Assembly (NCBI GenBank): GCA_002632355.1
Contig: NSJJ01000004.1
Span: 62,001 to 126,000, forward strand
Reading direction: 5' to 3'
From: Sulfuricella denitrificans
GTDB lineage: Bacteria; Pseudomonadota; Gammaproteobacteria; Burkholderiales; Sulfuricellaceae
Length of the DNA stretch: 64,000 nucleotides
Shown: positions 1 to 64,000 of the stretch, piece after piece
Numbering within the stretch: the first letter of the stretch is position 1
How the letters are laid out: each line of letters begins with the position of its first letter
The notes under the pieces: generated by a model
What the model was told of the DNA's origin: nothing
Databases searched by the model: none
What the model saw: only the letters and a program-made list of their open reading frames with translations
Made by a program: the position numbers and the translations under genes

Positions 1-1
1 G

Positions 2-1366
2 CTGGACACCAATGTATTGATGCACGATCCGACCAGTTTGTTCCGCTTCGAGGAACACGACATTTACCTGCCGATGATGACACTTGAAGAACTCGACAAC
101 AATAAAAAGGGGGTTTCTGAAGTCGCGCGGAATGCCCGTCAGGCAAGCCGCTTTCTGGATGAAATTGTCAGCAGTAGTAAAGACGCCATCGAACAAGGCA
201 TTCTGCTCAAAAATCATGGCAATAACAGTAGCGCCACGGGAAAGCTATTTCTGCAAACCGAGGCCATTACAGGCGAATTGCCAGTCAATTTTCCGGTTGG
301 CAAGGCCGACAACCAGATTCTGGCTGTAGTAATGCACCTGCAGCGCCAACACATCAAGCGCAAAGTCAGTCTCGTCAGCAAAGATATCAATATGCGAATC
401 AAGGCCCGAGCCCTGGGCCTTGCAGCTGAAGATTATTTTAACGACAAGGTGCTTGAGGACACCGACCTTCTCTACACCGGCGTACGCGAGCTTCCTTTGA
501 ATTTCTGGGATCGCCATAGCAAGGACATGAAATCCTGGCAAGAAACCGGACATACGCTTTACAAACTGACCGGCCCACTCTGTTCCAGCCTTTTTGTCAA
601 CGAACTGGTTTATCAGGAAGATCCCACGCCCTTTTACGCCATCGTAAAGGAGCAGGAAGGCAATTCCATGATTCTGGAGACATTGAAGGACTACAGTCAT
701 CAGAAGAATGCTGTATGGGGAATCAATGCTCGCAATCGTGAGCAGAATTTTGCTCTTAACCTGTTAATGAACCCGGACATCGATTTTGTCACCCTGCTGG
801 GCCAGGCCGGCACGGGTAAAACCTTGCTGACACTGGCTTCAGCACTGCAGCAAACACTGGACCAGAAACGCTATTCCGAAATCATTGTCACCCGGGTTAC
901 CGTGCCTGTGGGCGAGGACATCGGCTTCCTGCCAGGCACCGAACTGGAAAAAATGAGTCCATGGATGGGCGCATTAGAAGACAACCTTGACGTACTCAAT
1001 AAAACGGATGAGGAAGCCGGCGAATGGGGTCGTGCTGCGACTCAGGACCTGATCCGCTCCAGAATCAAGATCAAAGCGTTGAATTTCATGCGTGGACGGA
1101 CGTTTCTGAACAAGTTTCTGATTATTGATGAAGCGCAAAACCTCACGCCCAAGCAGATGAAAACGCTGATTACCCGTGCCGGTCCGGGCACCAAGGTCGT
1201 TTGCCTGGGTAATATCGCACAGATTGATACCCCTTATCTGACCGAAGGAAGCTCAGGTTTGACTTATGTCGTAGATCGCTTCAAGGGTTGGGCGCATAAC
1301 GGCCATGTTACATTGATGCGTGGTGAACGCTCAAGGCTGGCAGACTACGCATCAGAGGCACTTTAA
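2..1366 (+). CDS. PhoH family protein (PIN domain + PhoH-like ATPase), 5' end outside window
   Basis: The frame is open to the left edge and reads LDTNVLMHDP from base 2, the usual start of a PIN nuclease domain, so the true start lies upstream of the window. The N-terminal third is PIN-like. The C-terminal half is a PhoH ATPase with a Walker A motif GQAGTGKT near nt 800–822 and a Walker B motif LIIDEAQN near nt 1118–1141. PIN–PhoH proteins (PhoH2 type) are known to couple ATP-dependent RNA unwinding to RNA cleavage; here that role is inferred. The gene ends in a strong intrinsic terminator and its nearest neighbour on the right is convergent. Confidence 0.93.
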   Translation: MDTNVLMHDPTSLFRFEEHDIYLPMMTLEELDNNKKGVSEVARNARQASRFLDEIVSSSKDAIEQGILLKNHGNNSSATGKLFLQTEAITGELPVNFPVGKADNQILAVVMHLQRQHIKRKVSLVSKDINMRIKARALGLAAEDYFNDKVLEDTDLLYTGVRELPLNFWDRHSKDMKSWQETGHTLYKLTGPLCSSLFVNELVYQEDPTPFYAIVKEQEGNSMILETLKDYSHQKNAVWGINARNREQNFALNLLMNPDIDFVTLLGQAGTGKTLLTLASALQQTLDQKRYSEIIVTRVTVPVGEDIGFLPGTELEKMSPWMGALEDNLDVLNKTDEEAGEWGRAATQDLIRSRIKIKALNFMRGRTFLNKFLIIDEAQNLTPKQMKTLITRAGPGTKVVCLGNIAQIDTPYLTEGSSGLTYVVDRFKGWAHNGHVTLMRGERSRLADYASEAL

Positions 1367-1369
1367 CAT

Positions 1370-1402
1370 GATGGAGCCCTCAAAAAGGGCTCCATCAATT
1401 TT
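1370..1402 (+). terminator. Intrinsic terminator of the PhoH-family gene
   Basis: An 11-bp perfect stem (1370–1380 with 1386–1396) around a CAAAA loop is followed by AATTTTT. It starts 3 bases after the stop codon of the PhoH-family gene. Confidence 0.85.
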
Positions 1403-1431
1403 TCCGGCCCAAAACAGGGCCACTTCCCGGA

Positions 1432-1848
1432 TCAATCCTTTCCAGACGTGCCGTGCACTGGTTCTGGAACATTTTCACCCATCTCCTCCAGATAGAGTTG
1501 GTAGTGCCGTGCAAACATAATTTCCAACTCGTCAATCACATCCGTAGCTGACTTTCCATGCAACAGGTGAGAGGTCATGTGCTGAGAGGTTTCATTGAAT
1601 AGCTTGTTCTGGTCAAGCATATGATATGTTGCGCGCATGCGTTTGATAGCCTTGACTACGCTTTCTTTGTCCGGGCGGGGGATGTTGTCTGGCTGCAGGG
1701 GCTTGTTTTCAGCCACACCCCCACCCTGGCTCAGCAAGAATTCCATGAACGACGTCGCGCTCTGTTGCTTTACACGATCTAGAGCACGAAACAATTTCAA
1801 CAGTTTTTGCTCTTCAGGCTTGAGAGCAGCGCCACCGCGTATCAGCAT
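1432..1848 (-). CDS. Conserved-looking hypothetical protein, 138 aa
   Basis: I do not recognise this protein. It is soluble, helix-rich and charged, with no signal peptide or membrane segment. The N-terminal third (ALKPEEQKLLKLFRALD, then a Q-rich helix) resembles a helical-bundle start; the C-terminus is acidic. It starts at an ATG and sits between the convergent PhoH-family gene and a LysR regulator transcribed in the same direction 31 bp upstream. It could be co-transcribed with the regulator. Coding potential is supported by length, neighbour spacing and ordinary amino-acid composition, not by any family match. Confidence 0.6.
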   Translation of the reverse strand: MLIRGGAALKPEEQKLLKLFRALDRVKQQSATSFMEFLLSQGGGVAENKPLQPDNIPRPDKESVVKAIKRMRATYHMLDQNKLFNETSQHMTSHLLHGKSATDVIDELEIMFARHYQLYLEEMGENVPEPVHGTSGKD

Positions 1849-1879
1849 TTAAATTCTATCATCAGCCAATCAATTGATT

Positions 1880-2773
1880 TCAATCTTTCAATTTATCAAC
1901 CGCATAATCCAGAAATGCCTGCAATAAACGCGAGCGAAATTTTCCATCCGTATACACCACTGAAAGTGGACGAATCAGGGGAGGATTCAATGAAACTGCC
2001 ACCAGATCACCGAGCTTAAGTTCTTTCAGAATGGTTGAGCGAGATACGATAGCAACACCAAGTCCAGCCTCCACAGCCCCCTTGATTGCCTCGAGGCTAC
2101 CCAGCTCCATCATGATATGAAGATCGTCTGGCGAAACATTGGCCTGGCGGAAGTAATCGTCCACCACATTACGCGTTCCTGAACCAATCTCACGACTGAT
2201 ATATGGCTGCTCAGCCAGTTGTGCAGGTGAAATTTCAGATAGCTTTCCCAATGGATGCTGTGGCGAACAAATCATTACAAGTTCATCCTCGCAGCACACG
2301 GTATTTTTCAGTTGAGGATGTTGCGATGGAGCCTCGATCAAACCAACGTCAAGAGTATGATCAGCCACCTTGCTTTCTATATTTTCTGAATTTGCAACAG
2401 TCAGGCGCGCCTGCACTTGCGGATATCGCGCCATGAAATCACCCAGTTTCCGGGGTAGCATATATTCTGCAATCGTGGTGCTGGCACCCAGCATCAAAAT
2501 ACCGCTGATCTGGCCAGTCATTTCCCCCATTCTGGTTTCCATTTCTGCCGTAAGATTAAGAATCTTTTCAGCATAATCAAGAACCAAATCACCGGCTGGC
2601 GTCAGGGAGATTTTACTGTGACTCCGTTCGAACAGTCGTGTATTAAAATGCTCTTCCAGCTGCTTGACCTGGAAAGTCACGGCAGGCTGGGTCATAAATA
2701 ACAGTTCCGCAGCCTTGGTAAAACTGAGTTGTTTGGCAACCGTGTAAAAAACCTGTAATCGGCGATCCGCCAT
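1880..2773 (-). CDS. LysR-family transcriptional regulator (CysL/CbbR-like)
   Basis: This 297-aa protein has the usual LysR length. Residues 1–62 form the winged-helix DNA-binding domain (FYTVAKQLSFTKAAELLFMTQPAVTFQV, read in two parts), with the characteristic helix-turn-helix SFTKAAELLFMTQPAVT. The rest is a periplasmic-binding-protein-like effector domain. Wording such as LVMICSPQHPL and GSGTRNVVDDYF is typical of the CysL/CbbR branch, but the effector cannot be read from sequence. It is divergent from tadA across a 113-bp A/T-rich gap that probably holds its autoregulatory operator. The target genes are unknown. Confidence 0.88.
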   Translation of the reverse strand: MADRRLQVFYTVAKQLSFTKAAELLFMTQPAVTFQVKQLEEHFNTRLFERSHSKISLTPAGDLVLDYAEKILNLTAEMETRMGEMTGQISGILMLGASTTIAEYMLPRKLGDFMARYPQVQARLTVANSENIESKVADHTLDVGLIEAPSQHPQLKNTVCCEDELVMICSPQHPLGKLSEISPAQLAEQPYISREIGSGTRNVVDDYFRQANVSPDDLHIMMELGSLEAIKGAVEAGLGVAIVSRSTILKELKLGDLVAVSLNPPLIRPLSVVYTDGKFRSRLLQAFLDYAVDKLKD

Positions 2774-2886
2774 ACTAATCCTGTGCTTGTGTTAACCTAG
2801 ACTGCGTATTCAATCATAAATCACCACCAATGAATAGATTAAAAATATGGTGACAAAAATCAAACTTATCTAGCCGCATGATTTAA

Positions 2887-3396
2887 ATGAAAAACGATCG
2901 TTCTACTGAACAAATTGATGAATTCATTGGCTATGCGATTGAGCTCGCAAAACTTGGAGCCACGCTAGGTGAAGTGCCAGTGGGCGCAATCGTTGTGTAC
3001 AAAAATGAAATCATTGGCCGCGGCTTCAATTCACCGATCAGTTGTCACGACCCAAGCGCCCACGCCGAAATTCAGGCTATGCGTGAGGCTTCGAAACATC
3101 TTGGCAACTATCGCCTGGTGGATTGTGATTTGTATGTAACGCTTGAACCATGCGTTATGTGTGCCGGGGCAATCATGCATGCGCGCATCGGACATTTGTT
3201 TTATGGCGCAAGTGATCCAAAAACCGGCGCATGTGGCAGCATTATCAACGTTTTTCAGGAACAGCGCCTCAATCATCACACGGAGGTCACGGGAGGCATT
3301 CAGGCTGGAGTGTGCGGGAAAATATTAACGGACTTCTTTGCGGGGAGGCGAAAGCAAAACAGCAGGCCCGATAAAATCAATAAGACCGAATCATAA
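2887..3396 (+). CDS. tadA: tRNA-specific adenosine deaminase
   Basis: TadA deaminates A34 to inosine in tRNA-Arg(ACG), letting one tRNA read three Arg codons. The cytidine/deoxycytidylate deaminase zinc site is intact: HAEIQAM carries the His ligand and catalytic Glu, and PCVMCAGA carries the two Cys ligands. The length of 169 aa is normal. The start codon is weakly supported, because the Shine-Dalgarno sequence is poor. The C-terminal tail is rich in Arg/Lys/Asn, as is common in this family. Confidence 0.95.
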   Translation: MKNDRSTEQIDEFIGYAIELAKLGATLGEVPVGAIVVYKNEIIGRGFNSPISCHDPSAHAEIQAMREASKHLGNYRLVDCDLYVTLEPCVMCAGAIMHARIGHLFYGASDPKTGACGSIINVFQEQRLNHHTEVTGGIQAGVCGKILTDFFAGRRKQNSRPDKINKTES

Positions 3397-3483
3397 TGAT
3401 CTTTTCTAATACAAAAGGTTAAACAGAAGTACGCTGAACAAAAAAATGGGCCAGGCATTATGCCTAACCCATTTCTGACTTTC

Positions 3484-3560
<77 letters not shown>

Positions 3561-3595
3561 AAGGCCGCAATTATAGCCAAAAAGAGCAATGCTGG

Positions 3596-3985
3596 CTAGT
3601 TACGCAACAGATCAAGAATGCTTTTAATTTCGTTACGAATATGAGCGAGATTACAGTCAGAGGAAATCACAGGGAGCGATTTTTCTTTCTTGTCGACAGT
3701 CTCACTTTTGACATCGGGAGCCTCGTCAAGTCGGTTTCGAGCACCGCTTATAGTAAATCCCTGTTCATACAAGAGATCGCGAATACGACGAATCAGCAAC
3801 ACTTCGTGATGTTGATAATAACGGCGATTACCACGCCTTTTCACGGGTTTAAGCTGGGTAAACTCCTGTTCCCAATAGCGCAGCACATGCGGCTTAACGC
3901 CGCACAACTCACTTACCTCACCGATAGTGAAATAGCGCTTCGCGGGGATGGGGGGCAGTTCAGCTTTGGACGCTGTTTCCTGCAT
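3596..3985 (-). CDS. MerR-family transcriptional regulator
   Basis: This 129-aa protein has a MerR winged helix at about residues 17–85. [20 protein letters not shown] is the DNA-recognition helix region, and [13 protein letters not shown] is the typical wing. There is only a short C-terminal helix and no metal-binding cysteine cluster, so it is not a metal sensor. Its start overlaps the end of ihfA by 26 bp, indicating a joint transcript and possible translational coupling. This small MerR homologue routinely follows ihfA in beta- and gammaproteobacteria; its target is unknown. Confidence 0.9.
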
Positions 3986-4268
3986 AGGATTCTTCCACTA
4001 ATGCCTTGAGTTTCTGGCTGGCATGAAATGTAACAACACGCCTTGCTGTAATTGGAATTTCTTCTCCGGTTTTCGGGTTACGACCCGGGCGCTGAGGTTT
4101 GTCACGCAACTCGAAATTGCCAAAACCAGAAAGCTTGACGCCATCCCCACTTTCCAGCGCTATACGAATTTCTTCGAAAAAAGACTCGACCATGTCCTTA
4201 GCTTCACGCTTGTTCAGGCCTACATGTTCAAACAGCATATCTGCCAACTCGGCTTTGGTGAGCGTCAT
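3960..4268 (-). CDS. ihfA: Integration host factor subunit alpha
   Basis: IHF-alpha pairs with IHF-beta to bend DNA sharply at specific sites. The 102-aa length is right, and the arm motif [14 protein letters not shown] contains the Pro that intercalates between base pairs. The N-terminus [14 protein letters not shown] is typical of the alpha subunit. It follows pheT by 10 bp, the classic pheST–ihfA linkage, and overlaps the MerR-family gene downstream. Confidence 0.97.
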
Positions 4269-4278
4269 CAGTTATTCC

Positions 4279-6639
4279 TCAAGCTCGGAGTGTCGCATTG
4301 AAACGGGTGGCAAGAATATCCTTGATATGGGCCATGACCGTTTCAACTTCATCATCCGTTAAAGTTTTCTGAGTATCTTGCATCAGCACCTTGAATGCAA
4401 GACTTTTTTTACCTAAATCAATACCTTTGCCACGATATACGTCAAACAACTTGAGATCCGTGACCGTTACAGGAAGGTGAATTCTTACGCCATCCAGCAG
4501 ATCCTGGACGCTCATCGCCTCATCAACGACAATAGCCAGATCCCTTCTAACGGCAGGAAATCTGGATATTTCACTGAAGGCGGGTATTTTTCGCTGCATT
4601 AACGCCGCAAGATCGATTTCAAACATGGCTGCCGGCTGAGGCAGGTCGTACTTCTGTTGCCAGCGGGGATGCAAAGTTCCAATCCAGCCCACCGGTTCAT
4701 CATTCAGCAACACATGGGCAGATTGTCCGGGATGGAGCGCCGGATGGATAGATGCCACAAACTTGAGCTCCAAGGGGTAGCACAAGGATTCCAGGTCAGC
4801 TTTGATGTCAAAGAAATCAATCTGCCGCGAAGCTTCTCCCCACTGTTCTGCCTTGACAGTGCCGAAGCATAAGGCCGCTGCGCGCTGCGGCTGAACATAA
4901 CCTGCTTCCTCAGGGAAAAAGCAGCGTCCGATTTCGAAGATTCTGACACGCTCATGCTTGCGATTGAGGTTGAACTGTAAAACATCCAGCAGACCGCCCA
5001 GCAATGTAGATCGCATCACACCGAGCTGACTTGCGATAGGGTTTTGTAACAATACAGGATTATCGTTACCGGCCAGATCGGCTTCCCACTGCTTGTCTAC
5101 AAAACTGTAGGTCACCACTTCCTGATAATCGCGTGCAATCAGCAGTTGACGAATTTGACTCATCCCCTGCAAGGATTCATTTTGAGGAAGCAGCGTCAGG
5201 GCGCTGTGCGGCGGCAGGGCCGGAATATGATCATAGCCATGCAATCGCGCCAGTTCTTCGATTAGATCGGACTCGATGGACAAGTCGAAGCGATAGCTCG
5301 GCGGTGTTACATGAAAATGACCATTTTGCTCTGTAAATGCAAAATCGAGACGTTGCAGAAGTGATGAGATCACAGTTACGCCAAGATCAATGCCGAGAAC
5401 GCGTCGCGCTCTATCCGCACGCAAAACGATAACATTACGCGGCGGCAACGCTCCAGTGACCTCTGACACGCCTCCTGCTTCGCCACCACATATTTGCAGA
5501 ATCAAGGCAGATACACGCTCCAGCGCATCACGGGTAGCAGCGAAGTCCACGCCGCGCTCAAAACGATAGGATGAGTCCGTTGACAAGCCGAGGCGGCGTG
5601 CCTTGCCAGCAATCACGTCGGGATCAAAAAAGGCGCTTTCGAGCAAAATATCTGCAGTCCCATCCGACACCGCACTGCTTTCCCCTCCCATGATCCCTGC
5701 CAGGGCAAGCACAGACACATCGTCCGCAACAACCAGCATGTCAGGATCCAGCTTTATATTCTGCTGGTTCAGCAACACCAGTTCCTCGCCCGGCCGGGAA
5801 AAACGCACCTGAATTTTCCCCTTGAGTTTAGCCAGATCGAAGGCATGCAACGGCTGACCCAATTCCAGCATGACATAATTGGCAATGTCCACCACGGCAT
5901 TAATGCTGCGCACGTCCGAGCGGTCCAGTCGACGCACCATCCAGTCCGGTGTTGCCGCAGCCAGATTCACACCTCGAACCACCCTGCTGCAATAACGCGG
6001 ACATGCGACAGGCTCCAATATCTGGATTTCGGGTTTATCTGAAAGAGTAGGCTGAAAAGAGAGAAAATCCTTTTTCTGCCCCAGCCTGATTCCGGTCACT
6101 GCGGCAACTTCGCGCGCGACGCCCAGCATGCCCAGGCAATCGCTTCGGTTGGGCGTGAGTTTGAGGGTAAATATATGGTCATCGAGGTCCAGATAATCCC
6201 GAATGGAAGTGCCAACCGGCGCATCGGGGGGCAACAGCATCAGGCCATTGCTCTCTTCTGCCATGCCCAGTTCCCTGGCCGAGCACAGCATGCCGAAAGA
6301 TTCCACATTCCTGACCTTTACCTTCCTGATCGAGATACCGGGCAACTCTGCACCAACCATAGCACATGGCACACGCGCACCTGCATGAACATTCGGCGCA
6401 CCGCAAACGATTTGCAGGGGTTCCACTTCACCCGCATTGACCTGGCATACATTCAAGCGATCTGCATTGGGATGTTTTTCCACTGACAGAACTTCCGCGA
6501 TCACAATTTTTTCAAAAGCAGGCGCTACGGACTCCAAACCTTCCACTTCCAATCCTGCCATTGTAAGGGCATGGGCCAATTGATCAGAATCGAGCGCAGG
6601 GTTTACGAAAGTACGTAACCAGTTTTCCGAGAATTTCAT
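4279..6639 (-). CDS. pheT: Phenylalanine--tRNA ligase beta subunit
   Basis: This 786-aa protein is of normal length for bacterial PheT. An N-terminal tRNA-binding OB fold spans about residues 40–150 (HPNADRLNVCQV). The B3/B4 editing and B5 domains follow, with TPNRSDCLGMLGVAREVA and the SYRFERGVD region. The C-terminus is the ferredoxin-fold anticodon-binding domain (SRFPAVRRDLAIVVDE). With PheS it forms the (alpha-beta)2 enzyme that charges tRNA-Phe. It lies 73 bp after pheS in the same operon. Confidence 0.98.
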   Translation of the reverse strand: MKFSENWLRTFVNPALDSDQLAHALTMAGLEVEGLESVAPAFEKIVIAEVLSVEKHPNADRLNVCQVNAGEVEPLQIVCGAPNVHAGARVPCAMVGAELPGISIRKVKVRNVESFGMLCSARELGMAEESNGLMLLPPDAPVGTSIRDYLDLDDHIFTLKLTPNRSDCLGMLGVAREVAAVTGIRLGQKKDFLSFQPTLSDKPEIQILEPVACPRYCSRVVRGVNLAAATPDWMVRRLDRSDVRSINAVVDIANYVMLELGQPLHAFDLAKLKGKIQVRFSRPGEELVLLNQQNIKLDPDMLVVADDVSVLALAGIMGGESSAVSDGTADILLESAFFDPDVIAGKARRLGLSTDSSYRFERGVDFAATRDALERVSALILQICGGEAGGVSEVTGALPPRNVIVLRADRARRVLGIDLGVTVISSLLQRLDFAFTEQNGHFHVTPPSYRFDLSIESDLIEELARLHGYDHIPALPPHSALTLLPQNESLQGMSQIRQLLIARDYQEVVTYSFVDKQWEADLAGNDNPVLLQNPIASQLGVMRSTLLGGLLDVLQFNLNRKHERVRIFEIGRCFFPEEAGYVQPQRAAALCFGTVKAEQWGEASRQIDFFDIKADLESLCYPLELKFVASIHPALHPGQSAHVLLNDEPVGWIGTLHPRWQQKYDLPQPAAMFEIDLAALMQRKIPAFSEISRFPAVRRDLAIVVDEAMSVQDLLDGVRIHLPVTVTDLKLFDVYRGKGIDLGKKSLAFKVLMQDTQKTLTDDEVETVMAHIKDILATRFNATLRA

Positions 6640-6712
6640 ATCTTATTTACCACGGAGAGCACGAATGCGTTTGGGCAGTATGGAACCGCTTCGCACATTT
6701 TTCGTGTTTCAA

Positions 6713-7758
<1,046 letters not shown>

Positions 7759-7770
7759 AGGTTTTGCAGC

Positions 7771-8130
7771 TTAAGCGCTGAGGCTGGCTTTAGCTTGCTC
7801 TGCAATCCGGGCAAATGCCGGTTTGTCGAACACGGCCAGATCGGCCAGGACCTTGCGATCCATGTCGATCGCTGCCTTCTTGAGGCCATTGATGAACACG
7901 CTGTAGGTCATACCCAGTTCACGAGCCGCTGCGTTGATACGAACGATCCACAGAGCACGGAACTGACGCTTGCGTTGACGGCGGTCACGGTAAGCGTATT
8001 GCCCAGCCTTCATTACCGCTTCTTTCGCGATACGATAGACGTTCTTGCGGCGGCCGCGGTAACCCTTGGCCATATCCAGTACTTTTTTGTGACGGGCGCG
8101 AGCCGTTACACCACGTTTAACTCTTGGCAT
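7771..8130 (-). CDS. rplT: 50S ribosomal protein L20
   Basis: At 119 aa it is very basic, with the family signature [18 protein letters not shown] and [18 protein letters not shown]20 binds 23S rRNA early in 50S assembly. In enterobacteria it also represses its own operon by binding the rpmI leader; whether that occurs here is not visible. It follows rpmI by 11 bp. Confidence 0.98.
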
Positions 8131-8141
8131 TTACGGTCTCC

Positions 8142-8339
8142 TTACGCGTAGGGCATCATGGCGCGAACCTGACGCATGTTGCTTTCCGCAACCATGGTCG
8201 TACCGCGCAACTGACGTTTACGTTTGGTGGTTTTCTTGGTCAGAATATGACGCAAGTGCGAATGGGTGCGCTTGACGCCGCCACCGCCCAGAGCATTGAA
8301 GCGCTTTTTTGCGCCGCTCTTGGTTTTCATCTTAGGCAT
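8142..8339 (-). CDS. rpmI: 50S ribosomal protein L35
   Basis: This 65-aa basic protein matches L35: [14 protein letters not shown] near the start and [16 protein letters not shown] in the middle. A strong CAGGAGTTG Shine-Dalgarno lies just upstream. It sits in the invariant infC–rpmI–rplT order. Confidence 0.98.
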
Positions 8340-8455
8340 TTACAACTCCTGGTTTTATAACATGGATCTGGGCGTTCTCCGGCGGAGACACTTGCTGGCC
8401 TGGATACCACTTGTTCTAGCTATCAGCCGTTGGCTGACAACTGAATTCTTTATTG

Positions 8456-8974
8456 CTACTTTTTCTTTGGCGACAACACCATCACCATCTGCCGGCCTTC
8501 CATCTTGGGAAACTGCTCAACCACACCGTATTCGGTCAGATCGGCTTCCACCCGCTTCAGAAGACGCATGCCCAATTCCTGATGGGTAATTTCACGCCCG
8601 CGAAAACGCAGGGTAATTTTCGTCTTGTCGCCCTCTTCGAGAAAGCGGATCAGGTTACGCAACTTGACCTGATAGTCCCCTTCGTCGGTTCCTGGACGGA
8701 ATTTCACTTCCTTGACCTGGATCTGCTTCTGCTTCAGCTTGGCTTCGTGCTGTTTCTTGCTCTCGCTGTATTTGAATTTTCCATAATCCATCAAGCGACA
8801 GACTGGTGGTTGCGCTGTAGGCGCAATCTCGACCAGATCAATCTCTGCATCTTCCGCCATCTGCATGGCGGTGGACAAACTTACGATGCCGAGCGGCTCA
8901 CCTTCAACACCCACCAACCGGACTTCCTGAGCGGTAATTTCACCGTTGATCCGGCTTTCTTTTCCCTGAGCGAT
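8456..8974 (-). CDS. infC: Translation initiation factor IF-3 with ATC start codon
   Basis: The conserved IF-3 N-terminus ([20 protein letters not shown]) lies upstream of the first usable ATG/GTG/TTG. Reading back, the frame reaches ATC at 8974–8972, eight bases after a GGAG Shine-Dalgarno, and gives a 172-aa protein of normal IF-3 length. The N domain, lysine-rich linker helix (about residues 75–95) and C domain ([18 protein letters not shown]) are all present. IF-3 proofreads start codons, and rare starts (AUU in E. coli) let it repress its own synthesis; an ATC start implies the same loop here. A TTG at 8917 would remove conserved residues. Confidence 0.95.
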
Positions 8975-9001
8975 AGCTAAATCTCCAAATCTATTAAAAA
9001 A

Positions 9002-10918
9002 TTAAGCCGCGCTTCCCTTGTCGGCCAGTTCCCTGGACAGCCGCTCCAGCAATGCTTCCAGCGGCATCTGACCAAGGTCCTCGCCCTTACGGGTTCGCAC
9101 GGCAACTAGGCTAGAGGCCACTTCCTTGTCCCCGATAACCAGGAGATATGGCAGCCTCTGCATGCTATGTTCGCGGATTTTATAGGTAATCTTCTCATTT
9201 CTCAAGTCCAGATGAACCCTGAAACCATTTTGTTTCAAGCTTTCCGTCACCTGGCGCGCATATTCAGCCTGAGATTCGGAAATATTCAGCACTGCCATCT
9301 GAACCGGGGCCAACCAAAGCGGCAGCGCACCAGCATGATTCTCGACCAAAATGCCGATGAAACGCTCCAGGGAGCCCAGCATCGCGCGGTGCAACATCAC
9401 AGGAACTTTACGGGTATTATCCTCATCAACAAATTCGGCCCCAAGACGCCCCGGCATGGAGAAGTCCACCTGAATTGTCCCGCATTGCCAGGAACGGCCA
9501 ATGGCATCCTTGATGTGGAATTCAATTTTCGGGCCATAGAAAGCACCTTCACCCGGCAGTTCGTCCCAAGTCATGCCTGAGGTCCGCAAGGCTGCGCGCA
9601 AGGCATTCTCTGACTTATCCCAGATTTCGTCAGAGCCAACCCTGCCTTCTGGACGCAGCGCCAACTTCACCGCTACATTATTAAAGCCAAAATCTTTATA
9701 AACCTTGAGTACTTGCGCATTGAAAGCCGTCACCTCAGACTCAATCTGCGCTTCAGTACAAAAGATGTGACCATCATCCTGCACAAAACCTCGCACCCGC
9801 ATCAAGCCGTGCAATCCACCAGATGGCTCGTTGCGATGACATGAGCCAAACTCACCATAGCGCAACGGCAACTCCCGATAAGAACGCAGATCGGAACTGA
9901 ATACCTGGACATGCCCCGGGCAGTTCATCGGCTTGATCGCGTATTCATGTTTCTCAGACTCTGTCGTGAACATGCCTGCCTTGAAATGCTCCCAGTGGCC
10001 AGATTTCTCCCAAAGGACACGGTCGATGATTTGTGGGCAACGGATTTCCTGGTAACCGTTGTCCAGATACGCGCGCCTCATATACTGCTCAATCACCTGC
10101 CACATCGCCCAGCCCTTGGGGTGCCAGAACACCATGCCAGGCGCCTCATCCTGCATGTGAAACAGATCCTGCATCTTGCCAATCTTGCGGTGATCGCGTT
10201 TTTCAGCCTCTTCAAGACGATGCAGATAGGCTTCCTGATCTTCCTTTTTCGCCCATGCCGTGCCATAGATGCGCTGCAGCATCTCGTTCTTCGAGTCGCC
10301 GCGCCAGTAGGCACCGGCCACCTTCATTAGCTTGAACACCTTGAGTTTACCGGTCGAGGGCACATGCGGGCCGCGGCACAGGTCGGTGAAATCGCCCTGA
10401 GTGTAGAGCGACAGATCCTCTTCACTGGGAATCGATTCGATAATCTGGGCCTTGTAGTGCTCTCCTAGATTCTTGAAAAAATGAATCGCATCGGTACGCG
10501 ACACCACCTTGCGCTCAATTTTCAGATCGGCCTTGACGATTTCTGCCATCTTTTTTTCGATGGCCTGCAAATCCTCCGGCGTGAAGGGGCGCTTGTAGGA
10601 AAAATCGTAGAAAAAACCATCCTCGATCACCGGGCCGATCGTGACCTGTGCTTCCGGGAACAGGGATTTAACGGCCTGGGCCAGCAGGTGCGCCGCGGAA
10701 TGCCGGATCACGTCCTGACCTTCCGCATCCTTGTCAGTCACGATGGCAAGGACCGCATCGTGCTCGATCAGGAAAGAGGTATCGACCAGCTTGCCGTTGA
10801 CCTTGCCAGCCAGCGCCACACGGGCCAGGCCGGCGCCGATATTGGCGGCCACCTCGGCCACTGTCACCGCTTGTTCAAACTTGCGCTCGGAGCCATCGGG
10901 TAGGCGAATTACAGGCAT
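9002..10918 (-). CDS. thrS: Threonine--tRNA ligase
   Basis: This 638-aa protein has the full bacterial architecture. A TGS domain covers residues 1–61. The editing domain contains [18 protein letters not shown]. The class II catalytic core has the zinc-binding Cys in [10 protein letters not shown] and further His ligands, and a C-terminal anticodon-binding domain follows. It heads the infC–rpmI–rplT–pheST–ihfA row, with infC starting 27 bp after its stop. It is separated from the upstream tRNA-Val by a terminator. Confidence 0.98.
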
Positions 10919-10935
10919 AAAATATAGTCCGGAAA

Positions 10936-10961
10936 CAAAAAATGCGGCAGGGCCGCATTTT
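10936..10961 (-). terminator. Terminator after tRNA-Val
   Basis: A 9-bp perfect stem (10940–10948 with 10952–10960) with a 3-base loop is followed, reading the minus strand, by a run of T. It lies between tRNA-Val and thrS. Confidence 0.8.
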
Positions 10962-10970
10962 AGGAAAAGC

Positions 10971-11047
10971 TGGTAGGCGCGATTGGACTCGAACCAACGA
11001 CCCCCACCATGTCAAGGTGATGCTCTAACCAGCTGAGCTACGCGCCT
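10971..11047 (-). tRNA. tRNA-Val(GAC)
   Basis: The 77-nt reverse-strand cloverleaf has acceptor stem AGGCGCG/CGCGCCT and anticodon loop TTGACAT, giving GAC. The T-arm is GGTTCGAGTC and CCA is encoded. Confidence 0.96.
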
Positions 11048-11105
11048 AAGGGTGGCCGAATTATACGGAGAAGTCGGCCGTAACACAACGAAAACCTGCG
11101 CGAAC

Positions 11106-14100
11106 TTACCCAACCCACTTGCGCGCGTTGCGGAACATGCGCAGCCACGGGCCATCCTCGCCCCAGCCATCGGGGTGCCAGGAGTGCTGTACGGTGCGGA
11201 ACACCCGTTCAGGATGCGGCATCATGATGGTGAAACGGCCATCCGGCGTAGTCAGGCCGGTGATGCCGTCCGGTGAACCGTTCGGGTTAGCCGGGTAGCT
11301 GCTTGCGGGCTGGCCGTGATGATCGACATAGCGCAACGCCACCAGCGCTTTCTGCTGCGCCTCGGTTGTGGCAAATTCGGCATAGCCCTCACCGTGCGCA
11401 ACCACGATGGGCAACCGGCTACCGGCCATGCCATCAAGAAATAGCGAGGGATTCTGCGGCACTTCGACGGTAACGAAACGTGCTTCGAACTGCTCGGACT
11501 TGTTGCGCACGAAATGGGGCCAGTTTTCCGTTCCGGGAATGATGGAGTGGAGATTGCTCATCATCTGACAGCCATTGCACACCCCAAGGGCGAAAGAATC
11601 ACTGCGCCGGAAAAATGTCTCGAATTCGTCTCGGGCACGGGCATTGAACAGGATGGACTTGGCCCAACCCTCCCCTGCGCCCAGCACGTCGCCATAGGAG
11701 AAGCCGCCGCACGCCACCAGGCCTTTGAAATCCCGGAGCGAAACTCGTCCGGCAATGATGTCACTCATGTGCACGTCCACTGCTTCGAAGCCGGCGCGAT
11801 CAAATGCCGCAGCCATTTCCACCTGGCCGTTCACGCCCTGCTCACGCAAGATTGCCATGGCGGGGCGAATACCGCTGCTGATGAAGGGCGCGGAAATATT
11901 GTCCTTGATATCGAATGTGGGGGCTGCCTGCAGCCCTGTATCGGCCTGATCGAGAATGCGATCGAATTCCTGCTGCGCGCATTCGGGATTGTCGCGCAAT
12001 TTCTGCATCTGGCAGGTGGTTTCAGACCAGGCGCATTGCAAGTCCACACGGCTTTCACTGAAGACCTCCACCTCATTGCGCACAATACGCAAGCGGTCGT
12101 CCTGGCTGAGTGTGCCGATGACGTGAAATTCGCTGCGCATGCCGGCGTCAAAGAAAGTTTGCATCACCACCGGCGTATCCGCGCGGCGCACCTGCAGAAC
12201 CGCGCCCAGTTCCTCGTTGAACAGCACACCAAAAATACGGCTCGAATAGCTGCCGGCAGGAATTTCGGGCTCGGCCTTGCCATTTTCTTCCACATCGCTG
12301 CGGATCTGCTCGTAACACAATTCATCGATATCCAGCGTGACGCCGACATGACCGGCGAACATCATTTCGCACAGGGAGGCAAACAGGCCACCGTCGGAAC
12401 GGTCGTGGTAAGCCACGATCTTGCCATCACGGTTGAGTTTCTGCACTGCCTCGAAAAACGCCTTGAGGTGCCCGGCGACCAGCACGTCTGGCGCTTCATT
12501 GCCCACCTCGCCGTAAACCTGAGCCAGAGCAGAGCCGCCAAGGCGCGCACGGCCACGACCAAGATCAATCAGGATCAGGTCGGTCTCACCCAGATCGGCA
12601 CGCAACTGGGGCGTCAGTGCGCGACGCGCATCCGGTGTGGGCGCAAAGGCTGTAATGATCAGCGAAAGTGGCGAAGTCACCGACTTCTTGACGCCCTCAT
12701 CTTCCCAGACGGACTTCATCGACATGGAGTCCTTGCCCACCGGAATGCTCACGCCAAGCTCAGGACAGAACTCCATGCCGACCGTGTGCACGGTGTCATA
12801 CAGCGCCGCATCCTCGCCCGGATGCCCCGCCGCCACCATCCAGTTGGCGGAGAGCTTGATATCACCGATATCATCGATCAGGGCGGCAGCAATGTTGGTC
12901 AGCGCCTCGCCGATCGCCATGCGCCCGGATGCGGGGGCATCCAGCAAGGCCAGCGGGGTGCGTTCGCCCATGGCAAAGGCTTCGCCGATATAAGTGTCGT
13001 ATCCCATGGTGGTCACCGCTACGTCCGCAACCGGCGTCTGCCATGGCCCGACGAACTGGTCACGCGCGGTGAAGCCACCCACGGTACGGTCGCCAATGCT
13101 GATGAGGAAAGTCTTGTCGCCCACGGTGGGCAGGCGCAGCACACGGTAGGCCGCATCTTTCAATTCCAGATTTTCCACATCGAACGCTTTCAGCTCGCGC
13201 TGTGCGTGAGCCACCGTACGGGTCATGCGCGGCGGCTTGCCAAGCAGAACGTTCATGTCCATGTCTACAGGCCTGTTGCCGAAATGACTATCTACCACCA
13301 CCAGTTGCTGCTCGTCCGTGGCCTCGCCGATCACGGCATAGGGGCAGCGCTCGCGTTCGCACATGGCGGAAAAAATTTCCAGGCTGTCCGGGGCGATGGC
13401 CAGCACATAGCGCTCCTGCGACTCGTTGGACCAGATCTGCATCGGCGACATGCCCGGCTCCTCCGAAGGCACATCGCGCAGGCGGAAGCGCCCGCCCCTG
13501 CCCGAGCCATGCACCAGTTCGGGCAGGGCATTGGAAATACCGCCCGCGCCAACGTCATGGATGGAAAGAATCGGGTTTGCGTCGCCCATCTGCCAGCAGC
13601 GGTCGATGACTTCCTGGGCACGGCGCTGCATTTCCGGGTTGCCGCGCTGCACCGAATCGAAATCCAGATTCTCGGCATTGGCGCCGGTATCCATGCTGGA
13701 GGCCGCACCCCCACCCAGACCGATCAGCATGCCGGGACCACCCAGCTGGATCAGCAGCGCGCCGGGCGTGACCTCGCCCTTGAACGAATGCGGGTCGGCA
13801 ATATTGCCCACTCCCCCAGCCAGCATGATGGGCTTGTGATAGCCTCGCATCTCGCCGGCAACTTCTTCCTCGAAAGTACGGAAATATCCTGCCAGATTGG
13901 GGCGGCCGAATTCGTTATTGAAAGCCGCCGCGCCAATCGGTCCATCGAGCATGATCTGCAGAGCCGAAACGATGCGCCCAGGCTTGCCGTAACTGCCTTC
14001 CCAGGGCTGGCTGAAACCGGGAATATTGAGATTGGAAACAGAAAAACCGCACAGACCCGCCTTGGGCTTGGAACCCGTGCCAGTCGCGCCCTCGTCACGA

Positions 14101-15062
14101 ATCTCGCCGCCCGAACCGGTGGCTGCGCCGGGGAAAGGTGAAATCGCGGTGGGGTGATTGTGGGTTTCCACTTTCATCAGGATATGGGTTTTTTCGCTCA
14201 CGTAGCGGTAGCGTTTGCCATCTGAATCCGGGTAGAAGCGTGCAATTTCGGCACCCTCGATAACCGAGGAATTGTCCGAATAGGCTACCACCGTGCCGCG
14301 CGGCGCCTTGGCGTGAGTATTACGGATCATGCCGAAGAGCGAATGGGGTTGCGGCTGTCCATCGATCACCCAGTCGGCGTTGAAAATCTTGTGGCGGCAG
14401 TGTTCGGAATTGGCCTGCGCAAACATCATCAGTTCCACGTCGGTGGGGTTGCGCCCGATGCGGGTAAAATTCTCCACCAGATAGTCGATTTCGTCTCCCG
14501 ACAGCGCCAGTCCCCATTCACTGTTGGCACGCTCCAGTGCTGCCGCACCGCCGCCCAGAATATCCACCGCGCGCAGAGGCTGCGGTTCGACATGGTGGAA
14601 CAGCTTTTCTGCCTGGGAAAAATCAGTCAGAACCGTTTCTGTCATGCGATCATGGATCAGCGACAGCAGAGCGGACTTCTCCTCCGCCATCAACGCCGAT
14701 CCGTCGCGTTTCTGCACGTAAAAGGCGATACCGCGTTCGATGCGCCCGATCACTTCCAGACCGCAGTGCTTCGCGATATCCGTAGCTTTGGACGACCACG
14801 GGGAAATCGTGCCGAAACGCGGCGTCACCAGCAGCAATTCGCCTTCCGGCTGTTCTTCCTGGGCTGCGGGGCCGTAACTCAGAATCTGTGCCAGACGTTC
14901 ATGCTCGGACGTATCCAGCACGCGATCTGCCGCGACAAAGTGCCAGTATTCGGCATAAACATGAGAGATGGCAGGCACGCTTGCCGCCAGGGAACGCATC
15001 AGCTTGTCGTAACGAAACGGGGAAAGAGCGTTGCGGCCGCGCAGTGAAGTGGTTTGAGGCAT
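11106..15062 (-). CDS. purL: Phosphoribosylformylglycinamidine synthase, large single-chain type
   Basis: This 1318-aa protein catalyses the fourth step of purine synthesis, ATP- and glutamine-dependent conversion of FGAR to FGAM. Its length shows the proteobacterial/eukaryotic single-chain form. An N-terminal domain is followed by two AIRS-type ATPase halves ([20 protein letters not shown] near residues 295–315). The C-terminal class I glutaminase carries the nucleophile in [12 protein letters not shown] and the His/Glu of the triad in MPHPERVFR. It stands alone between tRNA-Val and the glycosyltransferase cassette. The opposite strand carries long open frames across it that are compositional shadows. 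Confidence 0.98.
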
Positions 15063-15120
15063 TATTTGAAGATCCGGGCAGATACGGAAAGCCGTGATTT
15101 TACCTCAAAAACCCACCGCT

Positions 15121-16722
15121 TTATGAGACTGTGATCCGGCTTCTGCTACAGTTCGCCACACCCTTGCCGCTTGTACGCATCAGCGGGCTTCGGGTCGCAA
15201 CGATAGCCATCACACGCCAGAATGCCGTCATCTGGCGATAGCCGAAATTTTCCAGCAGCGCGACGCCATATAGTTTGAGCGTATGTGAAAATTTTCTCTC
15301 GCCGGGAAATGCCAGTTCGTTCAGCAGCAAAGCGCTCGTGGAATGCAACACACCCAACCCGATGACAGCCAGCAGGAAAGTCCAGAATGCCTGCCCTGAA
15401 ATCAGGCCGGACAGCCATAACAATGCCATCACCGCGTAGCCCAGCATTTCCAGCCAGGGGCCAAGCAATCCGAACAGCAATATGAATGGAAAACTCATCC
15501 ACCCCACGGCACCGCTTTTGCGATTAAAAAGTATCTGACGATTCATCTCCAGACTCTGTAGCAGGCTGGTCTGCTCGTCCATGTATCTGGTTCTTGATGA
15601 ATCCCGGCTTTCCGGCCCTGCTTCCCAGCACAGCGGATCTGGAACATGGCTGATGCGATAGTGCTTGTGCTCACGCCGCGACACCCGGTGAATGCGCGCC
15701 ACCAGTTCCATGTCCTCGTTCAATGCGCCAGAGGCATAAGCTCCGGCGGCAAGCACGGTTTCCTTGCGAAACACGCAGAAGACCCTGGATGTGATCAGCA
15801 TGGCGTTGATCCGGGACCAAAACATCGGCGCGAACCGGACGCTGCGCAGATGCTCAACAATCTGGAATAGCGCGACCCAGCAACGAATGCTGCCCATAAA
15901 GCCCTGTTGCAAGGCGCTTCCATTGGCGACACCGACTGTGGCGCATGCCGCAACGACATCCGGTCCTCTCTGGAATGCCCGTTCCATTGCATACAAACTG
16001 TCTCGACGCAGGATGAAATCGGCTCCCATGTTGCAGTAAAGCGGGTAGCGCGCGCAATTGAGCGCAGCATTGAGCGCATCCGCCCTGCTGCCGCCTTCCT
16101 TGTCCACCAGCCTCAGGCCGGGGTAAGAGGTGGATGCGTGTATGCCTTTTACATGCATGCCGGACAAACGTTCGCCGTAAGCTTCCGGAAAAGGGATCAA
16201 TGAAAATTCATGCGCCAGCGCTTCCTGCTGCTGCCCCTGGGGATCGTCGCTGACAACGATGACTTCAAACTCGGGATAATCGAGTTGCAACATGGCATGC
16301 ACAGTGGCAATGGCTGCTTCTGTGTCATTTCCGGCCGGAACGATGATGCTGATGGGGATGACATGTCGTGTTTCAGCACGGAGAGCATCAGCGCCCTGCT
16401 CGCGCAGAGAGCGCCTGATCATGAGAAATGAAGCCAGATTGAAGAATAGAAAACTGCCATAAAAAACAAAAAAATAGAGCAGGAAAAACCATTGCAGCAG
16501 CGGCACGGCATCCATCAATGCTCCCTGGAACGATGCCAATACCAGCCCCCAGTCGAACTCAGGACGCGGCGCGGGCGGCGGGGGCGGAAGCGAAGCAAAC
16601 AGGGCGTCATAATGCAGGGCGAGCGGCGTGCCATCCGTGGACAGCCCTTCAGCCAAATCCGCCGGTACCGGCCCGGCGCCATGGCCAAGCACAGGATCGA
16701 GTCTCAGGTGTTGCTCATTCAT
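15121..16722 (-). CDS. Membrane GT2-family glycosyltransferase with altered catalytic motifs
   Basis: This 533-aa protein has a proline-rich cytoplasmic start (about residues 1–60) and a hydrophobic segment at about 76–103. A GT-A fold of family 2 follows, with several hydrophobic segments after about residue 400, as in cellulose/PNAG-synthase-like enzymes. Recognisable pieces are ISIIVPAGNDTEAAI, GGSRADALNAAL and LNEDMELVARIHR. Three conserved spots are unusual: the opening PAYNE reads PAGND, the metal-binding DAD reads GAD in CNMGADFILRRDSL, and the acceptor-site RxRW region reads RYMDEQTSLLQSL. Its start overlaps the end of the HEAT gene by 8 bp. It is probably a polysaccharide synthase by descent; activity is doubtful. 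Confidence 0.82.
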   Translation of the reverse strand: MNEQHLRLDPVLGHGAGPVPADLAEGLSTDGTPLALHYDALFASLPPPPPAPRPEFDWGLVLASFQGALMDAVPLLQWFFLLYFFVFYGSFLFFNLASFLMIRRSLREQGADALRAETRHVIPISIIVPAGNDTEAAIATVHAMLQLDYPEFEVIVVSDDPQGQQQEALAHEFSLIPFPEAYGERLSGMHVKGIHASTSYPGLRLVDKEGGSRADALNAALNCARYPLYCNMGADFILRRDSLYAMERAFQRGPDVVAACATVGVANGSALQQGFMGSIRCWVALFQIVEHLRSVRFAPMFWSRINAMLITSRVFCVFRKETVLAAGAYASGALNEDMELVARIHRVSRREHKHYRISHVPDPLCWEAGPESRDSSRTRYMDEQTSLLQSLEMNRQILFNRKSGAVGWMSFPFILLFGLLGPWLEMLGYAVMALLWLSGLISGQAFWTFLLAVIGLGVLHSTSALLLNELAFPGERKFSHTLKLYGVALLENFGYRQMTAFWRVMAIVATRSPLMRTSGKGVANCSRSRITVS

Positions 16723-17800
16723 GAACTGCCGCCATGCAAGCCTCTTTTAATTCTCGCTCTGCCATGACGTGATGCAGCATGTCGCGCGCATCACGGTCGG
16801 TCTGGATGTCCTTGATATGGCGCAGTTCGTCGATACTCATTCCGCGCAGCAGCGACAAGGCTTGCGCCGCACGGTAGCGAACCCACCACTGACCATCCCC
16901 CAGCATATCTGTCAGCAGCGCGCCATCCTCGTGCATGCCGACCCTGCCAAGCGCCTTCGCCACATGCACCCGCACGTGCCAGTTGGCATGACGGGCCAGT
17001 GCGCGCACCGCTTCAAGCGCTTCAGGCGTTGTAAGTCCGTCAAGACAGGCATTCAGCAGCCTTTCGTCTTCCTCCGGACGGGAGAGAATGCGGTTGATAA
17101 GCGGCACCGCCTCAGCGGGCGCGATTTCCAGCAGGAAACGGAGCAACAGCCAGGATTGATGTCCAGAAATCGCCCCGATGGCATGGAGCAAAGGTCCAGC
17201 CACCCGCTTTGAGCCTGCAATCTGAAGCACTTCCAGCACGGCCTCGTAGCGCCAGTTTGTGCGCTCCGACAGGAGCGGAATCAGCAAAGGAATCGCTCTA
17301 TCCGCATCAATCTGCACCAGGGCGCGAGCTGACGAAAGGGATAACGCAGGACTGTCGTCAGTCAGTATTATCAGTAACTGATCCCATGTGCTTGCAAGCT
17401 GCAGATTCCCTGCCGTCCTGGCAGCCAGGCAGCGAGAATTGAGGCTGTTTTTTTGTAACATCCGGTTGACCGCTGCCGGGATGCGTACCTGTCCAGCCAG
17501 CTGGTCAAGGCTGTTTCTGGCTTCAATGCCCAGAGACTCATGCAGATGATTCCATAAAGCGAGAACATGCGGCAGATCAAGGCGGGAAAGTGGTGGCAGC
17601 ACATCGGGCTGCCCATAAAGGCCGGACATCAGCAACGGGCGCCAGCGCTGAAGCGCACTTTCGCGCTGTTTTCGCTGCAGCAGCAGCCACAACTGCAATA
17701 AAAACAACCACAACAGAAAAAACCCGCTCAGCGCCAGCGCCGCCGCTCCGGCCCAGAAGGCCAACGCAACGCTTGCTTCAGTTATGAGAGGGAGTACCAA
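16715..17800 (-). CDS. Membrane-anchored HEAT-repeat protein
   Basis: This 361-aa protein has one strong N-terminal hydrophobic segment (about residues 10–40) ending in a basic RKQRE stretch, so the bulk is cytoplasmic. From about residue 140 it shows repeating helical pairs of HEAT type, with phrases such as LSSARALVQIDADRAIPLL, HANWHVRVHVAKALGRVG and WWVRYRAAQALSLL. HEAT arrays serve as protein-binding scaffolds. The start is a TTG inside the end of the TPR gene with no Shine-Dalgarno, suggesting translational coupling. The next Met would delete the membrane anchor. It probably works with the downstream glycosyltransferase. Confidence 0.82.
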   Translation of the reverse strand: MVLPLITEASVALAFWAGAAALALSGFFLLWLFLLQLWLLLQRKQRESALQRWRPLLMSGLYGQPDVLPPLSRLDLPHVLALWNHLHESLGIEARNSLDQLAGQVRIPAAVNRMLQKNSLNSRCLAARTAGNLQLASTWDQLLIILTDDSPALSLSSARALVQIDADRAIPLLIPLLSERTNWRYEAVLEVLQIAGSKRVAGPLLHAIGAISGHQSWLLLRFLLEIAPAEAVPLINRILSRPEEDERLLNACLDGLTTPEALEAVRALARHANWHVRVHVAKALGRVGMHEDGALLTDMLGDGQWWVRYRAAQALSLLRGMSIDELRHIKDIQTDRDARDMLHHVMAERELKEACMAAVHE

Positions 17801-18149
17801 GCGGGTGCACTTGGAGTTTCGTTGATTCGGGGGGCGAAATCACCGGCAGCATGGCCCTGCCTGCAAGATAATCGCTGTTGTCAGGTTCTGTTTTCAGCAA
17901 GCGGTTGTACTGATCAAGCGCCTCGGCATGCTTATCCTGCCAGGCAAGAATCCGGGCTAACAGAAAGCGGGCCTCCTGATCCTCCGGGTGGCCAGTCAGC
18001 CATTGTTGCAGCATCTCCTCAGCATCGCTCAGTCGCGAATCCTCGACCATTATCCTGCTCTGGTCGAATATTCCTGAAGCACCAAATGCGGGTAAAATTG
18101 CCGACACAAAAAGACTTAGCAGCAAAGTGGCAAACAATATAAATCTCAT
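17778..18149 (-). CDS. Short exported TPR protein, possibly the stump of a YaiO-type outer-membrane protein
   Basis: This 123-aa protein has a signal peptide (residues 1–23, ending AFGA) and then about two TPR helices pairs (EDQEARFLLARILAWQDKHA and a following LDQYNRLLKTEPDNSDYL). YaiO/PelB-type proteins begin this way and continue into more TPRs or a beta barrel. Here the pattern breaks after YLAGRA into a non-repetitive tail and stops, overlapping the HEAT gene by 23 bp. Known linkage of YaiO-type proteins with family 2 glycosyltransferases suggests the gene is a shortened member, but a genuinely short protein is possible. A TATAAT-like box (18158–18163, minus strand) sits only 8 bases before the ATG. 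Confidence 0.7.
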   Translation of the reverse strand: MRFILFATLLLSLFVSAILPAFGASGIFDQSRIMVEDSRLSDAEEMLQQWLTGHPEDQEARFLLARILAWQDKHAEALDQYNRLLKTEPDNSDYLAGRAMLPVISPPESTKLQVHPLGTPSHN

Positions 18150-18228
18150 GAAAACGGATTATAAACAAACTGAACCCGTTTCAGGAAATACCCCCTTGCC
18201 GCTTCCAATTTTAGTGGTATCAATGCGC

Positions 18229-18429
18229 CTAGCGAATATGTTCTTTTTTCGCCCGCCACAAGCCGAGGCACTCAAGACCGCAGAAATGATGCACGTAATC
18301 GGTTCCCTCTACGCTCTGCGCTACACTGGATGGAATTTCCGTCATGCACACCTCGCACTGCACAACTTCGCACACATCATCATTCGTGCAGGACTCGACT
18401 TTCGCCCCGTCATGAGTCACATTTGCCAT
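18229..18429 (-). CDS. Small zinc-ribbon-like protein (DUF3330 type)
   Basis: This 66-aa protein has two paired cysteine motifs, CEVC near residue 25 and HFCGLEC near residue 49. The connecting sequence TEIPSSVAQSVEGTDYVHHF is what I recognise as the DUF3330 family. A perfect AGGAGG Shine-Dalgarno lies 6 bases before the ATG. Function is unknown; the cysteine pairs suggest a bound zinc or other metal. It is divergent from nnrDE and not part of an obvious operon. Confidence 0.82.
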   Translation of the reverse strand: MANVTHDGAKVESCTNDDVCEVVQCEVCMTEIPSSVAQSVEGTDYVHHFCGLECLGLWRAKKEHIR

Positions 18430-18505
18430 GATTCCTCCTAAGTGGGTGTTGCTCCGGATTTAAGCTCGATCATAAACCAGATATCTCCGGAAAGGAGACG
18501 CACCC

Positions 18506-20032
18506 ATGCAAGTTACAGAATTAACTCATAACCAGCCTCTTTACCGCAGTCACGACATCCGCTCAATCGAGCAGGCTGCCCTGAAGCTCTCCCCCGCCCC
18601 TGCGCTCATGGAGCGTGCCGGCAAGGCAGCGGCCGAACTGGCTACACAGTTGTTGGGCAATAACTATGCTGTATTGGTTCTTGCCGGTCCGGGAAATAAT
18701 GGCGGCGATGCGCTGGTAGCGGCACGCATCCTGCAAGAACGCGGATACCGGGTGACCACAGTTCTGACGGGAGACCCCGCCAGACGGCCAGAAGAAGCCG
18801 CAGCTGCATTTCATGCGCTCCAGGAAATGGGCGGCAGTTTTTTGCCCGCCATTCCTGCCGATGGGCGATGGGATCTGATCATTGACGGCTTGTTCGGCAT
18901 CGGTCTGGACCGTGATCTTGACAGCAAATATCAGGAATTGGTGAAGCAGATCAACAGGATGAAAACCCCAGTTCTCTCGCTCGACATTCCCAGCGGACTC
19001 GACAGTGAAACCGGCCAACCCTTCCGCGCTGCCGTGCGAGCTGACCACACCCTCACCTTTATCGGCCTCAAACCCGGTCTTTTCACCGCCTACGGCCCGG
19101 ATTACTGTGGCCAGATTCATCTTGATTCACTGGGCTTGCCAAATGACTTTTTGCCCGCTGTCAGAGGACAACTGATTGGTGCAGACGAAGTCTCCCGCCA
19201 TCTCAAACCTCGCCCACGAAACAGTCACAAAGGCATGCTGGGCAGTGTCGGCGTACTGGGAGGTGCGGAGACCATGGTCGGCGCCGCCATTCTGGCAGGC
19301 AGAGCCGCGCTCTTGCTGGGTGCCGGAAGAGTTTACGTCGGCCTGCTGGCAGAAAATGCCCTGGCACTTGACCTGCAACAGCCAGAACTGATGCTGCGCA
19401 GCCCAGATTCGATGTTTGTGACGGAACTGGACTGTCTCATCATCGGACCGGGACTCGGGCAATCTGCGCAGGCGCTCGGCTACCTAAGACAAGCACTTCA
19501 AAGCAATCTGAAGCTGGTGATTGATGCAGATGCCCTTTCGCTGCTTGGCGCTCACGCAGAACTGCAGGATCTGCTCAAAAACCGCCAGGCCACCAATATA
19601 CTGACCCCCCACCCTGCCGAAGCCGGCCGTCTGCTGAATTGCAGCAACCACGAAATTCAGCAGGATCGCATCGGATCGGCTCAGGTACTGGCCAGTCGCC
19701 TTAACAGCCTGATCGCGCTCAAGGGTGCGGGCACCGTCTGCGCTTTTCCGGATGACACCTGGCATATCAATCCTACTGGCAATCCCGGCCTGAGCAGCGC
19801 GGGAATGGGCGACATTCTCTGCGGCATGATAGGCGCCATGCTGGGACAGCGCCTTTCTGCAGAGAAAGCTGCACTGCTCGCCGTTTACCTGCACGGAATG
19901 GCGGCTGACGAACTGGTCAGGAAAGGCACGGGCCCAATTGGACTGACCGCGACGGAAGTCGCCGCAATGGCACGCAGCCTGATTAACCAGTGGATATATT
20001 CATCACCCAAATGGACGCAACGATTTTATTGA
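18506..20032 (+). CDS. nnrDE: Bifunctional NAD(P)HX epimerase/dehydratase
   Basis: This 508-aa protein repairs hydrated NAD(P)H. Residues about 15–215 are the YjeF N-domain epimerase (GPGNNGGDALVAARIL, DGLFGIGLDRDL). Residues about 230–500 are the ribokinase-like ADP-dependent dehydratase (LTPHPAEAGRLL and GNPGLSSAGMGDILCGMIGA). An AAGGAG Shine-Dalgarno precedes the ATG. The last 36 codons before the tail are duplicated 1.9 kb downstream, where the copy ends in PLPKWLDDC instead of SSPKWTQRFY. The C-terminal tail may therefore have been replaced by recombination, though the catalytic domain is intact. Confidence 0.95.
   Translation: MQVTELTHNQPLYRSHDIRSIEQAALKLSPAPALMERAGKAAAELATQLLGNNYAVLVLAGPGNNGGDALVAARILQERGYRVTTVLTGDPARRPEEAAAAFHALQEMGGSFLPAIPADGRWDLIIDGLFGIGLDRDLDSKYQELVKQINRMKTPVLSLDIPSGLDSETGQPFRAAVRADHTLTFIGLKPGLFTAYGPDYCGQIHLDSLGLPNDFLPAVRGQLIGADEVSRHLKPRPRNSHKGMLGSVGVLGGAETMVGAAILAGRAALLLGAGRVYVGLLAENALALDLQQPELMLRSPDSMFVTELDCLIIGPGLGQSAQALGYLRQALQSNLKLVIDADALSLLGAHAELQDLLKNRQATNILTPHPAEAGRLLNCSNHEIQQDRIGSAQVLASRLNSLIALKGAGTVCAFPDDTWHINPTGNPGLSSAGMGDILCGMIGAMLGQRLSAEKAALLAVYLHGMAADELVRKGTGPIGLTATEVAAMARSLINQWIYSSPKWTQRFY
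19890..19996 (+). repeat. Direct repeat copy A: 3' end of nnrDE
   Basis: About 107 bp, matching 21793–21899 with one mismatch (GACGGAAG here, GACAGAAG in copy B). After the repeat the two sequences diverge but stay alignable (both encode a PKW motif), so the copies come from related, not identical, genes. Confidence 0.93.
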
Positions 20033-20237
20033 CAATGGCATTTGTTACAGGATAATCACATCCACTTTTATTACACAGTTGTTGAGTCGCGCCCATGCCG
20101 TTACGCCTGAAAATGACAAGAGTAAACTCCGCCTTGCGCGAAATTCTCAGAAAAATTATCTGGCTTTCGGCGCTCATTTATACCGGCTTCGCCGCCGCTA
20201 CCGTGCAAATCACCGAAACAGCCCCTTACCCTTTCAG
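20033..20237 (+). other. Non-coding stretch with a possible broken gene start
   Basis: An open frame from ATG 20095 encodes a basic start and one hydrophobic segment (IIWLSALIYTGFAAATV), then runs straight into the element ends at 20238 and loses sense. It could be the 5' remnant of an exported or membrane protein interrupted by the element. There is no good Shine-Dalgarno and I do not recognise the protein. Confidence 0.3.
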
Positions 20238-20289
20238 CGGAAAATGGGACGCTACCCTATTATCGGAAAATGGGACGCTACCCTATTAT
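20238..20289 (+). repeat. Tandem 26-bp repeat of the RAYT-element end
   Basis: Two identical head-to-tail copies, 20238–20263 and 20264–20289, each contain AAAATGGGACGCTACCCTAT. This is nearly the same sequence as the terminal inverted repeat of the transposase element at 21049. Confidence 0.9.
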
Positions 20290-20363
20290 TACTCATCCTC
20301 GATAACCTTTTTGGGTCGGCCTTGGGGGCGAAATTCCCAACAATAGGGTTGCGTCCCCTTTAT
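20264..20363. mobile_element. Miniature derivative of the RAYT element
   Basis: About 100 bp bounded by imperfect inverted repeats (20264–20289 and 20341–20363). The interior (about 20290–20338) is the reverse complement of the 3' end of the transposase gene at 21720–21770, sharing ACCTTTTTGGGTCGGCCTTG exactly. It therefore keeps both ends and the last codons of a transposase but no internal part, as expected for a non-autonomous copy. It lies in opposite orientation to the full element. Confidence 0.8.
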
Positions 20364-20386
20364 CGCTTAATGGGATACGGAACAGC

Positions 20387-20578
20387 TTGATCGGTTATGA
20401 CCGGGCAATGCACTCGCTCAACGATTCTGGCGATGCTTGTGGTTGCCCAAGGGGTGATTTTATTGACCTCTACCATGACATGGCATTCCGAGAAAACGGA
20501 GTTTCGCCACTCTTCTACGGTGGGAATCTCTGGCCGCAAGGCGTGCCGCCAAATCCTGTGCCTTACGATCCGAGGTGA
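20387..20578 (+). CDS. Doubtful small ORF, possibly the 3' part of a broken gene
   Basis: The frame is open from the end of the miniature element and encodes about 63 aa from a TTG, with a Pro/Gly/Asn-rich end (PLFYGGNLWPQGVPPNPVPY). I do not recognise it. Its stop lies inside the Shine-Dalgarno of the next ORF, which is a normal operon arrangement. The upstream part may have been lost to the element insertion. The opposite strand is also open here, so coding status is uncertain. Confidence 0.3.
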   Translation: MIGYDRAMHSLNDSGDACGCPRGDFIDLYHDMAFRENGVSPLFYGGNLWPQGVPPNPVPYDPR

Positions 20579-20582
20579 TGCC

Positions 20583-20963
20583 ATGGTTAGATTGATGTCG
20601 ACTATGCTTGCCTTGTTATTCGTTGCGATTTTTCTTGGGGTCGCATACGTTATGTTTCATAGTCTGCCGCCTGGTGAAACATGGCAGACGGTTGGCGTAA
20701 TTGCCTTGGTGCGCGGACTACTTGTCTCCGGCTTGCTGCCACTACTTGTGGTTTGCTCTTACCTGATTATTGGTAATACCCCAAAGCACATTGCATATAG
20801 CGTGGCGCTGTCGCTGCCACTTCTGATTGTGCATGCTGCGGTTTTTGCGTTCTCGGCGCATACAGACGGTTTCAGCTATTGGACTGTTCAGTCTGCTGAG
20901 GCGCTTATCGCTGTTGTCTTGATCTATGTCGGAGTGTTCAAAATCAACCGAGAACAACAATAA
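20583..20963 (+). CDS. Small four-helix membrane protein, unknown function
   Basis: The 126-aa reading from ATG 20583 has a GAGGTG Shine-Dalgarno five bases upstream. It contains four hydrophobic segments (about residues 5–25, 40–62, 70–92 and 100–120), ending with a short charged tail KINREQQ. A longer in-frame reading from 20397 starts without a ribosome site and is less likely. It lies in the segment between the two nnrDE repeat copies and so may have arrived with it. I do not recognise the family. Confidence 0.6.
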   Translation: MVRLMSTMLALLFVAIFLGVAYVMFHSLPPGETWQTVGVIALVRGLLVSGLLPLLVVCSYLIIGNTPKHIAYSVALSLPLLIVHAAVFAFSAHTDGFSYWTVQSAEALIAVVLIYVGVFKINREQQ

Positions 20964-21048
20964 GCGAAGCCGCGAGCGCATTGTGCTGCCTGGTTTGTGG
21001 TTAAAAAGAAACCTTCCCCATACCCGCTGCGCGGAATAAAGGCGGAAT

Positions 21049-21789
21049 AAAGGGGACGCTACCCTATTATTGTGCTAGATTTCTGAAATGCCCAGACTTT
21101 CCAGAACGGTATTTTCCGGTGTTCCACACCACATCACGCAACGCGGCAATAGACGCGAAGACATCTTCTTTTTAGAAGAAGATCGCACGGCATATCTGAC
21201 ATGGCTCAAGGAGTACTGTGAGAAATTCGAAGTTGAAATACTCGCCTATTGCCTCATGACCAATCATATACATCTGGTTGCAGTCCCGACAACCAACGAT
21301 GGTCTGCAGAGAGTGCTCAAACCACTGCACATGCGGTACGCCCAACGTATCAACCGTGCACGGGGTTGGAAGGGACACCTCTGGCAAGGGCGTTTTTTTT
21401 CTTCGCCTCTGGACGAAACTTATTTGTGGGCGGCGGTGCGATACGTGGAGCGCAACCCTGTGCGTGCCGGGATGGAACAGCACGCCGAGAATTACCGCTG
21501 GTCAAGCGCCGCAGCACATTGCGGCAAACGATTGGACGGGTTACTGAATCCGGAATCTGGCTGGAGCAAGCATTTTTCTGTGGTTGAAGACTGGTCGGCC
21601 TGGCTCTCCGAAGGAGATGAAACGGAAGAAATCCAGATTTTGAGGCGGAATGTCGATAAAGGACTGCCCTGCGGTTCTGCAGGCTTTATTGAGAAACTTG
21701 GGAGCCAGGCAGGACGCCTGCTGGAATTTCGTCCTCAAGGCCGACCCAAAAAGGTTAACGATAATGAGTAATAGGGTAGCGTCCCCTTT
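21049..21789 (+). mobile_element. RAYT-type transposase element with terminal inverted repeats
   Basis: 741 bp bounded by AAAGGGGACGCTACCCTATTA at 21049–21069 and its inverse at 21769–21789. The transposase stop codon TAA (21769–21771) is part of the right end. Just before the left end an 11-bp sequence GCGGAATAAAG is repeated in tandem (21031–21052), overlapping the end itself. The right end lies three bases from nnrDE repeat copy B. Confidence 0.82.
21088..21771 (+). CDS. REP-associated tyrosine transposase (IS200-like Y1 fold)
   Basis: This 227-aa single-strand DNA transposase has the HUH motif in MTNHIHLVAVP (about residue 57) and the catalytic Tyr in AAVRYVERNPVRAGM (about residue 118). 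The N-terminus VPHHITQRGNRREDIFF is the RAYT signature. The C-terminal end RPQGRPKK is basic. RAYTs act on short palindromic repeats through their single-stranded forms. The reading frame is intact, so it could be active, and the miniature copy at 20264 may be a substrate. Confidence 0.93.
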   Translation: MPRLSRTVFSGVPHHITQRGNRREDIFFLEEDRTAYLTWLKEYCEKFEVEILAYCLMTNHIHLVAVPTTNDGLQRVLKPLHMRYAQRINRARGWKGHLWQGRFFSSPLDETYLWAAVRYVERNPVRAGMEQHAENYRWSSAAAHCGKRLDGLLNPESGWSKHFSVVEDWSAWLSEGDETEEIQILRRNVDKGLPCGSAGFIEKLGSQAGRLLEFRPQGRPKKVNDNE

Positions 21790-21792
21790 TTT

Positions 21793-21899
21793 TGCACGGA
21801 ATGGCGGCTGACGAACTGGTCAGGAAAGGCACGGGCCCAATTGGACTGACCGCGACAGAAGTCGCCGCAATGGCACGCAGCCTGATTAACCAGTGGATA
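21793..21899 (+). repeat. Direct repeat copy B: partial nnrDE 3' end (pseudogene fragment)
   Basis: About 107 bp, 99% identical to 19890–19996. Beyond it the frame continues through PLPKWLDDC to a TGA at 21930–21932. It has no start codon context and is not a functional gene. Confidence 0.93.
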
Positions 21900-21918
21900 C
21901 ATCCCCTGCCAAAATGGC

Positions 21919-21947
21919 TTGACGACTGCTGATAGTCTCCCTATAAT
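21919..21947 (+). promoter_or_regulatory. Sigma-70 promoter, near-consensus
   Basis: TTGACG, a 17-base spacer and TATAAT. It overlaps the end of the nnrDE repeat copy B and points at the small membrane ORF and tRNA-Glu. It is probably the native tRNA promoter. Confidence 0.8.
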
Positions 21948-21984
21948 GCGCAGACTTTTTGCTTCGAGCGACAAAGCGAACGAA

Positions 21985-22170
21985 ATGAACCGGTTTGGAG
22001 TAGCACTTTCGTACCTTGGTTTTTTTTGTACAGTTGTTGGTCTGGCGGTGGGTTTTTACAATCTGCCATCAGGAGATAGTGAAATAATTGGTTTTTGGTT
22101 GGCATGGGTTCCAGTCGGTTTTATCTTGTTGCTTACGGGCATAACGACTACTCAGCTAACAAAGAAGTAA
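21985..22170 (+). CDS. Small two-helix membrane protein between promoter and tRNA-Glu
   Basis: 61 aa from ATG 21985 with two hydrophobic segments (about residues 6–25 and 37–56) and a KK end. The DNA is visibly more A/T-rich than its surroundings. The stop is 9 bases before tRNA-Glu, so it shares the tRNA transcript. The Shine-Dalgarno is weak, and an upstream ATG at 21946 falls inside the -10 box and is unlikely. I recognise no family. Confidence 0.5.
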   Translation: MNRFGVALSYLGFFCTVVGLAVGFYNLPSGDSEIIGFWLAWVPVGFILLLTGITTTQLTKK

Positions 22171-22178
22171 AGCTTTAA

Positions 22179-22254
22179 GTCCCTATCGTCTAGAGGCCTA
22201 GGACATCGCCCTTTCACGGCGGTAACACGAGTTCGAATCTCGTTGGGGACGCCA
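22179..22254 (+). tRNA. tRNA-Glu(TTC)
   Basis: 76 nt. Acceptor stem GTCCCTA... pairs with GGGGAC, the anticodon loop CTTTCAC gives TTC, the T-arm is GTTCGAATC and CCA is encoded. Confidence 0.96.
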
Positions 22255-22260
22255 GAACAA

Positions 22261-22297
22261 AAAGGCTTGGGTATAATACCCAAGCCTTTACTTTTTT
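22261..22297 (+). terminator. Terminator after tRNA-Glu
   Basis: A 13-bp perfect stem (22261–22273 with 22277–22289) with a 3-base loop is followed by ACTTTTTT. Confidence 0.88.
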
Positions 22298-22299
22298 AT

Positions 22300-22395
22300 G
22301 GCGGGCCTCCCCGCATTGCAAGGTAGTGAACCTGGTCAGGGGCGGAAGCCAGCAGCCACAGCTATTTATTGCAAGTGCCGGGGGTCAGGCTCGCC
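22300..22395 (+). ncRNA. ffs: 4.5S signal recognition particle RNA
   Basis: The ends pair (GGCGGGCCT with AGGCTCGCC). The apical domain carries the SRP54-binding core GGTCAGG...CGGAAG..AGCAGCC around 22334–22357, almost the universal small bacterial SRP RNA sequence. It is 96 nt long, without an Alu domain. No clear separate promoter was found between it and the tRNA-Glu terminator. Confidence 0.92.
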
Positions 22396-22418
22396 ACCCT
22401 CTTTGTAGCAATCAATAT

Positions 22419-22895
22419 TTAAACAATTTCCACCGGTGTCCCGACGGGCACCATTTCAAACAGTTCAACCATATCCCGCATACGCATCCTGATACAGCCA
22501 TGGGAAACCGGGCTGCCGATGGATTCCTCGTGCGGCGTACCATGAATGTAGATATAGCGGCGCATGGTATCGACATCACCAAGACGATTGAATCCGGGTT
22601 CACAGCCGGAAAGCCATAAAATACGGCTTAAAATCCAGTCACGTTCGGGATGTTGCTGCCCTAGTTCATCGCTGTAGATTTCTCCCGAAGGGCGCCGCCG
22701 CACGAACACGGTATTTTCCGGCTGGCCCGCACCGATCCTGGCCCGCACCAGATGCCTGCCGCGTGGAGTGCAATAGCTGCCTGACATCTCCCCCAGCCCG
22801 TTTTTCGCTGTTGAAACTGGATAGCGCATGACAAGCCGGGATTCATCCAGCAACTCGAGCATCTGTTTCTCAGTATCGACCCTGATTTTAAGCAA
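22419..22895 (-). CDS. L,D-transpeptidase (YkuD domain)
   Basis: The catalytic YkuD motif HGTP...SHGCIRM contains the nucleophile Cys near the C-terminus. This enzyme class makes 3-3 cross-links in peptidoglycan or attaches proteins to it. Homologues begin with a short beta strand (KIRVDTEKQMLELLDE) and YPVSTAKNGLGE. This supports a TTG start at 22895 (158 aa); a GTG at 22964 would add 23 residues with no family likeness. No signal peptide is visible with either start, so export is unexplained. It lies directly behind the 4.5S RNA gene, on the opposite strand. Confidence 0.88.
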   Translation of the reverse strand: MLKIRVDTEKQMLELLDESRLVMRYPVSTAKNGLGEMSGSYCTPRGRHLVRARIGAGQPENTVFVRRRPSGEIYSDELGQQHPERDWILSRILWLSGCEPGFNRLGDVDTMRRYIYIHGTPHEESIGSPVSHGCIRMRMRDMVELFEMVPVGTPVEIV

Positions 22896-23115
22896 TTTGA
22901 ATCTCTGGCCTCTAAAAAATGTATTCAGGCGGTGATCCGTACCGCCGGGAACGGGCTTGCACACATACGGTGCAAGCCATGATTCAAGCGCCTCAATGCT
23001 ATCATAGCCATTGAATTCAGTATTCCCCAGCCATATCTACGTGGATGAATCTTCATTAACTCCTGCTGGGACGCAAAATGGAACAGTCACAACTCGGCAG
23101 GGCACTGACACCGTT

Positions 23116-24861
23116 ATGAAGAAGTGCCTGATAGCACTTGCCATCGCCTCTGTTCTTACCTGTGGATCGAGTCAGGCTCAACAGGTGCCCGACAGCAACG
23201 ACAAGCCTTCTGTCATTCTGATTGCTCCCGAGTCAGTACAAGAACTACTTATAACCCACTTCGAACTACCCATCGCAGCACTGCCGGATGAGACTGCGCG
23301 CGCGACCTTTCTGCACCGTGCCCGGCAGGAAATTGGCGAACTGCTGGCGACCGAGGGTTATTTCACACCAACGCTAAATTTGCGCCCCGCTGAAGATGCC
23401 AATCTACTGGCACTGGAAATCAACCTTGGCCAGCGCACTCTGGTAAGCACGGTCAACATCGAATTCCGTGGCGCCATTAGCGCCGCATCCTCCGAACGGC
23501 TTAAACGAGTCAATCAGTTGCGAACTGCCTGGCGCCTGCCGGCAGGCAGGCCCTTCCGTTCGTCTGACTGGGAAGAGGCCAAAGCAGCCCTGCTTGCCAG
23601 AGTGGCGCGCCGGGATTATGCCGCAGCTCAAATTGAAGAAAGCCGGGCTGAAGTGGACCCAGCCACCGCCAGCGCCAAGCTCTCTCTGGTACTGGATTCG
23701 GGGCCCGCTTTCCGCTTTGGCGAGTTGGCAATCAGCGGCCTTGAACGCTATGATGAAAAGCTGGTCACACGCCTGGCGCCCTTCCATGCCGGTGCCCCTT
23801 ACCGCCAGGAACAATTGCTCGGATTTCAGACAGCGCTCCAGAATCTTCCACATTTCAATTCTGTCATTGTCAACATCGATCCGGACCCGGCCCTGCACGA
23901 AGCTGTGCCGGTAAAAGTCATGCTCAGTGAAGCCAAGGCACGCCACATTTCATTCGGAGCCGGGTACAGTTCCAACAACGGCGCTCGCGGCGAAATTGCA
24001 TATCGCGACTACAATCTGCTCGACCACGCCTGGAACCTGGGTAGCGGTCTGCGGCTGGAACAGAACCGCCAGAGGCTGTTTGGCACCATCGACACGTTAC
24101 CCGACGCCCTCGGCTATCGCCTTGCATGGGGCGCGCATATCGAATCAACCAATATCCAGGGACTGGAAACCACCAACCATGCGCTGAGCGTGGCGCGCAG
24201 CCGCACTCAGAGTCAAATCGAAACGCGGCTGGGGCTCAACTGGCAGCGCGAGCAGCGAAAACCGGCAGACAGCACCAGTGAAAGCATACAGGCACTGGTG
24301 CCGGACTGGCGCTGGATTCGCCGCACGGTGAACGACCCGCTCTACCCGCGTCGCGGCGACGTGACAGAAATCAGCATTGGTGGCGCCAGTAGAGTACTGC
24401 TATCGGATCAGGATTTTCTTCGTGCCCTCCTGCGGTACCAGATCTGGTGGCCGATGGGCAGGCGCGACACACTGTCTCTGCGCGGCGAAGCCGGGTTCAC
24501 CGCAGCCCAATCGCGCTTCGGCATTCCCCAGGAATACCTGTTCCGGGCCGGCGGATCACAGTCTGTGCGCGGTTATGCACACCAGAGCCTGGGCGTGCAG
24601 GAAGGTTCTGCCATAGTGGGCGGGCGTACACTAGCTACCGGCAGCCTCGAATATACCCACTGGTTCAGTCGCGATTGGGGTGCAGCGCTGTTCACTGATA
24701 CCGGCGGTGCTGCCGATTCCTGGCGCGATCTCCGCCTGTTCACGGGTTACGGTGCCGGCGCACGCTGGCGCAGCCCCGTCGGCCCGCTCGCGCTGGATCT
24801 TGCCTGGGGACGGGAAGCTGAAGCCATGCGGCTGCATTTTTCACTTGCGGTGGCGTTCTGA
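23116..24861 (+). CDS. tamA: Translocation and assembly module outer-membrane protein TamA
   Basis: The start at 23116 gives a clean signal peptide (MKKCLIALAIASVLTCGSSQA); an upstream in-frame ATG at 23011 would bury it. The 581-aa protein has three POTRA-like domains (about 30–270) and then a BamA-type 16-strand barrel. Barrel marks are PLYPRRGDVTEISIGG, FRAGGSQSVRGYAHQSLG and a terminal Phe in HFSLAVAF. TamA works with TamB in outer-membrane protein insertion and lipid transport. Its stop and the tamB start share TGATG. Confidence 0.93.
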   Translation: MKKCLIALAIASVLTCGSSQAQQVPDSNDKPSVILIAPESVQELLITHFELPIAALPDETARATFLHRARQEIGELLATEGYFTPTLNLRPAEDANLLALEINLGQRTLVSTVNIEFRGAISAASSERLKRVNQLRTAWRLPAGRPFRSSDWEEAKAALLARVARRDYAAAQIEESRAEVDPATASAKLSLVLDSGPAFRFGELAISGLERYDEKLVTRLAPFHAGAPYRQEQLLGFQTALQNLPHFNSVIVNIDPDPALHEAVPVKVMLSEAKARHISFGAGYSSNNGARGEIAYRDYNLLDHAWNLGSGLRLEQNRQRLFGTIDTLPDALGYRLAWGAHIESTNIQGLETTNHALSVARSRTQSQIETRLGLNWQREQRKPADSTSESIQALVPDWRWIRRTVNDPLYPRRGDVTEISIGGASRVLLSDQDFLRALLRYQIWWPMGRRDTLSLRGEAGFTAAQSRFGIPQEYLFRAGGSQSVRGYAHQSLGVQEGSAIVGGRTLATGSLEYTHWFSRDWGAALFTDTGGAADSWRDLRLFTGYGAGARWRSPVGPLALDLAWGREAEAMRLHFSLAVAF

Positions 24862-27800
24862 TGATAAACGATCAGCCACCCCCGGCAACGCTTTCGAAAA
24901 TCCCGGCAAGACCGCGGCGAAAGTGGCTGGCCTTGTTGTTTGCTCTCATTACCCTGTCGGCTGGCGCTGCCTGGCTGGTGACCACTTCATCCGGCCTGCA
25001 GTGGCTGGCAGCCATGGCATCCCGCAGCAGCGGAGGAACACTTGATCTGCAGGGTACTAGCGGCGCGCTACTGGGACCTATGAGTGCGAAAGCCCTGCGC
25101 CTCAATGAGGGTGATATGCACATCACCGTTAAGGACATCCGGCTCGACTGGCGGCCTGCCGCGTTGCTGAAGGGTCGGCTGGAAATCATATCCCTGACAG
25201 CTCAAAATATTGAAGTGTTGTCCCCCAAATCCGACAAACCGATGGTGCAGCCAAATGACTTGCGCCTGCCGCTGCCGCTATCACTGAACAAGATTGAAAT
25301 TGGCTCTCTGCAGATCATCAGGCAAGCAGACGGCACGCCCGAATTTGCTGCAACCCGTCTGGCTGCACGACTGGATAGCAATGGCCGCCAGCACCGCCTG
25401 CAGGAGTTGCGGGCCCGTATCGAATACGGCGAGTTGAGTGCATCCGGGCAGATCGACGGCTCCCGGCCCTTTGCCCTGCAAGCCAGGGCCGATCTTGCTG
25501 GACATGAATCACCTCAGGCGCGCATTACCGCCAGCGCAAGCGGGCGGCTCGAACAATTCACGCTAAAGGGGCAAGGCAACGGTGCAGGGCTCAGCGGCCA
25601 GGGCGAGGCCCAGTTGCGGCCATTCGCTGCTTTTCCACTGACCGCACTGACGCTCACAGCAAAGGGCCTCGATCCGCGTGCTTTTTCAGCCACTGCGCCA
25701 CAGGCCAATCTCTCGCTCAAAGTGGAATTGCGCCAGAATACCGCTGGCAAGCTTGAAGGAAGCATAACCGCAACAAATGTCAGTCCCAAGCCACTGGATC
25801 AAGGCGGCCTGCCCTTGCACGAAATAAGCGCTCGCGCAACAATCTCCGCTGACAAGGTGCAATTTGATGCGCTAACACTTACCCTGAGCGGTGAAGGCCG
25901 CGTCGACGGTCGTTTTGCCTGGATGGCGGAGCAGGCGACAGGATCGGCAAACCTGAAGATCAGCCATCTCGACCCGGCGACGCTGGACACACGACTGCGC
26001 CCTGCCCGCCTCGACGGAAGCGCAACGCTCAGTGGCGATGCCCAGGCCCAGCGAGGCCTGATCTCCCTCGGTGATGGCATGCTACGGCTTGATGCCAACC
26101 TGACGCATAACGGCGACACCCTGAATCTCGAACACCTTCGACTCGCCCGCGGCAAGGCGGCGCTCACAGGGCAGGGAAAACTGGAGCTTATCGAAAAACG
26201 GCTTTTTGCCTTCGAAGGTGATCTGCAGCACTTTGACCTATCCGCCTTTCTGCAGGCACCGAAATCGGACCTGAATGCCAGGTTCGAACTCGATGGCGAA
26301 CGAACGCCACTTCTAAACGGAACACTGAATTTCAAAATTGCAAACAGCCATTTGGCCGGACGTCCCGTAAGCGGCGGGGGGCAATTTGGCTTCAGCGGGC
26401 TGGACCGGGTCAGGGGCGAGGCCAGCCTGCGTCTGGGCGACAATCATCTCGATGTGCGGGGCGCTTATGGCACTCCGGGAGAACGTCTGGAACTACGACT
26501 TGCCGCCCCTGCTCTGGAGCAATTCGAGCCCGGCCTCGGCGGCACACTCACGGCACAGGCCACGCTGGCAGGCAGTCCGTTAAAGCCGGAAATCACTTTC
26601 GAAATGAAAGGAAGCCGCCTCACTCTGCCCGGTGACCATCATCTGAACAGCCTCAGTGCCAGCGCCGGGATGCATGGCGAAGCGATCAATTTTAATATGG
26701 AAGCTGCCGGCTACCAGGAAAAGGCAGAAATCCTGCTGCAAAAATTAACCTTATCCATCCGTGGCAGCCGTTCCCGGCATGAAGTAAACATCCAGACGAG
26801 CCTTGCCAACAATGCAGTCTTGAATTTACATGCTTCCGGCGGACTTACAGACCCGGCGCAGGTCTGGCGCAATTTGCAATGGCGCGGCGTAGTGTCGGAG
26901 TTTAAAGCTACCGGTCAGATCCCCTTTCACCTGATCACAGCCGCCCCTGTCACGCTTGGACGGGAGCGCATCTCGCTTGGCAAAGCCGAATTGGCTGTCG
27001 CAGGTGGCCGGGCACAATTCACCAGCACTGAATGGACGCTCCAAAGCTGGAACAGCAGGGGCAGCTTCAACGCCATCGGATTGCGTCCCAGCGGCTTGGC
27101 AAATGGGGTCCAGAATGCCCTGCGACTGGCTGGAGAATGGGAGATTTCTGCTGCTCCAGGCCTGGCTGGCAAGCTCCGGATAAGGCGCGAAAGCGGCGAC
27201 TGGATACTGCCGGGCGAGCAGCCGTTCCCGCTGGGACTTCAGGAATTGCAACTTGACGCCCAGGTAACCGGCAACCGCCTGAGCGCAGAACTGAAAGCAC
27301 AAGGCGCACGCTTCGGCAACTGGCGCGGCAATATCGCACTGCCCCTGGCTCAAAGCGGATCGAGCTGGAGCGTACTGCCAGGCGCGCCTCTCAGCGGAAA
27401 AATCAACATCGATGTGGCCGATCTTTCCTGGATCGGCCCTGTCCTGGACAGCAACTACAAAAGCGGCGGACGACTGGTCCTGAATGCAGATGTGGCGGGC
27501 ACCTATGGTCAGCCCTATCTGCGCGGTCAGATCAGCGGCAGCGAACTAAATGTGGCCTTGCTGGACCAGGGTATCCGCCTGCAACAGGGGAAGCTGGCGG
27601 CACGACTCGATCAGACCAGGCTGTACATCGACCAGATGAGTTTCATTACACCGCATGTTCCACCACCCCGTGACCGTTTGCTGACCGGACTCAAGCTGGA
27701 GAACAAACCTGGCAGCATCACGCTGTCCGGCATGATCGAACCGCTGGTAAAACGCGGCAGTCTGGACTTGAGTGCCAGCCGTTTGACATTGGCGCAGCGT

Positions 27801-28691
27801 CTGGATCGCTGGATCATTGCTTCCGGGCAGGGCCACATCAAATTCGAACAGGACACACTCACGCTGGGCGGGAATATTACTGCCGACGCAGGCCTGATTT
27901 CCCAGCCTACATCAGGTCGGCCACAATTATCAGACGATGTGGTGATCATCGGGCGAAAGGTTCCCATTCGGCAGGGGCCGCGCATCGCTGTTGATGCCAT
28001 CCTGGATATGGGAGATCAGTTCTATCTGCGCGCTTCCGGGCTGGAAGCACGCCTGGCCGGACAGCTTCACCTGCGATCCACTTCTGACCAGCCACTGCGT
28101 GCCAGCGGCACCATCGCCACCCACAACGCCACTTTCCAGGCTTATGGCCAGAATCTGTCAGTGGAGCGCGGCATTGTAAACTTCCAGGGGCCTGTGGATA
28201 ACCCCGGGTTGAATGTGCTGGCCCTGCGCAAGAGCCTTCCCGTGGAAGCGGGTGTGACAGTGACTGGCACCGTTCGCCGGCCAATAGTCCGGCTGGTCTC
28301 CACCCCCAACGTGACAGATCCGGAAAAGCTTTCCTGGATCGTTCTCGGGCGCGCACCTGAAGCAGGCGGCACCGACAGTACGCTATTGCTCTCGGCAGCC
28401 GGAAGCATACTGGGTGGACAATCCGGAAGCATCACAGGCCAGTTGGCCCAGGCGCTTGGGCTTGATGAGTTATCCCTGAACCAGGCACAAAATGGAGACC
28501 CGCTGGCCGGCCAGATCGTCACGGTCGGCAAGCGCCTCTCGGCACGAGCCTTCCTCAGTTACGAGCAGGGACTGACGGCGGTGGCCGGCACGACCAAACT
28601 CACCTACACACTGACCCCCAGCATATCCATCGTCACACGGGCGGGATATGACAATGCCATCGATGTGCTCTATACCTTCCACTTTGATTAA
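24861..28691 (+). CDS. tamB: Translocation and assembly module inner-membrane component TamB
   Basis: This 1276-aa protein has an N-terminal signal anchor (about residues 22–45) and a very long periplasmic beta-taco body. The C-terminal DUF490 domain is typical: RRPIVRLVSTPNVTDPEKLS, VGKRLSARAFLSYEQGLT and the end DVLYTFHFD. It bridges inner and outer membranes and acts with TamA; AsmA-like proteins also move phospholipids. Its start overlaps the tamA stop by one base, so translation is coupled. Confidence 0.94.
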   Translation: MINDQPPPATLSKIPARPRRKWLALLFALITLSAGAAWLVTTSSGLQWLAAMASRSSGGTLDLQGTSGALLGPMSAKALRLNEGDMHITVKDIRLDWRPAALLKGRLEIISLTAQNIEVLSPKSDKPMVQPNDLRLPLPLSLNKIEIGSLQIIRQADGTPEFAATRLAARLDSNGRQHRLQELRARIEYGELSASGQIDGSRPFALQARADLAGHESPQARITASASGRLEQFTLKGQGNGAGLSGQGEAQLRPFAAFPLTALTLTAKGLDPRAFSATAPQANLSLKVELRQNTAGKLEGSITATNVSPKPLDQGGLPLHEISARATISADKVQFDALTLTLSGEGRVDGRFAWMAEQATGSANLKISHLDPATLDTRLRPARLDGSATLSGDAQAQRGLISLGDGMLRLDANLTHNGDTLNLEHLRLARGKAALTGQGKLELIEKRLFAFEGDLQHFDLSAFLQAPKSDLNARFELDGERTPLLNGTLNFKIANSHLAGRPVSGGGQFGFSGLDRVRGEASLRLGDNHLDVRGAYGTPGERLELRLAAPALEQFEPGLGGTLTAQATLAGSPLKPEITFEMKGSRLTLPGDHHLNSLSASAGMHGEAINFNMEAAGYQEKAEILLQKLTLSIRGSRSRHEVNIQTSLANNAVLNLHASGGLTDPAQVWRNLQWRGVVSEFKATGQIPFHLITAAPVTLGRERISLGKAELAVAGGRAQFTSTEWTLQSWNSRGSFNAIGLRPSGLANGVQNALRLAGEWEISAAPGLAGKLRIRRESGDWILPGEQPFPLGLQELQLDAQVTGNRLSAELKAQGARFGNWRGNIALPLAQSGSSWSVLPGAPLSGKINIDVADLSWIGPVLDSNYKSGGRLVLNADVAGTYGQPYLRGQISGSELNVALLDQGIRLQQGKLAARLDQTRLYIDQMSFITPHVPPPRDRLLTGLKLENKPGSITLSGMIEPLVKRGSLDLSASRLTLAQRLDRWIIASGQGHIKFEQDTLTLGGNITADAGLISQPTSGRPQLSDDVVIIGRKVPIRQGPRIAVDAILDMGDQFYLRASGLEARLAGQLHLRSTSDQPLRASGTIATHNATFQAYGQNLSVERGIVNFQGPVDNPGLNVLALRKSLPVEAGVTVTGTVRRPIVRLVSTPNVTDPEKLSWIVLGRAPEAGGTDSTLLLSAAGSILGGQSGSITGQLAQALGLDELSLNQAQNGDPLAGQIVTVGKRLSARAFLSYEQGLTAVAGTTKLTYTLTPSISIVTRAGYDNAIDVLYTFHFD

Positions 28692-28868
28692 ACCCAAATA
28701 ATCCATTAGACGGCCCTGCGAGCCTACACGAGTGCTGGCGGACAGATTTGCGGTCATTTTTCGTGCTTGTTCGTCGTCCATGGAATAACCATGGACTTCT
28801 CTCAAGCACGAAAACTGCCTCGCAAACCGCCTCGCCATCATCTCGTGCCCTAATGAATTATCTGGGTT
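28691..28868. repeat. 178-bp imperfect palindromic repeat element
   Basis: Outer inverted repeats AACCCAAATAATCCATTAG (28691–28709) and CTAATGAATTATCTGGGTT (28850–28868) differ at only two positions. An inner arm pair around CGTGCTTG/CAAGCACG and a central perfect palindrome GTCCATGG-AATAA-CCATGGAC (28776–28796) make the whole piece able to fold into one long cruciform. It fills most of the 311-bp gap between tamB and the LapA gene and overlaps the last base of tamB. No transposase is inside. It looks like a MITE or REP-type repeat family member. Confidence 0.85.
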
Positions 28869-29002
28869 AAATATTTTGAATTGGCCCACAAAACCCCATC
28901 TCCTTCGACAACTTGGGGCTATGCTATGATTGAATTCAGTTTCAGACATTCAAACTAGGCGTGTCGAAAAAGGGCGTGCCGGAAATATAAGAGGAGCTAA
29001 CC

Positions 29003-29401
29003 ATGCAGCTTTTACTCATCTTCGGCGTTTCCATCGCTATCGGGTCCGTCATGTTTGCCCTGCAGAACAATGTGCCGGTAACAGTGAACTTTGCCTTCTG
29101 GCGTTTCGATAGTTCTCTTGCAATGGTACTGTTGCTTGCGCTCGGCATGGGCGTGGTCATTGCAGCCATGATCTCCTCTCCGGCAGTCATCAAGGGACAG
29201 TGGACAGCATCCCGTCTGCGCCGTCAGCTTACAGGCCTCGAGAAGGACAAGGCAGCACTTGAGCAGAAAATCGGAAAACTGGAAGCCAAGCTGGCTAGTA
29301 CAAATCCACCCTCCCTTCCAGTTACGGAGGAAGAAAAGCCTTACGTCGGGCTCAAAACCCTGTTAACCGGAGGATCAGGCAACCAATCCGATGAAGCGTA
29401 G
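29003..29401 (+). CDS. LapA/DUF1049-domain membrane protein
   Basis: 132 aa with two membrane segments (about residues 1–22 and 36–60) around the LapA signature FALQNNVPVTVNFAFW. A cytoplasmic coiled coil (about 70–100, LRRQLTGLEKDKAALEQKIG) and an acidic tail follow. LapA/YciS with LapB is known to tune LPS synthesis in E. coli through FtsH. No lapB-type TPR gene follows here; the gene ends at a bidirectional terminator. An AGAGGAG Shine-Dalgarno supports the start. Confidence 0.88.
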   Translation: MQLLLIFGVSIAIGSVMFALQNNVPVTVNFAFWRFDSSLAMVLLLALGMGVVIAAMISSPAVIKGQWTASRLRRQLTGLEKDKAALEQKIGKLEAKLASTNPPSLPVTEEEKPYVGLKTLLTGGSGNQSDEA

Positions 29402-29430
29402 GTATTTGGGCAGGCAGGCCAAATTGCATA

Positions 29431-29462
29431 AAAAAAGCCCTTGGAGAACCAAGGGCTTTTTT
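29431..29462. terminator. Bidirectional terminator between the LapA gene and guaA
   Basis: A 14-bp perfect stem (29431–29444 with 29449–29462) starts with A6 and ends with T6, so it works for both convergent genes. The guaA stop codon abuts it. Confidence 0.88.
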
Positions 29463-31024
29463 TACTCCCACTCTATCGTTCCGGGAGGTTTGCCGCAGAT
29501 ATCATAAACAACGCGGTTAATGCCACGCACTTCGTTAATGATGCGATTGGAAACCTTACCCAGCAGCGTATAGGGCAGCTCCGCCCAATGCGCGGTCATG
29601 AAGTCCTGGGTCTGTACCGCACGCAAGGCTACGACGTAATCGTAGGTACGTCCGTCACCCATCACCCCTACCGCTTTCACGGGTAAAAATACGGCAAAGG
29701 CTTGCGAGGTTTTTTCATACCACCCGGAAGCACGAAGCTCTTCAATGAAGATGGCATCAGCGCGGCGCAGCAGGTCGGCGTATTCTTTCTTCACTTCACC
29801 CAGGATACGCACCCCCAGGCCAGGGCCGGGAAAGGGATGGCGGTACACCATGTCGTGCGGCAGTCCCAGGGCGATGCCCAGTTCGCGCACTTCATCCTTG
29901 AATAGTTCGCGCAGGGGCTCGCAAAGTTTGAGGTGCAGCGTATCCGGCAGTCCGCCGACATTGTGATGCGACTTGATGGTATGCGCTTTCTTGGTTTTTG
30001 AACTGGCGGATTCGATCACGTCCGGGTAGATCGTCCCTTGGGCCAGCCATTTGGCGTTCGGCAGTTTTGCCGATTCGCTCTGGAAGACTTCGACAAACTC
30101 GCGTCCGATGATCTTGCGTTTCTGCTCCGGGTCGGAAACACCCGCCAGGTGCTTCATGAATTCCGCACCGGCATCGACGTGGATGACCTTGACACCAAGA
30201 TTGTCGGCAAAAGTCTTCATCACCTGTTCGGCTTCGTTGAGGCGCAGCAGGCCGTTATCCACAAATACGCAGGTCAGCTGATCTCCGATGGCGCGATGCA
30301 GCAGCGCAGCCACCACCGAGGAATCGACACCGCCGGACAGGCCGAGAATGACCTCGTCCGAACCCACTTCGGAACGAATTTTGCCGATTGCTTCTTCCAC
30401 GTAATCCGGCATGTTCCAGTCATAACCGCAACCGCAGATATCATGCACGAAACGCTCGAAAATCGCCTTGCCCTGCAATGTGTGAGTTACTTCAGGGTGA
30501 AACTGGACGCCGTAGAAATGGCGCGCTTCATCGGCCATGCCGGCAATCGGCGTCGCGGCATTGGAGCAGATCACATTGAAGCCGGCCGGCAGCTCCGTGA
30601 CCTTGTCGCCATGGCTCATCCACACATCGAGCAGGCCGTGGCCTTCCTCGTTCGAGCGGTCCTGAATATCGCGCAGCAGCGTGGAATGACCTTGCGCCCG
30701 TACCTCGGCATAGCCGAATTCACGGTGATGAGCGTTTTCCACTTTGCCACCCAGTTGCGCCGCCATGGTCTGCATGCCGTAGCAAATACCCAGTACCGGG
30801 ACGCCAAGCTGGAAAACCACATCTGGTGCGCGCGGCGTTTCTTCCTCATACACCGAGGATGGGCCACCGGAGAGGATGATGCCCTGCGGCTTGAATTCAC
30901 GAATGAATTCTGCGCTGACATCGCAAGGGTGCAGTTCGCAATAAACGCTGGATTCACGCACGCGGCGGGCAATCAGCTGTGTGTACTGGGAACCGAAATC
31001 GAGAATAAGGATTTTCTGGTGCAT
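29462..31024 (-). CDS. guaA: GMP synthase (glutamine-hydrolysing)
   Basis: 520 aa from ATG 31024 ([18 protein letters not shown]); a further in-frame extension to 31111 has no family likeness. The glutaminase domain carries the nucleophile in [10 protein letters not shown]. The ATP-pyrophosphatase domain has the P-loop [14 protein letters not shown], and the C-terminal dimerisation domain ends [10 protein letters not shown]. It converts XMP to GMP using the product of guaB upstream. Confidence 0.98.
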
Positions 31025-31068
31025 TTGAGAGGAAGCCGGTAATGAGAAATGGGGAATGGGTGATGTAA

Positions 31069-31095
31069 GGGTAATGGGATTTTTTCCCATTACCC
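31069..31095 (-). other. Stem-loop in the guaB–guaA gap
   Basis: An 11-bp perfect stem (GGGTAATGGGA, 31069–31079, with 31085–31095) has a 5-base loop. On the transcribed minus strand the loop is A5 and no T-run follows, so it is more likely an mRNA-stability or processing element than a terminator. Confidence 0.7.
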
Positions 31096-31110
31096 AGGTC
31101 TCATGACCCA

Positions 31111-32574
<1,464 letters not shown>

Positions 32575-32684
32575 TTATTTATCCTTATTTACAAAGACGC
32601 CATTATACGGGTTTGACCTGACACGGTAAACTGGCGCACATGCGCTGGATCGGCGGGTTCCTTAGCGGTACCTGACCGTTCGGT

Positions 32685-32713
32685 TTGACGAATTGGCCGC
32701 AAACCTTTATGTT
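32685..32713 (+). promoter_or_regulatory. Candidate sigma-70 promoter for the lipoprotein gene
   Basis: TTGACG, a 17-base spacer and TATGTT, about 107 bp before the lipoprotein start. The position leaves a leader of roughly 100 bases. Confidence 0.5.
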
Positions 32714-32820
32714 ACCCCCTGCGCCGGATGTTTATAAATGTGGCCCATAGAAGCCCGTACCCGCATCCGGCCTGAAAACGGAAACAACATTCACTTATAA
32801 ACCAGAGGAGTCGATATTCC

Positions 32821-33174
32821 ATGCAAAAAACCATGCTCATGTTCGCTGCAACCGGTCTGCTGATATTAAATGGCTGCGCAAGCACCGCACCAGCAAAACC
32901 TGAAGTCGTTCAGGCACCAGCCAAAGTTGAAGCACCCAAGGCACAATTGTCTGAGGAAGCCAAGCAGGCATTGGCCCAGGCTGAAGCCGACATCAAGGCT
33001 GCGCAGGAGAAAAAGGCGCTGTGGACAACCGCCATGGATTCTTTGAAAAAGGCCAGAGAGGCCGCCAAGAAAAACGACAGCGCAGCCGTCATCAAGAATG
33101 CCAAGGAAGCCAGCGATGACGCCAAGCTAGGCATTGCACAAACACGTTACCCTCTGACCACGATCAGCAAGTAG
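32821..33174 (+). CDS. Small helical lipoprotein, SoxK-like
   Basis: 117 aa with a lipoprotein signal and lipobox LNGC (Cys at about residue 19). A Pro/Ala/Lys linker is followed by a long helical hairpin (LAQAEADIKAAQEKKALW ... SLKKAREAAKKNDSAAV). The layout, with a Trp in the helix turn and regularly spaced Ala/Lys, resembles SoxXA-binding protein SoxK of sulfur oxidisers, but no sox genes are near, so the name is not transferred. An AGAGGAG Shine-Dalgarno supports the start. Confidence 0.75.
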   Translation: MQKTMLMFAATGLLILNGCASTAPAKPEVVQAPAKVEAPKAQLSEEAKQALAQAEADIKAAQEKKALWTTAMDSLKKAREAAKKNDSAAVIKNAKEASDDAKLGIAQTRYPLTTISK

Positions 33175-33190
33175 CTCACTGCAATGCCTG

Positions 33191-33220
33191 AAAAAAAGGG
33201 AGCTTTAGCTCCCTTTTTTT
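33191..33220. terminator. Bidirectional terminator between the lipoprotein gene and pgl
   Basis: A near-perfect palindrome, AAAAAAAGGGAGC...GCTCCCTTTTTTT with a TTTA loop, between two convergent genes. Confidence 0.88.
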
Positions 33221-33229
33221 ACATTAGCG

Positions 33230-33919
33230 TCAGTACACGTCGCCAAGCCAGACATCCACTCCATTTGAAGGCACTATGGAAGCAGCGGGAATAATCTCTC
33301 CACTGCGCCACTTCCGCACGGCCTCTGCCTTGTCTTTCCCGGTTACCAGAAACCACACTTTAGCGGCACGACTGAGGCGTGAGGCACTGAGTGAAACACG
33401 ACCTGACGGCGGTTTGGGGGCATCAAGAATGGCAAGAGCCGCGGACTGAGTTTTATCACCACCCCACTCCCGTCCCGGGAACAGGCTGGCCGTATGCCCA
33501 TCCTGCCCCAAACCCAGTAGTACCAGATCGAAATCACCCGCGTCATCAAGTGCTCCAGAATACCGGGACGCAGCCACATCCGCACCCAGATGAGCCGGAA
33601 TCCGGTGAATCTGAGTATCGGGGATTGCCACATGATCCAGCCAGGTCTGAGCCGCCATCACACTGTTGCGGTCGGGGTGATCCGGGGGCAAACAACGCTC
33701 ATCTCCAAAATATACATGCCAGACACTCCATTCTGCCTGGATGTGGCGTAAATGCCGATAAACTGCCTGAGGCGTGTTCCCGCCCGCCAGAACAATACGG
33801 AAAGCCCCTCGCCTGGAAACAGCCTCGGCAGCAACACGCGCTATTCCTTCCGCTGCACGAAGGTAAAGCAAGGCGACATCAGGATATTCATGCCATACGC
33901 AGATCTGGGGAAATGTCAC
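33230..33919 (-). CDS. pgl: 6-phosphogluconolactonase
   Basis: 229 aa of the DevB/SOL family. It hydrolyses 6-phosphogluconolactone in the oxidative pentose phosphate pathway. Signature pieces are IVLAGGNTPQAVYRHL, WHVYFGDERCLPPDHPDRN and DLVLLGLGQDGHTASLFPG, the last two holding active-site residues. The start is GTG. No zwf or edd is nearby. Confidence 0.93.
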   Translation of the reverse strand: MTFPQICVWHEYPDVALLYLRAAEGIARVAAEAVSRRGAFRIVLAGGNTPQAVYRHLRHIQAEWSVWHVYFGDERCLPPDHPDRNSVMAAQTWLDHVAIPDTQIHRIPAHLGADVAASRYSGALDDAGDFDLVLLGLGQDGHTASLFPGREWGGDKTQSAALAILDAPKPPSGRVSLSASRLSRAAKVWFLVTGKDKAEAVRKWRSGEIIPAASIVPSNGVDVWLGDVY

Positions 33920-34053
33920 GAAAGGCCCCCTTTATCAGAATTTCGAATGAAACCGAAGCCGAACCATTGGGTCAGGGCACAAGGAAAACTTCATACAAGG
34001 ACAACAAGGAATATTGAGCGGACGCATACTGCACCAGTCCGGACGGACGGCGG

Positions 34054-34344
34054 CTAAATCGGGCCCAGACGTTCCCGCAACTTCTGCACCATGCGCCAGG
34101 CAAACCACCCGCGCTTCAGCCAGCCGAAAGCCTTGCGCGGCCTAAGCGCCACCAGCAACCCCACCCCTCCGGCCACCAGTGCCGGGTGCTGCCGCAGATA
34201 GCGAACACCCATGATGCCCTTGTCGGCCACAGCACATCCGGCCTTCAAAGGAGAAAGATGGCGAGAAAAATCCGAACGCTGCGTGGCAGCTAGGGCAACC
34301 AAGCGTTCACGACGTTCGGCAAGCTCGATCAGACGTTTGCTCAC
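34054..34344 (-). CDS. YqjK-like protein
   Basis: 96 aa, basic, with an N-terminal RLIELAERRERLVALAA helix and one hydrophobic segment near residues 50–65 (HPALVAGGVGLLVAL). This matches the YqjK family, whose function is unknown. It is the last of three overlapping genes: its ATG shares ATGA with the stop of the holin-family gene. Confidence 0.78.
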   Translation of the reverse strand: MSKRLIELAERRERLVALAATQRSDFSRHLSPLKAGCAVADKGIMGVRYLRQHPALVAGGVGLLVALRPRKAFGWLKRGWFAWRMVQKLRERLGPI

Positions 34345-34736
34345 TGACGCAACTGTTCCTGATCTTTGGACAGTTCGGCGAGACTGGCGGAAAACAGTTT
34401 CGGGCCTTCGCGGCCTTGCCTGAGAGCCATGGACAAGGCAGCAATTCCAACACCCAGAAACAACAGTGTAAGCATAGCCAGGACCAGAAGGCGATGGCTA
34501 TCCCAAAAAGCGACAGTCAGCAGCACAGCAGCAAAAACGATCCCCAGGCCAATAAAAAAGAGCGCCGCCAAACCCAGCCAGAGCAGGGAGAGAAAGCGCT
34601 CCTTTTCTTCCGCTACCTCGGTAGAAAGAAGTTCCAGGCGCGTGCGGACAACAGCCACGCCACTCGCGGCAAGGCCTTTGACCGAATCAAAAAGGCCGGG
34701 CCTGCCGCCATGGTCGGGTGAGGGGCCGACAGACAT
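34341..34736 (-). CDS. YqjE / phage holin superfamily membrane protein
   Basis: 131 aa from ATG 34736 (a TTG just before is an alternative). A cytoplasmic helix with EEKERFLSLLWLGLAALFF leads into two membrane segments (about 45–68 and 75–98). This is the Phage_holin_3_6/YqjE pattern found in stress-linked YqjD–YqjE–YqjK operons; it is not a lysis gene. Confidence 0.8.
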   Translation of the reverse strand: MSVGPSPDHGGRPGLFDSVKGLAASGVAVVRTRLELLSTEVAEEKERFLSLLWLGLAALFFIGLGIVFAAVLLTVAFWDSHRLLVLAMLTLLFLGVGIAALSMALRQGREGPKLFSASLAELSKDQEQLRQ

Positions 34737-34740
34737 CAAA

Positions 34741-35073
34741 TCAGCGGCGACCCACCAGCAGGCCGATAATAAACCCTGCGCCTGCGGCGATGCCTACGGC
34801 TCTCCATGGATTGGCGCGGACGTAATCATCGGTCGCCTTGGCTGCTGCCTTGGTGCGCTCGACAAGCGCAGCTTCAGCACGCGCCAGCCGGATTTTTGCG
34901 TTACGCAGATTTTCTTCCGCCTTGACGCGAATTTCCGCAAACTTCTCACCTGCCTGATTTGCCGTTGCACGCAACAACTCTTCAGTATCAGCGATCACGA
35001 CCTTCAGATCAGCTACCAGTTTTTCACGTGTCACAACATCCATCATTTCGTTATCTTCGATTTCGGTATACAT
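34741..35073 (-). CDS. DUF883 (YqjD/ElaB-type) membrane-anchored protein
   Basis: 110 aa: an amphipathic N-terminal helix (KLVADLKVVIADTEELLRAT), a long Ala/Lys/Arg helix, then the C-terminal anchor with NPWRAVGIAAGAGFIIGLLV and a GRR end. This is the DUF883 signature. E. coli relatives bind ribosomes and the inner membrane in stationary phase. It heads the three-gene operon. Confidence 0.88.
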   Translation of the reverse strand: MYTEIEDNEMMDVVTREKLVADLKVVIADTEELLRATANQAGEKFAEIRVKAEENLRNAKIRLARAEAALVERTKAAAKATDDYVRANPWRAVGIAAGAGFIIGLLVGRR

Positions 35074-35152
35074 GTGCTGTCTCCACTTTGTTTATGAATC
35101 CATGCCATTAGGTTACCCGTTTGGTGGCGCCGAATCAACCGCCATTAAAGGC

Positions 35153-36037
35153 CTAACGACCAGTCGCCTTTTTGGCGGATTGCCTGAAAGGTGTCTTCTT
35201 TGTAATCCGCGGGGTACGAGGGGGCTGTGAGCGTGATTTGCGCTCCGCATCCGGCTTGCCAGCCGGGGCCACCTTGCGCCCTTCAGACTGCCTTGGTTCA
35301 GGCAAAGCAATGCCAGCCCAGCGCAGCACTTCAGCCACCTGCGCGGGTTCCAGCTCGAGCCAGCGGCCTCGCTTGACCCGCGGAGGCAAACTCAGGATAC
35401 CAAAGCGAACACGCATCAGACGACTTACGGTCAACCCCATCATCTCGAACATACGGCGCACTTCCCTGTTCCTGCCTTCCTTGAGCACGCCGCGATACCA
35501 GTGATTGCTTCCTTCCCCGCCTTCGTCAACCAGGCTCTCGAAGCTGGCCGGGCCGTCTTCCATCTGAATACCCTGACGCAGTTGTTGCAACTGGTCCTGC
35601 GTCAGCTCACCGCGTGCGCGCACGGCATATTCCCGCTCCACCTCGAAACGTGGATGCATCAGATGATTCGCCAGTTCACCGGAAGTGGTAAAAATCAGCA
35701 GGCCGCTGGTATTGAAATCCAGCCTGCCCACCGCAATCCATTTGCCGCCACGGATCTGCGGCAAGACATCGAATACGCTCTCGCGCTTTTCCGGGTCATC
35801 GCGGCTGACAATTTCACCTTCGGGTTTGTGGTAAAGAAGGACGCGCGGCAGCTTTGATGCCATACGGAAGCGAATTACGCGGCCATTTACCTTGACCAGA
35901 TCGTCTTCTTCCACCTGAGCACCGACTTCTGCGACCTGGCCGTTAACCATCACTTTCCCGCTGCGAATCAGCTCTTCCATTTCGCGGCGCGACCCCAAGC
36001 CCTCTTGAGCCAGCATTTTATGTAATCGTTCAGACAT
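35153..36037 (-). CDS. rluB: 23S rRNA pseudouridine synthase (RluB type)
   Basis: 294 aa from ATG 36037. An S4 RNA-binding domain (about 4–60, [20 protein letters not shown]) precedes a RsuA-family catalytic domain with the active Asp in [17 protein letters not shown]-terminal Lys/Arg tail is characteristic of RluB over RsuA. RluB modifies U2605 of 23S rRNA (E. coli numbering). It overlaps scpB by 8 bp; scpA–scpB–rluB is a classic row. Confidence 0.92.
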
Positions 36038-36584
36038 TTTCTTCAATTCCGGCAGCGTTATTCAAAGCAGCCAATTCTTCCAGTGGAGGCAATTCGTCCA
36101 GCGAACGCAGGTTGAGGTCATCCAGAAACTTCCGCGTGGTTGCGTACAGCACAGGACGACCCGGCACGTCGCGATGCCCGACGCCATCGATCCAGCCGCG
36201 TTCTTCAAGTGTTTTAACCACGTAGGTGGAAACCGCCACACCACGTATTTCTTCAATATCGCCACGCGTTACCGGTTGCCGGTAAGCAATGATCGCTAGG
36301 GTTTCCATCACGGCACGTGAATAACGCGGTGGTTTTTCGGGGTTGAGCCGATCCAGGTACTTCTGAAATTCAGGGCGCGTCTGGAAACGCCACCCCCCCG
36401 CCACGCCGGTCAGTTCCACGCCCCGACCCGTCCAGTCGCCGCGCAATTCCTCAAGCAATTTACGCAATGTCTCCGACCCCAGATCCTCATCAAAAAGCCT
36501 GCTCAGCTGACTCAAGGATAAAGGCTCCTGACTGGAAATCAGTGCTGTTTCCAATATGGTTTTGATTTTATGCAGGGGTTTCAT
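36030..36584 (-). CDS. scpB: Segregation and condensation protein B
   Basis: 184 aa with two winged-helix domains. Recognisable text is [20 protein letters not shown] and [19 protein letters not shown]. ScpB dimers bind the ScpA kleisin of the SMC condensin. It lies 18 bp after scpA. Confidence 0.94.
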
Positions 36585-36602
36585 TTTCAGGAAATTTCAG
36601 TA

Positions 36603-37400
36603 TCAATCGCCCGTTTCGGCCAGCTTAACATAGATCACTGCAAAAGCTTCCGCCTGGCTGATTTCCACCAGCGACTCCCTTGCCAGTTCGAGCAGAGCAA
36701 GAAAAGTCACCACCACTTCGGGCAATCCCCTGCCGGTTTCAAACAGCAACTCGAACTCAACAAAACCGCAACCCTGCAATCGACGCAATATCAGACTCAT
36801 ATGTTCGCGCACCGACAATTCTTCACGTGTCACTCGATGGTGACGATGCACCCTGGCGCGAGCCACCACGCTCATCCATGCCTGACGAAGATCATCCGGA
36901 TTAACGTCTGGCAGGCGCTTCTCGACGTCCTGCTCCAGCCACACCTGTACCAGCGCAAAATCCCGCCCTGCCAGGGGAAGCGCGTCCAGTTGCTGTGCCG
37001 CCTGTTTCATGCGCTCGTATTCGAGCAACCGCCTGACCAGTTCGGCGCGCGGGTCCGGCTCCTCGTCAGGATCCTCCACAGGTCGCGGCAATAGCATGCG
37101 CGACTTGATTTCAATCAGCAGCGCGGCCATAAGCAAATAATCCGCAGCAAGCTCGAGATGCTTTTCGCGCATCGCATCCACATACAGCATGTACTGCCGG
37201 GTCATTTCCGACATCGGGATGTTGAGCACATCGAGATTCTGTCGCCGGATCAGGTAAAGCAGAAGGTCGAGTGGGCCCTCGAAGGTCTCGAGGAAAATCT
37301 CCAGCGCATCGGGCGGAATATATAGATCCAGCGGCATCTCGATGAGCGCCTCGCCATGCACCATGGCGACAGAATGTTTTACTATCGCAGCATCACTCAT
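36603..37400 (-). CDS. scpA: Segregation and condensation protein A (kleisin)
   Basis: 265 aa from ATG 37400; a GTG at 37424 is an alternative. The kleisin N-terminus (FLETFEGPLDLLLYLIRRQN) and the DYLLMAALLIEIKSRMLLP helix are typical. The C-terminal winged helix binds SMC. It heads the scpA–scpB–rluB operon and is divergent from prfB. Confidence 0.94.
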   Translation of the reverse strand: MSDAAIVKHSVAMVHGEALIEMPLDLYIPPDALEIFLETFEGPLDLLLYLIRRQNLDVLNIPMSEMTRQYMLYVDAMREKHLELAADYLLMAALLIEIKSRMLLPRPVEDPDEEPDPRAELVRRLLEYERMKQAAQQLDALPLAGRDFALVQVWLEQDVEKRLPDVNPDDLRQAWMSVVARARVHRHHRVTREELSVREHMSLILRRLQGCGFVEFELLFETGRGLPEVVVTFLALLELARESLVEISQAEAFAVIYVKLAETGD

Positions 37401-37484
37401 CAGCCGTATACCATTTCTAGTCACACATCGCCAATTATGCCGTATTTTTTACCCCTACCGCCGCGCTGCGGTGTCTTTACCTTC

Positions 37485-37493
37485 TGGTATAAT
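37485..37493 (+). promoter_or_regulatory. Extended -10 promoter for prfB
   Basis: TGG directly followed by TATAAT, with no convincing -35 box. The predicted start falls near 37500, giving a short leader before the prfB start. Confidence 0.55.
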
Positions 37494-37525
37494 TTCACCA
37501 TCTGAAAATGCACAAAGAATTACAA

Positions 37526-38630
37526 ATGGAAGCAGAACAACTCAATGCCATCGAAAACCATCTGACCGACCTGATGAAGCGCGGCAAGGACCTTCGGGGG
37601 TATCTTTGACTACGATGTCAAACAGGAACGCCTGACCGAGGTCGTCCAGCTTCTGGAAGACCCGGCCATCTGGAACGATGCAAAAAAGGCACAAGACCTG
37701 GGCAAGGAACGGCGCGAGCTGGAAAACGTGGTTGACACCCTGACCCGCCTCGACCAATCGCTGCGTGATTCGATCGAACTGTTCGACATGGCGCGCGAGG
37801 AAAGTGACGATGATTCCCTTGTTAGCATTGAAAACGATGCCGGTGAGCTGGAAAAAATCGTGTCCGGCATGGAATTCCGCCGTATGTTTTCACATCCGAT
37901 GGACCCCAATAACTGCTTCCTCGACATTCAGGCCGGCTCAGGCGGCACCGAAGCCCAGGACTGGGCTTCCATGCTGCTGCGCATGTATGTGCGCTACTGC
38001 GAACGCAAGGGCTTCAAAATCGAAGTGCTGGAAGAATCCGAGGGCGAGGTCGCCGGCATCAAGAGCGTCTCGCTCAAGATCAGCGGCGAATACGCCTTCG
38101 GCTACCTGCGCTCGGAATCGGGCGTGCACCGCCTGGTGCGCAAATCGCCTTTTGATTCCGGCAACCGCCGCCATACTTCTTTCTCCAGCGTATTCGTCTA
38201 TCCCGAGGTGGATGAATCGATCGAGGTTGAAATCAACCCGGCCGATCTCCGGGTCGATACCTACCGCGCTTCTGGCGCGGGCGGTCAGCACATCAACAAG
38301 ACCGATTCGGCGATCCGCATCACCCACCTGCCCACCAATATCGTGGTGCAGTGCCAGAATGACCGCTCGCAGCACCGCAACCGCGCCGAAGCCATGGCCA
38401 TGCTTAAATCGCGTTTGTATGAAATGGAGCTGCGCAAGCGCAATGAGGAAAAACAGGCCATGGAAGATTCCAAGACCGACATCGGCTGGGGTCACCAGAT
38501 CCGCTCCTATGTGCTGGATCAGTCGCGCATCAAGGATCTTCGCACCAACTATGAAGTCGGCAACACCCAGGCAGTGCTCGACGGCGAACTCGACGATTTC
38601 ATCGAAGCCAGCTTGAAACAGGGGGTGTAA
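37526..38630 (+). CDS. prfB: Peptide chain release factor 2, made by programmed +1 frameshift
   Basis: Translation runs from ATG 37526 to CTT 37604–37606, where an in-frame TGA follows; skipping T37607 continues in GAC TAC to 38630. The joined product is about 367 aa, the normal RF2 length. RF2 reads UGA/UAA: the SPF tripeptide is in [12 protein letters not shown] and the catalytic GGQ is in [17 protein letters not shown]. An in-frame ATG at 37508 is an alternative start with no better ribosome site. RF2 shortage favours the frameshift, so it controls its own level. Confidence 0.97.
37594..37610 (+). promoter_or_regulatory. prfB programmed frameshift signal
   Basis: TCGGGGGTATCTTTGAC: a Shine-Dalgarno-like G5, a 3-base spacer, the slippery CTT and the stop TGA followed by C. 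It is identical to the canonical bacterial prfB site from GGGGG onward. Confidence 0.97.
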
Positions 38631-38705
38631 TTCGCGCCACCAGATAACACTCGATGCCTTTTAATTCTGAATTAGTTCTTTGGGAACCACCTGCAGGAGG
38701 AAAAA

Positions 38706-39059
38706 ATGGCACTCAAACATGAGATTGAGCAGGCGATCGCGGATCATGCTGCATGGAAAAAGCATTTCCGTGACTTCATTAACGGCAGAATTGAACTTGA
38801 TCCCGAAACGGTTGGAAAAGACAATCTGTGCCATTTTGGACAATGGCTGCAGAAAGAAGGAGAAAGAATGCTGTTGCCCAAAGAAACCCACGCCGAGATA
38901 TCCAGCCTCCACAGCGAATTTCACCGCGTTGCCAGTATGGTTGTCGCGAAGAAAATAAAGGGCGATCTCCAGGGGGTGCAGCAGGACCTGGCATCGAATG
39001 GCGCATTCGGCCTGGCTAGCGACGCTTTAATGCAGCGCATGCTCAGGATCAAAGCCTAG
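38706..39059 (+). CDS. Stand-alone chemoreceptor zinc-binding (CZB) domain protein
   Basis: 117 aa consisting only of a CZB four-helix bundle: an N-terminal His (DHAAWKKHF), the Cys motif CHFGQWLQ and later His residues in HSEFHRVA form the 3His/1Cys zinc site. CZB domains usually regulate chemoreceptors or diguanylate cyclases by zinc or by Cys oxidation (HOCl); here there is no output domain. A strong CAGGAGG Shine-Dalgarno precedes the ATG. It lies between prfB and lysS. Confidence 0.9.
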   Translation: MALKHEIEQAIADHAAWKKHFRDFINGRIELDPETVGKDNLCHFGQWLQKEGERMLLPKETHAEISSLHSEFHRVASMVVAKKIKGDLQGVQQDLASNGAFGLASDALMQRMLRIKA

Positions 39060-39093
39060 CCCGTTTAAATCCAAATAACCCAAGATTGACACC

Positions 39094-40599
<1,506 letters not shown>

Positions 40600-40639
40600 G
40601 CAGGCTGGCTGTGAACAGCCAGACGATGAGACCACTTGG

Positions 40640-43006
40640 ATGAAAACCGTCGAACTGCCCATTGCAGGCATGACCTGCGCCGCCTGTTCCACCCGCCTGG
40701 AACGCAATCTCAACAAGATCCCAGGCGCCAACGCCGTGGTCAATCTTGCCGCGGAGAAAGCACGCATTGAATACGACGAGACGCTGAATTCCCCGGCGGA
40801 TTTCGTCGCAGCCATCACAAAGTCGGGTTTCTCCGTTCCACTCGCAGCCACCGACCTGCAACTGACCGGCATGACCTGTGCCGCCTGCGCCACGCGCATC
40901 GAAAAAGTTCTGAACCAGCTCGACGGCGTTGAGGCCACGGTCAATTTTGCCACCGAAAAAGCGCACATCCGTTACCAGCCTGCGCAGGTCACGCTTGCCA
41001 GCCTGACCAAGGCAGTGCGCAGGGCTGGCTACCAGGCTTATGAAGTCGCCGGCACCAGCCGTGCGGCAGAAAAGGCGCGCAAGGAAGCGCAATTCAGGGC
41101 GGAGCGCCGGATGTTCTGGATTGCGGCGGCACTCACCCTGCCCTTGCTGGCGCAGATGCCCTTCATGCTGTTCGATGCGCACCATGAGCTCCTGCCGCGC
41201 TGGCTCCAGTTCGCGCTGGCCACGCCGGTGCAGTTCTGGGCCGGGAAACGCTTCTATGCCGGTGCCTGGCATGCCCTGCGGGGCGGCGGCGCCAACATGG
41301 ATGTGCTGGTGGCGCTCGGGACCAGCATGGCCTGGCTGTTCAGCACCGTCGTATTTTTCTGGAGCCTGCCGCAACACGTCTACTTCGAGGCTGGCGCAGC
41401 GGTCATTACCCTGGTGCTGCTGGGCAAGCTGCTCGAAGCCCGCGCCAAGGCCCGCACTTCTTCCGCCATCGAAGAACTGATCAAGCTGCAGCCACGCACG
41501 GCCTGGGTGGAGCGCGACGGCGTCATGGTGGAAGAGGAGATCGAACGTGTTCAGGCCGGGGACATCTTCGTCGTGCGGGCCGGCGAAAACATCCCGGTCG
41601 ACGGCGAAGTCATCGAAGGCAGTTCCAGCGTGGTCGAGGCCATGCTCACCGGTGAAAGCATGCCCGTCAGCAAAGCATCCGGAGCCAGCGTGTATGCCGC
41701 CACGCAAAACCAGGAAGGCATGCTGCGCTGCCGCGCCACCGGCGTCGGCTCCCACACCCTGCTTGCCGGCATCATCCGCATGGTGGAGCAGGCACAAGGC
41801 TCCAAGGCTCCGATTCAGCGCTTGGCGGACACCATATCGGGCGTATTCGTGCCGGCAGTCGTCACCATCAGCCTGATCACTTTCGCGCTCTGGATGTGGC
41901 TGGGCGGCAGCTTCACCCTCGCGCTGGTCAACGCGGTCGCTGTACTGGTGATCGCCTGCCCCTGCGCACTCGGTCTCGCCACACCCACCGCCATCATGGT
42001 CGGCACCGGCATCGGGGCCAAAATCGGCATCCTGGTGAAAAATGCCGCAGCACTCGAACGGGCAGAAAAAATCCGCACCCTGGTGGTCGACAAGACCGGC
42101 ACGCTGACCGAAGGCCAGCCGGTTGTCAGCGATATCCGCCCTGTTGAACCCTGTTCGGCAGATGATTTGCTTCGTCTGGCTGCCGCACTGGAACAGGGTT
42201 CGCAGCACCCGCTGGCCCAGGCCATCCTGGCGCGGGCCAGTTCAGGCAGGCTCGAACTCCCCGCCATAGCTCAGTTCCAGGCCATCTCCGGCAAAGGCGT
42301 GAGCGCAGAAATCGACGGCGCGCCCCATTACCTGGGCTCGCCCCTGTATCTTGCCGAAAACGGCCTGGCACCGGATGAGTCAATACTTTCCGGAATGCAA
42401 AGCCAGGGGAAAACCGTAGTCATGCTGGCAACATCTTCCGCCATTCTGGGATACATCGCCATCGCCGACCCCTTGCGCGCCAGCTCCGCCCAAGCCGTCG
42501 CACGGCTGCAGCAAATGGGTGTCAATGTCATCATGCTCACGGGCGACAATCACGCCACGGCACAGGCCATCGCCCGCGAGGCTGGGATCGAACACTTTCG
42601 CGCTGAAGTGCTGCCGCAGCACAAGGCTGAAGAAGTGCAGAAACTCAGGACGCAAGGCAGCGTGGTCGGCATGGTGGGAGACGGCATCAACGACGCGCCG
42701 GCACTCGCCGCAGCAGACGTCAGCTTCGCCATCGGCGCAGGCTCGGATGTCGCGATCGAAGCGGCGGACATTACCCTGATGCGCAACGACCTGAACGGCG
42801 TGGCTGATGCCATCGGCCTGTCGCGCGCCACCCTGGGCAAGATCCGCCAGAACCTGTTCTTCGCCTTTATCTACAACGTGCTGGGCATCCCGCTGGCTGC
42901 GTTCGGCATGCTCAGCCCGGTAATTGCCGGCGCGGCGATGGCCATGAGTTCAGTCTCGGTAGTCAGCAACTCCCTGCTGCTGAAAAAATGGAAAGCCAGG
43001 TGTTAG
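40640..43006 (+). CDS. copA: Copper-exporting P1B-type ATPase with two HMA domains
   Basis: 788 aa. Two N-terminal metal-binding domains carry GMTCAAC (about residues 10–16 and 76–82). Then come the membrane helices, actuator TGES (LTGESMPV), the transport-site CPC ([15 protein letters not shown]), the phosphorylated Asp in [11 protein letters not shown], the SEHP-like SQHPLAQAI and the hinge [13 protein letters not shown] with this arrangement indicates Cu(I) export from the cytoplasm. It starts 40 bp after lysS; no CueR-type operator was identified. Confidence 0.95.
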
Positions 43007-43037
43007 AATTACGCTAACAGTTGATTCAATTTAAGAT

Positions 43038-43727
43038 CTATTCTGCAGGGCGCGTGAGCCGACGCTCCCATGTCTCCACCGCACATTGTTCCAGTCGGTT
43101 GACGGCAATTTTTCGCCAGGATTCGGCGAGCAGATCCAGCTTTGCGATTTCTCGCAATGCATCATAATTAAGCGTATCCACATAGAAGTAATTGAGCAGG
43201 CGCGACAGAGGCCAGTTCTGATGAGGGCGCTGCAGGAGTTCCATGGCATCACCAGCCTGGAGGTAACCAGCTTCGAGCACGCGATAATACCACCCGGTTC
43301 GACGGCTTTCCTGCACCATGCGCGCCATCTTTTTATCCGCAAAATGCACATTGAGTTTCCAGCACGGCTGCCGGGCCTGAGAAACCTGTAGCAGTGAAGT
43401 TCCGGCACGGTAGATATCGCCGATGCAAATATCTTCCTCTCTCATACCAAGAGTGGAAATATTTTCGCCGAAGGCACCCGGCTGTTCCAGAATCCCGGCA
43501 AGTCCAGGGCATTCCTCAAGCCAGATTGCGTAATGATCGAGGGGATAATGGTGCAGTGCCTTTTCTGGTCCGCCATGCCGTTTTCTATCCCCCTGCTGGT
43601 CACATACCAGGCCGTCACGCTCAACCCTGACCGCCCCCGTAACGGGCGTTTTGTGAATGCCGCTCAAATGTCCAGGCGGACCAAAGGGGATAGCCAGACC
43701 TGCCAGCAGGGTGGAAATCTGACTCAT
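43038..43727 (-). CDS. MOSC-domain protein (YiiM-like)
   Basis: 229 aa. The MOSC core includes GAFGENISTLGMREEDICIG and QARQPCWKLNVHF, whose Cys is the expected molybdenum-cofactor ligand position. A C-terminal 3-alpha domain follows (about 165–220). YiiM relatives reduce N-hydroxylated compounds. It is convergent with copA and separates copA from the copZ-like gene. Confidence 0.9.
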   Translation of the reverse strand: MSQISTLLAGLAIPFGPPGHLSGIHKTPVTGAVRVERDGLVCDQQGDRKRHGGPEKALHHYPLDHYAIWLEECPGLAGILEQPGAFGENISTLGMREEDICIGDIYRAGTSLLQVSQARQPCWKLNVHFADKKMARMVQESRRTGWYYRVLEAGYLQAGDAMELLQRPHQNWPLSRLLNYFYVDTLNYDALREIAKLDLLAESWRKIAVNRLEQCAVETWERRLTRPAE

Positions 43728-43833
43728 TTCTTCATGCTTTCGGCGATTTCAATGAAAAATGGCATAGCTTCTTGACGGGTAATAAATTAACAACCAATAT
43801 CCGTGATTATCACCGTATTTCAAGGAGTCAAAC

Positions 43834-44043
43834 ATGGAAAAAATCACGCTTACCGTCAAGGGCATGACCTGCATGGGTTGTGTGCGCAGTGTCAAAAATG
43901 TGCTGGAACCGATTTCTGGCGTATCTGGCGTCGAAATTACTTTGGACAATGGAGAAGTTGCTATTACCTACGATCCCGCCAGAGTGGAGACGGATCAATT
44001 CAGAAACGCGATCAATGATGCCGGTTACGAAGTGATAAAATAA
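43834..44043 (+). CDS. copZ: Copper chaperone, CopZ-like HMA protein
   Basis: 69 aa forming a single ferredoxin-like metal-binding domain with GMTCMGC (about residues 10–16). An AAGGAG Shine-Dalgarno precedes the ATG. Such chaperones deliver Cu(I) to CopA, whose gene is about 0.8 kb upstream in the same direction. Whether it binds Cu or another soft metal is not decided by sequence. Confidence 0.87.
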   Translation: MEKITLTVKGMTCMGCVRSVKNVLEPISGVSGVEITLDNGEVAITYDPARVETDQFRNAINDAGYEVIK

Positions 44044-44079
44044 AACTGAATTTCTAAAAAAACAGAGTTACCACCCCAC

Positions 44080-44634
44080 ATGTTCTCATTCTTTTCCGGT
44101 GAAAAACCGGGCGGCATTGACAGGCACACCCTGAAGGCAATAAATAATGAAGTCATTCATTTTCTTCAGGCGCGCAACGTCCAGTCATTCAAGACCTACA
44201 CCATTGATTACGAAAAAAACCCGATTGTATTGATTCAGGCGGTACCTCAAAAGAAACTGCGCTTTTCCAATATTCTGGAAATTCAGATTAAACGTCACTT
44301 GCGTGAAAAACTGGGCTTCCAGGTACCCGCCATTTTCTGGCGTTTCAAGACGGATGAGAGCGAATCGCCCGGGCCGGAACAGGCTGATTACGAATACGAG
44401 GAAAATCCGGAATACCCGCAGGACATCTCAACCGAAAATACGACAGCCGTCATGTCCGATACCGTAAACACAGAGGATACAGACCAAGTCAATCCCCCTG
44501 AAAACAGTAACGAACACTACGATGTACGCCACCTCGCGCGCAAAGGCATGGAAGTGGAGGAAATTTCCATGGGAGAGTTCGATGAATTCCTCAAGGGGAC
44601 ATCTGCCCCGGAGAACGAATCTCCTCAGACATAA
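44080..44634 (+). CDS. Hypothetical protein with acidic C-terminal half
   Basis: 184 aa, family not recognised. Residues 1–90 look folded (alternating helix/strand, with FKTYTIDYEKNPIVLIQAVP). Residues 95–150 are low-complexity and rich in Glu, Asp, Pro and Asn. A short conserved-looking end, EVEEISMGEFDEFLKG, follows. It lies 36 bp after copZ in the same direction but has no clear Shine-Dalgarno. No membrane segment or signal peptide. Confidence 0.65.
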   Translation: MFSFFSGEKPGGIDRHTLKAINNEVIHFLQARNVQSFKTYTIDYEKNPIVLIQAVPQKKLRFSNILEIQIKRHLREKLGFQVPAIFWRFKTDESESPGPEQADYEYEENPEYPQDISTENTTAVMSDTVNTEDTDQVNPPENSNEHYDVRHLARKGMEVEEISMGEFDEFLKGTSAPENESPQT

Positions 44635-44649
44635 TGCCCGTGGAAATAC

Positions 44650-44988
44650 TTACATGCCGAGCATGTGATTGATTTCCGCTTCTGCATCCAGCCAGTCCTG
44701 AATCTCGTTTTCTGGCGAGAAATTGCGTTTTTCCGCCTTGAAGTAGGCCGCATCGCAAATCATGCGATAGCGCTGTTCCGGCGTGACACCCTTGGAGCCC
44801 TTAGCCTTGCTGGTACGACTTGTCGCTGGCTTTGCGGCTGCAACTTTCTTGGCTGTCGTCCTTGGGGTTGCAGCTTTGGCAGGCTTTGCAGCAGGTGCCG
44901 GCTTGGCTGCTTTTACCGTTACAGATTTCTCGCCAGAAACGGCTGTTTTCTTGGCTTTTGTTGCAGTTTCTGTTTTGGCTTCAGCCAT
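44650..44988 (-). CDS. DUF2934-like protein with histone-H1-like Ala/Lys tail
   Basis: 112 aa from ATG 44988, which has GGAG seven bases upstream; the earlier GTG overlaps that Shine-Dalgarno. Residues 1–65 are Ala/Lys/Pro repeats like bacterial histone-H1-like proteins. Residues 70–112 (TPEQRYRMICDAAYFKAEKR, then DWLDAEAEINHML) match the DUF2934 pattern. The 288 bp upstream (44989–45276) show no gene or strong signal. Function unknown; DNA binding by the tail is inference. Confidence 0.75.
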   Translation of the reverse strand: MAEAKTETATKAKKTAVSGEKSVTVKAAKPAPAAKPAKAATPRTTAKKVAAAKPATSRTSKAKGSKGVTPEQRYRMICDAAYFKAEKRNFSPENEIQDWLDAEAEINHMLGM

Positions 44989-45276
44989 GATATTCACTCC
45001 AAATAATTAAATTATGCAGAAATTTTATTGCTGCCACATGACAGGTTTCAGTCATGGAAAGCGCTGCTTAGATAAGCTGCAACATATCTCAATGCAATTT
45101 ACGTTCCATCGAACACCGCATGCTGTTCAGACAATATGAATGATCACCTGTAACGCTCCGCTAGGGCATTGTAAATTATTGTCATTTTTGGCAGTTGATA
45201 TTCCGCCCACACATGAAAAATGTCAAGGACATGTTAAAAGGCATGCACAGATGTGGTGCCCTCGCACCACTTTATA

Positions 45277-45582
45277 TCACTGAAGAATGGCATCCAGTGA
45301 TCCATCTGGCAGAATGCGATATCGACCCCCGCCATCCGGGTTATTGTTGATGTAACGGCGGACTTGGATTTCGGTCCCTTGTTTCAAAAAACGAATTTCA
45401 TAATACTGGTAATTCTTGAACACCTCTTCGATGTTGAGTGCCTGACCCGGCTGCCAAGGTTTTTGATCAGGATCGAAGTGGTCGAAATAATGCGGGGTAT
45501 CCGGCGCGAATGACTGCCCGGCCGAAGCCGTATTCAGCGTCAGTGCAAGACCCGCCAGAACTGCGCATATAAAATTTCTCAC
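45277..45582 (-). CDS. Small exported protein, unknown
   Basis: 101 aa with a signal peptide (residues 1–21, ending TASAG). The mature part is aromatic-rich ([14 protein letters not shown] and NYQYYEIRF) and ends in a compact beta-like segment. A GTG start overlaps the tldD stop as GTGA, and a perfect GGAGG lies 8 bases upstream, which decides the start. It is likely co-translated with tldD. I do not assign a family. Confidence 0.75.
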
Positions 45583-47054
45583 GCAGTGCCTCCGACGGTC
45601 AAACCGTCGATCCTCAGTGTGGGCTGACCGACGCCAACGGGTACGCTCTGGCCTTCCTTGCCGCAGGTACCGACGCCGGGGTCCAGTTTCATGTCGTTGC
45701 CGATCATGGAAACCTTGGTCAAGACATCGGGCCCATTGCCGATCAGGGTAGCGCCTTTTACCGGGTAAGTGATTTTGCCATCTTCAATCATGTAGGCTTC
45801 AGCCGCGGAAAAAACAAACTTTCCGCTGGTGATATCCACCTGGCCACCGCCAAAATTGGCTGCGTACAGACCGTGCCTGACCGAGGCAATGATTTCCTTT
45901 GGATCCCTGTCACCATTGAGCATATAAGTATTGGTCATGCGCGGCATGGGAATGTGCGCGAAGGACTCGCGCCGCGCGTTCCCGGTTGGCGCTACACCCA
46001 TCAGGCGTGCATTGAGTGAATCCTGCAGGTATCCCTTGAGAATACCGTTCTCGATCAGCACCGTGCACTGAGTCGGGTTGCCCTCGTCGTCCACGTTAAG
46101 GGAACCGCGACGGCGCGCAATGGTCCCGTCATCCACCACGGTAACGCCATCCGCAGCCACCCGTTCACCAACGCGCCCGCTGAATGCCGAACTCCCCTTG
46201 CGGTTGAAATCGCCTTCCAGACCATGGCCGATGGCTTCATGCAACAGAATGCCGGGCCAGCCAGCGCCCAGCACCACGGTCATGGCGCCTGCCGGTGCCG
46301 GGCGGGCATCGAGATTGATCAAAGCCTGGTGCACTGCCTCTTTTGCGTATTGCTCAAGAATTTCATCGCTGAAATAGGCGTAATCAAAGCGCCCGCCGCC
46401 ACCCGCGCTGCCCTGCTCACGCCGCCCATCCTGCTCCGCGATCACCTGAACGGACAGTCGCACCAGAGGACGCACATCCGCCGCCATCAAGCCATCATTA
46501 CGGGCCACCATGACCACTTCATACTCTCCGGCCAATCCGGCCATGACCTGAGTGATGCGCGGGTCCAGTGAACGGGCGATGCGTTCCAGCTTTTCCAGCA
46601 GCTTCACCTTCTGCACGTCGTTCAGGCTGGCAATGGGGTCATGCGGCAAATACAGGCCACGCCCATTGGCGCGCCGCATCGTATGAGTGAGAGAGCTTCC
46701 GCCCTGCCGGGCGATGGCTCGTGTGGTTTCAGCTGCCTGTGTCAATGCAGGCAGGCTGATTTCATCGGAATAGGCAAAGGCCGTTTTCTCGCCGCTCACC
46801 ACGCGTACGCCGACCCCCTGATCGATATCAAAGCTGCCCGATTTGACCTGCCCTTCCTCGAGGCTCCAGCTTTCTGCTCGGCTGTACTGGAAATACAGGT
46901 CGGCATAATCTGCCTGATGCTTCATGATCTGGCCGAATATTTGCTGCAACCGGGCCTCATCCAGATGATAGGGTTTAAGCAGCGTGCTCTCGGCCGTGGC
47001 AAACAGGGTGCCGGGTTCGATCGGTGCATGTTGCGACTGTACTTTTGCGGTCAT
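45579..47054 (-). CDS. tldD: Metalloprotease TldD
   Basis: 491 aa. The zinc motif HEAIGH lies in [19 protein letters not shown] at about residue 265, with a C-terminal beta domain ending [13 protein letters not shown]. TldD with TldE/PmbA degrades unfolded peptides and processes microcin/CcdA-type substrates. pmbA is not in the window. It is downstream of the nitrilase-like gene and yhdP, a common betaproteobacterial order. Confidence 0.95.
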
Positions 47055-47065
47055 TTAGGTTTTCT

Positions 47066-47950
47066 TCAGCATTGATGAATGGTGCGGTGTTGCAGAGCAG
47101 GCAGGCTGGTGCGCAAACTGGCCTGATAGGCACGATTGACGCTGGCGATGACGACGCCGGAGCCACGTGGCAGCCGATCCAGAATCACACCCCATGGGTC
47201 GACAATCATGCTGTTGCCATGTGTTTCGCGCCCGGAGAGGTGATATCCGCCCTGAGCAGGCGCCACGACATAGGCCAGATTTTCAATCGCGCGTGCACGT
47301 ACCAGCGTCTCCCAGTGCGCCTTTCCGGTGGTGTCGGTAAAAGCGGAAGGAACAACGATCAGATCTACATCCTTCATGGCACGATAAAGTTCGGGGAAGC
47401 GCAGATCGTAACAGACCGACAGGCCGATGCGTCCGAAGGGCGTCTCAAGCACCACGATCTGGTCGCCTGCCTCGATAGTTTCCTCTTCACGGTAATGCTC
47501 GTTGCCCAGATCCAGCCCAAAAAGGTGAATCTTGTCGTAACGTGCAGCCAGTTTTCCTTTGTCGTCATAGACCAGGCAGCTACTTCTCACCTTGCCGGGC
47601 ACAGAGGATTCGAGCGGAACAGACCCACCCACCAGCCAGATCTTGTGTTTCTTTGCCTGGGCACTGAGAAACTTCTGGATCGGCCCCTTGCCTTCGGCTT
47701 CCTGCACCGCGACCTTATCCATTTCTTTCAGGCCCATGATGCAAAAATACTCAGGCAAGGCCACCAGCTTTGCACCCTGACTGGCAGCCGTGGCAATCAG
47801 GCGCTCAGCCTCGGCCAGATTTGCAGACACATTCGGCCCGGAAGCCATCTGGATCGCGGCCACCCTGCAGGTGCCGGGAGTAGGTGCCGTCTTCAGTACG
47901 GTGGTGCGTGCCTTGGGCTTCGCGAAGCTGGATTTTGCCTTGCTGGTCAT
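47066..47950 (-). CDS. Carbon-nitrogen hydrolase (Nit1/deaminated glutathione amidase-like)
   Basis: 294 aa from ATG 47950, preceded by GAAGGGG; a longer frame to 48064 overlaps yhdP and is rejected. A Lys-rich 25-residue leader precedes the nitrilase fold. The triad is visible: Glu in VALPEYFCIMG, Lys in YDKIHLFGLD and Cys in LSVCYDLRFPELYR. Closest in wording to Nit1, which repairs deaminated glutathione. The N-terminal basic extension is unusual. Confidence 0.9.
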   Translation of the reverse strand: MTSKAKSSFAKPKARTTVLKTAPTPGTCRVAAIQMASGPNVSANLAEAERLIATAASQGAKLVALPEYFCIMGLKEMDKVAVQEAEGKGPIQKFLSAQAKKHKIWLVGGSVPLESSVPGKVRSSCLVYDDKGKLAARYDKIHLFGLDLGNEHYREEETIEAGDQIVVLETPFGRIGLSVCYDLRFPELYRAMKDVDLIVVPSAFTDTTGKAHWETLVRARAIENLAYVVAPAQGGYHLSGRETHGNSMIVDPWGVILDRLPRGSGVVIASVNRAYQASLRTSLPALQHRTIHQC

Positions 47951-48029
47951 GGATTCCCCTTCATTTCTGATTGACTCGATTCTATTGCAACACATGCTGC
48001 CGATAAACTTCAAATTCAAGCGCTGAAGA

Positions 48030-51000
48030 CTAACCGCCGCTATCCGGCGATTTATTTTCTCCACCGCCCCTCTTTAGCTTAGTCACTACCGGATTATCCC
48101 ATGTTCCGGTAATGCTGTATTCATAAGCGATAATTTGCCCGATCGGGTCCTTGAGTACCTTTTGCACCAGCAACGTTGTCAGTCCGACCACAGGCCCAGC
48201 CAGAAATGCAGCCGCGCTGGAAACGGTATCCCCCAGCACCGGCACCACGCGTACCCGAAAATTTTGCGTTTCCCGTGCCAGGCTGGTTTCACCCTGCATG
48301 CTGACTTTGGCTGCAGGCCCATCCATCTTGAAATCATTGCTGCTGACGACACCTTGGCTGGCTTTCACATTCATGGAAATATCGTCGAAGGCAAACCCCT
48401 CGCTGAAGACATCACGAAAATCCAGCGTAATGCGCCGCGGCAAGGCTTGCAAACTCAGGATTCCCAGCAATTTACCAATCCCGGGTTCGATTTTCAGGAA
48501 CTGGCCCTTATGCGCTTCCAGAGACATATTCCCGCTCAGGGAAGAATAATGGATTTCCGCCGGGCTGCCATTCCAGGAAAGCCGCCCTTTCAACTCGGCC
48601 TTGCCACCCCTGACGCTGTCAGGATGCCCTACCCGTGCCAGCAGCTTTCCGATATCGCTGGTTTCGAGCAGCAGATTGAATTGACTTCTCGGCTGCTGCA
48701 ACCAGTCCTGCCAGACCCCGTCGAGGGAAAGCGAGGTTTCCGGCGTATTCAGTTTCAGTTTTTCGATGCGCCAGTCACGCCCGTTTGGTGCAGCTACAAG
48801 CTCAAGCCTTCCCAGCGCATTATTTCGAATGCTGAAATTCTCGGCAATAATGTCCAGTGAGGGGTATTCCGTACTTTCGGCGGATGGAGCTGGCTCGCTC
48901 AGTTTGGATGGCGCCGCCGGGGGAATGGAGAGCGACTTGAAGCGTCCGTTCACCCGGCCAGCGCCACCCGGCTTCCAGTTCACACTGCCGCTCATTTCCT
49001 GACTCTCCAGCACAGCCTGCCAGCCTCCATCCAGCCTCCAGGCATTGATGCCCATATCTTTGAAACGTTTGCCGAAAACATCGAGCGATGCAAGCTTCAG
49101 ATTGGCGCCATCTATGGCAAACCCCTCGCCATTCCCCCCCTTCCCGTTTGAAACTTCACGCCAGTGATCGAAATCCACATAGGGCAAGGCACCGTTCAAC
49201 CAGATGCCATTCGATGGCAATTCAGCCGGGCCGCCACCCAGGCGAATGGCGCCGCGCTGCACCTTCATCTGACCGGACTGCTGGCGCCGTTCAAGTTGGG
49301 CAGACAGGATATTGCCATAACGGATACTGATGACATCCTGATCCAGAACCGTCGCCTTGCGCTCGATGCGCAGCAGGACACTGTCCCCCTCTGCCTTGTT
49401 GAGCGGTAAAGGAAGGCTGCTGCCCAGCCCCTTGAGATTCGATGTAAAGACTGCATTGGCCAATTTTTTACGCAAGGAAATCGAGCCATTCCAGCTGGTA
49501 CTCCCCTGGATGCGTTGCATCAGCGGATGCTGGAAAGCCTTGCCCAGTCCGGCTGCCGTTGCCCTGCCATTGGCATTGATCTGGATCACCCCCTGCTGCG
49601 TAGACGCCTTGATGGATGCAGGCCCACCCAGGAACTGGGTGGACAGGCCGGGAATAACAACCGATGAACCCGTAAACTGGAGCACACCATTCACCTGATC
49701 CAGCGCAGGAAATCCCTCGCCCAGCATCACCTTGTTGTTCTGGAACAGATACCCCCCCCCGACCGTGATATCGTCAAGATGGCGCAAGGGAATTTTCAGG
49801 TTGAGTTTGAATTTCCCATTTCCGGCAGCCTGCATACCCTGGCTAAAGTCGTCGATCATGGCACTGACGGGACTTTGATCGATAAACTTCAGCATATCCT
49901 GGGTCGGCCCCTGGGCTTCCCCTTCGACCAGAAGCATTTCTTCCTTAACCAGCAAATCCGGAATCTGGACATGCACCTTGCTTATCTGCATGCCATAGGT
50001 ATGGCCCGAGTGGGCAAAAATGTCCATGTGCTTACCGCGGAACAGCAGATCGACGCCAATCCCATCGATCTCTGGCCACCCTGGCGCGTATTCAAGCCGC
50101 CCTCCGCTTGCCTTGACGGTGACCTGAAACAACCCTGACTTGCCATCTTCAAATGGGAATTTTGCCAGATCGCCTTTCAGCTTCAACTGTACATCGCTGG
50201 CATGTCCGCCCTTGAGGGATCGTGCCAGCCAGTCGTGCGTTTCCTGGCCAACGACCAGTGGCATGTAGTGGCTGACAAAACGGGCATCCGCACGATTGAA
50301 CTGCGCACTCAGATTAATCTGGCCCGGTCCATCGCTGCTGGTTCGGTAAGTACCGAAAGCGGTGCCTGCAAGATGGTTGTTGTTGACCGATGCATTAGCC
50401 AGTTTGAATTCGTGCTGCTCCCCTTTTTTGCTCCAGCTCAGCTGGGCTGTCAGCACGTCCAGATCCAGCGCATGATCAAACACCCCCGGAAATAACAGAC
50501 TGAGCTGACGCGATTTGAGATTGAGCGCCCCGATTTTTTCATTAAAATCGACATTGCCGCTCAAATTGGCGAATGCGGGTGCTTGCCTACCGGAAGCAAG
50601 CGCGTAAGGGCGAATCGATAGATTGATGAATTTGCTCCTGACCTCATAATGCTGCAATTCCGGCCAAGAACCGCTCCAGCCAGCAGAAAATTCACGCAGC
50701 GAACCTTTGGGTTGCAGTTGCTGCAAACCCGAACGCATTTCATCATCTACAGGCAAATAATCGGAAAGTGCAAGTAATGGCGCCAGATCCAGACTATCAA
50801 TCTTCAACTCTCCCCGCGCTGGCGATTTATTGCGTGCCGGGTATACCTTCAGGCTTGCGCTGACCGGGCCCAAAGCCGCACCGTCACGCAGCCGGAAACT
50901 GAAATTGCTGGCCTGAAGAAACCGCCCCGGCGCCAGATCGCTCAAACTCAGGCGCCCGGCCGCCTGAGCCATATCCAGTTGTTGCAAGTCAGGACTTAAT

Positions 51001-51851
51001 CGTCCCAGAACGTCCTTGAGTTGCAGATCTAGCGTCAGGCTTTTCAGTATTTTTCCATCCAGACCCAGCCATAACCTGACCCCTCCACTGCCATGCTCGA
51101 TCTGGAAAGGCAGGTCAACCCAGTTTCGCCAAAGGCTGACATTGGTGTAATCGAGCCTGGAATAGAGCATGCCGGACCAGCCGGAAAAATCGCCCAGCCC
51201 GTCCCCCTTCAGATCACCGCGAATATCCAGCGGCAAGGCAAGCGCTGGGGGTGGCACTGCACGCAAGCCGAAGCGGTGCCGGTGACCGCGATTTTCCAGA
51301 CGCAAGTTCAGCTGGTTCAATGCAAGCAGGGGCGCCTGCCTCAACTCGTCCTGCCAGGTAAGGGTAGCCCCCCGCACGATAATGCGATGCTGACGCAACA
51401 GCCAGTCCGCGAAACCACTTTCGCTTCCAGGCTGATTGACCCATACCCCTCCCACATAGATCTCGCCCTTTGCAGTCCTGCGAAGCGCGAGATTGGGGTG
51501 ATCGATCTCCAGCGAATGAAGGCGAATTTCGCCTAGCGCGAGATTCCACCATGCCAGCGTGCCTTCGATGTGAGCCAGATGCAGGGCCGGGTTTCCGGCA
51601 GCATCGAAAACATCAACGCCGTGCATGTTGAGTTGTGGCCGCAAACCATCCCATCCGGCCTCAATTTCGCCGATCGTCACACGCTGTCCTGCTGACTGGC
51701 TGATGGAACTGGCGATATTCTCGCGGTAGTCGGCAATATTTGGCAGCAACCAGTAACGCAGGCCCAGCACAATTCCGGCAAACACCAACCCAGCCAGAAT
51801 TAAAACTGTGACGAGAAAACGATGAAGCCAGCGTGCGGTGGTCTTGAGCAT
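48030..51851 (-). CDS. yhdP: YhdP family AsmA-like transport protein
   Basis: 1273 aa with one N-terminal membrane anchor (about residues 10–35) and a very long periplasmic beta-strand body. The start region YRENIASSISQSAGQRVTIG and the C-terminal AsmA-like end (EYSITGTWDNPVVTKLKRG) fit YhdP. YhdP, TamB and YdbH jointly move phospholipids to the outer membrane in E. coli. It heads the yhdP–nit–tldD row. Confidence 0.93.
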   Translation of the reverse strand: MLKTTARWLHRFLVTVLILAGLVFAGIVLGLRYWLLPNIADYRENIASSISQSAGQRVTIGEIEAGWDGLRPQLNMHGVDVFDAAGNPALHLAHIEGTLAWWNLALGEIRLHSLEIDHPNLALRRTAKGEIYVGGVWVNQPGSESGFADWLLRQHRIIVRGATLTWQDELRQAPLLALNQLNLRLENRGHRHRFGLRAVPPPALALPLDIRGDLKGDGLGDFSGWSGMLYSRLDYTNVSLWRNWVDLPFQIEHGSGGVRLWLGLDGKILKSLTLDLQLKDVLGRLSPDLQQLDMAQAAGRLSLSDLAPGRFLQASNFSFRLRDGAALGPVSASLKVYPARNKSPARGELKIDSLDLAPLLALSDYLPVDDEMRSGLQQLQPKGSLREFSAGWSGSWPELQHYEVRSKFINLSIRPYALASGRQAPAFANLSGNVDFNEKIGALNLKSRQLSLLFPGVFDHALDLDVLTAQLSWSKKGEQHEFKLANASVNNNHLAGTAFGTYRTSSDGPGQINLSAQFNRADARFVSHYMPLVVGQETHDWLARSLKGGHASDVQLKLKGDLAKFPFEDGKSGLFQVTVKASGGRLEYAPGWPEIDGIGVDLLFRGKHMDIFAHSGHTYGMQISKVHVQIPDLLVKEEMLLVEGEAQGPTQDMLKFIDQSPVSAMIDDFSQGMQAAGNGKFKLNLKIPLRHLDDITVGGGYLFQNNKVMLGEGFPALDQVNGVLQFTGSSVVIPGLSTQFLGGPASIKASTQQGVIQINANGRATAAGLGKAFQHPLMQRIQGSTSWNGSISLRKKLANAVFTSNLKGLGSSLPLPLNKAEGDSVLLRIERKATVLDQDVISIRYGNILSAQLERRQQSGQMKVQRGAIRLGGGPAELPSNGIWLNGALPYVDFDHWREVSNGKGGNGEGFAIDGANLKLASLDVFGKRFKDMGINAWRLDGGWQAVLESQEMSGSVNWKPGGAGRVNGRFKSLSIPPAAPSKLSEPAPSAESTEYPSLDIIAENFSIRNNALGRLELVAAPNGRDWRIEKLKLNTPETSLSLDGVWQDWLQQPRSQFNLLLETSDIGKLLARVGHPDSVRGGKAELKGRLSWNGSPAEIHYSSLSGNMSLEAHKGQFLKIEPGIGKLLGILSLQALPRRITLDFRDVFSEGFAFDDISMNVKASQGVVSSNDFKMDGPAAKVSMQGETSLARETQNFRVRVVPVLGDTVSSAAAFLAGPVVGLTTLLVQKVLKDPIGQIIAYEYSITGTWDNPVVTKLKRGGGENKSPDSGG

Positions 51852-51868
51852 GAAAACTCTGGAAATAA

Positions 51869-51902
51869 AAAAAGCCGCAGCGGGAATACTCCGCTACGGC
51901 TC
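51869..51902 (-). terminator. Terminator after acs
   Basis: A stem of 11 pairs with one mismatch (51873–51883 with 51891–51901) is followed on the minus strand by a T run. It lies in the 70-bp gap between acs and yhdP. Confidence 0.85.
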
Positions 51903-51921
51903 GATTATAGCTGTGTATCGC

Positions 51922-53889
51922 TTACTTGACCGCAGCTTTGAGTTGTTCCAGGATCGCCGGGTTTTCAAGTGTGGAGGTGTCTGATGTAATTTCTTCACCC
52001 TTGGCCAGCGCGCGCAACAGACGACGCATGATTTTGCCGGAACGGGTCTTGGGCAGATTGTCGCCAAAACGGATTTCGTCCGGCTTGGCGATCGGCCCGA
52101 TTTCCTTGCCTACCCAGTTACGCAACTCGGCGGCAATCTGCCTGGCAGCCTCGCCCTCGGGCCGGGTTCCCTTGAGCACCACATAGGCCACCACGGACTC
52201 GCCCTTGATCTCGTGCGGCTTGCCCACCACGGCAGCCTCTGCCACCAGCGGATTGGCCACCAGGGCGGATTCGATCTCCATGGTCCCGAGACGGTGTCCG
52301 GAAACATTCAGCACGTCGTCGATGCGGCCCATGATCCAGTAATAGCCGTCATTGTCGCGATGCGAAGAATCGCCGGCGAGATAATACGTTCCGCCCAGTT
52401 CCTCCGGGAAATAGGTCTTTTTGAAACGTTCCGGATCACCCCACAGCGTACGCAACTGAGATGGGAAAGGCCGCTTGATCACCAGAAAACCGCCATGCCC
52501 CTTTTCGACCGGATGACCGACTTCGTCCACGATATCGACCATGATGCCGGGTAGTGGCAAAGTGCATGAACCGGGCTTGGTCGCCACTGCGCCGGGCAAC
52601 GGTGCAATCATGTGACTGCCGGTTTCGGTCTGCCACCAGGTGTCGACGATCGGGCAGCGGGTTTGACCGACTACTTCGTGGTACCACATCCAGGCTTCGG
52701 GGTTGATCGGCTCGCCTACCGTACCCAGCAGGCGCAGCGAAGAAAGGTCGTACTGTTTTGGCAAGTCGGCACCCAGCTTGATCAGCGAGCGAATCGCAGT
52801 CGGCGCGGTGTAGAACGTGGTGACCTTGTGATCCTGGATCAGTTTCCAGAAACGGCCGGCATCCGGATAAGTGGGAATCCCCTCGAAAATCACCTCGGTC
52901 GCCCCCATCGCCAGAGGGCCATAGGCCACATAGGTATGACCGGTAATCCAGCCCACATCGGCGGTGCACCAGTAAACATCACTGGGCTTGTAGTCGAATA
53001 CCCACTTCATCGAGAGGATGGCACCGAGCAGGAAGCCGCCAGTCGAATGCTGCACGCCCTTGGGCTTGCCTGTCGAACCAGAGGTGTAGAGAATGAATAG
53101 TGGGTCTTCCGCGCTGACCCAGGTCGGCTCGCAGGTTTCAGCCTGATTCTGAACCAGATCATGCCACCACAGATCACGGGCGGCATCCCACTTGGTGGCT
53201 CCCCCGCTGCGGCGATAAACCACCACCTTCTCGACACACTCGCAACCGCCAGTGGCAAGCGCCTCGTCTACAGCCGTCTTGAGAGGAATCGCCTTGCCGC
53301 CGCGCATACTTTCATCAGCCGTAATAATTGCCCGGGCGCCAGCATCAATGATGCGCTCGTGCAGACTCTTGGCGGAAAACCCGCCGAATACCACCGAATG
53401 AATTGCACCAATCCGGGCACAGCCCTGCATGGCGATAACGGCTTCGACTGACATCGGCATGTAGATAATGACGCGATCCCCCTTGCCGATACCAAGCGAT
53501 TTCAGACCATTTGCAAACTGACACACGCGCTGGTGCAGTTCCCTGTAGCTGAATCGGCTGACCTTGCCATCGTCCGCTTCAAAAATAATCGCAGTTTTAT
53601 CTCCCTGCGTTGCCAGATGCTTATCGAGGCAGTTGTAGGAGACATTCATTTCACCATCGTGAAACCAGCGATAAAACGGCGCCTTGCTTTCATCCAGCAC
53701 ATGGGTAAAGGGTTTTTTCCACTCGATGTGCTCGCGCGCCAATCCGCCCCAGAAGCCCTCGTAATCCTTATCCGCCTGTGCGCACAGGGCATTATAGGAC
53801 GCCATCCCCGACACATTGGCCTGAGCCAGAAATGTCTCGCTCGGCGGAAACACGCGAGTTTCGTTCAGTACAGATTCGATCGACGCCAT
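51922..53889 (-). CDS. acs: Acetyl-coenzyme A synthetase
   Basis: 655 aa from ATG 53889, preceded by GAGGAG; an upstream ATG at 53922 has no such site. It activates acetate to acetyl-CoA via acetyl-AMP. Motifs: ATP-binding [24 protein letters not shown], and the acetylation-regulated Lys in [14 protein letters not shown]. It is divergent from glnE across a 113-bp gap. Confidence 0.97.
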
Positions 53890-54002
53890 GTTCTTCTTCT
53901 CCTCGGTGGTATGGGAATACAATAACGGCTAATAATATCGCTTTACGCCAGCGCTTTCCACATCCCGAATCATATATCTTATACAAGACTAGTAAATTCA
54001 TC

Positions 54003-56708
54003 ATGAGCTCGCTATCGACGACCACACCTGACCAGAGCCTCATAGCATCCGGGCTGCATCACAGCCGATATTTGCAGCGTCTGGCGCAAAGCAACCCGCT
54101 GTTGCTGGAAGAACTGCTCGCCCATCTGCATACTCCCTGGAATGCAAAAGCAATGGAAGCCGCGCTTGCAACCGCTGAAGTCAGCGACGAAGCCAGCCTC
54201 AAAACTGCCCTGAGAATGCTGCGCAAGCGCGTCATGCTGCGCCTGATCGTGCGTGACATCGGAGGCTTGGCCGATCTTGGCGAAGTCATGAACAATGCCA
54301 CGCAACTGGCCGAGATCACGACCCGGTTCGCGCTTGAACATTTGACGCTCTGGCTGAGTGAACAGTACGGCCAGCCTGTTGGCGAAGAAAGCGGCGCCGT
54401 ACAGGACCTGATCGTGGTCGGCATGGGCAAACTGGGCGGCGGCGAGCTCAATGTTTCATCGGATATCGACCTGATCTTCGTTTACCCGGAAGAAGGCGAA
54501 ACCTCTGGCCCGCGCCATGTCAGCAACCATGAATACTTCACCGTGCTGGGCAAGAAACTGATTACTGCCCTGAATGAGAACACGCAGGATGGCTTTGTCT
54601 TCCGGGTGGATATGCGCCTGCGCCCCTATGGCGACGCCGGCCCACTGGCGGGTAGCTTCACCATGCTGGAGAACTACTATCTTGCCCAGGGCCGTGAATG
54701 GGAGCGCTACGCCTGGATCAAAGGCCGCCCGATCTGCGGCAGCCAGTACCAGGAACTGGCCAACATGCTGCGCCCTTTCGTATTCCGCAAGTATCTGGAT
54801 TTCGGCGCCTTTTCCTCGATGCGCGAATTGCACGCGCAAATCCGCCGCGAAGTGCAGCGCCGCGAACTGGATGACAACATCAAGCTCGGCCCCGGCGGTA
54901 TTCGTGAAATCGAATTCATTACCCAGGTGTTCCAGCTGATTCGTGGAGGCAAGGAACCCGCACTGCAGACCCGCTCCACGCTCGAAGCCATGGACCTGAT
55001 CGCCCAGCGCGAACTGATGCAAGCCGCAGCAGTCAGTGAATTGCGCGAGGCCTATGTCTTTCTGCGCAATCTGGAACACCGCCTGCAATATCTCGAGGAT
55101 GCCCAGACCCAGACCTTGCCGGGCAATGATATTGACCGCCAGCTAATCGCAACCTCCATGCACTTTGGCAACTGGGAAGACTTCCTTGCCGCGCTCAACC
55201 TTCATCGTCAGAAAGTGACCCGGCATTTCGAACAGGTCTTCGCTGCTCCACACAGCCAGCAAGAAAGTCACCCGCTCGTCAGCCTGTGGCAAGGATTGCT
55301 TGACGAAAAACAGGCAACCGCTCGACTTCACGAACTGGGCTACAAGGATGGCAACGGAACCCGGCAGCGCCTTGCCAGCTTGCGCCAGAGCAATCGCTAC
55401 AAACAGCTTCCGGTAACCAGCCGCCATCGTTTTGATGCCCTTCTGCCGCCGCTGATCGAAGTGGCCGCGGCGTTCGCCAACCCCGACGAGACGCTGGAAC
55501 GCATTCTCAGGCTGCTGGAAAACATCAGCCGCCGCGCCGCTTACCTCGCACTGCTGCTGGAATACCCACAGACCCTGAACCAGGTTGCTCAAATTTGCAG
55601 CGCCAGCCCATGGGTCTCAGACTATCTCACGCAACACCCTGTGCTGTTGGATGAACTGCTCGACATTCGCACGCTCCACACCGCGCCGGACCGCGACAAA
55701 TCTCACGTCGAGCTGCGCACTTTGCTGGACAGCGCCGAAGGCGATACCGAACAGCAGATGGATATTCTGCGTCACTTCAAACAGGCCCAGATTTTCCGTC
55801 TGGTCGCCCAGGATCTGGCGGAGATATTGCCACTCGAACGCCTTTCCGACCATCTCAGCGATCTGGCGGACATGATTCTGGAGGAAACCGTGCGCCTGTG
55901 CTGGCAGGGATTGCGTGTCAAACACCGCGATCTGCCGCGTTTTGCGGTCATCGGATATGGCAAACTGGGCGGCAAGGAAATCGGTTACGTCTCCGACCTC
56001 GATATCATCTTCCTGTATGACGACGAAGCGCAGGAAGCACCGGAGATTTACGCCAGGCTGGGACAGCGCATGAATACCTGGCTTACCAGCCTGACGCCGG
56101 CCGGCATGCTCTACGACACGGATTTGCGTCTCAGGCCCAATGGCGCCAGCGGCCTGCTGGTCAGCTCGGTGGAAGCCTTCACCGAGTACCAGCACACCCA
56201 GGCCTGGGTATGGGAGCACCAGGCCCTGACGCGCGCACGGTTCTGCGCCGGGGATATGGAAATCGGCGCGCGTTTCGAACAGATTCGCCATGCAGTCCTG
56301 ACGCAGATGAGGGATGTTCCAGCACTGAAAAAGGAAGTGCTGGAAATGCGTCAGAAAATGCTCGATGCCCACCCCAACAGGAGCGGGCAGTTCGATCTCA
56401 AGCATGACCGCGGCGGAATCATCGATGTGGAATTTGCCGTGCAGTTCCTGGTTCTTGCCCATGCCCACGCCCACCCTGAACTGACGCGCAATATCGGCAA
56501 TCTGGCGCTGCTCAGGCTGACGGCACAACTGGGTTTGATTCCTGGCGAGCAGGCCGAAAGCGTACGCGAAGCCTACCGGCATTTTCGCCAGTGGCAGCAT
56601 GCCCTGCGCCTGCAAAGTGCTGAATATGCGCGCATCGTGCCAGAACAGGCGGCTCCGTTTGCTGCAAGCGTTCAGGCACTATGGCAAAACGTATTTGAGG
56701 AGGATTAG
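54003..56708 (+). CDS. glnE: Bifunctional glutamine synthetase adenylyltransferase/deadenylylase
   Basis: 901 aa from ATG 54003, somewhat shorter than the E. coli enzyme. Two nucleotidyltransferase halves are clear: GMGKLGGGELNVSSDIDLIF (N-terminal, deadenylylating) and GYGKLGGKEIGYVSDLDIIF (C-terminal, adenylylating). PII proteins control which is active; a PII gene lies 4 kb away. The stop is immediately followed by the next ATG. Confidence 0.96.
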   Translation: MSSLSTTTPDQSLIASGLHHSRYLQRLAQSNPLLLEELLAHLHTPWNAKAMEAALATAEVSDEASLKTALRMLRKRVMLRLIVRDIGGLADLGEVMNNATQLAEITTRFALEHLTLWLSEQYGQPVGEESGAVQDLIVVGMGKLGGGELNVSSDIDLIFVYPEEGETSGPRHVSNHEYFTVLGKKLITALNENTQDGFVFRVDMRLRPYGDAGPLAGSFTMLENYYLAQGREWERYAWIKGRPICGSQYQELANMLRPFVFRKYLDFGAFSSMRELHAQIRREVQRRELDDNIKLGPGGIREIEFITQVFQLIRGGKEPALQTRSTLEAMDLIAQRELMQAAAVSELREAYVFLRNLEHRLQYLEDAQTQTLPGNDIDRQLIATSMHFGNWEDFLAALNLHRQKVTRHFEQVFAAPHSQQESHPLVSLWQGLLDEKQATARLHELGYKDGNGTRQRLASLRQSNRYKQLPVTSRHRFDALLPPLIEVAAAFANPDETLERILRLLENISRRAAYLALLLEYPQTLNQVAQICSASPWVSDYLTQHPVLLDELLDIRTLHTAPDRDKSHVELRTLLDSAEGDTEQQMDILRHFKQAQIFRLVAQDLAEILPLERLSDHLSDLADMILEETVRLCWQGLRVKHRDLPRFAVIGYGKLGGKEIGYVSDLDIIFLYDDEAQEAPEIYARLGQRMNTWLTSLTPAGMLYDTDLRLRPNGASGLLVSSVEAFTEYQHTQAWVWEHQALTRARFCAGDMEIGARFEQIRHAVLTQMRDVPALKKEVLEMRQKMLDAHPNRSGQFDLKHDRGGIIDVEFAVQFLVLAHAHAHPELTRNIGNLALLRLTAQLGLIPGEQAESVREAYRHFRQWQHALRLQSAEYARIVPEQAAPFAASVQALWQNVFEED

Positions 56709-56921
56709 ATGTACATCATCGCCATTGGCTGGCTCTACGTGGTGCTGATGATGTCCATTACCGAAACCAGCATGATTGCCGGGGTGATGACTTTCCTGTT
56801 TTATGGACTGGTACCACTCGCGATCTTTCTCTGGCTTTTCGGCACCCCTCAGCGCAGGCGCTCAATGGCTGCCAAGGAGAACCCCGGTAAGCCAGATGGA
56901 GCCGATGCCAAGCCCGATTAG
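56709..56921 (+). CDS. Small two-helix membrane protein
   Basis: 70 aa, starting directly after the glnE stop codon. Two hydrophobic segments (about 3–20 and 24–46) are followed by a basic PQRRR stop-transfer and a hydrophilic tail. Its last 60 bases overlap the end of the convergent ZIP gene. Unknown function; probably co-translated with glnE. Confidence 0.72.
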   Translation: MYIIAIGWLYVVLMMSITETSMIAGVMTFLFYGLVPLAIFLWLFGTPQRRRSMAAKENPGKPDGADAKPD

Positions 56922-57638
56922 CGTCACCTGCTGAATGGTCGCCCGAATTTCCGGACGCTTGTGCAGGCCCGGAATCAGGTCAGCCACCGCCACGTAAAGC
57001 ATGCTGGCAGCCGCAAGACCGAGAAAATAAGGCACCACACCCTGCATCGATTGCAGCGCGAAATAGGCCAGCACGCCGCCCACCAGGGTGGCCAGGCTCG
57101 AAAGCAGGTTAAAAACGAACGCCTGGCGCTTGGTATAGCCGGAATGCAGCAGGATCAGGAAATCGCCCACCTCCTGCGGAATCTCGTGCGCAATGATCGC
57201 CAGCGAAGTCACGATGCCGACCTGCACGTCCACCAGGAAAGCCGCGGCAATCAGAATGCCATCGACAAAATTATGAAATGTGTCGCCCACCATGATCATC
57301 ATGCCACTGCGGCCATGATCAGTATGACCGTCGTGAACGCCATGCACCTCGCACTCGTCGGTATGGTGGCAATGCCGCCACAGGACCAGCTTTTCCAAAG
57401 TAAAGAACAGCAGGATACCGAACAGCACCGTACCCGCCATGGTATGCACATCATGGTTCAGTTCGAAGGCGTGCGGCAGAATTTCCAGGAATACCGCGCC
57501 CAGCAAGGCGCCGATCGCATAACTCACCAGCAATGGCACCATCGCGGCACGCGCTGAAAAAGCGAACAGCGCAGCAGCGGCGACGCTCAATGCGCCGCCA
57601 AGCAGGCTGGCGACAATAATCCAGGTTAGGATGGACAT
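56862..57638 (-). CDS. ZIP-family divalent metal transporter
   Basis: 258 aa with eight hydrophobic segments. The transport-site helices show FHNFVDGILIAAAFL and HEIPQEVGDFLILLHSG, the ZIP metal-binding signatures. A His-rich cytoplasmic loop (HCHHTDECEVHGVHDGHTDH) lies near residue 93. It imports Zn or other divalent metals; the exact metal is not decided. Convergent and overlapping with the small membrane gene after glnE. Confidence 0.92.
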   Translation of the reverse strand: MSILTWIIVASLLGGALSVAAAALFAFSARAAMVPLLVSYAIGALLGAVFLEILPHAFELNHDVHTMAGTVLFGILLFFTLEKLVLWRHCHHTDECEVHGVHDGHTDHGRSGMMIMVGDTFHNFVDGILIAAAFLVDVQVGIVTSLAIIAHEIPQEVGDFLILLHSGYTKRQAFVFNLLSSLATLVGGVLAYFALQSMQGVVPYFLGLAAASMLYVAVADLIPGLHKRPEIRATIQQVTLIGLGIGSIWLTGVLLGSH

Positions 57639-57682
57639 GAAATAGGCATTAATTCTTGAAAATGGCGATTATACGTGAGCTG

Positions 57683-58438
57683 TCAAGCCTGCAAGCACTT
57701 GTTGTCGCAATCCAGCCAGATCAGGGAAGCTATGCGCCCGGTCACACCATCGCGGCGATAGGAATAAAAACGATCTATATCTGTGTGAGTGCAAAAATCA
57801 CCCCCGAAAATCCGGGAAACGCCCATTTGCTCCAATCTCTGCCGCGCCAGAAGGTAAATATCGGCCATCCACTTGTCAGTGCGTGGTAAAGCGCCCGGCA
57901 CAAACGCCTGTTCCGCGGCGGGGTCCTGCGCCATGAATATCTGCCGTACATCTTCACCCACCTCGAATGCCTGTGGGCCGATGGCCGGGCCGAGCCAGGC
58001 GAGGATTTCGCCTGGCTCGACTGCCATGCCATTCACAGCCGCTTCCAGCACGCCATCCGCCAGGCCACGCCATCCCGCATGCGCTGCGGCCACGACTGTG
58101 CCGGACTGATCACAAAACAGCACAGGCAGGCAGTCTGCTGTCAGCACAGCACAGATACGTCCCGTTTGACGGCTGAAACTGCCATCGGCTTCGGGCACCC
58201 CCGCTGCCTGATCTGCAGCCACGACCCCTCTGCCGTGAACCTGTTTCAGCCACAGCGGATCCGAGGGCAAACCAGCCCGCAATGCGGCCCGATTAGCCGC
58301 CACCGCCACGGGATCATCCCCGACGTGATCACCCAGGTTGAAGCTGGCATAGGGCACATCGCTCGCCCCACCATACCGGGTCGTTACCTTTGCCTGAACA
58401 TTGGCAGGCGCCGGCCAGTCGGGAATCAGGAAATCCAT
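57683..58438 (-). CDS. pgeF: Polyphenol oxidase/laccase-domain purine nucleoside phosphorylase
   Basis: 251 aa from ATG 58438; a GTG at 58450 overlapping the rluD stop is an alternative. Zinc-site residues are visible in LKQVHGRGVV, LTADCLPVLFCD and AAAHAGWRGLADGVLE. This YfiH/PgeF family acts on adenosine/inosine and prevents misincorporation of L-Ser in peptidoglycan precursors in E. coli. rluD–pgeF is a conserved pair. Confidence 0.93.
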   Translation of the reverse strand: MDFLIPDWPAPANVQAKVTTRYGGASDVPYASFNLGDHVGDDPVAVAANRAALRAGLPSDPLWLKQVHGRGVVAADQAAGVPEADGSFSRQTGRICAVLTADCLPVLFCDQSGTVVAAAHAGWRGLADGVLEAAVNGMAVEPGEILAWLGPAIGPQAFEVGEDVRQIFMAQDPAAEQAFVPGALPRTDKWMADIYLLARQRLEQMGVSRIFGGDFCTHTDIDRFYSYRRDGVTGRIASLIWLDCDNKCLQA

Positions 58439-58446
58439 GATGCGGC

Positions 58447-59436
58447 TCACTCCTCAGCGTTGCTGCGCAATTCCTTCAGCAACTGCGCCATGTCTTCCGG
58501 CATGTCCACGCGCCACTCCATCGCCTCACCACTTTCCGGATGAATCAGGCCGAGGCGAGTGGCATGCAGCGCCTGGCGTTTAAATTTCCGCATCATTTCG
58601 CGCAATGCCGGGGAAGTGTTCATACCCTTGCCCGCATATACCGGGTCGCCGAACAGAGGATGGCCGATATGCTGCATATGCACCCTGATCTGGTGAGTCC
58701 GCCCGGTTTCGAGCTGGCAGCGAATCAGCGAGTGATGTGCAAACCATTCTTCCACCACAAAATGGGTCACGGCCGGCTTGCCGCCAGAAATCACCGTCAT
58801 TTTGGTACGCTGCGAAGGGTGGCGCCCGATCGGCGCATCGACACTGCCATCTCTTTCGGGCCGTCCCTGAATCACAGCAAGATATTCACGTTTTACGGTT
58901 CGTGCCTGCAACTGGCGCACCAAATCCGTTTGTGCAGTCAGTGTTTTCGCAACCACCAGCAAGCCGCTGGTATCCTTGTCGAGACGATGCACAATGCCGG
59001 CACGTGGAACGCCCGCCAGCCGGGGAGCATGGTGAAGCAATGCATTTAGCATCGTTCCCTGCCAGTTGCCGCTGCCGGGATGAACTACCAGTCCGGCAGG
59101 CTTGTTAATCACCAGCAGCGTGTCATCTTCATACAGGATATCGAGCGCTATATCCTCAGGCAGAAAGGATAAATCTTCCGCCGCCTGTTGCATCTGCACC
59201 TCGGCCTTGTCACCTTCCCACACGATCCGTCTGGTTGCGACAACCTCGCCGTTTAGCGTGACATGCCCTTCCTTGATCCAGTTTTGCAGGCGGCTGCGGG
59301 AATATTCCGGTAGCAGGGTCGAGAGCGCCTGGTCCAGGCGCAAACCGCTGCACTCGGCAGGAATCTCCAGCTGAAGAGGCTGGAGTTGGGGATTGTTTCG
59401 GTTATAATCGGTCAACTTTTGGATGGATTCAGTCAT
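58447..59436 (-). CDS. rluD: 23S rRNA pseudouridine synthase RluD
   Basis: 329 aa from ATG 59436. An S4 domain (about 20–85, RLDQALSTLLPEYSRSRLQN) precedes the RluA-type catalytic domain with the Asp in GIVHRLDKDTSGLLVVAKT. RluD makes pseudouridines in helix 69 of 23S rRNA. Its start codon overlaps that of divergent bamD by two bases in CATG. Confidence 0.95.
   Translation of the reverse strand: MTESIQKLTDYNRNNPQLQPLQLEIPAECSGLRLDQALSTLLPEYSRSRLQNWIKEGHVTLNGEVVATRRIVWEGDKAEVQMQQAAEDLSFLPEDIALDILYEDDTLLVINKPAGLVVHPGSGNWQGTMLNALLHHAPRLAGVPRAGIVHRLDKDTSGLLVVAKTLTAQTDLVRQLQARTVKREYLAVIQGRPERDGSVDAPIGRHPSQRTKMTVISGGKPAVTHFVVEEWFAHHSLIRCQLETGRTHQIRVHMQHIGHPLFGDPVYAGKGMNTSPALREMMRKFKRQALHATRLGLIHPESGEAMEWRVDMPEDMAQLLKELRSNAEE
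59403..59408 (+). promoter_or_regulatory. -10 box of the bamD promoter
   Basis: TATAAT 26 bases before the bamD ATG, inside the first codons of rluD on the other strand. No good -35 is visible. Confidence 0.45.
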
Positions 59437-60220
59437 GAAGCGTAGTTTAGCGTTAATTTTGCTGGTTCTGGTGGCCGGATGCGGACTTTTCCCTGAAACC
59501 CAGGACGAAACCAAGGGCTGGTCCGCGCAGAAGCTCTACTCTGAAGCCAAGAGCGAGATGGGTGACGGAAACTACACCAAGGCCATCAAGTATTTTGAAA
59601 CGCTTGAAGCGCGCTATCCGTATGGCCGTTATGCCCAGCAGTCCCAACTTGAGGTGGCTTATGCCTATTTCAAGGACAACGAACCGGTTTCAGCCATTGC
59701 CGCCTGCGATCGCTTCATTAAACTGCATCCCAACCACCCCAATGTCGACTATGCCTACTATCTTAAAGGGCTGGCCAACTTCAACGAAGACCTGGGTCTG
59801 CTGGGTGCAATTGCCAACCAGGATCTCTCCGAGCGTGACCCCAAGGCGGCACGGGATTCATTCGAAGCATTCAGGGAACTGGTAACCCGCTATCCGGCAA
59901 GCAAATACACGCCAGACGCGACACAGCGCATGAATTATCTGGTCAACGCGCTGGCCTCGAATGAAGTGCATGTCGCACGCTACTATGCACGCCGCGGAGC
60001 CCATGTGGCGGCAGTAAACCGCGCGCAGGTTGCGCTGCAGAAATACCCTCAGGCGCCCGCCACGGAAGAAGCACTGGCCATCATGGTCAAATCCTATGAC
60101 GCACTGGGCCTGAATGACTTACGCGACGACGCCCGCAGGGTTTTGGTCAAGAACCATCCCGACAGCAAGTTTCTGGGCAACCTGAGCCAGCCAGAAAAAC
60201 CCTGGTGGAAGCTCTGGTAA
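59435..60220 (+). CDS. bamD: Outer-membrane assembly lipoprotein BamD
   Basis: 261 aa with lipobox VAGC (Cys at about residue 16). Five TPR-like repeats follow, with SAQKLYSEAKSEMGDGNY and TLEARYPYGRYAQQSQLEVA. BamD recruits and guides substrate barrels to BamA. Start at 59435 gives the clean lipoprotein signal; an ATG at 59423 would add four residues. Ends at a hairpin shared with the PII gene. Confidence 0.95.
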   Translation: MKRSLALILLVLVAGCGLFPETQDETKGWSAQKLYSEAKSEMGDGNYTKAIKYFETLEARYPYGRYAQQSQLEVAYAYFKDNEPVSAIAACDRFIKLHPNHPNVDYAYYLKGLANFNEDLGLLGAIANQDLSERDPKAARDSFEAFRELVTRYPASKYTPDATQRMNYLVNALASNEVHVARYYARRGAHVAAVNRAQVALQKYPQAPATEEALAIMVKSYDALGLNDLRDDARRVLVKNHPDSKFLGNLSQPEKPWWKLW

Positions 60221-60224
60221 GTGC

Positions 60225-60253
60225 TTTCGGGTGCAGCCGTGCTGCGCCCGAAA
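60225..60253. terminator. Terminator-like hairpin between bamD and PII gene
   Basis: A 13-bp stem with one G-T pair (60225–60237 with 60241–60253), between convergent genes. T3/A3 at the ends only, so it may be a weak or Rho-assisted terminator. Confidence 0.65.
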
Positions 60254-60266
60254 CTGACTGCAATCC

Positions 60267-60608
<342 letters not shown>

Positions 60609-60621
60609 TCAGTTCTCCTGA

Positions 60622-62229
60622 TTATTCTTTCCACGGACGGTATTTCGAAGTAATTGGGTAACGCCTGTCCTTGCCGAACCCACGCGGCGTAATGCGCACA
60701 CCCACGGGCGACTGACGCCGCTTGTATTCACTCAGGTCGATCAGTTTGATCACACGCCTGACGTCGCGCTCATCAAAACCCATGGCAATGATGTCATTGG
60801 GGCACATATCGTGTTCAACATAAGCTTCCATAATGGTATCAAGCACCTCATATGGTGGAAGACTATCCTGATCTGTCTGATCCTGGCGCAACTCGGCTGA
60901 AGGTGCACGGGTAATCACACGCTCCGGGATGACAGGAGCAAGCCGGTTGCGGTGCAGTGCGAGGCGATATACCAGCGTCTTCGGCACATCCTTCAGGACA
61001 GCGAACCCCCCCGCCATATCGCCATATAGCGTGGCATAACCAACAGCCATTTCACTCTTGTTGCCAGTTGTGAGCACGATCGAACCGAATTTATTGGACA
61101 GTGCCATCAGCAAGGTACCGCGAATGCGCGCCTGAATGTTTTCCTCGGCGATATCGAACGGCAACCCATCAAATTCGTCTGCCAGGCAATCGAGAAAGGT
61201 ATCGTACATCGGCTTGATGGTGATTTCGCTATATTGCACACCCAGAGTATTTGCCATGGCCTCAGCATCATGGAGACTGATATCCGCCGTAAACTGAGAG
61301 GGCATCATGACTGCGCGCACCCGGTCCGCCCCCAGCGCATCCACAGCAATCGCCAGCACCAGCGCAGAATCGATCCCGCCGGACAAACCCAGCAGCACGC
61401 CTGGAAAGCCATTTTTTTCGACATAATCACTGACCCCGAGGCACAGGGCGCGGTACACGTTCTCTTCCAGAGAATGCTCCGGCACAATTTCTCCCAACTG
61501 CGGTGCGGCATTTTCGAATTCCACTACCCGCAGTGCTTCTTCGAAGGCGGGCAACTGATGCGCCAGATTGCCTCCTGCATCCATGACGAAAGAGGCGCCA
61601 TCAAATACCAGCTCATCCTGACCGCCAACCAGATTGACATAAACCACCGGCAATCCACATTCGCCGATGCGCTCGCGTACAGCCTCATAGCGAGAGATCT
61701 GTTTGTTCATGTGATAGGGAGAGGCGTTCAACACCAGCAATACTCTGGCGCCAGACTGGCTGGCGCATACCGGCGCACCCTCCTCCCAGATGTCAGCACA
61801 GATATTGAGACCGAACCGCACTCCGCCAGCCTCGAAAGTACATCCCTCTGTGCCGGAAGAGAAATAGCGCACCTCATCGAAAACAGAATGGTTTGGCAAA
61901 CGTTGCTTGTGATAAGTCGCCACAACCTTGCCGGATTGCAACACGGAGGCTGCATTAAAGCGCAGGCCATTCTCCTGATGCGGATGCCCCACGATAACGG
62001 TAATACCCTCAACTTGCCGCGCAAGCTCGAACAGGGCCGCGTCACTGGAATGATAGAAGCCCTCGCGCAGCAGCAGGTCTTCAGGCGGATACCCGGTAAG
62101 GGAAAGTTCAGGTGTCACCAGCACCTGCGCGCCCATCTCCCTGGCGCGATTTGCATAGTCAAGAATCTTGGCGGCATTGCCGATAAGATCACCGACAATG
62201 CAGTTGATTTGGGCAAGTGCAATTTTCAT
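60622..62229 (-). CDS. nadE: Glutamine-dependent NAD+ synthetase
   Basis: 535 aa. An N-terminal nitrilase-fold glutaminase (about 1–250) has Glu in TPELSLTGYPPEDLL, Lys in YHKQRLPN and Cys in NICADIWEEG. The synthetase domain has LSGGIDSALVLAIAVDALG and TTGNKSEMAVGYATLYGD. It makes NAD from deamido-NAD. It is upstream of the PII gene in one operon. Confidence 0.95.
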   Translation of the reverse strand: MKIALAQINCIVGDLIGNAAKILDYANRAREMGAQVLVTPELSLTGYPPEDLLLREGFYHSSDAALFELARQVEGITVIVGHPHQENGLRFNAASVLQSGKVVATYHKQRLPNHSVFDEVRYFSSGTEGCTFEAGGVRFGLNICADIWEEGAPVCASQSGARVLLVLNASPYHMNKQISRYEAVRERIGECGLPVVYVNLVGGQDELVFDGASFVMDAGGNLAHQLPAFEEALRVVEFENAAPQLGEIVPEHSLEENVYRALCLGVSDYVEKNGFPGVLLGLSGGIDSALVLAIAVDALGADRVRAVMMPSQFTADISLHDAEAMANTLGVQYSEITIKPMYDTFLDCLADEFDGLPFDIAEENIQARIRGTLLMALSNKFGSIVLTTGNKSEMAVGYATLYGDMAGGFAVLKDVPKTLVYRLALHRNRLAPVIPERVITRAPSAELRQDQTDQDSLPPYEVLDTIMEAYVEHDMCPNDIIAMGFDERDVRRVIKLIDLSEYKRRQSPVGVRITPRGFGKDRRYPITSKYRPWKE

Positions 62230-62333
62230 GCGTATTTAATCAGAATGTATCCGGTTCAAGAACGAGGATCGTTTGGAAATGCGTTTTGCGGATTATAGCG
62301 CCACCCCCGCCTCACAACTCAAACATCAGACAA

Positions 62334-63404
62334 TTATCCAGCCTCGAGCTGACAAATAGCTTCAAGCTCACGGGAACGCCAGTTCAGCACAGAGGTATGC
62401 GTGAACATTTTGCTTTCCAGCTGAGGAAATTCGGTTCTGATCACGTCGGCTGCAAACTGGGACAGAAAATGCGCCTTCAACTCGGCACGCGCCCGATCTA
62501 CGCCAATTTCGTTATAGGGGGAAGATGCCAGCAACAGGAAACCATCATCGGGTATTCGACCGGCCTTCATATTTGACTCGATAATACCCGCAGCCTTGCG
62601 GATCGGGTCAGCCAGATCAGGGCTGTAAGGTCCGATAATCAGGGCAAGATTGGGCATGTGAAGAAAATCGAACCCACGCCCGACGCACATCATCCACTCG
62701 CGATGCTCGATGTTGAGGGCACGAGCGCTGAGCCTGATCTCGTTCACGTGTGACATATTTCCCATAATCAGCGGCAACAGATCCCGACGCACCTGGCCCG
62801 CCATATCAGGAAAAAGCTTTTCCAGACGCAGCTCCAGCGTATTTGCATCCTTTGGCGTCAGTTGCGCCACTTCCAGAATTTCACCATTCGCTCCATGCAG
62901 GATGAGCGCATCTTCATCTGTTTCAAAGCCGCAAACAATGGGGTAAACCGTACCATGCCCCTGCCCGAAAACATGCTCCACCTGCTGTTTGATGCCGTAT
63001 GTATGAGCGATGGCCGCCTCGGTATCGTAACAAAACCCGGCACAACCACGGTGCTTGTCGCCTTTGGAAAAATGATAAGTGATCAGCACCAGTACCCGCC
63101 GTCCGGCAGAAACCACACCATGCACATGATTGGTAAGTACTTCACCAAGATGCGGCCAGCCAAGATTGAACATACCGCCAAGATTGCGTATTGGCGTCAG
63201 AATACCGGGGGGAGTGTTGGTGGCAACGGGGATATTGATCCGTCCATCCATGCACTTGAGCACCACGATATCTGACGGGTGTTCAGCAAGATAGCGTTCA
63301 CGCGCCAGAAACATCTCCGGATTACTGAACGAAGCGGAGTATTTTCGCGCATGATCCAGCAGCCACTCGATACGTTCGTTGATCGGTTTACTATGAATAT
63401 CCAT
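62334..63404 (-). CDS. Carbonic-anhydrase-like protein (beta-CA/CsoSCA-type metal site)
   Basis: 356 aa, no signal peptide or membrane segment. A good AGGGAGAG Shine-Dalgarno precedes the ATG. LKCMDGRINI gives Cys51, Asp53 and Arg55 in the Cys-x-Asp-x-Arg order of beta carbonic anhydrases. YHFSKGDKHRGCAGF gives His111/His118 and Cys121, where those enzymes have the second His and Cys zinc ligands. The wording around YHF...GCA recalls the carboxysomal shell enzyme CsoSCA, but that comparison is from memory. No carboxysome genes are in the window. The C-terminal 200 residues are not assigned. Confidence 0.65.
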   Translation of the reverse strand: MDIHSKPINERIEWLLDHARKYSASFSNPEMFLARERYLAEHPSDIVVLKCMDGRINIPVATNTPPGILTPIRNLGGMFNLGWPHLGEVLTNHVHGVVSAGRRVLVLITYHFSKGDKHRGCAGFCYDTEAAIAHTYGIKQQVEHVFGQGHGTVYPIVCGFETDEDALILHGANGEILEVAQLTPKDANTLELRLEKLFPDMAGQVRRDLLPLIMGNMSHVNEIRLSARALNIEHREWMMCVGRGFDFLHMPNLALIIGPYSPDLADPIRKAAGIIESNMKAGRIPDDGFLLLASSPYNEIGVDRARAELKAHFLSQFAADVIRTEFPQLESKMFTHTSVLNWRSRELEAICQLEAG

Positions 63405-63487
63405 GCCACTCTCCCTGTTATAAGTGAGAAAATGCCTGAATGGCTGGGCTGCGTCAAATTCACTTTTATTGGGTAGAAAGAAAAATT

Positions 63488-64000
63488 ATGCGACTCACCA
63501 AAATCACGACCCGAACCGGAGACGATGGCACCACCGGCCTTGCTGATGGATCGCGGCTCGACAAGGACAATCCACGCATTGCCGCTATTGGCACAGTGGA
63601 TGAACTCAACAGCCAGCTGGGCTTGCTGCTTACGGAATCGCTTTCACCTGCATTGAAAAAAACCCTCTCCGGAATACAGCATGAGTTGTTCGAACTCGGT
63701 GGCGAACTTGCCATGCCCGCCCGCTCCTTCATCCACGAAACGCACGTGTTACAGCTGGAGAAACAGCTTCAGAAATACAACACCGGGTTGCCGCCACTCA
63801 GGGAATTTATTCTGCCCGGAGGGTCACGCGCTGCGGCCCTGTGTCATGTGGCCCGCACTATCTGTCGCCGGGCCGAACGGGATTGCGTCAGTCTAGGAAA
63901 GGGAGAAGCCATTTCCCCTTCTCTGCTGAAATATCTTAACCGGTTGTCAGACCTGCTGTTCGTACTTGGCCGCATTATCAATCAGGAACAGCACATAGCG
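63488..64000 (+). CDS. Cob(I)alamin adenosyltransferase (PduO type), 3' end outside window
   Basis: 171 aa are visible from ATG 63488 to the window edge with no stop. The N-terminal phosphate-binding motif TRTGDDGTTGLADGSRLDK and the later RTICRRAERDCVSL and LNRLSDLLFVLGRIIN helices define the PduO/MMAB ATP:cobalamin adenosyltransferase. It makes adenosylcobalamin. Only about 10–20 residues are probably missing. It is divergent from the carbonic-anhydrase-like gene. Confidence 0.93.
   Translation, partial: MRLTKITTRTGDDGTTGLADGSRLDKDNPRIAAIGTVDELNSQLGLLLTESLSPALKKTLSGIQHELFELGGELAMPARSFIHETHVLQLEKQLQKYNTGLPPLREFILPGGSRAAALCHVARTICRRAERDCVSLGKGEAISPSLLKYLNRLSDLLFVLGRIINQEQHIA

Follow-up and report, generated by a model that had tools for sequence, protein, structure and literature searches.

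The NfrB, NfrA and YbcH proteins of E. coli resemble the locus described here in joining an inner-membrane GT2 synthase to an outer-membrane TPR-barrel protein within one overlapping operon (PMC8669469). In its phage N4 assay, the same source reports, the NfrB variants D169A, D267A and W330A each fail to complement, so that each substitution abolishes function (PMC8669469); this agrees with our inference that the HEAT/GT2 pair described below no longer polymerizes. NfrB carries DxD, TED and QxxRW as well as a c-di-GMP-binding MshEN domain, and no HEAT partner is mentioned for NfrB/NfrA/YbcH in the searched text of that account (PMC8669469). The TPR-HEAT-GT2 cassette in the window (the whole stretch of 64,000 nucleotides analyzed here, from Sulfuricella denitrificans) is without a barrel.

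The layout of the cassette, which lies in a genome of 3.09 Mb (G000), is given in Table 1. The open reading frame coordinates bear out the overlaps of 23 bp and 8 bp reported in the first-pass annotation, and its view that the three genes form one unit is strengthened by the recurrence of the same order and overlaps in three other genomes of the genus, which is more than chance would give. Its description of the GT2 motifs (PAGND, GAD and a missing RxRW) is equally accurate, the aligned Q-x-x-R-W position reading R-Y-M-D-E. The TPR protein starts with a hydrophobic, signal-like stretch, judged by eye to be a signal peptide, which is followed by the TPRs. Downstream of the cassette lie purL and thrS, and the DUF3330 gene on its other side adjoins nnr in 5/6 relatives searched, G007 being the exception.

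Table 1. Coordinates of the cassette, its altered motifs and its neighbors in the window.
Feature	Position	Strand	Description
GT2 gene	15121..16722	(-)	533 aa, ATG start; membrane GT-A fold with eroded catalytic residues; Glycos_transf_2 E 1.1e-8 (Pfam)
HEAT gene	16715..17800	(-)	361 aa, TTG start; long N-terminal helix, then solenoid; HEAT_2 E 5.3e-18 (Pfam)
TPR gene	17778..18149	(-)	123 aa, ATG start; TPR_19 E 1.9e-10 (Pfam)
TPR/HEAT overlap	17778..17800	(-)	23 nt, TPR end over HEAT TTG start; matches canonical barrel/HEAT junction
HEAT/GT2 overlap	16715..16722	(-)	8 bp
GT2 N-terminal arm	16525..16722	(-)	about residues 1-66; found only in the window's genus (among 36 GT2s)
G-A-D replacing D-x-D	16018..16026	(-)	GT2 residues 233-235
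N-E-D replacing G-E-D	15712..15720	(-)	GT2 residues 335-337; E and D retained
R-Y-M-D-E replacing Q-R-x-R-W	15574..15588	(-)	GT2 residues 379-383; acceptor motif lost
DUF3330 gene	18229..18429	(-)	5' of TPR gene; 66-aa Cys-rich protein, PF11809; neighbor, cassette membership not implied
nnr	18506-20032	divergent	upstream of cassette, beyond DUF3330 gene

Outside the genus, a typical canonical locus runs from a (TPR-)YaiO barrel gene through HEAT to a GT2 gene with intact DxD, ED and QxxRW motifs; our literature searches found no published account of this HEAT-GT2-YaiO cassette. In some canonical loci a receiver protein also precedes the barrel and a histidine kinase follows the GT2; within the subset of loci checked for such neighbors, two receivers and one kinase were confirmed. 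At the window cassette, where the neighbors are nnr, DUF3330, purL and thrS, a receiver or sensor-kinase neighbor is absent. HEAT profile searches gave full-length matches in relatives: 33/399 genomes at the order level (E up to 1e-8; in 22 genomes, E below 1e-60), 12/369 at the class level (E up to 1e-25) and 8/398 at the phylum level (E up to 1e-30). After 11 of the 33 order-level genomes with weak matches had been set aside, these searches and a genus search yielded a comparison set of 36 HEAT-partnered GT2s, which excludes a second weak match in G186, G602 (contig end) and G464, where HEAT and barrel are present with no GT2 frame behind HEAT. Weak GT2 matches in G031, G048 and G055 and a second one in G005 were also dropped. 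In the window, as in this cassette, HEAT, with its profile match and 8-bp overlap, directly precedes GT2. Gene content and order in relatives thus show the cassette to be a descendant of a predicted barrel-HEAT-GT2 exopolysaccharide exporter.

Compared with processive membrane GT2 synthases of the HAS/BcsA/NfrB type, the GT2 in the window has the GT-A domain, the membrane helices and the ED motif, and lacks DxD and Q/R-x-x-R-W. The protein retains D159, the aspartate of NDG, and both residues of the ED pair (E336 and D337). QxxRW is lost in all five GT2s of the genus, while DxD and ED are eroded differently from species to species: D159, DxD and ED are all intact in G002 and G005; in G004 and G007, D235 is gone and D337 is replaced by E, which leaves them without an ED motif; and the window has G for D233. 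To score catalysis, we used eight residues shared without exception by 21 canonical GT2s (D159, D233, D235, E336, D337, Q379 or R, R382 and W383 in window numbering). All eight are present in 24/36 GT2s and seven in G321 and G056. The remaining ten score six or less, namely five in the genus (window 5, G005 6, G002 6, G004 3, G007 2) and five outside it (G100 5, G141 5, G165 2, G395 2, G863 1).

Loss of catalytic residues goes together with loss of the barrel. Whole-genome searches found a YaiO barrel in 25/26 genomes of one set (all but G863) and in 1/14 of another (G714). One of these 26 barrel genomes, G464, has no GT2 frame and is therefore outside the count; the other 25 all have GT2s that score 7 or 8 of 8. 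Among the 11 GT2-bearing genomes without a YaiO barrel, 10 have an eroded GT2 (6/8 or less), as against 0/25 with one (Fisher p 4e-8, a descriptive value only, as the rows are related by descent). The exception is G056, which scores 7/8 without a barrel. Taken with the erosion in G100 and G141, which belong to the same genus, this suggests that the pore was lost before catalysis. As for the number of losses, the AU test rejects a single origin of all ten eroded GT2s (p about 1e-71), although the 1000 replicates used are, according to the program, too few for a reliable AU value. One clade uniting the genus with G165/G395 and G863 is compatible with the test and is also found in the best tree, in which long branches may draw rows together. 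Only two independent losses of catalysis are firm.

Within the genus, 20/40 catalytic cells of the alignment are kept, compared with 296/475 other canonical-invariant cells. G046, which is equally diverged (52/95 of the other invariant cells), keeps 8/8 catalytic residues, and so does G501 with 74/95. Judged from these alignments, the erosion is selective for catalytic residues and is not general decay. S125, Y149, E153, D159, K208, D215, N218, N222, R225 and five more positions are invariant in 36/36 GT2s, the eroded ones included. D159 and the K/R-A-D-x-x-N segment lie in what we take, from GT2 structures, to be the nucleotide-binding half of the site, and their invariance leads us to propose that ligand binding is retained.

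The short TPR gene ends where its homologues run on into a barrel, as had been noted earlier. Within the set of upstream genes compared, it is matched best by TPR-YaiO fusions, through their N-terminal TPRs (44% over 87 aa, E 3e-19); barrels with such an N-terminal region occur in G822, G838, G1040 and G464. No match to the YaiO barrel model TIGR04390 was found for the TPR protein or anywhere in G000. The overlap of 23 nt that holds the HEAT TTG start is shared by the TPR/HEAT junctions of the window, G005 and G004, that of G002 measuring 14 nt, and it recurs in 10/16 canonical overlapping junctions, including that of G186, the other six measuring 14 to 44 nt. This comparison covers 20 loci, with non-overlapping ones such as G334, G066, G386 and G219 left out. 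From the match to the fusions and the aligned gene ends with their 23-nt overlap, the TPR gene is most simply explained as a TPR-YaiO gene whose barrel was deleted. Chance truncation is rejected because the protein keeps a constant length in G005, G002, G004 and the window (118-124 aa) and persists in G001 (107 aa) and G003 (119 aa). That the gene is instead an unrelated one that moved in beside HEAT and GT2, an alternative that concerns ancestry only, seems improbable to us. The wide mutual resemblance among TPRs and the conservation of the gene in two genomes without HEAT and GT2 (G001 and G003) would fit such an origin, but within the set of upstream genes compared, rather than all TPR proteins, the gene is matched best by fusions that share its gene order, and the overlap around the TTG start is the one found at most of the canonical overlapping junctions.

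HEAT and GT2 are present in 5/8 genomes of the genus, including that of the window. The TPR-HEAT-GT2 order, with overlapping genes, recurs in G005, G002 and G004; in G007, the slot between nnr and purL holds HEAT and GT2 and no TPR gene. G001 and G003 keep the TPR gene beside nnr, with 64% and 58% identity to that of the window, respectively, and gave no HEAT or GT2 match. That HEAT was formerly present is shown by relics in both: G003 retains the opening 25 codons of HEAT (68% to G004, E 2e-6), and G001 a run of 21 codons from its interior (67%, E 2e-4). Since the nearest pairs by nnr identity are G004-G003 (0.88) and G002-G001 (0.87), HEAT and GT2 look to have been deleted separately in the G001 and G003 lineages. 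The pair is thus not essential, having been deleted in two species of the genus, where decay may be under way; survival of the TPR protein in these same two species argues that it has a role of its own. In G006, none of the three genes was found, only weak TPR matches. A whole-genome HMM search detected no YaiO barrel (TIGR04390, a model outside which the PgaA, PelB and NfrA pore types lie) in any of the eight genomes of the genus.

Selection was estimated as dN/dS by NG86 with 150 bootstraps; with dS near 1, the values are rough. For GT2, dN/dS is 0.17-0.33 in five genus pairs (bootstrap upper limits up to 0.44) against 0.11-0.17 in four canonical pairs, and for HEAT it is 0.28-0.31 in four genus pairs against 0.21-0.33 in four canonical pairs. 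The TPR gene gives 0.12-0.24 in three pairs, two of which involve species without HEAT and GT2. The GT2 of the genus is also set apart by an N-terminal arm: 77-83 residues precede column W78 in all five genus members, compared with 9-25 in the other 31 of the 36 GT2s. Four genus pairs show 68-72% identity across this arm, which is about 60 residues long. Its dN in G002-G004 (0.18) is the lowest of the regions compared (others 0.30, 0.35 and 0.34), and it is not slower than the GT-A domain in window-G005 (0.21 vs 0.21) and G005-G002 (0.20 vs 0.15). On this comparison of sequences, the arm was gained in this genus and is conserved.

In the AF2 model (32 rows; mean pLDDT 84), the GT2 is a GT-A domain with one helix at its N terminus and several at its C terminus; the pLDDT falls below 50 at residues 1-29, 33-37 and 518-533. 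Its best Foldseek matches are hyaluronan synthase (E 2e-13) and cellulose synthase (E 4e-13). The top VIA-align match is the mannosyltransferase PcManGT (Z 28.3, rmsd 3.1, 333 residues aligned), and hyaluronan synthase and the cellulose synthase BcsA reach Z 25.6 over 387 and Z 22.3 over 382 residues, respectively. A single-sequence search of the PDB gave no match, and a profile search found GT2s. The HEAT model (mean pLDDT 92.8) shows a confident solenoid behind one long helix and resembles artificial alphaRep and PP2A scaffolds, a likeness of common fold that says nothing on function.

Taken together, we somewhat favor the explanation that the cassette is a dismantled synthase-type polysaccharide exporter whose HEAT/pseudo-GT2 pair has been retained for a non-polymerizing role, probably ligand binding or scaffolding. 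The relatives show an ancestor that combined an inner-membrane GT2 synthase, a HEAT partner anchored in the membrane and a (TPR-)YaiO barrel in the outer membrane. In the genus of the window, the barrel part was lost and a short TPR protein left, and the GT2 lost its acceptor motif and, unevenly, the metal and base motifs. The remaining frames are under purifying selection, and the GT2 has gained its conserved arm. Because selection has preserved the surviving genes in several species, a changed function is probable: the HEAT/GT2 pair would no longer polymerize sugar but would keep the nucleotide-binding half of the site, and it may serve the inner membrane as a regulator or as a scaffold that binds a ligand. 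Outliving the pair in two species, the TPR protein presumably has a function of its own.

Two other accounts of the HEAT/GT2 pair need to be weighed against this one. The exporter could be dying slowly in the genus, in which case open HEAT and GT2 frames would only mean that each lineage has lost the system recently or incompletely. We consider this unlikely: the lost barrel and catalytic residues, the deletions with relics in G001 and G003 and a GT2 constraint about half that of canonical relatives all fit, but the GT2 and HEAT frames are open in all five genus members at identities down to 30-65%, dN/dS is far below 1, HEAT is as constrained as in canonical relatives, and a newly gained arm is conserved. 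Less probable still, in our judgment, is that the GT2 is a changed, non-processive enzyme that adds single sugars to lipid or protein and so needs neither an export pore nor QxxRW. Many GT2s function without QxxRW, and PcManGT as the top structural match and the intact D159, DxD and ED of G002 and G005 speak for it; the D235 and D337 replacements in G004 and G007, the G for D233 in the window and the poorer retention of catalytic than of other invariant columns speak against it. Residual single-sugar transfer is nonetheless possible, most of all in G002 and G005, because these keep DxD and ED in full.

The first-pass annotation had posed a decaying exopolysaccharide system and a non-catalytic GT2 scaffold with a HEAT partner in a new role as alternatives. 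Descent from an exopolysaccharide exporter and the deletion of HEAT and GT2 in two species agree with the former, but the open frames and the GT2 dN/dS, which was determined as that annotation had proposed and indicates purifying selection, disagree with simple decay. The latter gains from motif loss under purifying selection; HEAT itself is no new acquisition, being the ancestral partner of this GT2 family. Of the two motif changes to be compared in relatives, the missing RxRW is common to all five genus members under purifying selection, which counts against decay alone, whereas GAD is not shared and is private to the window species, the others having DHD, DTD, DVG and DVH. Decay and repurposing therefore look like stages of one process and not like alternatives.

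More tentatively, our preferred reading of a dismantled exporter can be extended to a synthase that has lost catalysis and become, bound to HEAT, a sensor or scaffold for nucleotide sugars with a new conserved arm, the loss of YaiO opening the way; such pairs would outlive the exporter in the genus, in G165/G395 and in G863, with an early stage in G100/G141. The genomes offer a graded series in which a synthase-type exporter is dismantled, apparently pore before catalysis and catalysis before genes, with the survivors under selection. The analysis also describes the HEAT-GT2-YaiO cassette and names pseudo-GT2 proteins that Pfam still calls glycosyltransferases.

With regard to other known systems, the GT2 in the window is weakly similar to PgaC_IcaA of PNAG synthesis (TIGR03937, E 5.4e-17), its 61.8 bits lying far below the curated cut-off of 422.3, and the TPR protein is weakly similar to the PNAG export protein PgaA (E 3.5e-5; 22.2 bits against a cut-off of 366.65). 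Hyaluronan synthase and BcsA share with the GT2 a GT-A domain with membrane helices, but they are just 10-17% identical to it, and the acceptor and DxD motifs are absent from the GT2. With the HEAT-GT2-YaiO cassette, known here from genomes of other Proteobacteria, the window has in common the HEAT family, the GT2 family, the gene order and the overlapping genes; it differs in having neither barrel nor receiver or kinase neighbor, and in the N-terminal arm and eroded catalytic residues of its GT2.

The interval between nnr and the TPR gene is the site of a gene encoding a Cys-rich DUF3330 protein, both in the window and in five of the six relatives searched (72-89% identity). These relatives include G001 and G003, two genomes of the genus that keep the TPR gene without HEAT and GT2. 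The real partner of the TPR gene may be this DUF3330 protein. Also near the cassette are a gene resembling REP-associated tyrosine transposases and an ORF for which Pfam and NCBIfam searches gave no match.

Window features around the cassette
Feature	Position	Strand	Annotation
thrS	9002-10918	-	
DUF3330 protein, 66 aa, Cys-rich	18229-18429	-	PF11809
ORF, 188 aa	20397-20963	+	no Pfam or NCBIfam match
REP-associated tyrosine transposase-like gene	21088-21771	+	NF047646 below its cut-off; Y1_Tnp

The thrS gene adjoining the cassette is 96% identical to that of G005 and 81-82% identical to those of G002 and G001, which share 94% identity with each other. Because a single genus thus holds two thrS types (window/G005 versus G002/G001), sequence comparison suggests that the gene was swapped by transfer or recombination.

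In G007, another genome of the genus, HEAT carries an extra in-frame P/G/S/E-rich stretch (locus L018, about 4180-4300), which matched only itself when compared across six loci; purL of this locus (7555-11664) also has an in-frame P/G/S/E-rich extra stretch. Perhaps both inserts represent an intragenic repeat element that preserves the frame.

Outside the genus, G714 has directly before HEAT (L072, G714:C19:3436-3576) a YaiO barrel segment comprising the last 47 profile positions only, and a complete barrel lies on a separate contig (G714:C18:3050-3733); this split may reflect either relocation of the pore or an assembly break. The barrel-less HEAT-GT2 loci of G165 (L060) and G056/G141 (L017/L051) have similar genes upstream of HEAT, named by eye as DUF192-like and a short membrane protein, and this similarity hints that they sit at the same ancestral place.

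Follow-up and report, generated by a model that had tools for sequence, protein, structure and literature searches.

CsoSCA2 has been described as a second, compact variant of the carboxysomal carbonic anhydrase CsoSCA (PMC9164163, 2022). As described there, the protein consists of an N-terminal part of ~40 aa with two helices as well as an active and a defunct half, and members are given from Accumulibacter and Sulfuricella. A 'non-cso' orphan cluster, presented in a later study (PMC11086599, 2024), is of the same kind. An assay of any CsoSCA2 was not found in the literature collection searched, which lacks most subscription journals. The zinc ligands of the carboxysomal enzyme of H. neapolitanus are C173, H242, and C253 (PMC12646314).

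The gene studied here lies in a window of 64,000 nucleotides, which is the whole stretch of DNA that was analysed. The gene, its predicted functional positions, and its neighbours are as follows:

62334..63404, minus strand: CsoSCA2-type beta-carbonic anhydrase (beta-CA), 356 aa, single intact ORF with ATG start (from ORF, TIGR02701, fold, and tree)
63410..63416, minus strand: RBS-like AGGGAGA, 5 nt 5' of the ATG (from sequence)
63282..63383, minus strand: short N-terminal part with two helices, residues 8-26 and 29-41, replacing the CsoSCA hook domain (DSSP on the AlphaFold2 model)
63240..63254, minus strand: codons of Cys51-Met-Asp53-Gly-Arg55, predicted first zinc ligand and Asp-Arg dyad (aligns with 'CADGR' of CsoSCA)
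63252-63254, minus strand: Cys51 codon
63246-63248, minus strand: Asp53 codon
63240-63242, minus strand: Arg55 codon
63072..63074, minus strand: His111 codon, predicted second zinc ligand, equivalent to His242 in H. neapolitanus CsoSCA (alignment)
63042..63044, minus strand: Cys121 codon, predicted third zinc ligand, equivalent to Cys253 in H. neapolitanus CsoSCA (alignment)
62349..62795, minus strand: C-terminal pseudo-domain (~residues 204-352) with no His/Cys pair (alignment; model-CsoSCA alignment over residues 1-356)
60622..62229, minus strand: nadE, downstream neighbour after a 104 bp gap (named from the first-pass annotation and sequence appearance)
60267..60605, minus strand: glnB-type PII protein, downstream of nadE (named in the same way)
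63485..64000, plus strand: cob(I)alamin adenosyltransferase, divergent, continuing beyond the window end (PF01923, E 1.6e-59, from L034)

C51, D53, R55, H111, and C121 are each conserved in 54 of 54 aligned homologues, whose records name five phyla. Hence, the motif is not a product of chance. The five residues align with the zinc ligands and the Asp-Arg dyad of CsoSCA, and the beta-CA order of ligands and dyad that the first-pass annotation had read from the sequence is thereby confirmed. Its metal site also included His118, and this part had to be given up. Position 118 is His in just 17 of the 54 homologues and mostly Gln, Arg, Lys, Leu, or Ala elsewhere. It can therefore not be counted as a conserved ligand, and the predicted zinc histidine is His111.

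The spacing between H111 and C121 had been called close to that of CsoSCA, which is correct: it is 10 residues in the window protein and 11 in the H. neapolitanus enzyme, while C51 and H111 are separated by 60 and the equivalent residues by 69. A profile of the 54 homologues aligns C51, H111, and C121 with C173, H242, and C253. The conservation of this site speaks for beta-CA chemistry with a single zinc. The C-terminal pseudo-domain is probably the defunct second beta-CA half, as alignment and model suggest; its lack of a His/Cys pair fits one site per pseudo-dimer. Cys158, Trp237, and Cys240 are conserved in 54 of 54 CsoSCA2 sequences and are missing from the six carboxysomal CsoSCA compared. 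Cys158 and Cys240 possibly form a redox or structural pair.

The window protein matches the NCBIfam model of CsoSCA, TIGR02701, with an E value of 1.9e-9. Its score of 36.9 bits is far below the curated cut-off of 241 bits, and the carboxysomal controls L008 and L014 reach 660 and 506 bits. The Pfam scan gave no confident match but only a weak one to Pro_CA_2, and no match to PF00484 (Pro_CA). The distant relative L007 scores 19.5 bits on PF00484 (cut-off 25.7), and the cut-off of CsoSCA_cat is exceeded by the relatives L100, L064, and L007. The hook domain CsoSCA_N (PF20687) is matched by both controls and not by the window protein. When the 54-homologue profile was searched against the PDB, CsoSCA chains alone were found at E<=0.01 (best 2fgy, E 5.2e-9).

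The AlphaFold2 model has a mean pLDDT of 89.3 and a pTM of 0.86. In Foldseek, the best five matches are all CsoSCA (E 1.3e-15 to 1.6e-14). VIA-align superposes the model on CsoSCA over residues 1-356 with Z values of 31.5, 29.7, and 28.6. With the tandem beta-CA 1ddz, Z falls to 20.1; for beta-CAs of a single domain it is about 10, and the match then spans only about half the length of the window protein. In a tree of 62 proteins, a branch with 100/100 support separates 56 CsoSCA2 from the carboxysomal CsoSCA, of which only six were included. The window protein lies on the CsoSCA2 side; its nearest relative is L040, followed by L041 and the Sulfurimicrobium copy L042. Sulfuricella L046 (75% identity to the window protein) and Accumulibacter phosphatis L100 (68%) are on the same side. 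L007 is a single long branch, which makes its placement unsure. One scan yielded 362 CsoSCA2 relatives; Sulfurimicrobium and Sulfuricella are among the near ones, and the family extends beyond sulfur oxidisers. Profile, predicted fold, and tree agree, which supports placing the window protein with CsoSCA.

The gene is located outside any carboxysome cluster, as the first-pass annotation had it: its neighbours are not cso genes, and no PF00936 shell protein was found in its genome. No carbon-fixation genes are beside the window copy. The divergent side carries cobalamin genes (window 63485-64000 and L034:6028-8462), namely the adenosyltransferase, a histidine-phosphatase family protein, and CobD/CbiB. 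No terminator-like hairpin was found between the CsoSCA2 gene and nadE (RNA folding z +1.55). The nadE and cobalamin neighbours of CsoSCA2 were seen only in the close relatives L040-L042. As the adjacency is confined to these, a functional tie to nadE/glnB or to the cobalamin genes was dropped.

The assembly is 3.09 Mb in size and 100% complete. It encodes form I RuBisCO (CbbL and CbbS), form II RuBisCO (CbbM), and, near the form I genes, a separate canonical beta-CA (PF00484). The window protein is the only CsoSCA-type protein found in this genome. The source bacterium is presumably an autotroph. DabA is encoded within a DAB cluster on a different contig from CsoSCA2. In this uptake cluster (L124:1884-15854, C35), two SulP-type transporters flank a gamma-CA-like hexapeptide-repeat protein, and NuoM, DabA, NuoL, and two further antiporters follow.

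CsoSCA2 is present in 16 of 300 genomes of the order, one of which (1/16) has a shell protein. RuBisCO is found in 16/16 CsoSCA2 genomes and in 113/284 others (Fisher p 8e-7), and a DAB or hyf-like system in 14/16 and 112/284 (p 1.7e-4); because the genomes are related, these p-values are optimistic and the RuBisCO co-occurrence is confounded. Among RuBisCO-bearing genomes only, the p for DAB or hyf-like systems is just 0.03, and the hyf-like system alone is not enriched in the CsoSCA2 genomes of the sample. We therefore base the linkage argument on adjacency and not on co-occurrence.

CsoSCA2 adjoins dabA and dabB-type antiporters in Thiodiazotropha, other lucinid symbionts, Hydrogenophilales L075, Gammaproteobacteria L079, Rhodocyclaceae L115, the Sulfuricellaceae-family L045/G608, and G579. 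In L045, the adjoining antiporters and DabA fragment share 82-90% identity with the DAB operon of the window genome. A distant DabA is encoded near CsoSCA2 in Nitrospira L061. Elsewhere (G578, G382, G471, G532, L035, L044, and L095), a hydrogenase-4/complex-I-like operon adjoins CsoSCA2 instead; it is 4 kb away in G515 and 8 kb in G613. Its subunits are NuoB, NuoC/D, NuoH, and HyfB- and HyfF-like proteins. In the three copies examined, the NuoC/D-type subunit lacks the CxxC motif that would provide NiFe ligands. SulP and RuBisCO genes are close to CsoSCA2 and this operon in some genomes. Next to CsoSCA2, one system takes the place of the other within one genus (G608 with DAB vs G382/G471/G578) and between L079 and L035, where the flanking purine genes are common to both. 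Of the 16 CsoSCA2 genomes in the order sample, 9 have a DAB or hydrogenase-4-like system within about 9 kb of CsoSCA2, and the chance of such closeness for a random gene to a given locus in a 3-Mb genome is, as a rough estimate, well below 1%.

Several of these loci have features of their own. L115:1222-17065 carries a CbbO-like gene, form II RuBisCO, a LysR regulator, CsoSCA2, and the DAB operon consecutively. The hydrogenase-4/complex-I-like operons beside CsoSCA2 include L044:9069-16220, L035:10370-17736, and L095:427-7699. In G410 (L149:9066-18924), CsoSCA2 borders a carboxysome operon and is next to a permease and a small PII-like protein; we take the permease to be SbtA-like, and it and the other operon genes are named by sequence appearance. 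The same operon carries a separate full-length CsoSCA. The Accumulibacter copies are near sulfur-assimilation and polysaccharide-export genes.

From these data, the window protein is most probably a cytosolic CsoSCA2, i.e., a compact pseudo-dimeric beta-class CA with predicted activity that works with DAB and RuBisCO. CsoSCA2 and carboxysomal CsoSCA would descend from a common ancestor. One polypeptide would be a fused pseudo-dimer whose C-terminal half no longer has a site. The N-terminal half would hold the single zinc site, made of Cys51, His111, Cys121, and water in a geometry predicted from the alignment, and the Asp53-Arg55 pair likely keeps it in the open, active form. The enzyme is predicted to interconvert CO2 and bicarbonate. 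Its most likely partners in this carboxysome-free autotroph are the DAB pump and cytoplasmic RuBisCO; it may convert accumulated bicarbonate to CO2 near RuBisCO or hold CO2 and bicarbonate in equilibrium. The data themselves establish the family, the fold, the conservation of the site, the genome content, and the gene linkage in relatives; we infer zinc binding, activity, reaction direction, and physiological partner, the latter two from gene content.

Of the options that the first-pass annotation had offered, that of an autotroph's free-standing enzyme for bicarbonate/CO2 is thus the best reading, since the genome bears RuBisCO, is presumably that of an autotroph, and has no carboxysome. Because the CsoSCA2 genes of relatives are often beside bicarbonate-pump or CO2-fixation genes, the protein probably aids CO2/bicarbonate interconversion there. 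Some points count against this. The window copy has no carbon-fixation gene as a neighbour. A canonical beta-CA is encoded beside RuBisCO in the same genome, so CsoSCA2 may be redundant there. According to two studies, a free cytosolic CA tends to short-circuit the bicarbonate pool (PMC9164163, PMC10880623), and, according to the former, homologues also occur in the described heterotrophs Accumulibacter and Chrysiogenes (PMC9164163).

By analogy, CsoSCA2 might even work specifically with energised uptake complexes for inorganic carbon, and the hydrogenase-4/complex-I-like operon an unrecognised redox-driven carbon pump. We put this forward tentatively and consider it rather doubtful. The operon would then resemble cyanobacterial NDH-1MS and CsoSCA2 would have the part of CupA. 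For the window genome, the partner in such a carbon-pump role would be the DAB operon. The NDH-1MS/CupA comparison draws in part on PMC13144422.

A CA that serves biosynthesis and not RuBisCO-linked fixation, by supplying PEP carboxylase, acetyl-CoA, or carbamoyl-phosphate reactions with bicarbonate, would suit the window gene, which is flanked by nadE/glnB and cobalamin genes with no carbon-fixation genes, and the surroundings of the Accumulibacter copies. We regard it as unlikely because all 16 CsoSCA2 genomes of the order have RuBisCO, carbon pumps and RuBisCO repeatedly adjoin CsoSCA2 across several lineages, and a housekeeping-type beta-CA is already present in the genome. It is less probable still that a repurposed CsoSCA relative acts on another small molecule in the manner of CS2/COS hydrolases, as might suit a sulfur oxidiser. 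Such hydrolases, which have the beta-CA fold, appear further down the list of fold matches (3ten, 3teo, 3vrk; Z 9.2), Sulfurimicrobium and Sulfuricella are among the close kin, and Cys158, Trp237, and Cys240 set the CsoSCA2 sequences apart from CsoSCA. The full-length fold match, however, is CsoSCA (Z about 30), the gene neighbours concern inorganic carbon and not CS2/COS, and the family is wider than the sulfur oxidisers.

Hardly credible is a degenerate leftover of a lost carboxysome locus. The genome has no shell proteins and the gene no CsoSCA N-terminal domain, as such a remnant might; yet the ORF is intact with all catalytic residues conserved, the clade is separate from carboxysomal CsoSCA in the tree, and G410 has CsoSCA2 in addition to the full CsoSCA of its carboxysome operon. 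The cytosolic CsoSCA2 acting with DAB and RuBisCO is therefore the reading that we retain. CsoSCA2 is widespread and bears on the origin of the carboxysomal enzyme and on CO2/bicarbonate handling in autotrophs without carboxysomes. Its linkage to DAB and to the NiFe-less hydrogenase-4-like complex provides concrete candidate partners and is the most useful lead.

Canonical single-domain beta-CAs (PF00484) share the Cys-His-Cys order, the Asp-Arg dyad, and the fold of one half with the window protein, which differs from them in having no PF00484 match and only the half-length fold agreement at Z about 10. Carboxysomal CsoSCA (TIGR02701; PDB 2fgy, 8thm, 9g4t) shares the whole-length fold, the same five catalytic residues, and a predicted single zinc site in each pseudo-dimer. 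The two are 16-18% identical when aligned by structure, and unlike carboxysomal CsoSCA, the window protein has no hook domain, no cso operon, and no shell proteins in its genome; the three residues Cys158, Trp237, and Cys240 also distinguish the two.

No paper linking CsoSCA2 to DAB, the NiFe-less hydrogenase-4-like complex, or SulP/SbtA was found in the literature collection searched; naming these as the systems linked to CsoSCA2 is added here. The kind itself is in print as CsoSCA2, and hence the label 'unassigned' given in the first-pass annotation is outdated. The window protein has about 350 aa, a short two-helix N-terminal part with no hook domain, the five catalytic residues, an active and a defunct half, and a gene outside a cso operon. 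Every tested feature fits the published CsoSCA2/'non-cso' kind and none differs. Judged by the genera in the tree (Accumulibacter L100, Sulfuricella L046) and by the description, the window protein is another member of this already published kind.
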